The notes under the pieces: generated by a model
Told to the model about the DNA's origin: nothing
Database searches by the model: none
The model's input: only the letters and a program-made list of their open reading frames with translations
Made by a program: the position numbers and the translations under genes
DNA from: a virus
Reading direction: 5' to 3' (one strand)
DNA length: 27,066 bases
IMG/VR virus record: IMGVR_UViG_3300017987_000308
Coordinates: 1-27,066 of that record
Shown here: in pieces, positions 1 through 27,066 of the stretch
Numbering within the stretch: the first letter of the stretch is position 1
Layout of the letters: every line of letters starts with the position of its first letter

Positions 1-753
1 CATACTGAGCATCTTGACTCGTTCCGTCGCCAGTGGCTTGCACAGGCCGCAGGAGTAAACGGTTCGTTCAAAACACCCATCATGGCTTTCGATGGTGACC
101 TTCAGTGGATACCTCTTAGTCAGACCAACCGAGATATGGAGTACCAGCTTTGGCTGGAATACCTTATCAAGGTTGTATGCTCGATCTACTTGATCGACCC
201 GGCAGAAGTGAACTTTGATCTACGTGGTGGAGTAACGAACCAAGCACCGATGTTTGAGACATCGAACGAGTCAAAGCAAAAGCTTTCTCGTGACCGTGGT
301 CTTGCTCCTCTGCTCCGTTTTCTTTCAGCAAAGATCAACAAGTACATCGTCCATCCTCTCAATGAGGATATGGAACTTGAGTTCGTAGGACTCGATGCAC
401 GTACTCCTCAGGAAGCTTTGGATATGCGTGTGCGTGAAGTCGGTAGCTATGAGACCTTGAACAAGGTACGCAAAGACGCCGATCCTAACGCGGAAGACAT
501 CGAACACGGTGACATCCCCTTGAACCCTGTCTACATCCAGCTTCTTCAGATGAAGCAGATGGAAAAACAAATGGCCCAAGGCATGGGTGAAGGTGGAGAA
601 GAAGGTGAGATGGAAGAGGGTGGAAGTCCTGAAGACGAGATGACCGCTCTTGCTGGTGAGATCGGTGGAGATATGGGTAAAGCCCTTGCAGATCTTCACA
701 AAGGTCTCTCAGAAGTTCGTGAATCATACGAGGAGCTTGAGGTAGAACTGTGA
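1..753 (+). CDS. Portal protein, C-terminal part (5' end outside window)
   Basis: The reading frame is open from the first base, so this is the last 250 residues of a longer protein; the internal ATG at 82 is not the true start. The segment LIDPAEVNFDLRGG, followed by a long helical region, resembles the C-terminal half of HK97-type portal proteins. These form the dodecameric ring through which DNA is packaged and ejected. The last 70 residues are rich in Glu, Gly and Met (GEGGEEGEMEEGG), a low-complexity acidic tail that probably faces the capsid interior. The gene order that follows (MuF-type protein, prohead protease, major capsid protein) is the standard context for a portal. The next gene overlaps its stop by 4 bases, suggesting translational coupling. 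The family call is firm; the N-terminal clip and wing domains cannot be seen here. Confidence 0.88.
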   Translation, partial: HTEHLDSFRRQWLAQAAGVNGSFKTPIMAFDGDLQWIPLSQTNRDMEYQLWLEYLIKVVCSIYLIDPAEVNFDLRGGVTNQAPMFETSNESKQKLSRDRGLAPLLRFLSAKINKYIVHPLNEDMELEFVGLDARTPQEALDMRVREVGSYETLNKVRKDADPNAEDIEHGDIPLNPVYIQLLQMKQMEKQMAQGMGEGGEEGEMEEGGSPEDEMTALAGEIGGDMGKALADLHKGLSEVRESYEELEVEL

Positions 754-1595
754 ACAACGCAGTTTCCTTAGACCATAAGCAGAAGCGTTCCAGCTTCAAA
801 GAGATCACCCTACGTAACTTGCATCGTCCATCGTTGCGAGAGTACGAGGGTGAGCAATTTATGTCTAAGCACACTACGATTCCAGAACTCCTTGAGTTCC
901 TTCGTAAGGTTCCAGCAGAACACCTCAAAGGTATCCGCAGGATCGATATCAGTAACAAGATGAAGTCGTATCCTATCGGACACTACTCAGACACACCCAA
1001 CTACTTGGAAGCACTGAAGAGGGAAGGTCGAACAGAGGCGTTGATCCTTGGTTCGTATGATCCCGACACCAGAGTTATTACCCTTACCTGTGGACTTGAA
1101 CATCCTCAGGTCGAGTGCGACTTTGAGTGGGTGGTCTTTCATGAGATCTGCCATCACTACATGAACTACATGGACCCCCGTATCCTGAAAGCCTACGCAT
1201 CACTTGTTCGTGGGCATACGGATATGGGTTATGGTGGGCTGAACCCGGAAGAGTCATTCTGTGAAGCCTACGCCGCGTACCTGACAGGTGGTGTCCTGAT
1301 CGCGGAGGTTCGTGAGTTCATGCGAAAGATCGTGTTCAAGCACGAAGAGAACGAGATCATGGCAAAGAGCTTGCCTGTCTACGATGACTTCTTCAAAGCT
1401 GTCAATGTGGATCGAAAATGTACTGCCAAGCTTCCGGTAAAGCTCCGGGAGTCAGAGTATCCTGTTGTGCAGGGTATCGAGAAGGAGTGGATCAAGGACT
1501 ACCAAAGCACGCTACTTGCCATGGCTCAGGAGATCCTTGAGGTCGTTACTCCACAAGAGAATATAGATGAAGATGAAGAGGAAGAGGACGACTGA
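750..1595 (+). CDS. Putative zinc metallopeptidase (HExxH) in the head gene cluster
   Basis: 281-residue protein with a canonical zincin motif, HEICH at residues 131-135, preceded by a hydrophobic strand (FEWVVF). Downstream is an acidic helix (NPEESFCEAYAAY, residues 165-177) in which Glu168 or Glu172 could be the third zinc ligand, a gluzincin-like layout. The C-terminus is a run of Asp/Glu. Start: GTG at 750 overlaps the portal stop by 4 bases (GTGA) with GAGGT upstream. An alternative is ATG at 861, which removes 37 poorly structured residues. It lies between the portal and MuF genes, so it could be an internal head protein that processes head components or is ejected with the DNA. That role is inference; only the motif and position are seen. 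The dedicated prohead protease is a separate gene at 3778. Confidence 0.72.
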   Translation: MNNAVSLDHKQKRSSFKEITLRNLHRPSLREYEGEQFMSKHTTIPELLEFLRKVPAEHLKGIRRIDISNKMKSYPIGHYSDTPNYLEALKREGRTEALILGSYDPDTRVITLTCGLEHPQVECDFEWVVFHEICHHYMNYMDPRILKAYASLVRGHTDMGYGGLNPEESFCEAYAAYLTGGVLIAEVREFMRKIVFKHEENEIMAKSLPVYDDFFKAVNVDRKCTAKLPVKLRESEYPVVQGIEKEWIKDYQSTLLAMAQEILEVVTPQENIDEDEEEEDD

Positions 1596-3430
1596 TGTTT
1601 GCAGGACTTACTGCTGATCAGATATACAAGATCGAAGAGATCATCCGCATGCACCACTGGGCGTTTATCGCAAACACAGTAGGTCGCGAGTATGTTCCTG
1701 AAGAGATCTTTGCAAACTTGGTTTCTAGGGGACTCATAAATAAGTCCTCTAAAGCCTTGCTGAAAAAGGTTGTTCAGTTTGGAGATATCGTAGAAGAGGT
1801 AGGCAGAACACAAGCGGTAAAGCTGTCCTATGCTCAGTTCAAAGCCCTCCTGCGAAAGATGCCTGAAATAACTGAACTTCAGAAGATGGCTGTAGCCTAC
1901 CTTTCCAAACAAGCGGTATCGAGTATCCGTAAGATGTCGAGAAAGGTAGAGGATGGTCTTGCAGAGGCCGCGACCAAGGCAGCACGTCGAGAAAGAACCG
2001 TAGAGATTGCCAATGCTACAGAAGGCTACATTACCAGTGCGAAGAAGGTGAGCGCACGGATGCTTGCAAACGACTTGGCAAACGAGTTCGGTGGGTATGC
2101 CAAGGACTTCCGCAGAACCGCAGTCACAGAGGTACACAACGCTGTGCAGCAAGGCGTTGCTTCGACCATGCGTAGCAAGTACGGAAACGACATAGACGTA
2201 ATCAAGCTTCCTGCCCCAGACGCGTGTTTTCCGGCAGGGGTATGTGTTTACACAAAGACCGGAGTTGTTCCCATAGAAGACATAAAAACCGGGGATGTGG
2301 TTCTGACCCACAAACTAAGATGGAGGAAGGTGGTAGGGGTATCTAAGCGAGAGTACTGTGGTGGTATTACTACTATACAGTCAGGAGGGAGATCCGTTAC
2401 GGCTACCTCTAATCACCCTTTTCTTTCTGGGATGAACTGGGTTGAGGCCAAGTCGGTCAAGTACGGTGATGAGGTAGTCACACTCACTGGAATCCTCGAT
2501 ACGGATGAGTATCCATCCCCTATCACGGAGAAGCCGTTCTTTTTTGATATCCCTCTTTCTGGTTGCCCCGGAGTAGTGCCAGCTTCCCCGATCCATCTCT
2601 ACCGCGATCTTCTCGGAAGGGATAGCGATATCGAGGTTGTAGATATCGAAGGCAAATTCGGGAACAAGTTCTTGGGTAAGGTAGGGAGACAGGTTAGAAA
2701 CCAGATCCTTGGTATCATCCGTCATGTGAGATCTACTGTTCATTTTTGTACGGGCTTTTTTACGAAGGGCTTGGGGAGAGATGGCCTTAGCTCTAGCCTT
2801 TCGTGCATTCTCAGTAAGACTTTTCCTTTGTTCTTTTGTCATGCTCGCCATGCGTGCGGCTTGAGTGGTACGGGTGTCTTTCAAGGGCACCCCTTCGGCT
2901 TCAAGCCGTGTCCTAATGGTGTGGTGGGTGACCCCGTATTTTCTAGCAAGAGAACAAAACGATGCAGAAGTCGTCGTGTATTCTTTAGCAATCTTTTTCA
3001 TAGGGAGAGTCTTCTTCAAGGCAGGCATGGTGTATCCTCCACTAAAAGGGTTCTTCGGAGTGTAAACTGCCGGACACATAAAGTCAAGTCCTCTGTTTCA
3101 GGAAGCTTCGAGGGTGTTGTATACAACTTATGCGTGGAAGAAGATGAGAGTTACTTTGCGAATGGGATAGCTGTTCACAACTGTCCCTATTGCAAGCTTC
3201 TGTTCCTTGATGACAACGGAGAACCAAAGGTCTTCAAACTGTCCAAGATAGAGGGTAACTCAAACATCGGTAGAAAGGCCGGAAAGCCTGAGCCGGGAAA
3301 GACCCAGTGGCTCCCTACCGTGGATGCAGTACACCCTCATTGTAGGTGCCAACTGATCCGTATCCCCAAGGGGTGGGAGTGGGACAGCAGTATCGGTACG
3401 ATCCGTCCTAAGAAGAAAGCGAGAACCTAG
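1595..3430 (+). CDS. MuF-type phage minor head protein precursor interrupted by an intein
   Basis: 611-residue precursor. Residues 1-210 and 530-611 make a continuous MuF-like (head morphogenesis, SPP1 gp7-like) protein of 292 residues. It has a helical N-terminal domain, the motif FRRTAVTEVHNAVQQG near residues 171-186, a CPYC motif at the splice junction, and the family's C-terminal signature HPHCRC (precursor residues 584-589). Members sit on or near the portal inside the head and are needed for infectious particles. Residues 211-529 are an intein inserted exactly before the Cys of CPYC. The ATG at 1595 overlaps the previous stop by one base. Residues about 305-500 read as low-complexity, Phe/Ser/Arg/Cys-rich filler because that DNA codes for a protein on the other strand. 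Without splicing the CPYC/HPHCRC fold would be split, so activity probably depends on splicing. Confidence 0.88.
   Translation: MFAGLTADQIYKIEEIIRMHHWAFIANTVGREYVPEEIFANLVSRGLINKSSKALLKKVVQFGDIVEEVGRTQAVKLSYAQFKALLRKMPEITELQKMAVAYLSKQAVSSIRKMSRKVEDGLAEAATKAARRERTVEIANATEGYITSAKKVSARMLANDLANEFGGYAKDFRRTAVTEVHNAVQQGVASTMRSKYGNDIDVIKLPAPDACFPAGVCVYTKTGVVPIEDIKTGDVVLTHKLRWRKVVGVSKREYCGGITTIQSGGRSVTATSNHPFLSGMNWVEAKSVKYGDEVVTLTGILDTDEYPSPITEKPFFFDIPLSGCPGVVPASPIHLYRDLLGRDSDIEVVDIEGKFGNKFLGKVGRQVRNQILGIIRHVRSTVHFCTGFFTKGLGRDGLSSSLSCILSKTFPLFFCHARHACGLSGTGVFQGHPFGFKPCPNGVVGDPVFSSKRTKRCRSRRVFFSNLFHRESLLQGRHGVSSTKRVLRSVNCRTHKVKSSVSGSFEGVVYNLCVEEDESYFANGIAVHNCPYCKLLFLDDNGEPKVFKLSKIEGNSNIGRKAGKPEPGKTQWLPTVDAVHPHCRCQLIRIPKGWEWDSSIGTIRPKKKART
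2381..3028 (-). CDS. Antisense homing endonuclease (HTH + Vsr/EDxHD-like) inside the intein
   Basis: 215-residue protein on the strand opposite to the intein that contains it. Residues 23-46 (SFCSLARKYGVTHHTIRTRL) look like a helix-turn-helix that would bind target DNA. Residues 60-105 form a basic linker. Residues 118-195 look like a Vsr/DUF559-type PD-(D/E)XK nuclease: FDIYNLDIAIP, then IAVEMDRGSWH, then RD (159-160), then RGWILIRIE. Candidate metal or catalytic residues are Glu124, Asp128 or Asp133, Glu144, Asp146, His151 and Asp160. This matches the EDxHD homing endonuclease family (I-Bth0305I-like) known from phage introns and split inteins. The ATG at 3028-3026 was chosen over the upstream in-frame start because GTGGAGG lies 7 bases before it. 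The sense strand is open throughout and in register. Family assignment is by eye and was not confirmed by a search. Confidence 0.82.
   Translation of the reverse strand: MPALKKTLPMKKIAKEYTTTSASFCSLARKYGVTHHTIRTRLEAEGVPLKDTRTTQAARMASMTKEQRKSLTENARKARAKAISPQALRKKARTKMNSRSHMTDDTKDLVSNLSPYLTQELVPEFAFDIYNLDIAIPSEKIAVEMDRGSWHYSGATRKRDIKKERLLRDRGWILIRIEDSSECDYLITVLDRLGLNPVHPRKKRVIRGSRNGSPS
3035..3042 (-). promoter_or_regulatory. Shine-Dalgarno of the antisense endonuclease gene
   Basis: Read on the minus strand this is GTGGAGGA, followed 7 bases later by the ATG at 3028. It is one of the best ribosome-binding sites in the window and sits in DNA that, in the sense direction, is only intein filler. 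It decides the start (MPALKK) and argues that the antisense frame is translated. Confidence 0.75.
3059..3087 (-). promoter_or_regulatory. Sigma-70-like promoter for the antisense endonuclease gene
   Basis: On the minus strand, TTGACT (3087-3082; 5 of 6 to the -35 consensus) is separated by exactly 17 bases from TACACT (3064-3059; 4 of 6 to TATAAT). Transcription would start near 3052 and leave a leader of about 24 bases before the start codon. Position and spacing suit an independent promoter, but a match of this quality can arise by chance; no experimental support is visible. Confidence 0.5.
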
Positions 3431-3646
3431 ATGCGTCAACAGCGGTTCAAGTGCGCCCACTGTTCGGAGAATATCGTAAAGTCGTTCGATAACGGAACCG
3501 TGAAAGTCTGGTCGAAAATCTTGATCTTCCAGAACGGTCGGTGCTTCGCAAAGTGCATAAATTGCAAGGAACTTACACAAATTCCTGTGGTTTTGGGCGG
3601 GAAGTTCTGCTCGGAAAAGTTGGTAGTCCCCAAGGACAAGAAGTGA
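3431..3646 (+). CDS. Small zinc-ribbon protein (Com-like)
   Basis: 71 residues starting at the base after the MuF stop codon. It has two Cys pairs, CAHC (8-11) and CINC (42-45), with an extra Cys38, separated by a strand-rich spacer: a zinc-ribbon pattern. Size and layout resemble the Com translational-regulator family of phage Mu and small zinc-ribbon proteins often found beside phage head genes. Its place at the end of the portal-MuF operon, just before a promoter and terminator, would fit either a regulator or a small head accessory protein. No clear RBS precedes it, so it is probably translated by coupling to MuF. Function unproven. Confidence 0.6.
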   Translation: MRQQRFKCAHCSENIVKSFDNGTVKVWSKILIFQNGRCFAKCINCKELTQIPVVLGGKFCSEKLVVPKDKK

Positions 3647-3655
3647 AAACCCCTC

Positions 3656-3684
3656 TTGACACTTTCCGTAAACTATTGTACTTT
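3656..3684 (+). promoter_or_regulatory. Sigma-70-like promoter upstream of a terminator
   Basis: TTGACA (3656-3661, a perfect -35) is followed after exactly 17 bases by TACTTT (3679-3684; weak -10, 3 of 6). It is intergenic, between the zinc-ribbon gene and the prohead protease gene, where few other promoter-like sequences exist. Transcription would start near 3691. The weak -10 may mean that a phage activator or modified polymerase is needed. Confidence 0.5.
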
Positions 3685-3690
3685 GGGGAT

Positions 3691-3762
3691 ATACGAGGGA
3701 TAAGACGTTCAACTGGGGAACGACATCTGGCAGGGAAACCTGTAGGGTCGTTCCCCTTTTTT
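3691..3762 (+). ncRNA. Possible small RNA or attenuated leader between promoter and terminator
   Basis: A transcript from the promoter at 3656-3684 would end at the terminator at 3757-3762, giving an RNA of about 72 bases. No open frame starts inside it with a ribosome-binding site. Its 3' half folds into a long stem (GGGGAACGAC with GTCGTTCCCC) enclosing a small GAAA-tetraloop hairpin (CAGG GAAA CCTG). It may be a discrete small RNA, a leader whose read-through controls the capsid operon, or a coincidence of a weak promoter and a normal operon terminator. Confidence 0.35.
3715..3762 (+). terminator. Rho-independent terminator after the portal-MuF operon
   Basis: GGGGAACGAC (3715-3724) pairs perfectly with GTCGTTCCCC (3747-3756), followed by six T (3757-3762). 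Inside lies a second hairpin, CAGG-GAAA-CCTG (3731-3742), capped by a GNRA tetraloop. It separates the portal/MuF group from the capsid group. Confidence 0.82.
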
Positions 3763-3777
3763 AGTGAGGTCTGATAC

Positions 3778-4614
3778 GTGGAACTTGTAGATCACTCCTT
3801 TGAGTTTTTCATGCCCGCCGGTCTCACTAAGGGCCACAAGGTAAAGACAGAGTCAAATCCTCTGACGGACTGGCGTGTCGGCGGTGTCGCGTCAACCGAA
3901 GATCGTGACCTTGAGGGTGAGCGTATCATGCAGAAGGGCATCGACCTTTCGTACATGAACTCGGGGTGGGGGGTTTTCAACTGGAATCACGAAAAGGGGC
4001 CGCAGAACCTTCTTGGTCCCATCGACTATATCGAGAACCTCAGAAAAGGTCTTTGGACAGAAGGATACCTCTGGAAGCACAAGCCGACAGCACAAGAAGT
4101 ATTTGGTATCCTCAGTAGTGTTCCTGAAGGTGAGAAGTCGCCTTTGGGTTTTTCTGTTCAGGGAAAGGTCCGGGCAAGATCAGATAACGGTAACATCGCG
4201 AAGTGTCTTATCCGAGAAGTAGCGATCACCCACTGCCCAGTCAACCAAGCAACCTACACCGATCTCCTCAAGACCTTTGAAGACGACTACGTCTGTGAGA
4301 CGCCCAATGCCGAACACTGTTCGTGTCCTGCATGCGTAGCGAAGGCTCTTGAAGTGACTCATGCCAACCCGCCGATGTCTGGTGGGGATGTTCTTCGGGC
4401 AGAGTCCCTTGAGTGTGATATCAAAGACAAGAAGAAAAAGAAAAGGCGTAAACGACGTTCCATCGTTGAACTGACTGATGGGATGGTCGCGAAAAGCATA
4501 ACCAAATCGCAAGTTGTGGAGCTTGTGCAGTCACGGAGGCCCGAATATACGAGGGCAGCGGCTGAACGTTTCGTAGAGTGGCTGTTTGCCTACACAAGAG
4601 AAGGAGTCTTCTAG
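3778..4614 (+). CDS. Prohead (capsid maturation) serine protease
   Basis: 278 residues. The N-terminal 165 resemble the HK97 gp4 / herpes assemblin-like prohead protease: WRVGGVASTEDRDLEGERI, then GVFNWNHEKG with catalytic His71, then SPLGFSVQGKV with nucleophile Ser126, then REVAITHCPVN. It would cleave the scaffold and capsid N-terminus inside the prohead. The C-terminal third is unusual: a Cys cluster (CSCPAC, 181-186), a 24-residue segment (189-212) that closely matches the major capsid N-arm, a Lys/Arg-rich stretch (217-227) and a helical tail. Start is GTG at 3778 with GTGAGG about 10 bases upstream, the first codon of the conserved reading frame. Scaffold and capsid genes follow, as expected. 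Confidence 0.9.
   Translation: MELVDHSFEFFMPAGLTKGHKVKTESNPLTDWRVGGVASTEDRDLEGERIMQKGIDLSYMNSGWGVFNWNHEKGPQNLLGPIDYIENLRKGLWTEGYLWKHKPTAQEVFGILSSVPEGEKSPLGFSVQGKVRARSDNGNIAKCLIREVAITHCPVNQATYTDLLKTFEDDYVCETPNAEHCSCPACVAKALEVTHANPPMSGGDVLRAESLECDIKDKKKKKRRKRRSIVELTDGMVAKSITKSQVVELVQSRRPEYTRAAAERFVEWLFAYTREGVF
4342..4413 (+). repeat. Capsid N-arm-like segment in the prohead protease
   Basis: Codes for protease residues 189-212, with KAL, then ANPP, GGDVLR and ESLE. 18 of 24 residues are identical to major capsid residues 34-57 at 5773-5844. The DNA is clearly diverged at third positions, so the similarity is kept at protein level. Confidence 0.8.
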
Positions 4615-4847
4615 TGGCAGAAGTCAGAGTTATTCAGGATGTTCCCAAGGGAGGAGTCGCAGAGGCTCTTGTCACCGTGGTGAACTCGCTTGTGGCGAGC
4701 TTCAACTCGCATAAGCACAACATCGATGGTTCAGCCATCAGTGGTGCGAGCGATATCACTGGCACGCCCGTCACCGGAACTTCGACTGGAACCCCTGCTG
4801 GTGGAACGGCTATTGCGGCTGTGAACACCATCGTTCTGGACAGCTAA
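4614..4847 (+). CDS. Small Ser/Thr/Gly-rich structural-type protein, unknown
   Basis: 77 residues. Start is GTG at 4614, overlapping the protease stop by one base, with AAGGAG about 8 bases upstream; the longer frame from 4578 lies inside the protease gene and is not needed. The N-terminal half looks helical (VAEALVTVVNSLVASFNSH). The second half is a Gly/Thr/Ser-rich low-complexity stretch (GTPVTGTSTGTPAGG) ending in a hydrophobic strand. Proteins of this type between protease and capsid genes are often decoration or head-fibre base proteins, but I do not recognise the family. Confidence 0.65.
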   Translation: MAEVRVIQDVPKGGVAEALVTVVNSLVASFNSHKHNIDGSAISGASDITGTPVTGTSTGTPAGGTAIAAVNTIVLDS

Positions 4848-4859
4848 GGAGTAGCTAAC

Positions 4860-5642
4860 ATGCGTTGGAAGCGTAAAGATGATCTCTTCAAGAGTCAGGA
4901 TGCAGAGGAAGAGGTTGAAGAAGAGGAAGTCGTAGAGGATGCCGAGGAAGAAGAGAAGTCGGTTGACTCTATTGACGTTTATGATCTCGATAAGGCCCTG
5001 AGCCGCGTTGATGCTCTGATCAAGGGTGGCGACGAAGAGATGGAAGAGGACGAAGAGGAAGAAGAGGAAGAGGAAGAGGAAGAGGAAGAAGAGTGCGGGA
5101 CCACCAAAAAGATGCGTGGTGCCAAGAAGAGTCTCGATGTTGTGTCGAAGTCGTTCGCTGATGAGAGCATTCAGGAAGGTGTCGATGTATCGAACTTTCT
5201 GGAAGCGATCACCACAGGTATCACTGATAGCCTGTCGGCGTTTGAGAGCGGCCTGAACAAGAGCATCGATGACCAAGAGTCTTTCAACCTTGAAGTCGTG
5301 AGCGCCGTTTCGGAACTCGCGAAGTCGGTGAAGGGCCTCAGTGACATTGTGAAGTCGTACGGGGACGGCTCCGACGATGTTCGCAAGAGTGTGGATAAGG
5401 TTTCGGATGTGGAAGTCATCGAGAAGAGCGCAGACAGCGAGCAGAACGACTCGCAGGGTGCGACTGACATGACTCTGGCCGACCTCTCCAAGGGTCTGGA
5501 TGCGGCATGGGCCGATGGCGAGGGTGACCCCGCCGCTGGTGCTGCAATCCTCGAACTGGAAGCTACCCGGAAGGTTTCTGCCCCGATGGTAGCGTTGGCA
5601 AAGAGTGGTCTGAAGAAGCTTGACGCTTCCAAGACCGAGTAA
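4860..5642 (+). CDS. Acidic putative capsid scaffolding protein
   Basis: 260 residues, very acidic. Residues 15-33 and 59-78 are almost pure Glu/Asp, including an unbroken run of about 15 Glu. The rest is predicted helical with Ser/Asp/Lys-rich segments (KSLDVVSKSF, SAVSELAKSVKGLSDIVKSYG). Position between the prohead protease and the major capsid protein, charge and helical character fit a scaffold that is degraded by the protease at maturation. Homology is not recognisable, so the call rests on position and composition. RBS GGAG at 4848-4851. Leu codons are mostly CTG/CTC, as in the capsid gene, suggesting high expression. Confidence 0.65.
   Translation: MRWKRKDDLFKSQDAEEEVEEEEVVEDAEEEEKSVDSIDVYDLDKALSRVDALIKGGDEEMEEDEEEEEEEEEEEEEECGTTKKMRGAKKSLDVVSKSFADESIQEGVDVSNFLEAITTGITDSLSAFESGLNKSIDDQESFNLEVVSAVSELAKSVKGLSDIVKSYGDGSDDVRKSVDKVSDVEVIEKSADSEQNDSQGATDMTLADLSKGLDAAWADGEGDPAAGAAILELEATRKVSAPMVALAKSGLKKLDASKTE
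5034..5093 (+). repeat. GAA/GAG low-complexity tract (poly-Glu)
   Basis: Near-continuous GAA/GAG codons encode residues 59-78 of the putative scaffold. The mixture of GAA and GAG keeps the DNA from being a perfect microsatellite, but the length is a likely slippage site. Confidence 0.85.
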
Positions 5643-5673
5643 GTCGCAACTCTAATAGAGGAGAAAAACTGCG

Positions 5674-7056
5674 ATGTTGTTTCAAGGTGAACAGAGTTTT
5701 GTTGGTGTGAACGACTATGCCAACATTCAGGGTTTCGGCGTTGCTTCGCCGGAAGAGGTCGCTGACCTGAACAAAGCCCTGAGTGTCGGTTACGCGAACC
5801 CTCCCACCACTGGTGGTGATGTTCTGCGTGTTGAGAGTCTGGAAAAGACTCTGAAGGTCGTCACGTTCGAGATGAAGCATCTCAAGATTTGGCCCAAGGT
5901 CACGAAGGCTCCGGCCTACTCGACCGTGGAAGAGTATAACCGCCTGAATGCCTACGGTAACGTGGACGCTGGTGGTTTCTTTGCTGCTGGTGGTCTTCCT
6001 GAGACTCAGGATACCAACTACAGCCGCGAAACTGCGCTGGTGAAGTACCTCGGTACGACCCGCGAAGTTCAGCACCCGGCGACTCTGATCAAGCCGGCCA
6101 ATGGCGACGTGATCTCGCTGGAAACCAAGAACGGCACGATGTGGCTGCTGAACAAGATGGAACGGTCCATGTTCTACGGCAACGCCACCAACAACGCTCT
6201 TGAGTTCGACGGTCTGGAACAGCTTGTTCCCGCTGCGAACGTTATCGACCTTCAGGGCAACAGCCTGACCGAGGGTGATATTGAGCGTGCTGTGAACGTG
6301 GCTGCTGAGAACTACGGTGTGCCTTCGGACCTGTTCCTTGGTCTGAAGAACATGTCGGATCTGGTTCGTACGTTCTATCCGAAAGAACGCTACAACCTTC
6401 CGGCTCCCAGTGGAAGCACTGTCGGTCTGAACGTGACTTCGTTCATGTCGCAGATCGGCCCGATTCAGTTCAACCCCGATGTCTTCATCACCCCCGGTGG
6501 TGTAAGCTCGCAGATCGGTGCCCCGCCTTCGGCTGCTACCAGCCCGAATGCTCCTGCGGCTCCGACCGTTGGTGCGCTGACTGTCAACGCGGTTACCACT
6601 GGTAGCCTCACGGCTGGCGACTACGCATATCAGGTAACTGCCGTGAACGCGAGTGGTGAATCGGCTCCGACCGTCATCACGGCTAACTCGACTGCTGCTG
6701 CGAACAACACCATCGATGTCCCGATCACGAAGGGTGCTGGTGCAGATCCTCTGTACTACCGCATCTATCGTCGGGATAACGATGATGCCAGTGGTGCGCT
6801 GTTCGTCACGAATGTGAAGTTCTCGGCTTCGCCGCAGACTTGGGTTGATACTGGTGCGACTATCGCGGGTACGCGGACTGCGTTCCTCCTGCCGATGTCT
6901 CCCGATATCTACCAGGTCAAGCAGTTGGCTCCGTTGATGAAGATGCCCCTCGCTGTTGTGAGTGCGTCTTATCGCTGGATGCAGTTGCTTTACGCGGTTC
7001 CGATTGCGTACCAGCCGACCAAGCTCGTCATGTTCAAGAACATTGGCGAACTGTAA
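5674..7056 (+). CDS. Major capsid protein with an Ig/FN3-like domain
   Basis: 460 residues. The N-arm carries ANPPTTGGDVLRVESLEKTL (41-60), followed by TFEMKHLKIWPKVTKAPAYSTVEEYN, the pattern of HK97-fold major capsid proteins of myoviruses. The body includes TALVKYLGTTREV (120-132), GDIERAVNVAAENYG (201-215) and the C-terminal LMKMPLAVVSASYRWMQLLYAVPIAYQP. Residues about 293-403 form an inserted beta-rich domain (TAGDYAYQVTAVNASGESAP, YYRIYRRD) typical of a fibronectin-III or Ig-like fold, which would decorate the capsid surface. RBS GAGGAG about 12 bases upstream of the ATG. Codons are strongly biased (CTG Leu, AAC Asn, ATC Ile), as expected for the most abundant protein. A strong terminator follows. 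Confidence 0.9.
   Translation: MLFQGEQSFVGVNDYANIQGFGVASPEEVADLNKALSVGYANPPTTGGDVLRVESLEKTLKVVTFEMKHLKIWPKVTKAPAYSTVEEYNRLNAYGNVDAGGFFAAGGLPETQDTNYSRETALVKYLGTTREVQHPATLIKPANGDVISLETKNGTMWLLNKMERSMFYGNATNNALEFDGLEQLVPAANVIDLQGNSLTEGDIERAVNVAAENYGVPSDLFLGLKNMSDLVRTFYPKERYNLPAPSGSTVGLNVTSFMSQIGPIQFNPDVFITPGGVSSQIGAPPSAATSPNAPAAPTVGALTVNAVTTGSLTAGDYAYQVTAVNASGESAPTVITANSTAAANNTIDVPITKGAGADPLYYRIYRRDNDDASGALFVTNVKFSASPQTWVDTGATIAGTRTAFLLPMSPDIYQVKQLAPLMKMPLAVVSASYRWMQLLYAVPIAYQPTKLVMFKNIGEL
5773..5844 (+). repeat. N-arm segment shared with the prohead protease
   Basis: Codes for capsid residues 34-57, the counterpart of the protease segment at 4342-4413 (18 of 24 residues identical). In the capsid protein it lies directly before the conserved start of the HK97 fold. 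Confidence 0.8.
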
Positions 7057-7075
7057 AGACTGGTTGTTCGTTCTG

Positions 7076-7113
7076 GGCACATGGCGGGAACCCTCCTGCC
7101 ATGTGCCTTTTTT
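7076..7113 (+). terminator. Strong rho-independent terminator after the major capsid gene
   Basis: A 13-base-pair stem (7076-7088 with 7095-7107, including one G-U) with a six-base loop, followed by six T (7108-7113). It would limit transcription beyond the capsid gene. An apparent ATG at 7101 lies within its 3' arm and is not used as a start. Confidence 0.9.
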
Positions 7114-7127
7114 CTAGGAGTCAGAAT

Positions 7128-7481
7128 ATGTGGATCAAGAACACGAACCGTGCGGATCAAACGGTAAACTCAGCCTACGGAGAGTTGGTGTACGATGAAG
7201 AGGGTGTTGCCGATGTTCCTGACGAACTGGCAAAACAACTTCTCGAGCTCCCTCATTACCAAGTGGTAGCTGGTCCTGTTCTGGCTCCTCCTGTAGCGGA
7301 TGACGAAGGTTTCGATGTCGAAGAAGATGAGCAGGAAGAAGAGCCTGTCGTTATCTGGACACCTAGTGAGCTTCGTGCGATCAGCAAAGATCAAGTGATC
7401 GACGTGGCTAAAGGCATGGGACTGCGTACCTCTGGGACAAAGAAGGATCTGATCAAGCGCATTCTCGACGCTCAGGGTTAG
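7128..7481 (+). CDS. SAP-domain small head/neck protein
   Basis: 117 residues from ATG 7128, which has TAGGAG 7 bases upstream; the longer frame from 7101 would begin inside a terminator stem. The N-terminal 50 residues (MWIKNTNRADQTVNSAYGEL) are beta-rich and resemble small proteins coded just after phage capsid genes. A central acidic linker (DVEEDEQEEE) leads to a C-terminal SAP/HeH-like helix-extended-helix motif (TPSELRAISKDQVIDVAKGM, then TKKDLIKRILD, residues 82-115), a module that commonly binds nucleic acid. It probably occupies the head-tail interface or the capsid interior near DNA; the role is inferred from position. Confidence 0.7.
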   Translation: MWIKNTNRADQTVNSAYGELVYDEEGVADVPDELAKQLLELPHYQVVAGPVLAPPVADDEGFDVEEDEQEEEPVVIWTPSELRAISKDQVIDVAKGMGLRTSGTKKDLIKRILDAQG

Positions 7482-7507
7482 TCTGATATACCGGAGAGGA
7501 CGCACAT

Positions 7508-8299
7508 ATGTCACAGGTTATCGAAGACACCAACGTAGGGCTTCAAGAGTTCGTAAGCGTTTCTGGCGCAGCACTCAGTGCCCGTGAACTCAAAGAGGAA
7601 TACCTCTCCGGTGTCCCCCTTGTCACCAAAGACGGTGAACCCATCACAGACACCGTTCTCAACAGCCATATCAGGAAGTCGATCTCTTGGCTTGAAAGAC
7701 AGGTAGAGATCAGCATTCATCCCCGCGTTATCGAGGATGAGAGGCACGACTACTACATCGATGACTACCGTAACTTTGCGTACATCAACCTGAATCACTT
7801 TCCGGTGATCAAAGTTACTCGATGGCTTGCTGCATACCCCGGTAACAACATGATCTATGACTTCATTCTCGAGTGGGTCCATGTTCATGGTCGCTCTGGG
7901 CAGATCCAGTTGGTGCCTACTCAAGGAACACTCTCTCAAGTGATCATGACTGCGGGTGGGAATTTCTTGCCGCTCCTTTACGCGGCCACTCATATCCCTG
8001 ACTTTTTCCACATCGACTACGTCTGTGGTTTCAAGAAGGGAGAAGTACCTGATGATGTAATGGATGCTGTTGCCAAGCGTGCCGCTATCCAGATCCTTCG
8101 TTTGGTAGGGGAACAGATCGGCGGTCTGGGCATCGCAAACATGTCTGTTTCCATCGATGGTCTTAGCCAGAGTACCGGAACCACCAAGGAAGGTGGGAAC
8201 GTTTTTGGTGGTCGCATTCGTGACTACAAAGAGGAATTGGATCAAGAAGTAAAGGCCCTTCGTAACTACTACAAGGGCCTGAAGATGGTTGTAGTCTAG
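7508..8299 (+). CDS. Head-tail connector/adaptor protein
   Basis: 263 residues. LNSHIRKSISWLERQVEISI, then a YYIDDYRNFAYINL segment, a beta-rich middle and VMDAVAKRAAIQILRLVGEQIG form the helix-strand layout of phage head-tail adaptors (HK97 gp6 / SPP1 gp15-like), which dock on the portal from outside. It is longer than the minimal adaptors (about 110 residues) but similar to those of larger myoviruses. The C-terminal helix (YKEELDQEVKALRNYYKGLK) probably contacts the portal. RBS GGAGAGG lies 8 bases before the ATG. The next gene starts within 7 bases of its stop. Confidence 0.72.
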   Translation: MSQVIEDTNVGLQEFVSVSGAALSARELKEEYLSGVPLVTKDGEPITDTVLNSHIRKSISWLERQVEISIHPRVIEDERHDYYIDDYRNFAYINLNHFPVIKVTRWLAAYPGNNMIYDFILEWVHVHGRSGQIQLVPTQGTLSQVIMTAGGNFLPLLYAATHIPDFFHIDYVCGFKKGEVPDDVMDAVAKRAAIQILRLVGEQIGGLGIANMSVSIDGLSQSTGTTKEGGNVFGGRIRDYKEELDQEVKALRNYYKGLKMVVV

Positions 8300-8305
8300 G
8301 AGAAC

Positions 8306-8686
8306 ATGATGGTTCGCGAAAACAGGTACGGGGAAGCTAAGAAACTTTTTGTCAGTGATATCGCTTCTCTCGCAACTACAGCAACGAGCAAGCGCAGTCA
8401 GGTGATCAACGTTCCTACTGGAATGGATACCTTAGGTGTTGCTCTAAAAGCCACCGTTGGTGTCGGTGAGGTCGGAAAGTCTCTTATCTGCCGAGTGTAT
8501 ACTAGAGGAAAGAATGGAAACTGGTCTACGCGGTTTCGCGAAGTGATCTTGCCTTTGGAGAACACTGGGGACATCGTTACCGCGGTTATTCCAGTCTATG
8601 TCCTTGGCGCGTCTCAGATCCAGTGCACTTTCTATAACCAAGGCGTAAACGCGGTTACTGCCATCAACGGGTGGGTAGAGATCTAA
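8306..8686 (+). CDS. Beta-rich phage structural protein, unknown
   Basis: 126 residues with start ATG 8306 (or the next codon, 8309), preceded by TAGGAGA. After a short helix the protein is predicted almost entirely beta (SQVINVPTGMDTLGVALKAT, LICRVYTRG, ITAINGWVEI at the end), with no charged coil or membrane segment. It may be a decoration, neck or appendage-base protein, as it opens the block of sugar-binding-like proteins. Family not recognised. Confidence 0.6.
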   Translation: MMVRENRYGEAKKLFVSDIASLATTATSKRSQVINVPTGMDTLGVALKATVGVGEVGKSLICRVYTRGKNGNWSTRFREVILPLENTGDIVTAVIPVYVLGASQIQCTFYNQGVNAVTAINGWVEI

Positions 8687-8687
8687 G

Positions 8688-9458
8688 ATGGCCCTAACCG
8701 CAGAACGGCTTCCCATGTACGCGAGATACGGGATGGTCGAGGACTGGCCTGTAGGGAAAGAAGTCCCTCCTAATCCTGTACAGAGGAGTTTGAAGTCGGA
8801 CATCCCCATGTTCGTAAGGGATCGATCTTTTTTAGGTGGGTATAGGGATCGAGTTCTGGTTGGAACAAAACCCCCTTTGTTGACAGGGTCGTTTCAAGAT
8901 GGTCCATGTTTTCGGAGCAACGGTGCTGTTGCTGGAAGTATCTATGAGAGAAACTACGCACCTTGGGCACCACCGGGAGACTTCACGGTCACGATAGGGT
9001 ATGCTCCGTTCAATAGTGCCCTATCGACTGTTGCTGGGTTTGGTACATATGGTCCGGGGACTACTGGATGGCAGGTTCTAAACAACGTCACTCAAGATGC
9101 TGCGGCGATCTGGTCAACTGATGGTACGAATGTTGGTCTTGTGGTCGGAACCCCCTTCGGGACGATCACCAACCATCTTTCCGTCGTGTCTTTCGGTTTA
9201 GATACTGCGGGTGGTTACGGGTTTATTTCTGAGAATGGTCGTCTTGCGAACTATGCTGCTGGACCGGCTGGGCCTGTGTATAAGATGAATGGTTTTTGTG
9301 GTATCGGTAGCGATGGCGCGCTTACGAGCTTTTCCGCTGTAGCTATTACATATTTCTGTATCCACCATCGTTTGCTTACGCTCCAAGAGACACGGACACT
9401 ACATAACTTTATCGCTCAGTGGGGTTGGGGTGGAGGGGAACAGTATGTCCTTCCTTAG
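8688..9458 (+). CDS. LamG/concanavalin-like domain protein
   Basis: 256 residues. FTVTIGYAPFNS, LVVGTPFGTITNHLSVVSFG, then KMNGFCGIGSDG and ITYFCIHHRLLTLQETRTLHNF follow the pattern of phage LamG/ConA-like jelly-roll proteins, whose last strand and helix read 'hhRaLs..E...l'. Such domains bind glycans or decorate capsids and appendages. The N-terminal 50 residues (YARYGMVEDWPVGKEV) probably attach it to the particle. It starts 2 bases after the previous stop. Exact ligand and location on the virion are unknown. Confidence 0.6.
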   Translation: MALTAERLPMYARYGMVEDWPVGKEVPPNPVQRSLKSDIPMFVRDRSFLGGYRDRVLVGTKPPLLTGSFQDGPCFRSNGAVAGSIYERNYAPWAPPGDFTVTIGYAPFNSALSTVAGFGTYGPGTTGWQVLNNVTQDAAAIWSTDGTNVGLVVGTPFGTITNHLSVVSFGLDTAGGYGFISENGRLANYAAGPAGPVYKMNGFCGIGSDGALTSFSAVAITYFCIHHRLLTLQETRTLHNFIAQWGWGGGEQYVLP

Positions 9459-9681
9459 AGTGTACAGAGAGAATGACGTTTGGGTTCACGAGCCTTTTGA
9501 TCCTCATACTCGTGCACTGACCGAAAACTCCGAAGATGCGAACGACGGGATCGTGTTTCTCGATGATGGTTTGTGGGAAGAAGCTGTAATCTGTTGTTAT
9601 CCACTTGTTCAAGAGCTGACCCCACAAGAAGCATACGACCTTGTACACGAGTGGTATCCACCTTTGGAGTTGCCGACGTGA
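9445..9681 (+). CDS. Small acidic protein, unknown
   Basis: 78 residues, starting at ATG 9445 (GGAGGGG six bases upstream) inside the end of the previous gene. Aromatic and acidic (VYRENDVWVHEPFDP, LTPQEAYDLVHEWYPP). No domain recognised. It overlaps the next gene by 4 bases (GTGA), so it belongs to the same translation-coupled block. Confidence 0.6.
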   Translation: MSFLRVYRENDVWVHEPFDPHTRALTENSEDANDGIVFLDDGLWEEAVICCYPLVQELTPQEAYDLVHEWYPPLELPT

Positions 9682-9938
9682 CTGAACAGGTACCTGTTGT
9701 AGTCTACAAGACCAAAGATATCTACCTCGCTACCTTTCTCAGGGTTGCGGGGTTCGATATTTGTGATATCGAGTACCTGAACAGAAAAGCAACGTTTTGT
9801 TTCGCATGTGACAGTCTCAACGATATAAAGCCAAAGGTGCGTGAGTTTTACAACGAGAAGGCAGAAGTGAACGTGCGAAAGTTTGTCGTCGCTCTGAAAG
9901 CGATGAAGTCTCTTGTCTATGAATATAGGGGTTCCTGA
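9678..9938 (+). CDS. Small DUF5659-like phage protein
   Basis: 86 residues from GTG 9678, overlapping the previous stop by 4 bases, with TGGAG about 9 bases upstream; the longer frame from 9573 overlaps the preceding gene and is not supported. VYKTKDIYLATFLRVAGFDI, then RKATFCFACD, then VREFYNEKAEVNVRKFVVAL resembles a small domain (DUF5659 as I recall it) found in phages: a strand-helix start, a beta-hairpin and two helices. Function unknown; often seen as a single small gene in phage genomes. Confidence 0.6.
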   Translation: MTEQVPVVVYKTKDIYLATFLRVAGFDICDIEYLNRKATFCFACDSLNDIKPKVREFYNEKAEVNVRKFVVALKAMKSLVYEYRGS

Positions 9939-10771
9939 TGTTGAACTTCAAGACGGCAGACGGACTACAGTCTCGTCTGGTCAACGGAAGTTTCGAGGCG
10001 TGGCGTGGATCTTCTCCACATACTGATCCTGCCGCAAACTACGTGATCGCTCCTGCATGGAAAGCGGGAGCTACGAAAGTAGGTACTGGGGTGACGTACA
10101 CTTGGGATACGGGTAATCCATTCCTTGGTGGACACGCACTTGAGATCTATGACAACGATCTCTCTGTGGCCCACTTTGCGTACACGGAGTTCTTCTTTAG
10201 TCCCGGACAGTATAACAACAGGGTCTTGACGGTGTCCGCTCGCGTAAGGCAAGCGGCATCGAACCCTGCTACCACTGGAACACTCTGGTTGACCGATGGA
10301 ACGAATACGGTCTCGAAAGATGTAACTCTGACTGCAAACTACCAAGAAGTCGTTCTTCGTCTTCTTGTCACTGATGTGAGTTTGCAGCTTCGTTGGTATC
10401 CTTCGAGTTCTACTGCCGGGTTTACTGGTGCCGCCTTGATCGATCAAGTCTGTGCTGTTATTGGTAGTTATGACTCGCTTCCGGCAGATCTGGCAAACAC
10501 TCCTCAAGAGCCTGTAGAAGCGTCTTATCAGTCGATGGATAATTCCAAGTTTACTTTCGATGCAAGTACTCTGGGTCCGTACAGTTTTTACGTTCCGTTC
10601 TCTCAAGCGATGAGAGCAACTCCGAGTGTTGCCGTCCTTAGTACTACTGGATCGTCGAACGTCGCTTCTGTAACAACCGCAGATGCGGGGCTAAACGGGT
10701 TCAACGTCGTCATTACACCTAGTGCCGTTGGGTTTGTCCAAGCGGTTGTTGACTGGGAGGCTTACGTATGA
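9938..10771 (+). CDS. Carbohydrate-binding-module-like appendage protein A
   Basis: 277 residues. The opening LVNGSFEAW (14-22), followed by a jelly-roll-like set of strands (GGHALEIYDND, VLTVSARVRQA, LRWYPSSSTAGFTGAALIDQ), is the layout of galactose-binding/CBM4-9-like domains, in which 'NGSFE' marks the first strand. The last 80 residues form a second beta domain (YSFYVPFSQAM...VDWEAYV). It starts on the previous stop (TGATG) and overlaps the next gene by 4 bases. The next protein begins with the same motif and is probably a paralogue. Likely a particle surface protein contacting glycans; the ligand is unknown. Confidence 0.58.
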   Translation: MLNFKTADGLQSRLVNGSFEAWRGSSPHTDPAANYVIAPAWKAGATKVGTGVTYTWDTGNPFLGGHALEIYDNDLSVAHFAYTEFFFSPGQYNNRVLTVSARVRQAASNPATTGTLWLTDGTNTVSKDVTLTANYQEVVLRLLVTDVSLQLRWYPSSSTAGFTGAALIDQVCAVIGSYDSLPADLANTPQEPVEASYQSMDNSKFTFDASTLGPYSFYVPFSQAMRATPSVAVLSTTGSSNVASVTTADAGLNGFNVVITPSAVGFVQAVVDWEAYV

Positions 10772-11772
10772 TCAACCTTGCAAGAAACGGTAGCTTTGAG
10801 CGGTGGAGTGCGGGAGCAGGACCGTTCAACACTCCCGCTAACGGAACGGAAACCGCAGATGGGTGGTTCACGTACAACTGTGCTGCTGGTCCCGGAGCTA
10901 ATGTATTTAGGTCAGGGTCCGTCTCTACGTCAGGACCGTACAGTCTTGGTATAACCAGTCTTGGAGCAACATCGTTCCCTTATGTTTACCAAAACATGGA
11001 AGTTCCTGCCGTGTTTCAAGGTCAGGTTGTAACGCTTCATGCAGATGTGTTTGACCCCTCCTCGGGTGCGGGTTTGGATGGTGCCTCGATCTCGATTGCT
11101 GATGGTGTCTCGATTGCTGCTGGCGACACTGCGACCTTTACCTACGGTAACGCATGGCATCATTTGAAAGTTAGTTTTGTAGTGGGGTCTTCTCCTGCTT
11201 ACGTACAGCTTCAGTTGGTCGCTGGTCTAACAACAGGTCAGACAGGTGATGTGTACTTTGACAGCGTATATTTTACTGTTGGTGATACCGTAGGTGCCCC
11301 TGTCCCTTGGAGTGCCGAATCAGATGAGCTTATAGGACAGACTACTGAGGCCGCTCAAAGTGCTGTTATGGGTGTTGTACAAGGAGGAGTATCTACAGGA
11401 CATTCAGGGGCTGTGATCCCCTCCGCAACCTTGACCACAGGGGCTCTGGGATTCACCCCACAGAGTTTCTCTTCAGCCCTGTACGTAGACTATGATTACT
11501 CTGGTACAGATTACCACGTACTAGCTGTAGGACATGCTACAGGCACAGCCCAACAAGGCTGTTCAGGGTTTGGGTATGCGGAGGGCGGGTCAGATTTTGT
11601 AGTGAACAACCTTGGGTCTACTACCCAAATAGCCTCGTTATCTCCGAACGCTCTTAGGCTATACTACACTGTGACGACATTCGGCAGTACCATTGTACTG
11701 AGTGTAGGAGGTACTTTGGCAAGCCTCGCAGTCATGAAGGAGCTTCGCTGGTCTTGGTTGGCTAGGAGATAA
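10768..11772 (+). CDS. Carbohydrate-binding-module-like appendage protein B
   Basis: 334 residues. ARNGSFERWSAG (5-16) and the strands up to about residue 175 (TLHADVFDPSSGAG, YVQLQLVAGLTTGQTGDVYF, FDSVYFTVGD) repeat the CBM4/9-like layout of the preceding protein. The C-terminal 150 residues are Gly/Ser/Thr-rich beta structure, a possible separate domain. Codons in that C-terminal part shift to A-ending forms (ACA, GGA, TCA, GTA), unlike the first half, hinting that the domain was acquired separately. Overlaps the previous gene by ATGA. Confidence 0.55.
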   Translation: MINLARNGSFERWSAGAGPFNTPANGTETADGWFTYNCAAGPGANVFRSGSVSTSGPYSLGITSLGATSFPYVYQNMEVPAVFQGQVVTLHADVFDPSSGAGLDGASISIADGVSIAAGDTATFTYGNAWHHLKVSFVVGSSPAYVQLQLVAGLTTGQTGDVYFDSVYFTVGDTVGAPVPWSAESDELIGQTTEAAQSAVMGVVQGGVSTGHSGAVIPSATLTTGALGFTPQSFSSALYVDYDYSGTDYHVLAVGHATGTAQQGCSGFGYAEGGSDFVVNNLGSTTQIASLSPNALRLYYTVTTFGSTIVLSVGGTLASLAVMKELRWSWLARR

Positions 11773-11775
11773 ATT

Positions 11776-12321
11776 ATGATAGTCTTTACACAAGATTCTA
11801 CAGATATTATTTTGGCGGTCTGTCAGTACACTCCTGAGAGTGAAGATTCTGATAGCTTTGTAAGTAGTCAGATAACCTCCGTTTTGCCTAGCTACTCACC
11901 CTCGTCTATAAATTGGTATAGGGTGGGTGTCGGGGCGTTTAGTCCCGGTGGAAACTATGACGGAGAGACTTATGTCCCTCCTGAAGAGTTGAAGACCTAT
12001 CTCGATCTGACTACGGATGCAGAAGATACTGCTCAACCGTATGATGGTATTCCTGACATCGAAGCAAACGGGACTTCTGAGGCAACCTTTACGATCAAGA
12101 AAAAGGATCACGAAGGTACGGTCATCGAGACAGGAACAGAAGACATCATCGTAGAAACCTCCTATCCGGTAAGGCTGTCTGCGGTAAGTGTGACTCTGTC
12201 CGATGGGACAGGGTCTTTCACTATCACTTCTCAGGATGGGATCAAAGGCGTTGTTGGAGTAACGATTTCTGATGCGGCAGGAAACTTGGAACCGGCGTCT
12301 ATCGAGTTGCAGTTTGCTTGA
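11776..12321 (+). CDS. Ig-like beta-sandwich structural protein
   Basis: 181 residues. The N-terminal half is mixed (FTQDSTDIILAVCQYTPESE). Residues 95-181 read as an Ig-like sandwich (ATFTIKKKDHEGTVIETGTE, YPVRLSAVSVTLSDGTGSFT, VVGVTISDAAGNLEPASIEL). It starts 3 bases after protein B and likely belongs to the same appendage. No catalytic motif is visible. Exact family not recognised. Confidence 0.55.
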   Translation: MIVFTQDSTDIILAVCQYTPESEDSDSFVSSQITSVLPSYSPSSINWYRVGVGAFSPGGNYDGETYVPPEELKTYLDLTTDAEDTAQPYDGIPDIEANGTSEATFTIKKKDHEGTVIETGTEDIIVETSYPVRLSAVSVTLSDGTGSFTITSQDGIKGVVGVTISDAAGNLEPASIELQFA

Positions 12322-12362
12322 TCGGTGTCTTGGTAGGGTAACGATAGCTCGGAGAGGGAACG

Positions 12363-12788
12363 ATGGTGCTTACAGATTCGGACAGGCAAGAGATCAGAGA
12401 CGGCATGGTGGGGCCTGTGTCGGATCGTATGTCTCGCGTTGAAAAACAGGTGGACACAATGGCTGCTGACATGAAGCAGATCGGGGAAAACCAAGCTACG
12501 ATAAACGCTAACATGCAGACTTTCCTACGGGGGTTGGAGAAGGAAAGCGAGGAGAGGAAGCGTAGTGAGGATCAGTGTGAGAAGGCTCATGCCGAACTGT
12601 TTTCTCAGACCCGAAAAGCGGTAGATAAAATAAGTGCTGTAGAGTTGTCTTCTAAAGTTGGGGACGCAAGTGCGAAGGGACTAGCCGTGGGTGCCGTAAA
12701 GGCTGTAGCGATGATAGGAACGGTACTGGGTATCGTTGTAGCCGCTTTGGGTATCGCCCATAAGATGGGCTGGTTGGGGATGCCCTAA
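12363..12788 (+). CDS. Coiled-coil protein with a C-terminal membrane segment (holin-like?)
   Basis: 141 residues. Residues 1-75 form a long amphipathic coiled coil (SDRMSRVEKQVDTMAADMKQ, ANMQTFLRGLEKESEERKRS). A hydrophobic stretch near residues 107-131 (GAVKAVAMIGTVLGIVVAAL) is a single membrane helix close to the C-terminus. This is the topology of XhlA-like holin partners and of some phage anchoring proteins. RBS GGAGAGG six bases upstream. It precedes the fibre gene with a one-base overlap, and no endolysin is next to it in this window, so a lysis role is uncertain. Confidence 0.58.
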   Translation: MVLTDSDRQEIRDGMVGPVSDRMSRVEKQVDTMAADMKQIGENQATINANMQTFLRGLEKESEERKRSEDQCEKAHAELFSQTRKAVDKISAVELSSKVGDASAKGLAVGAVKAVAMIGTVLGIVVAALGIAHKMGWLGMP

Positions 12789-15379
12789 TGACGTACCCCG
12801 GAAGTGTCGCGACAAAAGAACAACTCTGGTGGATACCCGAAAACCGGGTTGTTTCCCTTCTCGCGGCACCGATCTCTGATACTGACACTACGATCTCGTT
12901 AGTTGATGCATCTGACTTTCCCAACATGGGGGCAGTCAACATCACAAACGGATCTCTTGAGAATGCTACCGAACTTGTCTACTACGATGGAAAGTTAGGT
13001 AACGATCTTTTGAACTGTGTTCGTGGTGTTCGCTCTACTGCGTCTGCCCACGGCACGTCAGATAGTGCTTACCAATCTGATGTGAAAGAGCACCACAACA
13101 AGACTACAGAAGAAGTTGTGGCGATAGAGACCGAACTCGGCGCAAGTCCCAGTGGTACATTCAGTACTGTTGCGGATAGGCTTGATAACTACGGTCCCAA
13201 GATCGGAACACTTGAAACCGACATGCTGTCGGCACAAGCGGATATCGTTGCCCTACAAGCTGCGATGTCTACCACCATGGCCGATGTTGGTATCCTGCAA
13301 ACTGATGTAGCTACTTTGCAGTCTCAGGTATCCGTGCTGGAAACTACGGTTGCCAACATGAATCTCCAAGCTGTGACAGACATTGGAGCCACCACTACTA
13401 AGGCCATCACTACTGGTGGTCTTAGTATCGGGTTGCAGCAAAAGATCACCTTGGGAGAGGCCACTAACGATGGAGCGTGGATGGCTTGGGACGACAACAA
13501 GCTGCTCTTCAAGGTGGGCGATAACGACAACCCGGTAACTGGCCATATGGGTTGGGAGTCCGGCATTAGCCATATGTTCCTTCGTTCGGCGCATCGGATC
13601 TATTCTGACAGCGAAGATATTGCCAATTTGGCTCTTTATGCGCATCCAAGTTCAGTTGGTAACTTGCGAGCCGTTGCAATTCGCATGTTCAATCAAGCGA
13701 ATGAACAATCTACCATCACCATGCATGGCGATGAAGGGATTGCCGACCCTAGAAATGAATCGCTCGTTCTTCAGAGTGAAAACAACATTGTTTTCTACAA
13801 CTCCCCGACCTACGTTCTCGGCCAGAACCTGTATCTGGACGTAAATAAAAACCTCATTCTTAATAGGGATGATGGTGGCGATAGCTACATCATGGCCACA
13901 GCCCTCACGATACCGTTCATTAACCAAGGCACTGAGAGGTTTCGCCTTAATAACGGCGGCGCTACCGTATACGGAAATACCTTTGAGGTCGAAGCCAAAG
14001 CAGATGATACCTTTCTGAACTTCATACTGGATTCTTCTAACACGACTTCGACGTCCACCCCTCGAATTCGATTGGAGAACGACCTTCCAAAACGCTTTGA
14101 GATCAGCATGGATCGAAGCGATGCTGGGCAGCCTAACTCAGCAGGCTTCACTTTGGGTGGGGGCGCTGGCGGAGATGCTGCGGCAGGTGAGATGTTCCGG
14201 TGGAACTTCAATACTGCCGGTTCTTCGATGCAGCTTATTAAGAATAGTGGCGATGATTTTGCTCGCTTGGCCCTTGGCGCTAGCGCTGGCGTAAACGCCG
14301 TATTGAATATCAGGGAAGACGCCACCACTGACCCCGGAGTTAGGATTAATACTGCCCTGCCAATAGTTGAGCTGTATGTTGCTGGCGTGGGTGAAAAGTC
14401 TCGCCTCCAGTACGTTACTGGCGCTAGTCCTCGATTCTCGATCACTACTCCGAATCTGGCCGGAACAAGAACTGAGCGCATTACTATTGCTGGCGATCAG
14501 GATGCAACCGAGATTGCGATGGGCGCTGGCTTCCTGCCGCAGGCGGGATACACATTGGCACTTCCGGGCCATCCTGATACAGGTAACGCTCTCGGCATTG
14601 CCACCAACAACCGGATGGTTTTCAACCGGACTGATGGTGGCGACTCCTACGCTTACGCTGATGCGACTTCTTGGTATCTGTACAACCAAGGGGCCGAAGT
14701 TCTCAAAGTGTTCGATGGGTCTTCCTCTACGGTACAGATCAAACGTCAGAACTACGGGTACGGTCTGGCTATTGAGAACAACGGATACACAACCTATGCA
14801 TGGGCTGTTCTTTCTGGTGGCTCTCCGGTGGCTGGGATGTCCTTTGATGGGAAGTATCGTGGGGCTGTAGGCAGTCTCGCTGTCCCGACGTACTCCTTTT
14901 TCACTGACCCCAACAGTGGTATTCGTGGAGGTACGGACGCGATGGGTCTGGTTGCTGGTGGCGTGGACATCATACATATCAAGTATGAGGCTACAGGCAA
15001 TAAGAGGTACATGTGGTTCGGTGACTTCAATCCTACGGCTGGGTCTGCTCCAAACTCTTTTTTGTGGCTTGGGAACTACGCTGGTACAGGTGGACTTCTC
15101 ACTGCTGCGGATACGGATGGTCCTGACGCGTACTTCAAGTTGTGTGATGGTGGTACCCATAGTGTCAATAATCCTCGTGGCGCCGATCTTATCTTTGAGA
15201 TGGGTCAACCGGGACCGGGAGGGACAGGACGATACGGCAGGTTTGTTATTGACGGTATGGCTACTGAGAAGTTGGAGATCGTTGACGCCAGCAGTTCTGG
15301 TGGTACAACAGGGAACGGTTGGATTCAGGTTGTGGTTGGAGGAAACACAAGGTACTTCCGTCTGGAAGCGACATCTTAG
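12788..15379 (+). CDS. Large fibre protein (head, neck or tail fibre)
   Basis: 863 residues. The N-terminal 100 (LLAAPISDTDTTISLVDASD, ATELVYYDGK, CVRGVRSTASAH) form an attachment-like beta domain seen in phage structural proteins. Residues 105-195 form a coiled coil (IVALQAAMSTTMADVGILQT), pointing to a trimeric stalk. The remainder is a long repetitive beta shaft. NRxDGGDSY, followed by NQGxE, occurs twice (359-382 and 613-636), so the shaft contains duplicated units. The end carries TDPNSGIRGGTDAMGLVAGG (706-725), a pattern common in tail-fibre C-termini. Codon use changes to AAT/ATT/GGC in about 13,560-14,700. Its location upstream of the tail genes suggests it may be mounted on the head or neck. 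Confidence 0.72.
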   Translation: MTYPGSVATKEQLWWIPENRVVSLLAAPISDTDTTISLVDASDFPNMGAVNITNGSLENATELVYYDGKLGNDLLNCVRGVRSTASAHGTSDSAYQSDVKEHHNKTTEEVVAIETELGASPSGTFSTVADRLDNYGPKIGTLETDMLSAQADIVALQAAMSTTMADVGILQTDVATLQSQVSVLETTVANMNLQAVTDIGATTTKAITTGGLSIGLQQKITLGEATNDGAWMAWDDNKLLFKVGDNDNPVTGHMGWESGISHMFLRSAHRIYSDSEDIANLALYAHPSSVGNLRAVAIRMFNQANEQSTITMHGDEGIADPRNESLVLQSENNIVFYNSPTYVLGQNLYLDVNKNLILNRDDGGDSYIMATALTIPFINQGTERFRLNNGGATVYGNTFEVEAKADDTFLNFILDSSNTTSTSTPRIRLENDLPKRFEISMDRSDAGQPNSAGFTLGGGAGGDAAAGEMFRWNFNTAGSSMQLIKNSGDDFARLALGASAGVNAVLNIREDATTDPGVRINTALPIVELYVAGVGEKSRLQYVTGASPRFSITTPNLAGTRTERITIAGDQDATEIAMGAGFLPQAGYTLALPGHPDTGNALGIATNNRMVFNRTDGGDSYAYADATSWYLYNQGAEVLKVFDGSSSTVQIKRQNYGYGLAIENNGYTTYAWAVLSGGSPVAGMSFDGKYRGAVGSLAVPTYSFFTDPNSGIRGGTDAMGLVAGGVDIIHIKYEATGNKRYMWFGDFNPTAGSAPNSFLWLGNYAGTGGLLTAADTDGPDAYFKLCDGGTHSVNNPRGADLIFEMGQPGPGGTGRYGRFVIDGMATEKLEIVDASSSGGTTGNGWIQVVVGGNTRYFRLEATS

Positions 15380-15388
15380 GAGATTGAC

Positions 15389-15718
15389 ATGGCAATGGTT
15401 ACGAAAAAGCGGTACTCGGTAAACGAGGAAGTTCTGACTCCTGAACAGAAGACAGAGTTGGGGCTTCCTTCGTATGTGTACTCTAAGCGAGTCATTCCCG
15501 TCAAGTTCATGCCCACTCCCAGTAACGAAGGGGACGACGGCAACGTGTACTTGGTACAGATCACTTCTACGATGTATTACGATGAAGATGGGCGTCTTCT
15601 CGAAGACTTCACCCCATCTCCGGTGACCAAGAACTACGATATCCCGGTAACGAGTGCGTTGAATGAGATTTTAGATCTCACGGAGCATGATGTCACAGTA
15701 GATGAGGATGTCCTGTAG
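15389..15718 (+). CDS. Small acidic protein, unknown
   Basis: 109 residues, AGGAG six bases before ATG 15389. It begins basic (MAMVTKKRYSVNEEVLTPEQ) and ends acidic (LTEHDVTVDEDVL). The middle (VYLVQITSTMYYDEDGRLLE) is beta-rich. It may cap or chaperone the preceding fibre, since small genes after fibres often do, but there is no recognisable family. An inverted repeat covers its stop codon. Confidence 0.55.
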   Translation: MAMVTKKRYSVNEEVLTPEQKTELGLPSYVYSKRVIPVKFMPTPSNEGDDGNVYLVQITSTMYYDEDGRLLEDFTPSPVTKNYDIPVTSALNEILDLTEHDVTVDEDVL

Positions 15719-15730
15719 AAGCACTACAGG
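15712..15730 (+). repeat. Inverted repeat over a stop codon
   Basis: CCTGTAG (15712-15718) and CTACAGG (15724-15730) form a perfect 7-base stem with a five-base loop. The TAG stop is part of the left arm. There is no T-tract, so it is not a standard terminator; it could be an RNA processing or stability element. Confidence 0.5.
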
Positions 15731-15753
15731 CAAACATTAGAGAGGAGAAGGGT

Positions 15754-16095
15754 ATGAAACAATTGGAGATTGGGTTGGTGCTGACGGACTTGAACGGTGA
15801 CGAGGTTCGGCGTTACTCAAACAACAAGGATATCGGAGTGATGACGGTAAAGCATATCGTACTCGATGCCCTTGGTAACCACACCAGTAACGAGCAAGAC
15901 AAGTCGAAGATCTTCAAGGTAACGGATATTGGTCTTTCGATCAGCAGATCAGAGAAGGATCTTATCCAGTTTGAGGACTCCGATATGGAGATCGTTGAAG
16001 ATGCTGTTTTAGCTTGTCGCTATCCGCACCACTGGAAAACCGTTGCCCTTCGTGCGATCACTGAAGTCAAGAAGACCGAGAAGGAAAAGAAATGA
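15754..16095 (+). CDS. Small phage protein, unknown (structural-module type)
   Basis: 113 residues, GAGAGGAGAAGGGT directly upstream of ATG 15754. The sequence VMTVKHIVLDALGNHTSNEQ...IGLSISRSEKDLIQFEDSDM follows a pattern seen in small phage proteins: a regulated-domain-like helix pair followed by a Lys/Glu-rich tail. Its start resembles small proteins near neck genes of other phages, but I cannot name the family. ATGA overlap with the next gene. Confidence 0.55.
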   Translation: MKQLEIGLVLTDLNGDEVRRYSNNKDIGVMTVKHIVLDALGNHTSNEQDKSKIFKVTDIGLSISRSEKDLIQFEDSDMEIVEDAVLACRYPHHWKTVALRAITEVKKTEKEKK

Positions 16096-16250
16096 CATTT
16101 GGCTACGCTCCCTTTGAAGGTGCTAACCCCGGAGATCTACAGTTGTTTCCTGTTGGTGCCGGGGGAGTTGTAGTTGAGGTAGAAGACGATGGTATCGAAG
16201 TGATCGTAGAAGAGAGCGGAGATACCATCATTGTAGAGGTAGGAGAGTAA
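16092..16250 (+). CDS. Very small acidic beta protein (52 residues)
   Basis: A complete 52-residue frame from ATG 16092 to TAA 16250, overlapping the previous stop by ATGA and ending one base before the next GTG. MTFGYAPFEGANPGDLQLFP is followed by alternating Val/Ile and Glu/Asp (GVVVEVEDDG, IEVIVEESGD, TIIVEVGE), predicted as a three-strand beta repeat. It fills what would otherwise be a 156-base gap in a tightly packed operon, which supports it being real. Function unknown. Confidence 0.6.
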   Translation: MTFGYAPFEGANPGDLQLFPVGAGGVVVEVEDDGIEVIVEESGDTIIVEVGE

Positions 16251-16251
16251 C

Positions 16252-16596
16252 GTGGGTAACCTGAGACTGGATGCCTCAGACGGACCAGCAGAGTACGATA
16301 CTGGTATGGTTCAGGGTGAACTCTACACAAAGGAGTTTACGATTCTTGTCAATGGGCAACCAAAGGACTTTACCTCATATACAGGAAGCATAAAGATCCA
16401 CTCTCCGGTTCCCGTAACCAAAGCAGTGTCTTTTGGTACTCCCACTGAGGGGAAGGTCTTGGTTACGTTGCTCCCTGCCGATACGTCAACCACGTGTCCC
16501 GGAACGTACGAGTATGGTATTGAGTACGACAACGCTCCTACGGACAACAAAGAGTTTGTTCATGGAAAGTTCACGATAGAAGAAGGACGTGTCTGA
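16252..16596 (+). CDS. Ig-like / BppU-N-like structural protein
   Basis: 114 residues, start GTG 16252 with AGGAG six bases upstream. YTKEFTILVNGQPKDFTSYT, EGKVLVTLLPADTST and YEYGIEYDNAPTDNKEFVHG follow the beta-sandwich pattern of the N-terminal domain of phage baseplate upper proteins (BppU-like) and related accessory proteins. Such domains attach appendages to the particle. TGATG overlap with the next gene. Confidence 0.58.
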   Translation: MGNLRLDASDGPAEYDTGMVQGELYTKEFTILVNGQPKDFTSYTGSIKIHSPVPVTKAVSFGTPTEGKVLVTLLPADTSTTCPGTYEYGIEYDNAPTDNKEFVHGKFTIEEGRV

Positions 16597-16892
16597 TGGC
16601 TATCACTACTTGTGACGTTAGTGGAAAAGTTGTTTGTGGTGACAATACGACTGAGTGTGGTGCATACGTCTATGCTCGTCCGTATAACCCTCCTGCCAGC
16701 GTTACTGGTGAGAACACTCAGATCGCTTCGTCTGAGGTAGTTGCGACTATCGTTAGTGGGGCTTGGACACTCACATTGATCCGGGGTAAGGTGTACCGCA
16801 TCTCTATTCCTGCTACAGGTGAGGATAAGCTGTACACGATCCCCGATGCATCGACTGCAAACTTTGAAAATCTTGTGGAGTACAACGGATGA
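16596..16892 (+). CDS. Small carboxypeptidase-regulatory/Ig-like domain protein
   Basis: 98 residues. The order CDVSGKVVCG, ECGAYVYARPYNPPA, SGAWTLTLIRGKVYRISIP and KLYTIPDA is that of a transthyretin-like (carboxypeptidase regulatory) beta-sandwich, found in phage appendages as an adaptor. It overlaps its neighbours by one and four bases. With the preceding protein it probably forms a beta-sandwich pair mounted on the particle. Confidence 0.58.
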   Translation: MAITTCDVSGKVVCGDNTTECGAYVYARPYNPPASVTGENTQIASSEVVATIVSGAWTLTLIRGKVYRISIPATGEDKLYTIPDASTANFENLVEYNG

Positions 16893-17611
16893 GCGAAGCC
16901 GCTCCCATCCCGAAGCAAGATCCTGCACGTATCGTTCTCTTCGATGTAGAGTTGTTCAACAAACTCATCGATGGGGACGGTCGCGATTTGTATTGGGATC
17001 GGGCGATGTACTGTCCGTGCCGGGAAGATGTATCACGGCAGGCTTTGCCTACGTGTGATCTCTGCAAGGGTACAGGGTTTATGTACTTTGGTCGACAGAA
17101 GATCAGGGGCGTCTTGACTGCACTCACTTCCAGTAAGGCTTTCAGCGAAGGCCACATCATGGGTGATTGGGTTATCGGTAAGGCGGCTTTGACTGTGAAG
17201 TTCTGCGACTTCATAGGCCATCGAGATAAGATCACGCACGTGAACAGCGTTATGTCCTACATGGAGGTCTTTGAGTACAAGACCGGAGTAACCGCGTACG
17301 ATCTTCGATATGACGTGATCGAGGTGATTAGGCTTCAGTCAAAGAAGTCAGGACCACTTACGTTTGGGACTGACTACACGGTGGTCGATGGGCAGTTGAA
17401 CATCACGAAAACCCTTATCCATAAAGAGCCTGTGAGCATCCTGTACATGTATCATCCGGTGTGGGTCGTGATTGATTTTCTCCATGCGGTTCGAGATGTG
17501 TCACAGCAGGACGACGATGCGACCACGTTTACGCGTAGAGAGGCTCCTCGTCACGCTATGCTCGCTTTGGATTTTTTGGTTGAGAACCAGACGGTGCAGG
17601 AAGATGTATAG
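16889..17611 (+). CDS. Neck / head-tail joining protein with a Cys-rich zinc motif
   Basis: 240 residues. CPC at 42-44 and CDLC at 56-59, followed by GTGFMY, form a four-Cys zinc knuckle of the 'CPC...PxCxxCxGTG' type that I associate with phage neck proteins. The rest is a beta-rich domain (DYTVVDGQLNITKTL, SILYMYHPVWVVIDF). It starts the neck block, before two tail-completion-like proteins and the sheath. ATGA overlap with the preceding gene and 8-base overlap with the next. Confidence 0.62.
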   Translation: MSEAAPIPKQDPARIVLFDVELFNKLIDGDGRDLYWDRAMYCPCREDVSRQALPTCDLCKGTGFMYFGRQKIRGVLTALTSSKAFSEGHIMGDWVIGKAALTVKFCDFIGHRDKITHVNSVMSYMEVFEYKTGVTAYDLRYDVIEVIRLQSKKSGPLTFGTDYTVVDGQLNITKTLIHKEPVSILYMYHPVWVVIDFLHAVRDVSQQDDDATTFTRREAPRHAMLALDFLVENQTVQEDV

Positions 17612-18125
17612 CATCGATATACAAGCCCTTCTCAGTAGCGTGAAAGACGTAGTTGATGAGGCTTCTCTCAATGTGAATTCTATCGCGGAAGACGTGGCTG
17701 AGATGTCTCGGGCAAAGTTGATCTCTTTGGCTCAGGCAGAGTTGAAAACGTCTCGTGATGAGTACTTGAACGCGATCTCCAAGGTGGAGAAAGTTCAGGG
17801 TGCATTTGAAATTCGACTTGAGTCTTCTACTACAAAAAGTGGGTTCTCTTTGCCTCATGCTGTAGAGCATGGTATGCCAGCGTTCGACATGAAACCGGGT
17901 TTGCTGAAACAGGTGAAGAGCCGTCATACTGGGAAGTACCAGAAGTTGACTGGTAAAGACTATCGTGACGTCCCTGTTTCTAATGGTCCGGGAGCCGCTA
18001 TCCGTCGTGTGTCACGCACTACGTCGGCAGGAAAGTGGCAGCATCCCGGTATTAAAGCAAAGAACTTTTTTCAACGGGTTGCCGATACTGTCGAAGCAAC
18101 CATCTCTGAGGTGTTGAACTCATGA
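17604..18125 (+). CDS. Tail-completion protein (HK97 gp10-like)
   Basis: 173 residues starting at ATG 17604, which overlaps the previous gene by 8 bases; the frame extends upstream to 17472 but only as out-of-frame translation of the neck gene. The N-terminal helical region (LNVNSIAEDVAEMSRAKLIS) and the C-terminal SAGKWQHPGIKAKNFFQRVA match the 'W.HPGi...nF' signature of HK97 gp10 / minor-tail-Z-like proteins, which join tail to head. ATGA overlap with the next gene. Confidence 0.68.
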   Translation: MYSIDIQALLSSVKDVVDEASLNVNSIAEDVAEMSRAKLISLAQAELKTSRDEYLNAISKVEKVQGAFEIRLESSTTKSGFSLPHAVEHGMPAFDMKPGLLKQVKSRHTGKYQKLTGKDYRDVPVSNGPGAAIRRVSRTTSAGKWQHPGIKAKNFFQRVADTVEATISEVLNS

Positions 18126-18748
18126 GCATGCCACAGGCATACGTTCCTGCCAATAGAGTCCTCGTGGAGATCCTGAGGTCAGGCTACGAGTCTGTACGGG
18201 CCGACCTTGACTACATCGATGTCTTGTTTGCTGGTCTTTCTGACGAACTACGTACGTCTCTCAGGACGTGGGTTCAAGACAACGAGATGGCTACCTGTCT
18301 GGGTTACCCGATGGAAGATGCCAAGTTTCCCTGCTGGCGGGTAGTAATGCTTACGGACATGGACCAAGATCGGTTCGTAGGGAACTTTCTTGGGGATGAG
18401 GACGGTCTGGGTAACCAACCAAGCCCGGATGACCCTTTTCGGGACTTTATTGGGTATCGTGCCCGTCAGGCTTACCGGATCTTGACCTATACGTCAAACG
18501 CCGATATTACGGATGCCATGTACCATCTCGTCAAGTTTTTGCTCTTGATCAACGATCAGCTTTTGGACCGATGTGGGTTTCAGGAGCGTAGTTACAAGGG
18601 TGGGGATCTCCCAAAGGATACTTCGCTACAGCCGAATCTGATGTATACTAGAGCATTGGAAGTCTCGGGTGTGGCTTTCTTTGAACATATCGTTTCGTAC
18701 TCTGAAGTCGCAGATCTTCAGGTGAGCTACGACACGTTTACCGCTTGA
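18122..18748 (+). CDS. Tail terminator / neck-type protein
   Basis: 208 residues. The position, between the gp10-like gene and the sheath, is where myoviruses code their tail terminator. The sequence is compatible (VLVEILRSGYESVRADLDYI, TSNADITDAMYHLVKFLLLI, ending in a beta-rich SGVAFFEHIVSYSEVADLQV). About 60-70 residues longer than small tail terminators. The role is inferred mainly from context. Confidence 0.52.
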   Translation: MSMPQAYVPANRVLVEILRSGYESVRADLDYIDVLFAGLSDELRTSLRTWVQDNEMATCLGYPMEDAKFPCWRVVMLTDMDQDRFVGNFLGDEDGLGNQPSPDDPFRDFIGYRARQAYRILTYTSNADITDAMYHLVKFLLLINDQLLDRCGFQERSYKGGDLPKDTSLQPNLMYTRALEVSGVAFFEHIVSYSEVADLQVSYDTFTA

Positions 18749-18761
18749 AAGGAGTAGTGGT

Positions 18762-18998
18762 GTGGCGAAAAAGGTAGAAGAGAAAGAGACTGCGAAAGTC
18801 GAAAAAGTCGAAGCGAAACCGGAAAAGCCTCCGGTGGTTCGTATTGGCCTTTCTGACTTTGCCGTGGTGGTAGGCCAGAAAGACGCCACGCTCTTTGCGG
18901 GTTTTGCTTTTGAGGAAAAACTGGCCGGTCGTTTACGGGACACCGAAGACGCTTACGCCGAGCGTTTCGAGAAGTTCAAAACACGAGAAGTGAAGTAG
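18762..18998 (+). CDS. Small Lys/Glu-rich protein before the sheath gene, unknown
   Basis: 78 residues from GTG 18762 with AAAGGAG 8 bases upstream. The first 25 residues are Lys/Glu/Val repeats (VEEKETAKVEKVEAKPEKPP), then a short beta segment (IGLSDFAVVVGQ) and a charged helix. It sits immediately before the sheath. No family recognised. Confidence 0.55.
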   Translation: MAKKVEEKETAKVEKVEAKPEKPPVVRIGLSDFAVVVGQKDATLFAGFAFEEKLAGRLRDTEDAYAERFEKFKTREVK

Positions 18999-19012
18999 GA
19001 GGTAGGTGAAAG

Positions 19013-20725
19013 ATGGCGAGGTACTTCAATGGCAAGCTGGTAAAGCTGCCCCAAGCGGTGAGCTATATCGATGATAGTGCTCTTCGTGCTGGGGGTGCTG
19101 TTGGACTGAACGCAGTAGCCGTGCTTGGTGTGTCTACTGGTGGTCAGCCGAACACTCCCCTTCTTTTCAGTGATCCCGCTACGGCAAGCCGAATCCTCCG
19201 TAGTGGTGTTCTCCTTGAAGGTGTAAAGAACGCCTTCGATGCTTCGGTAAACGGTGGCGCACCCCTTGTCTACGCTCTGCGTGTCAACCCTGCGGTACAG
19301 TCAAGTCTGACTCTTGTGGATGGTGCTGCGGCAGACGTGATCGATCTTCTGGCTGATGACTACGGTGTGTACACTAACGGCATTCAGATCAAGATCGAGG
19401 CTGGGTCTAACATCGGTAAGAAGATCTCGGTCAAACTCGATGGTGAAGTCATCGTGAAAGACGATGTTGGTGAGTACGCCTTCAGTATTCAGTATACAGG
19501 TGCTGGTAGTGCGGCAACGATGACTATCGATGCAACCACGTTGGCAACCACGGTTACGGCTGGTCCCGGTGGAGAAGATCTCAGTCTTACTTTGGCTGAC
19601 TATGAGTCGTTCAACGCTCTTGCCGAAGCGGTAAACGTTGCTGCTGGTGGCGCTTACACTATGGCTGTTCTGGCTAAGGATGGTACGACCGCTCCAAACG
19701 AGATGGACTACGCCACTGGTCAGGACATCAAGACTGGCGTGTATTCTCATACCCAGAACTTGAAAGCTATCGTAGAGTACCTGAACGGGACGGAAGTTCC
19801 CTTCATCGGTGCAACTCGTAAGAGCGCAGTTGGTACGTTGCCCGCGAACATTTCCTACACGCCTTTTACGGGTGGTAGCGAAGGTTCTGTAACCAACACC
19901 AATTGGCAGAATGGTCTTGACGCTCTCAAGGAAGTTCACTGCAAGCTGGTGGTTCCGATGACTGGGGATGCGACTATCCATGCGATGGCCGATGCCCACG
20001 CTATCGACATGAGTGACGCGGACGGCAAGAGCGAGCGTAGGGCTGTGGTTGGTGGCATTGCAGGAGAGACCGTGGCACAGGCAGCGGCTCGTTCGCAGCT
20101 TATCCAGTCTCACCGTACGGTGATTTGTTATCCGGGGATCAAACAGGCGAACGATATCACGGGTGTGGTGGAAACGCGTGCCCCGTTCTATCTTGCTGCT
20201 GAGATCGCTGGTGCGTCTCTTGGTGTTGGTATTGGTGAACCGCTGACCAACAAGTCGGTTCGGGCACTTGGTCTGGAAACGGACATCACTCGTGCTGATC
20301 GGATCACCTTGCAGGATGCGGGTGTGTGTTGCATCTACTACAAAGAGAACGGTGGTTATGTCGTCAACAAGGGCATCACTACTTGGACTGCTGATGACAA
20401 ATACAACAAGGTAGAGATCTCCACTGGTATGGCTTCCGATGAGGTAGCCTATCAGGTACGTGAGGCTCTTGAGGCCGCGTTGGTTGGTCAGAAGAACAGC
20501 CCTTCTCTTCTGGTTGAGGCTGCATCGATTGTCGAATCGCAGTTGAAGGCCGCTCAGGCAAACGGGTTTATCGTTGGTGATCGTACGTTGGGTATCCCTG
20601 CGTACAAAAACATCCAAGTTGAAGCGAGCGGTGATACCGTTTACGTCAGCTTTGAGATGTCTCCGGCTATCCCCGCAAACTTTATTCTCATCACGGCACA
20701 CGCCAAGCCGTTTGAGACTGTCTAA
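19013..20725 (+). CDS. Contractile tail sheath protein
   Basis: 570 residues. The N-terminal FNGKLVKLPQAVSYIDDSAL and GVSTGGQPNTPLLFSDPATA resemble the start of phage sheath proteins. The C-terminal third carries the sheath domain motifs AGASLGVGIGEPLTNKSVRA, RITLQDAGVCCIYYKENGGY, KGITTWT and PAYKNIQVEAS. Sheath subunits stack around the tail tube and shorten on infection, so the virion is a myovirus. RBS AGGAGG about 14 bases upstream of ATG 19013, with AGGTG closer. The tail tube gene follows 12 bases after its stop, as in most myoviruses. Confidence 0.92.
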   Translation: MARYFNGKLVKLPQAVSYIDDSALRAGGAVGLNAVAVLGVSTGGQPNTPLLFSDPATASRILRSGVLLEGVKNAFDASVNGGAPLVYALRVNPAVQSSLTLVDGAAADVIDLLADDYGVYTNGIQIKIEAGSNIGKKISVKLDGEVIVKDDVGEYAFSIQYTGAGSAATMTIDATTLATTVTAGPGGEDLSLTLADYESFNALAEAVNVAAGGAYTMAVLAKDGTTAPNEMDYATGQDIKTGVYSHTQNLKAIVEYLNGTEVPFIGATRKSAVGTLPANISYTPFTGGSEGSVTNTNWQNGLDALKEVHCKLVVPMTGDATIHAMADAHAIDMSDADGKSERRAVVGGIAGETVAQAAARSQLIQSHRTVICYPGIKQANDITGVVETRAPFYLAAEIAGASLGVGIGEPLTNKSVRALGLETDITRADRITLQDAGVCCIYYKENGGYVVNKGITTWTADDKYNKVEISTGMASDEVAYQVREALEAALVGQKNSPSLLVEAASIVESQLKAAQANGFIVGDRTLGIPAYKNIQVEASGDTVYVSFEMSPAIPANFILITAHAKPFETV

Positions 20726-20737
20726 GGAGATTGATCG

Positions 20738-21196
20738 ATGGCACGTCCCAACATCAAGACCCATCACGGTAACCGCGTAGTCGTGAAGATCGATGACCAG
20801 TTCGTCGGTCTTTTGCAGAACGTTCGGTTCAATGATGACTACTCCCCCGAAGCGATCTCGGGAGTGGGTGATATCCATGTGCAGGAGCATGCTCCTACCA
20901 TGGCTCGCCACACTGCGGGTGTCTCTTCGATGGTGCTTCGTAAGAAGAACATGGTCGCTCTTGGTATCTACCCTGAAAACGGGGATGAGATGCTGAAAGG
21001 TCTGATCTTCGATATCGAGGTATTCGATAACACGGTTGGTGCTACCCCGACTCTTCTCCGTAAGATCATCGGGTGTACTTTTTCTGGTGGTTCCATCGAA
21101 GTTGCCAAGCACACTGTTTTCGTCAGTGATGCGAACTTCATGGGGATCGATGTGTCGGGTACGGTTACTGGGAATGATATTTCCGAAACCGCGTAA
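20738..21196 (+). CDS. Tail tube protein
   Basis: 152 residues, directly after the sheath. GNRVVVKIDDQFVGLLQNVR, the acidic DDYSPEAISGVGDI, HTAGVSSMVLRKKN and ILRKIIGC-like strands are the pattern of myovirus tube proteins (gp19/XkdM fold), which stack as hexamers to line the tail. RBS AAGGAG about 9 bases upstream. A terminator follows within 15 bases, so sheath and tube form the last part of a highly expressed unit. Confidence 0.82.
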   Translation: MARPNIKTHHGNRVVVKIDDQFVGLLQNVRFNDDYSPEAISGVGDIHVQEHAPTMARHTAGVSSMVLRKKNMVALGIYPENGDEMLKGLIFDIEVFDNTVGATPTLLRKIIGCTFSGGSIEVAKHTVFVSDANFMGIDVSGTVTGNDISETA

Positions 21197-21201
21197 CCCG
21201 T

Positions 21202-21256
21202 GGAGATAACTCCGATCTCCTGAGTACCGCAAGGGAAAGGGGGATCGGAGCCTTTT
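21202..21256 (+). terminator. Terminator after the tail tube gene, with a competing hairpin
   Basis: CTCCGATC (21210-21217) pairs with GATCGGAG (21243-21250); the stem can extend through 21221 with 21239 using G-U pairs, and it encloses a CC-GCAA-GG tetraloop hairpin, followed by CCTTTT. An alternative stem, GGAGAT (21202-21207) with ATCTCC (21215-21220), uses three of the same bases and excludes the full terminator. The T-tract is short, so read-through into the chaperone and tape measure genes is likely. Confidence 0.72.
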
Positions 21257-21271
21257 CTGTGAGGAAGAACC

Positions 21272-21463
21272 TTGTCGGAAAAGTCAGAGTCCGAACTGCT
21301 GCTTGATTCATTGACAGGCTACCTCGAAGAGACCGTCAAAGAGCGGTTCTACGGAGAGGTAGTCTTGACGTTTAGGGACGGTCGCTTGTGTGTCTTCAAG
21401 AAGACAGAAACACACACGGCTGAGTCACTCTTAGAGAGCGGAAGAACCGCAGAGGAGAAATAA
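21272..21463 (+). CDS. Small DUF2292-like protein
   Basis: 63 residues from TTG 21272, with GAGGAAG about 5 bases upstream; no in-frame ATG lies near. LLLDSLTGYLEETVKERFYG followed by EVVLTFRDGRLCVFKKTET resembles the small 'helix then yG.v.i...dGk...i' pattern of DUF2292-type proteins. It lies between the tube terminator and the tail chaperone gene. Function unknown; it would be made from read-through or an unseen promoter. Confidence 0.52.
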   Translation: MSEKSESELLLDSLTGYLEETVKERFYGEVVLTFRDGRLCVFKKTETHTAESLLESGRTAEEK

Positions 21464-21464
21464 C

Positions 21465-21893
21465 GTGTCAGAAGAACTCGGAAAACGAGTCAAGGTCATC
21501 GAGACCAGTCGCGGTAACAAGTTTACCATGAAGCGCCCTACTCTTGGGGATGATATCGAGATCAACGTCACTTTGTTGAAACTGCTTCGTGGTTTGGAGG
21601 TCGAAGACATTCCAAGTTATGTCGCAGAACCGGCGATCATCGTAGCCACCTTGAACACTGTGGTTATCGAGCCTGAAGAGATCGTGTTTAGTGACGCGAC
21701 GGACCCCGAAGACTACGAGGAGATGGTCGAGATCTTCAAGAAATACAAAGAGTGGATCGAATTTTTTCGTTCAAGCGGTGGCAACACCGCACAAGATAAC
21801 GGAACTGGCAAGAGCGAACCACAAGAAGACCTCGTACTGGATAAGGGAACATTACCGAGTTCTTCCGACAGACCCGAGGTACTTAGCACTTGA
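21465..21893 (+). CDS. Tail assembly chaperone, short form (G-like)
   Basis: 142 residues from GTG 21465, one base after the previous stop. ETSRGNKFTMKRPTLGDDIE, a helical middle and KKYKEWIEFFRSSGGNT fit the gpG class: a protein coded between the tube and tape measure genes that keeps the tape measure soluble during tail assembly. After about residue 102 the frame becomes low-complexity polar sequence, because it overlaps the coding frame of the frameshift extension. Confidence 0.75.
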   Translation: MSEELGKRVKVIETSRGNKFTMKRPTLGDDIEINVTLLKLLRGLEVEDIPSYVAEPAIIVATLNTVVIEPEEIVFSDATDPEDYEEMVEIFKKYKEWIEFFRSSGGNTAQDNGTGKSEPQEDLVLDKGTLPSSSDRPEVLST

Positions 21894-22077
21894 AGGCTGG
21901 CAGATAGACCTTGAGTATCAGATGTGGTTGCTCAACCAAGAACGGTCAGGAAACGGGATCAGTAGTACATACACTACGGACATGGACCTTTCTGAAGCCC
22001 GTGAGTGGGATGAGGATGATTGGGAGTCTATCGAAGAGTCTTTGCTAGGGATGGACGAAGAGGATAACGAGGGATAG
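21465..22077 (+). CDS. Tail assembly chaperone, frameshifted long form (G-T-like)
   Basis: An open frame without its own good start (21769-22077) overlaps the 3' end of the short chaperone in the +1/-2 frame and ends 2 bases before the tape measure ATG. It codes for a folded-looking extension (SYWIREHYRVLPTDPRYLALEGW, then a very acidic tail DEDDWESIEESLLGMDEEDN). This is the gpG-gpGT arrangement known for lambda (-1) and Mu (-2), where a small fraction of ribosomes shift to make a G-T fusion. Shifting at the T-run 21762-21767 would give about 203 residues. The shift direction (-2 or +1) follows from the frames; the exact site is inferred. Confidence 0.68.
21762..21768 (+). other. Candidate slippery site for the chaperone frameshift
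   Basis: TTTTTTC, read as TTT TTT CGT in the chaperone frame. After Phe-Phe, a -2 slip on the T-run, or a +1 slip of tRNA-Phe from UUU to UUC, both continue as GTT CAA in the frame that reaches 22077. It is the only homopolymer-like slippery run in the overlap region. Confidence 0.5.
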
Positions 22078-22079
22078 CT

Positions 22080-24137
22080 ATGGCTTTTGGAGACGTAAAA
22101 GAAACCTTTCTCCGCTTTGTTGCTGAGTTCAGTGGCGAAGAGCTTGAGGAAGGTGTAGCCGAGTCTGCGAAGAAGGCAAATGCTGCGATCCAGAGGGAAC
22201 GCGAAAAGGGAGCTGTAGATATCGCTCGTTTGGAAGCGCGGTTGGCGAAAGAGACCAGTCAGAACCAGCGGCGTCTTCTCGAAAAGAACATCGAGTATAC
22301 GCGAGCCTTGTACGAACGGGCTATGCGTGAAAACAACGCGGAGCTGCTTGCACAGGCCAGACGAAATATCTCAGCCTTGGAAGACGACTACGCTAACCTC
22401 AGAAAGCGTGAGGCGGCAGATGAACGTGCCCGAAGATGGGGCGGCATGGCTTCAACTGGTATGCGTCGTGGTGGTATGGCTATCGCCGGTGCGACTATGG
22501 GTCGTTTTGTCATGGGTGCCCGTTCTGGTTTCTCTGAGTTTGAGCAGAATGAGATTGTCGGTGCGGCTCTTTCTCGTCGTCTTAGGGCACGCGGAAACGT
22601 TACTGAAGTGGTTCGAGGTGCGGCTCAGTACGGCAACGTCTCTGTAGCGGAGGCGATGCGCCTTGGAGGGGTCTTAGAGGGTGCTGGCGGGGCAGGCACG
22701 TTTTCTTTCGGGGCACTTAAAGGTGGTATTCGTACTAGTCGTATGCTTGGTGTAGACCGTGGTCAGCTACTTGGAGCGATGGGAACCATCGGGCGTACTG
22801 GTGCCGGTGGAGCAGAAGGTGCCTTGAGTAAGATCGTCCACCTGTTAGAGGTAGCAGGAAAGGAGACCAAGGCAAGTGCTGCGGAACAGATCGCAGCTTT
22901 GGAATCTCTGGTTACGATCAACTCTTCCATGCGGCTTGAGATGGGTGGTGAGTCAAAAGGACTCATGGCCGATATGTTAGGTCGGTTAGGGAAGCAGTAT
23001 GCGGGTCTCGCCGGTAGTCGCGGGGCCGCGTTTCTTAGTCGCGTAGGTCAAGGGATCATGAAGGGTGGTCCCATGATGGAATCAGCGATGTTCCAGTACG
23101 GTGGAGTGACAGATGTCTATGAGCTTCAAACGGAGCTTGAAAAGGGTATCACCCCGAGAACGCTATACGCTCTTCAACAGATGGCACAAAAAGAGGGGAT
23201 CAAACCTACCGCATTGGCGTTGAAAGAGGAGTGGGGTACTGGTCTATCTCAAGGTGCGGCGTTCCTCAAAGACTTGGTTGGACGAAAGAGTACTGTGGAG
23301 GGTGGGATCGGCCGACTTACGGAGCCTGAGTACAAAAAGGCCAAAGAAAGCTTGGAGGCACTTGGTGGTGCTGGGGATGATCTTGAGAAAACTATGAGCG
23401 CAATGCAGCGTGCTTTCGAGGGTGTGGGTAAAGACCTTTGGGAGTCCGGTATCGTTCGTCGATATCGTGGCATGTTTGGGGACAAGGGTGGAGCGTACGC
23501 TACTGCTGCTGTTGGGGGTGCGGTTGGTATGGGCATGATGGCTACTTCTCAGAGCATCGGTACAGCGGTCGGTCTTTTTATTGCCAGTTCTGCGGGTGCT
23601 GCGGCTATCGCTGCTGCGGTTGGGGTTGCTGCTGTTGCGTGGACTGCCATGGAGTTTGGTAAGTATGCCAAAGCCCATGTCATGGAACAGGAAGCGTACG
23701 CACAACAGAAGAAAGTCGTAAACCGAGTACAGACAAAGCTTGACCAAAAACGACGTGAAGAAGATCCTATTATGGCTTTTCATATCGGAAGGGGTAGGAA
23801 CGCGTTCGGAACCGGGGTAAACGATAGGTCACGCTTCACTACTTTGGCAACCAACTTGGAATCGTCTCTGGGTTATCGTGGTATCGATAAGGGTGTGGGT
23901 AGGCGGGAGATGGGCGAGGTCATGGATATCGTCACGGAACAGACTGCCGCGAACTTGAACCAAGATATTATCGCTACTGCGATGAGCAAACTCACAAGTG
24001 AGTTGAGTAGCAGCAACGAAAAGTTTTCTAAGGATATCTCGGATACTTTCGAGAAGTACATCCAGAAGATCATCAACGAGCGTGTGAACAGTGGCCTGAA
24101 GCCCTATGGACCGTACGGTACGAAAGGTGATGACTAA
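22080..24137 (+). CDS. Tape measure protein
   Basis: 685 residues directly after the chaperone pair, the standard place for the tape measure. The N-terminal third is helical/coiled coil (AIQREREKGAVDIARLEARL, NNAELLAQARRNISALEDDY). The middle is Gly/Ala/Met-rich (GGMASTGMRRGGMAIAGATM). A long hydrophobic Gly/Ala region at about residues 470-525 (AVGLFIASSAGAAAIAAAVG) probably forms the membrane-inserting helices used in DNA ejection. At about 0.15 nm per residue the tail would be near 100 nm. GAGGG precedes the ATG. One-base overlap with the next gene. Confidence 0.85.
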   Translation: MAFGDVKETFLRFVAEFSGEELEEGVAESAKKANAAIQREREKGAVDIARLEARLAKETSQNQRRLLEKNIEYTRALYERAMRENNAELLAQARRNISALEDDYANLRKREAADERARRWGGMASTGMRRGGMAIAGATMGRFVMGARSGFSEFEQNEIVGAALSRRLRARGNVTEVVRGAAQYGNVSVAEAMRLGGVLEGAGGAGTFSFGALKGGIRTSRMLGVDRGQLLGAMGTIGRTGAGGAEGALSKIVHLLEVAGKETKASAAEQIAALESLVTINSSMRLEMGGESKGLMADMLGRLGKQYAGLAGSRGAAFLSRVGQGIMKGGPMMESAMFQYGGVTDVYELQTELEKGITPRTLYALQQMAQKEGIKPTALALKEEWGTGLSQGAAFLKDLVGRKSTVEGGIGRLTEPEYKKAKESLEALGGAGDDLEKTMSAMQRAFEGVGKDLWESGIVRRYRGMFGDKGGAYATAAVGGAVGMGMMATSQSIGTAVGLFIASSAGAAAIAAAVGVAAVAWTAMEFGKYAKAHVMEQEAYAQQKKVVNRVQTKLDQKRREEDPIMAFHIGRGRNAFGTGVNDRSRFTTLATNLESSLGYRGIDKGVGRREMGEVMDIVTEQTAANLNQDIIATAMSKLTSELSSSNEKFSKDISDTFEKYIQKIINERVNSGLKPYGPYGTKGDD

Positions 24138-25777
24138 TGGTTAGATCTGTACCAGTAGGTCGTCCACAAGCACGAGTATACTGGTCTTCTGTTTTGACCG
24201 GGAAAGACCGAGTCGATATCACGAACCTTGTTCTTCGCTTGCAGACAAACAAGAGTGTCGGTGCTCCCGGATCTTTTGCCCTCGATCTGTCTCCCCAAGA
24301 GACATCTCAGTTAGGAGGGCTTACTCCCTACGAAGCGATTGGTCCCAATGACTTTATCGAGATCCAGTTAGGGAGCGGTATGCCTAGAACCTCTATCTAT
24401 GGGGGCTTGAGAGGGACCGACCCACTGATCACAGTCTTTCGCGGATTTGTCGATAAAGTCGTAGAGAACCGTCAGTACGAAGGTGATGAGGTAGACGTTC
24501 AACATTCCGTCATGGGACGGGATATGTCGAAAGTACTCTTCTACACGGTACACCACTACTTTCGAGGTGACTCAGTTATTGCTCAGTCTCTTGGACTGGC
24601 TGGCGGTAACTCTTTTCTTGCCAAACTGGGAAGACAGCAGAGTGGTGGGTGGACGCTTGAAGATCTTATCAAGACCGTTGTGGACAACTTGAACAACGAC
24701 CAGACCGTGAAGATCAAGGGAAAACCACAACGGAGAATCGGTAACCTGTCCTTGTTGAACAGTAGACAGCCTCGTGTTCCCATCCTCGGTATCCAACTAT
24801 CGAATAACAGTGCGCTGACCAACTTCCGTTTCCAGTCCACGTTACTGAAGTACCAAGGCACACTTTGGGATTTTTTGAACACATGGGCAGGGTATCCATG
24901 GCATGAGATGGTGATTCAGGATTATCCTTCGTTCATCTATGGCTTTCCGGTTCTGTCAGTTCGTCCGACACCGTTTTTGTTTGGTGAGTTTTCACTGAAG
25001 CCGCAGTACAACCGTGCGTACAACGATGTTCAGGTGGGTGCTGACGATGTTGATCCTCGGTACAAAGTAACAACAATAGATAGCAATCTCATCCGTAGTT
25101 TTCAGATGGAGAGATCGGACGAAGATACGTACACGTACTTCTTGACCTCACCAGTCTTTTCCTTCACGGGGTACAACGCGAACGAGTCTCGACCCCTTAT
25201 GTTCAAAGACAACGCTCATATCAATGAGTATTTCTTGAAGTTGTACGGCTACCGTCCTGCCCAGTTCGAGACGTACTTCACCTTGAACGTTGGCGGGTCA
25301 GATGATCAGACAGATCCAGCAAAGAAGGCTCAGAGAGATGCCGATGTACGTACGTTAGGGGAACGATGCAAGCTGTTGAACGATATCGTGTCGGGGTGGA
25401 ACAGCCTGAACCCACTTCTCGAATCTGGTACTGCGATCTGTAGCCTCCATGAAGAGATACTTCCGGGACACTACGTGTCGATGCCTGAGACGTATGGTAA
25501 AGGTCAGATATCGAAAGGCCGGCTCAATACCGATAGTCAGGGTCGTGATCTCTATGTTCAAGGGGTATCACATAGTTGGGCTGCGTTTGGGGACAGCTAT
25601 ACGGAGTTGAGGTTGACTCGAGGTAACGGGTACTTGAACGCGATCAAAGATACTCCTTACCGTTTTGGGATACCAGACTCAAACGATCTCACGAACGCCA
25701 TAGACGAAATTTTTCTCAGGTACATCGATGCCGTGAACGAGTACAATAAGAACAATCCTGACAAGGGGGTACTCTGA
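24137..25777 (+). CDS. Baseplate hub protein (gp27/gpD-like)
   Basis: 546 residues. VDITNLVLRLQTNKSVGAPG, SFALDLSPQ, FIEIQLGSG and ITVFRGFVDKVVENRQYEGD form the opening beta-barrel of phage hub proteins, which begin with a layout of 'nSF.l.l' and '...G.v..v'. A long middle follows (LWDFLNTWAGYPWHEMVIQD, where such proteins carry 'llw.fl...') and then a second barrel (PGHYVSMPETYGKGQISKGR, YVQGVSHSW). Position between tape measure and OB-fold spike supports it. It would bind the end of the tube as a trimer. Confidence 0.75.
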   Translation: MVRSVPVGRPQARVYWSSVLTGKDRVDITNLVLRLQTNKSVGAPGSFALDLSPQETSQLGGLTPYEAIGPNDFIEIQLGSGMPRTSIYGGLRGTDPLITVFRGFVDKVVENRQYEGDEVDVQHSVMGRDMSKVLFYTVHHYFRGDSVIAQSLGLAGGNSFLAKLGRQQSGGWTLEDLIKTVVDNLNNDQTVKIKGKPQRRIGNLSLLNSRQPRVPILGIQLSNNSALTNFRFQSTLLKYQGTLWDFLNTWAGYPWHEMVIQDYPSFIYGFPVLSVRPTPFLFGEFSLKPQYNRAYNDVQVGADDVDPRYKVTTIDSNLIRSFQMERSDEDTYTYFLTSPVFSFTGYNANESRPLMFKDNAHINEYFLKLYGYRPAQFETYFTLNVGGSDDQTDPAKKAQRDADVRTLGERCKLLNDIVSGWNSLNPLLESGTAICSLHEEILPGHYVSMPETYGKGQISKGRLNTDSQGRDLYVQGVSHSWAAFGDSYTELRLTRGNGYLNAIKDTPYRFGIPDSNDLTNAIDEIFLRYIDAVNEYNKNNPDKGVL

Positions 25778-26700
25778 TGCCGGGTTGGTATCCACGCCCC
25801 AAAGATCTAAGCCTGTCTAATCCGAAGCCTCGGGTTTCCGGCATCTTGGCCGGTCTTGTAACCAAGGTTTTTCCTGAGACAGGGAAGGTTCGTGTTGAGT
25901 TTCGTGATACGGACGAGTACGTAGATGCAAAACTCATGTCGGACATCTCATCTTACGACTTCGGGAACATGAACATCCCGGAAGCGTACATAGCGAACAT
26001 GGATGGGAATACCGAGTGGCTTGACTCATCGGATCTGATCTCTGAAGGTGACTTTGTGAACTGGGCACTTGTTGCCTTCATCAAAGATAACCCGTACGAT
26101 GCGGTCGTACTGGGGTTTTTCTTTCCTGAGACCTCGGCCCTGTTCTTCAACACCAACTCTTTGGTCCGTGGGAATACGAGTATCGTAGGGGGTTTTCGAG
26201 TTGAGCGACATACATCTGGATGGTACTGGCTTGCCGATAAGCTTGGTCACTTTGAGTGGGTACATCCAGCACTAAAGTTGAAGGTCGGACCAGACGAAAA
26301 CTTTTTTGATCCGAACGCCGCGTCCAGAGATCCAGAAAGGCCATTTCCATCTGATGCTGATGTTCAGGATCAGTACGGTAGTGCAACAGACAAAGTTGTT
26401 TACATAGACCATGAACTGTTCACGTTCAAAGCCAACAAGACGGAAGTACGCTTGACGATAAAGGACGCAAAAAAGCTGATCCTTGAATCATCTGGTGATA
26501 TAGAGGTTGGAAATCCCGGATCTCTTAGCGCGGTTGGTCGCATCGGAGATAAGGTAACTGTGGAACTTTCTGCCCAGCAAGTTGCAAACCTTGGTTTGAC
26601 TGCGGGTGGAGACAATGTGACCGCTCCTTCTCCTACCAACAAGGTTGCAGTAGAGGGTACGATCACAGAAGGAAGTGCGAAAGTAAAGGTAGGTAACTGA
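25777..26700 (+). CDS. Baseplate spike/OB-fold protein (gpV/gp5-like)
   Basis: 307 residues. RVSGILAGLVTKVFPETGKV followed by RVEFRDTDEYVDAKL is an OB-fold start typical of the gpV/gp45/gp5N baseplate proteins. FVNWALVAFIKDNPYDAVVL continues the barrel. From about 200 on, beta-strand repeats (YIDHELFTFKANKTEVRLTI, KKLILESSGDIEVG, VAVEGTITEGSAKVKVG) look like the start of a beta-helix needle or its cap. No lysozyme motif is seen. One-base overlaps on both sides. The downstream gene also belongs to the tail or baseplate. Confidence 0.72.
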   Translation: MPGWYPRPKDLSLSNPKPRVSGILAGLVTKVFPETGKVRVEFRDTDEYVDAKLMSDISSYDFGNMNIPEAYIANMDGNTEWLDSSDLISEGDFVNWALVAFIKDNPYDAVVLGFFFPETSALFFNTNSLVRGNTSIVGGFRVERHTSGWYWLADKLGHFEWVHPALKLKVGPDENFFDPNAASRDPERPFPSDADVQDQYGSATDKVVYIDHELFTFKANKTEVRLTIKDAKKLILESSGDIEVGNPGSLSAVGRIGDKVTVELSAQQVANLGLTAGGDNVTAPSPTNKVAVEGTITEGSAKVKVGN

Positions 26701-27066
26701 TGAGTGAGATTATTCCTACTCCCCAAAAGGACAGGACGTTCAACATCTCGTTGTATGACGGTACTAGACTGGTTGCTGCACATGTCCTGAACATCAACCC
26801 CGAGACGATAACATACGACAGTCCGTCTCGTACACTGGTTCATCGTACTGAGGGTGGTATCTACGCGGATGACTACGGCCTTGGTATCACTACCCTAAGT
26901 CTGAGTGGTATTACCGGATGGCACGCAAAGAGGGATATCGATGGGAAGTACCGGGATGGGTTCCAAGCCTATAAGCGGATCTACAAGGATATCTACCTAC
27001 AGTTCAAAAAGCTTTCTGAGGAAGCGAAGAAGAGCGGAAAGGTAGCCAAGGGGTTCAAGGTAAACG
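26700..27066 (+). CDS. Tail or baseplate protein, N-terminal part (3' end outside window)
   Basis: ATG 26700 overlaps the previous stop by one base (TGATG) and the frame is open to the last base: 122 codons. FNISLYDGTRLVAAHVLNIN, then PETITYDSPSRTLVHRTEGG, then GIYADDYGLGITTLSLSGIT resembles the N-terminal part of tail proteins that line the tube end (some carry a LysM domain later). TGWHAKRDIDGKYRDGFQAY and a Lys-rich helix follow. The family is suggested by pattern and position only; what follows is unseen. Confidence 0.6.
   Translation, partial: MSEIIPTPQKDRTFNISLYDGTRLVAAHVLNINPETITYDSPSRTLVHRTEGGIYADDYGLGITTLSLSGITGWHAKRDIDGKYRDGFQAYKRIYKDIYLQFKKLSEEAKKSGKVAKGFKVN

Follow-up and report, generated by a model that had tools for sequence, protein, structure and literature searches.

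Large bifunctional inteins of the PI-SceI type combine a Hint splicing domain and a homing nuclease in one mobile element, the nuclease being an in-frame domain of the same protein. The element described here unites the same two parts, but its putative nuclease is a separate protein of another fold that is encoded on the opposite strand. It was found in a viral contig (IMG/VR record IMGVR_UViG_3300017987_000308, positions 1 to 27,066), and this whole stretch of 27,066 nucleotides is what we call the window. EDxHD nucleases are known as free-standing genes. I-Bth0305I and the other EDxHD/Vsr-like homing endonucleases have, like the window nuclease, a Vsr-type fold with an invariant Asp and an invariant Glu. 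However, I-Bth0305I is named in the PDB as a mobile intron protein, whereas the gene in the window lies antisense within an intein and shares its codons. Fractured genes with split inteins, reportedly described by Dassa in 2009, carry a free-standing EDxHD gene between the halves of a split host gene. The nuclease class is the same and is tied to intein halves, as the window nuclease is to its intein, but there the host gene is split, while in the window intein and host gene form an unbroken sense frame.

Another comparable case is ShiLan, in which an out-of-frame HNH homing nuclease is found in an insertion that stays open in the frame of the host gene (PMC11855218). Here too a homing nuclease is concealed in an overlapping frame and the host frame is kept open, although ShiLan-type insertions have an HNH nuclease on the same strand and no splicing domain, and the window has an antisense EDxHD nuclease in a true intein. 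A bioRxiv preprint of 2025 by Gosselin, Arsenault and Gogarten (10.1101/2025.01.02.630785) reportedly deals with actinobacteriophage inteins of “non-canonical architecture”, in the words of its title. Given this title, and since PMC11855218 cites the preprint for overlapping frames, it may describe inteins whose nucleases are encoded in other frames, perhaps those of the Gordonia phages discussed below among them. Its subject is actinobacteriophages, whereas the class described here is also found in phages of Salmonella, Klebsiella, Pseudomonas, Vibrio and Haemophilus and in metagenomic phages. The parts of the element (Hint domain, EDxHD nuclease and homing) are all known. For an antisense nuclease inside an intact intein we found no clear precedent in the literature searched; Gosselin 2025 may describe part of this two-strand arrangement.

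The MuF-like gene and its intein

The sense frame at 1595-3430 is a single open ORF in which host gene and intein are unsplit. Its features are the following.

1595..3430, plus strand: MuF-like minor head protein gene, interrupted by an intein (ORF; the spliced protein aligns over the joint with uninterrupted phage homologues)
1595..2224, plus strand: N-extein (junctions, alignment with homologues)
2225..3181, plus strand: intein of 319 residues, Cys211 to Asn529, then Cys530 (Pfam Intein_splicing, TIGR01443, junctions)
2225..2494, plus strand: N-terminal half of the Hint domain, intein residues 1-90, blocks A and B (AlphaFold pLDDT 93-98; Foldseek matches to mini-inteins)
2399..2422, plus strand: Hint block B, TATSNHPF, opposite the nuclease tail, RVIRG in frame (sequence)
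2513..3055, plus strand: stretch facing the nuclease, its sense translation predicted to be a disordered linker, intein residues 97-277 (pLDDT about 40 for the most part)
3062..3181, plus strand: C-terminal half of the Hint domain, blocks F and G, VVYNLCV ... ANGIAVHN (AlphaFold pLDDT 96-98)
3182..3427, plus strand: C-extein (junctions, alignment with homologues)

The host protein contains two-cysteine motifs, PDACPYC and HPHCRC, which speak for the MuF-like assignment. An intein starting at Cys211 and followed by Cys530, with recognizable Hint blocks, had been proposed in a sequence-only reading of this DNA, and profiles, junctions and structural models all agree with it. The match to Pfam Intein_splicing (E=9e-9) is slightly short of the curated cut-off, and that to TIGR01443, the intein C-terminus, passes its own (E=1.6e-6). 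The signature residues are Cys1, T61/H64 (TxxH), VYNL and a terminal HN followed by Cys530. The AlphaFold model of the intein is confident at residues 1-90 and 280-319 only, which together make a complete Hint fold, and in Foldseek it matched the Mtu RecA mini-intein with a TM (target) of 0.77. Sequence and model together indicate that the intein at 2225-3181 is complete and that its host is a MuF-like minor head gene, and splicing is predicted. The same reading had described a mini-intein devoid of an in-frame nuclease. Accordingly with that description, Pfam, TIGR and PHROG-type profile searches of the ORF at 1595-3430 found no endonuclease family in the sense frame, and where bifunctional large inteins carry their nuclease in frame, in the same polypeptide, the sense middle is here modelled as disordered.

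Regarding the neighborhood, the ORF upstream of the MuF gene (750-1595, plus strand) has a HEICHH metallopeptidase-like motif and is without a Pfam or PHROG match. Immediately 3′ of the MuF gene, a small cysteine-rich ORF (3431-3646, plus strand) recalls Com of phage Mu, with weak zinc-ribbon matches only. No DNA similarity of the window to phages was found.

The antisense nuclease gene

On the opposite strand of the intein we identified the following features.

2381..3028, minus strand: putative antisense homing-endonuclease gene, 215 aa, ATG 3028-3026, stop 2383-2381 (Pfam, AlphaFold, family profile)
2897..3001, minus strand: predicted helix-turn-helix of the nuclease, residues 10-44 (AlphaFold helices, structural HTH matches; Pfam HTH families in relatives)
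2441..2728, minus strand: predicted Vsr/EDxHD-type nuclease domain, residues 101-196, with D133, E144 and H151 (structural matches, invariant residues)
2384..2440, minus strand: C-terminal tail of the nuclease, sharing its DNA with Hint block B, pLDDT <50 from residue 201 (AlphaFold; both strands constrained here in relatives)
3036..3040, minus strand: Shine-Dalgarno GGAGG, 7 nt before the nuclease ATG (sequence)
3059..3087, minus strand: weak promoter-like match TTGACT-17-TACACT upstream of the nuclease, by count no better than chance

This ORF has two candidate starts, at 3079 (232 aa) and at 3028 (215 aa). Because only the second ATG has a good Shine-Dalgarno (GTGGAGGATACACC-ATG), the 215-residue version is preferred, which is also the one first read from the letters. 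Searches for an antisense promoter and terminators in the window gave matches at chance level. The sequence-only reading had supposed that the nuclease is expressed independently of splicing and of the late operon, for which the window offers this weak promoter-like match alone, next to the ribosome-binding site. The protein had been read as a helix-turn-helix (HTH) plus a Vsr/EDxHD nuclease core, and this assignment held. It matched Pfam REase_MTES_1575 (E=2e-8) and a PHROG of homing endonucleases, and the profile of its family matched in the PDB 3hrl (5e-7) and I-Bth0305I (3r3p, 2e-5). It was the family profile alone that succeeded there; phmmer with the single window nuclease against the PDB gave no match below 0.5. 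The AlphaFold model, built with 62 sequences, has a mean pLDDT of 88.7 and is composed of the HTH, a helical linker, the Vsr-type domain and a tail (201-215) that falls below 50. The top Foldseek match of this model was again I-Bth0305I 3r3p (prob 1.0, with an E-value of just 5.7e-3), and VIA structure comparison gave Z values of 9.8 for the I-Bth0305I catalytic domain, 9.4 for 3hrl and 8.4-8.7 for Vsr. D133 and E144 are invariant in 62 sequences. By homology and model, the antisense protein is an HTH plus EDxHD/Vsr-type putative homing endonuclease.

The window copy retains D133, E144, H151 and the HTH, and at position 107 has a Lys, adjoined by Asp108, in place of a Glu found in 89% of the relatives. 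This Glu is likely the first E of EDxHD, and the window copy may be weakened. The Lys could also mean that a once-active nuclease gene is now decaying as a passenger of a mini-intein fixed in the window phage, to which can be added that its Shine-Dalgarno lies away from block F, unlike in most relatives. We find such decay rather unlikely, as the frame is intact, the catalytic residues and the HTH are kept, the model is confident and the codon usage still favors the antisense strand (0.196 against 0.043 for the sense strand, over the nuclease middle only), with the sense frame open as well. The window copy may still be active.

The length of the antisense ORF was rejected as evidence, because other genes of the window keep that register open over as many as 473 codons. 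Such long phase-0 antisense frames, common in the window and without homologues, favor the idea that the intein alone is real and that the frame opposite to it is open just because TTA, CTA and TCA are rare, and conserved via the sense protein. The major head gene and the tail sheath gene each face a very long antisense ORF (5563-7080 and 19301-21232, both minus strand). These two ORFs have no PHROG homologue, are probably shadow frames, and provide a useful negative control. Within the window nuclease itself the avoidance of stops is weak (P=0.04). Close relatives of the window copy are limited to three contigs, all identical, and for this reason the selection figures given below come from other relatives. 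The support for a real antisense gene is thus homology, recurrence and selection, and not ORF length.

Recurrence and selection in related phages

By tblastn, relatives of the nuclease were found opposite annotated MuF-like genes in the Gordonia phages Vivi2 and Malisha. A three-sequence alignment used as query retrieved 80 loci from viral contigs, and 74 distinct viral-contig loci were examined (L004, L093 and L094 included). In 72 of the 74 the nuclease was antisense inside a fully open sense frame, always in one codon-aligned register, and Hint block B was recognizable in nearly all of these. L004 (22% identity, unrelated context) was excluded from the nuclease-intein class. In L058 the nuclease relative (match at 3001-3294, plus strand) is antisense in a Hint-containing frame (1584-4358, minus strand) in another codon register, possibly an independent origin. 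Among phage records, 128-131 had nuclease relatives, most of them of Salmonella, with others of Gordonia, Pseudomonas, Klebsiella, Vibrio, Acinetobacter, Haemophilus and Edwardsiella. All ten records inspected in detail had the nuclease antisense to the head gene or intein-bearing gene present there, and nine had no antisense gene called over it (one calls a short unnamed ORF). In an eleventh, Acinetobacter IME285, the nuclease frame itself is annotated, and the record ends near it and the sense context is not visible. A scan of genome contigs gave just two loci, and a sample of 369 genomes of the class of L096 gave one clear match and two weak ones without a Hint motif. Some sense proteins, for example in L011 (3578-5200, minus strand) and L009 (797-4045, minus strand), contain a recurrent motif DFHGD located opposite the nuclease catalytic motif VAVEV-G, so that what looks like a sense motif is probably a shadow cast by the active site of the antisense protein.

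The place of initiation is also conserved. In 47/63 loci the antisense start is opposite the His of the block-F motif H-V-Y-D/N-L-Q, and in many of them a Shine-Dalgarno GGAGGT lies opposite Y-D/N-L-Q. A Shine-Dalgarno match of at least 4 bases was found in 47/63 loci, compared to 18% of control antisense starts. Codon choice in the sense motif points the same way: the block-F His is CAT (ATG in antisense) in 38/47 cases versus 36/106 in exteins (p=7e-8), and the Leu is CTC in 39/58 versus 25%. Judging from these sequence counts, most relatives clearly have a dedicated ribosome-binding site on the antisense strand. The start of the window nuclease sits further inside than this block-F start and has its own Shine-Dalgarno.

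The sequence-only reading had proposed a composite element of mini-intein and antisense nuclease, which the recurrence bears out, but it had pictured its origin as a one-off invasion. Since free-standing EDxHD genes exist, a mini-intein of the window phage might recently have been invaded by one of them. We consider this very improbable, as the register is the same in 72/74 relatives, the start is fixed opposite block F, and Hint and nuclease distances are correlated (Mantel r=0.63, p=0.0005). All three indicate that the two-strand arrangement is old, and it is widespread. The correlation also exceeds that between extein and nuclease (0.47), indicating that Hint and nuclease travel together.

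Signs of selection come from close pairs of Gordonia phages. Over the extein and the N-terminal Hint half, the ratio of variation at third and first sense positions (p3/p1) was between 3 and 32, but over the nuclease it fell to 0.50-0.71 in 5/5 pairs, so the free position there is the antisense third position. In other words, the stretch where the periodicity of substitutions changes from the sense to the antisense frame coincides exactly with the nuclease. In these pairs both strands had changed little in the part of block B that faces the nuclease tail. An OLGenie-like count gave an omega-like ratio of 0.20-0.35 for the nuclease in the closest pairs, the constraint on the sense frame being weaker. 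At Barsten gp15 (L012 2588-3208, minus strand) there is an antisense ORF unrelated to the Vsr type, in an intein that shares its MuF insertion site with that of Vivi2. This ORF matches PHROG 5046 (1.7e-15) and the LAGLIDADG I-MsoI (6e-4), and in the Barsten pair the substitutions by sense position (44/4/9) follow the antisense frame as well. Finally, we counted the Leu and Ser codons of the nuclease that would give stops in the sense frame (TTA, CTA and TCA), with the expectation taken from extein usage. Across the family there was none among 1534 Leu/Ser codons versus 207 expected, a very large deficit, even though related sequences are not independent. The sense frame had been said to have stayed open; it has, but not by mere persistence, since stops are avoided. 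In the relatives, therefore, the antisense frame is under purifying selection and sense stops are avoided.

Because the register is codon-aligned, part of the antisense conservation follows automatically, which is the remaining point in favor of a shadow ORF. However, such a shadow would not explain that codon-position variability tracks the antisense frame over the nuclease, in Barsten included, that independent nuclease families match the antisense protein, that its confident model shows a known nuclease fold, in contrast to a disordered sense middle, or that a Shine-Dalgarno, a start and biased codons are located opposite block F. Taken with these, an antisense frame that is only a shadow appears extremely improbable.

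Site polymorphism and a proposed two-strand homing intein

The EVIN-CRC site of Gordonia phages is found in three states. It is empty and contiguous in many phages (~94% identity); the Vsr-type element is inserted there in Vivi2, Fosterous, Affeca and Angelicage, and Barsten, Nordenberg, Sitar, Lennon and others have a different one. The insertion site of the window (PDA-CxxC) is uninterrupted in five MuF homologues (L019, L049, L071, L079 and L096), in which a related intein occupies the second of the cysteine motifs, HPH-CRC, instead. The MuF subfamily of the window has two intein sites within one protein. The sequence-only reading had suggested looking for the MuF gene without its insert in related phages; these five provide it, but a near-identical intein-free allele of the window phage was not found, only identical occupied copies and distant empty ones. 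The evidence of mobility stems from the relatives and not from the window phage.

The antisense protein might have a role other than homing, such as the exclusion of related phages or the regulation of the head gene by antisense transcription. Its HTH could bind near the head genes, and antisense transcription over a late gene could alter its expression. Still, the closest solved relative of known role is a homing endonuclease (3r3p), the nuclease sits in a mobile element with a polymorphic site, and in Barsten an unrelated nuclease of homing type occupies the same antisense place. We take a non-homing role as improbable.

We think it very probable that the window contains a dual-strand homing intein, with one strand of the DNA encoding the splicing function and the other the homing nuclease. 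The sense product would be a mini-intein, with about 130 structured residues and a long disordered loop, that would excise itself from the precursor of the MuF-like head protein. The stretch antisense to the loop and to part of block B would be expressed, from its own ribosome-binding site, as an HTH plus EDxHD/Vsr-type endonuclease. This nuclease would be specific for intein-free MuF alleles, cutting them at the insertion site, and recombination repair would copy the whole element into the cut allele, completing homing. On balance, we also favor a wider proposal, namely that homing inteins of this design form an ancient and widespread class, and that nucleases of two unrelated kinds (EDxHD/Vsr and LAGLIDADG-like) both came to lie antisense, codon for codon, under a splicing domain, with the ribosome-binding site and start of the nuclease opposite a conserved intein motif, and one DNA segment selected as protein on both strands.

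Standard annotation misses such antisense genes, despite relatives in 128-131 records. The MuF intein of a Mu-like prophage of Methylococcus capsulatus was reported in 2004 to contain no endonuclease (PMC517821). Inteins reported in this way may carry one on the other strand, and that of Methylococcus is a candidate. The class is a natural and many-times-replicated case of long antisense protein overlap in which selection can be measured on both strands, and for the phages it would represent a homing element in which the dose of the nuclease need not track that of the host protein.

Follow-up and report, generated by a model that had tools for sequence, protein, structure and literature searches.

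Intein endonucleases are translated as a fusion with the intein that carries them (reviewed in PMC3943268). Two other arrangements have been described in which an endonuclease is hidden within another element: the ShiLan domain, an out-of-frame HNH endonuclease in phage methylases (Arsenault et al. 2025, PMC11855218), and the homing endonuclease genes that Porphyra group I introns carry on their complementary strand (PMC2585584). The EDxHD family of endonucleases was named in Dassa et al. 2009, according to the part of PMC12350094 that cites it. In the literature we searched, which included neither Dassa 2009 nor a 2025 preprint by Gosselin, Arsenault and Gogarten (bioRxiv 2025.01.02.630785), there was no description of an endonuclease encoded antisense within an intein. 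The preprint, on actinobacteriophage inteins of non-canonical architecture, may include the arrangement reported here, and prior description cannot be excluded.

The window analysed here, the whole 27,066-nucleotide stretch of IMG/VR record IMGVR_UViG_3300017987_000308, is part of a phage structural region (Table 1). Its head protein gave no direct match to a MuF Pfam profile, and the plus-strand frame of the gene is free of stops across the whole of the intein. The residues of a class 1 type intein are present, namely Cys1 (C2225), the TxxH of block B (TSNH, 2405–2416), the terminal His-Asn and Cys+1 (HN/C, 3176–3184, the slash marking the splice junction). AlphaFold2 modelled Hint-N and Hint-C with confidence (pLDDT mostly 87–98 in the two halves, low at residues 12–32), and Foldseek matched the model to the solved RadA, GyrA and RecA inteins with probability up to 1.00; the best E value was only 0.0056 because the filler between the halves dilutes the intein model. 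Judged by its predicted Hint fold and its catalytic residues, the segment 2225–3181 is a genuine intein, protein splicing itself being inferred. The insertion site (DA/CPYC) is unlike the common site N/CRC.

Table 1. Features of the head-gene region of the window, with coordinates in the window
Feature	Position	Strand	Evidence or remark
Partial portal gene			before the 611-codon ORF; phrog_11117 match
MuF-like minor head protein gene with intein, single open frame, 611 aa	1595–3430	+	open ORF; Intein_splicing and PT-HINT matches
Intein, 319 aa, Cys1 to Asn319, then Cys+1	2225–3181	+	translation CFPAG...AVHN/C; Pfam Intein_splicing E = 1.8e-9
Dual-coding overlap	2381–2494	both	plus: Hint-N block B to end of Hint-N; minus: last helix and disordered tail of nuclease
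Antisense homing endonuclease of Vsr/EDxHD type (215 aa; helix-turn-helix part N-terminal, nuclease domain C-terminal)	2381–3028	-	MTES_1575 E = 1.8e-8
Nuclease tail, residues 199–215, including RVIRG, predicted disordered	2384–2434	-	pLDDT <50 at 199–210 and 212–215
Block B TSNHPF	2405–2422	+	antisense is KRVIRG in nuclease; inside minus ORF
Last nuclease helix, residues 180–192	2453–2491	-	AlphaFold2 models show structure in both frames, the plus frame giving a Hint-N strand
Filler, plus-strand reading of nuclease body	2500–3058	+	intein residues 100–278; AlphaFold2: no confident fold, pLDDT mostly 30–60
Shine-Dalgarno sequence GGAGG	3036–3040	-	7 bases ahead of ATG 3028–3026
Sigma70-like promoter TTGACT-17-TACACT	3059–3087	-	sole promoter-like site in 2900–3300, 0.2 expected
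Block F GVVYNL	3113–3130	+	most relatives GHVYNL, His codon CAT being antisense of nuclease ATG; not so in window
Major capsid gene	at 5674		after the 611-codon ORF

On the opposite strand the intein contains a long open reading frame with in-frame start codons at 3079 and 3028 and a stop codon at 2383–2381. The latter is the likelier start, because it is preceded by GGAGG (3040–3036) and because the ATG at 3079 falls within the only promoter-like site (3087–3059); the upstream start, which also lacks a Shine-Dalgarno sequence, was rejected. The product matches the profiles REase_MTES_1575 and DUF559, and a profile of its family matches 3HRL and 3R3P, two Vsr-like proteins of solved structure. 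Its AlphaFold2 model has a mean pLDDT of 88.8, with the confident part ending at the helix formed by residues 180–192, and its best Foldseek match is I-Bth0305I (3R3P), an EDxHD homing endonuclease. The predicted Vsr/EDxHD fold thus marks the product as a genuine nuclease, whose expression and cleavage activity in the window are inferred. A fractured gene with a split intein was ruled out by the uninterrupted plus frame (1595–3430) between the intein halves, a canonical intein with an in-frame endonuclease domain by the location of the nuclease on the minus strand and the lack of a confident fold in the plus reading, and a ShiLan-type out-of-frame endonuclease without a splicing element by the presence of the intein motifs and Hint fold.

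We interpret the locus, with considerable confidence, as a mobile intein that has its homing endonuclease encoded separately, by a gene on the other strand, although there are no direct data on splicing, expression or cleavage. The data presented here document the arrangement and its recurrence, the avoidance of stops, the constraint on two strands, the placement of start codon and Shine-Dalgarno sequence, the predicted folds and the recent transfer of an intein between genera. The nuclease gene sits where intein endonucleases usually do, between splicing blocks B and F. In the mechanism we propose, the head protein would be synthesised with the entire intein in it. The filler, being the nuclease gene read antisense and in register, would have no meaning of its own, and the intein would then be spliced out by its two Hint halves; the nuclease would be transcribed and translated independently from the minus strand. 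It would cut intein-free copies of the head gene, and repair would copy in the intein together with its antisense gene. Such a nuclease gene would have to avoid the codons TTA, CTA and TCA, which would otherwise stop the host frame, and with its C-terminal end written in the complement of Hint-N the same bases would answer to two proteins.

Relatives were found by tblastn with the window's nuclease and then with its relatives, and by a scan of IMG/VR. The tblastn searches matched well over 100 phage records, largely annotated as head genes; among those fetched the nuclease was antisense to the head gene in 15/16, and in none of the fetched annotated records with an embedded copy was the nuclease annotated. 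A 16-member alignment proved too diverse for pattern searching and a four-member alignment worked in viral contigs, its pattern matching only two bacterial loci; the IMG/VR scan added 80 loci. Compared against IMG/VR, the window's nuclease found three near-identical contigs and one distant match (L008), which a family profile did not confirm. Of the 98 loci with a nuclease match, 97 have the nuclease antisense to, and in register with, an open, intein-bearing head gene. The in-register antisense frame is likewise stop-free in 97/98, with up to 44 stops in the remaining two antisense frames. In the aligned set, host proteins matched Phage_Mu_F (43/59), VG15 (6) or Phage_min_cap2 (2), with Intein_splicing matched in 49/59. 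The antisense ORF covers a median of 92% of the intein in relatives and about two thirds of it in the window. Gordonia and Mycobacterium phages with such an intein also exist, and the Kagunavirus phages fEg-Eco06 and Snoke carry inteins of this kind at two differing positions in the same head gene, before CRARDG and before CRSTT.

The one exception among the 98 loci is Acinetobacter phage IME285 (L014), in which the nuclease (positions 413–1345) is free-standing beside an uninterrupted MuF-like head gene, convergent with it and slightly overlapping its end; the in-register antisense frame holds 12 stops. The tail of this nuclease has kept a likeness to antisense Hint-N, which suggests a gene that has escaped from an intein. 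Our search patterns were built from embedded nucleases and may have picked up too few of the free-standing ones.

The two frames are in register, each plus codon being the reverse complement of a minus codon, so that a plus-strand stop would appear in the nuclease as TTA, CTA or TCA. Not one of these codons occurs in 80 nucleases, compared to 498.7 expected given host codon usage. In the window taken alone, an open plus frame has a probability of about 0.10, given the Leu and Ser content of its nuclease; the window by itself is therefore weak evidence, and the claim of stop avoidance rests on the family.

In typical relatives both ends of the nuclease gene overlap the splicing domain. The codon opposite the His of block F (GHVYNL) is ATG or GTG in 75/80 relatives, but not in the window, and the bases opposite the following Asn-Leu usually yield a GGAGGT-like Shine-Dalgarno sequence. 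Codon usage within the motif is correspondingly skewed, the His codon being CAT in 68/75 (29.8 expected) and the Leu codon CTC in 63/76 (15.4 expected). At the other end, the antisense of block B TPNHPI is YRVIRG, and the pairing of TxNHPx with (Y/K)RVIRG recurs in relatives, whose nucleases extend from 7 to 78 codons beyond block B and end near Cys1. The most frequent length is 33 codons (22/74), and tail length is conserved in one group. The original prediction had concerned this end only; in most relatives the start codon and Shine-Dalgarno sequence also overlap the splicing domain, as those of the window do not. With the shortest tail (7 codons past block B), predicted to be disordered, a start shifted out of block F and one near-invariant catalytic Glu missing, the window is the mildest member of the family.

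Several relatives also have a perfect or near-perfect sigma70 promoter (TTGACA-TATAAT) opposite Hint-C, its -10 box ending 28 bases before the ATG and its -35 box, TTGACA, complementing block G codons for Val-Ser-Asn. Ser replaces His before the terminal Asn in 32/79 inteins (~40%), and a good -35 box was found in 14/32 members with penultimate Ser compared to 0/33 with penultimate His (p = 8e-6, uncorrected for kinship among members). Antisense promoter scores overall exceed those of synonymous-codon shuffles (p = 0.0016), an excess driven by a subset of relatives, hence a universal antisense promoter is unsupported; -10-like matches lying 45 and 48 bases ahead of the start were discounted, as they appear to be a by-product of Hint codons. 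We think it likely that these phage inteins, mostly in MuF-type head genes, form a class with an independent antisense endonuclease whose expression signals lie in the splicing motifs, and in which the antisense gene seems to influence the residues of the intein as well. The layout we ascribe to many of its members places the -35 box opposite block G, the Shine-Dalgarno sequence and start opposite block F, the C-terminus opposite block B and Hint-N, and the stop a few codons from Cys1.

Evidence for mobility is indirect. Between Kagunavirus Snoke and Jerseyvirus UPWr_S5 the intein is 95.6% identical, compared to 69.6% for the N-extein and 80.8% for the C-extein, a pattern that is as expected for recent homing and that points, on sequence comparison, to transfer of the intein between phage genera.

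It had been predicted for the window that the minus frame runs past block B within the intein to end at 2381, that the overlap begins at about Asp179 of the nuclease, and that both strands of the overlap are under protein-level selection. The first of these is borne out by the sequence, and Asp179 does fall at 2494 if translation starts at 3028. The overlap was said to encode a C-terminal helix and a basic tail; the helix is indeed structured in the model, and the tail opposite block B is predicted to be disordered in the window. Selection was assessed, as had been suggested, from substitution rates in both frames, using relatives. Because the frames are in register, third positions of minus codons are first positions of plus codons. 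Pooled over 16 pairs, change at plus-strand first and third positions was 0.26/0.46 in the N-extein, 0.08/0.26 in Hint-C, 0.27/0.20 in the nuclease core and 0.20/0.21 in the part of the overlap upstream of block B. In the host frame, third positions changed 1.8–3.4 times as much as first positions in exteins and Hint-C, 0.74 times as much in the nuclease core, and ~1.0–1.4 times as much in the overlap.

Fourfold degenerate sites gave a sharper result. In 17 independent pairs, change at host fourfold sites was 0.30 in the overlap compared to 0.50 in non-overlapped Hint codons (p = 9e-6), and at nuclease fourfold sites 0.13 in the overlap compared to 0.36 in the core (p = 7e-15); a paired Wilcoxon test gave p = 8e-5. 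The fourfold p values treat sites as independent and are not corrected for multiple tests. Pairs reflecting recent transfer (L055/L056, L049/L052, L011/L022 and L011/L018) were left out because their intein and exteins differ in age. Synonymous change is thus lower in the overlap for both proteins, which supports selection on both strands among relatives. The prediction would have been refuted by relatives whose minus frame stops upstream of the Hint-N region, and 0/80 resolved embedded relatives stop before block B. The closest relatives of the window (L005 to L007) differ from it by 1 to 3 bases, none within the element, so the claim of selection rests on the family and not on the window's own lineage. 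Change at nuclease-synonymous core sites (0.36) is also below that at host-synonymous sites of free Hint codons (0.50), a gap that seems to be beyond stop avoidance alone; the filler may be under mild selection.

Several other explanations must be considered. In-register antisense frames are often open, the codon usage of the window gives an open partner a fair likelihood (about 0.10), and the minus frame could in principle be a chance or mirror ORF without a product; we give this almost no credence in view of its homology and fold similarity to I-Bth0305I and Vsr-type enzymes, the substitution pattern in the nuclease frame, the codon choice at the start and Shine-Dalgarno sites, and the existence of a free-standing relative. 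We consider it very improbable, too, that the plus-strand filler is a functional intein domain and the minus frame its shadow. The plus consensus does contain a conserved, nearly invariant FHGDG motif, but this is the antisense of the VAVE strand of the nuclease, substitutions follow the minus frame, and the filler has no confident fold whereas the minus product has one. The motif could mislead domain annotation. More difficult to dismiss is the suggestion that the nuclease needs nothing past its last helix, and that its tail across from block B merely runs on to the first stop, with YRVIRG no more than a shadow of TPNHPI. Codon arithmetic alone yields that pairing, the matching solved Vsr-like domains end at or before the last helix, and the window's tail is predicted to be disordered. 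However, when 24 pairs were examined over finer regions, host fourfold change was suppressed in the tail (0.33, p = 3e-5) and at block B (0.26, p = 9e-7) compared to ~0.51 in free Hint codons, which weakens a pure shadow reading; the conserved 33-codon length in one group and the recognisable tail of the free-standing L014 nuclease also count against it, and we regard it as unlikely. Host suppression was only suggestive (0.42, p = 0.07) in the part after block B where the last helix is encoded.

It is less clear whether the window's own nuclease is still active, or whether the insert is old and its gene decaying. The protein retains Asp133, Glu144 and His151, but has Thr106 at a near-invariant position occupied by Glu in 52/57 relatives, and Lys at residue 163 where 56/57 have Arg; from these substitutions the copy may be weakened or decaying, and the family's shortest tail and the displacement of the start from block F are in keeping with this. 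Yet the 215-codon frame is intact, its fold is well predicted, a Shine-Dalgarno sequence and promoter are in place, and Asp residues at 104, 105 and 108 adjoin the missing Glu. Decay is possible, though we are inclined to doubt it. Whatever the state of this copy, a mobile intein with a separate antisense endonuclease remains our preferred reading of the locus.

If this reading holds, the two strands of most of an intein encode a splicing protein on one side and a nuclease on the other, with constraint measurable on both, which offers a natural system for the study of overlapping genes. It would explain how inteins can acquire an endonuclease under separate regulation without fusion, and leads us to expect unannotated homing endonucleases hidden in canonical-looking inteins of phage head genes. 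Canonical in-frame inteins of the PI-SceI type are alike in their Hint halves, in the position of the endonuclease between blocks B and F and in homing by double-strand break repair, but their endonuclease is fused to the intein (PMC3943268) whereas the present one has its own gene, on the other strand. I-Bth0305I (PDB 3R3P) has the same EDxHD/Vsr catalytic fold and N-terminal helix-turn-helix DNA-binding modules, but was deposited as a mobile-intron protein, whereas the gene described here lies antisense within an unbroken intein. The ShiLan domain resembles it in residing in a phage gene, in encoding an endonuclease in a frame other than that of the host and in leaving the host frame free of stops; however, it lies on the same strand as its host, is of the HNH type and had no intein or intron found with it (PMC11855218), in contrast to an antisense Vsr/EDxHD enzyme within an intein. 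The endonuclease genes of Porphyra group I introns are antisense to their host, as here, but those introns, unlike the intein, are spliced at the RNA level, and there is therefore no pressure on them to keep an antisense protein frame open.
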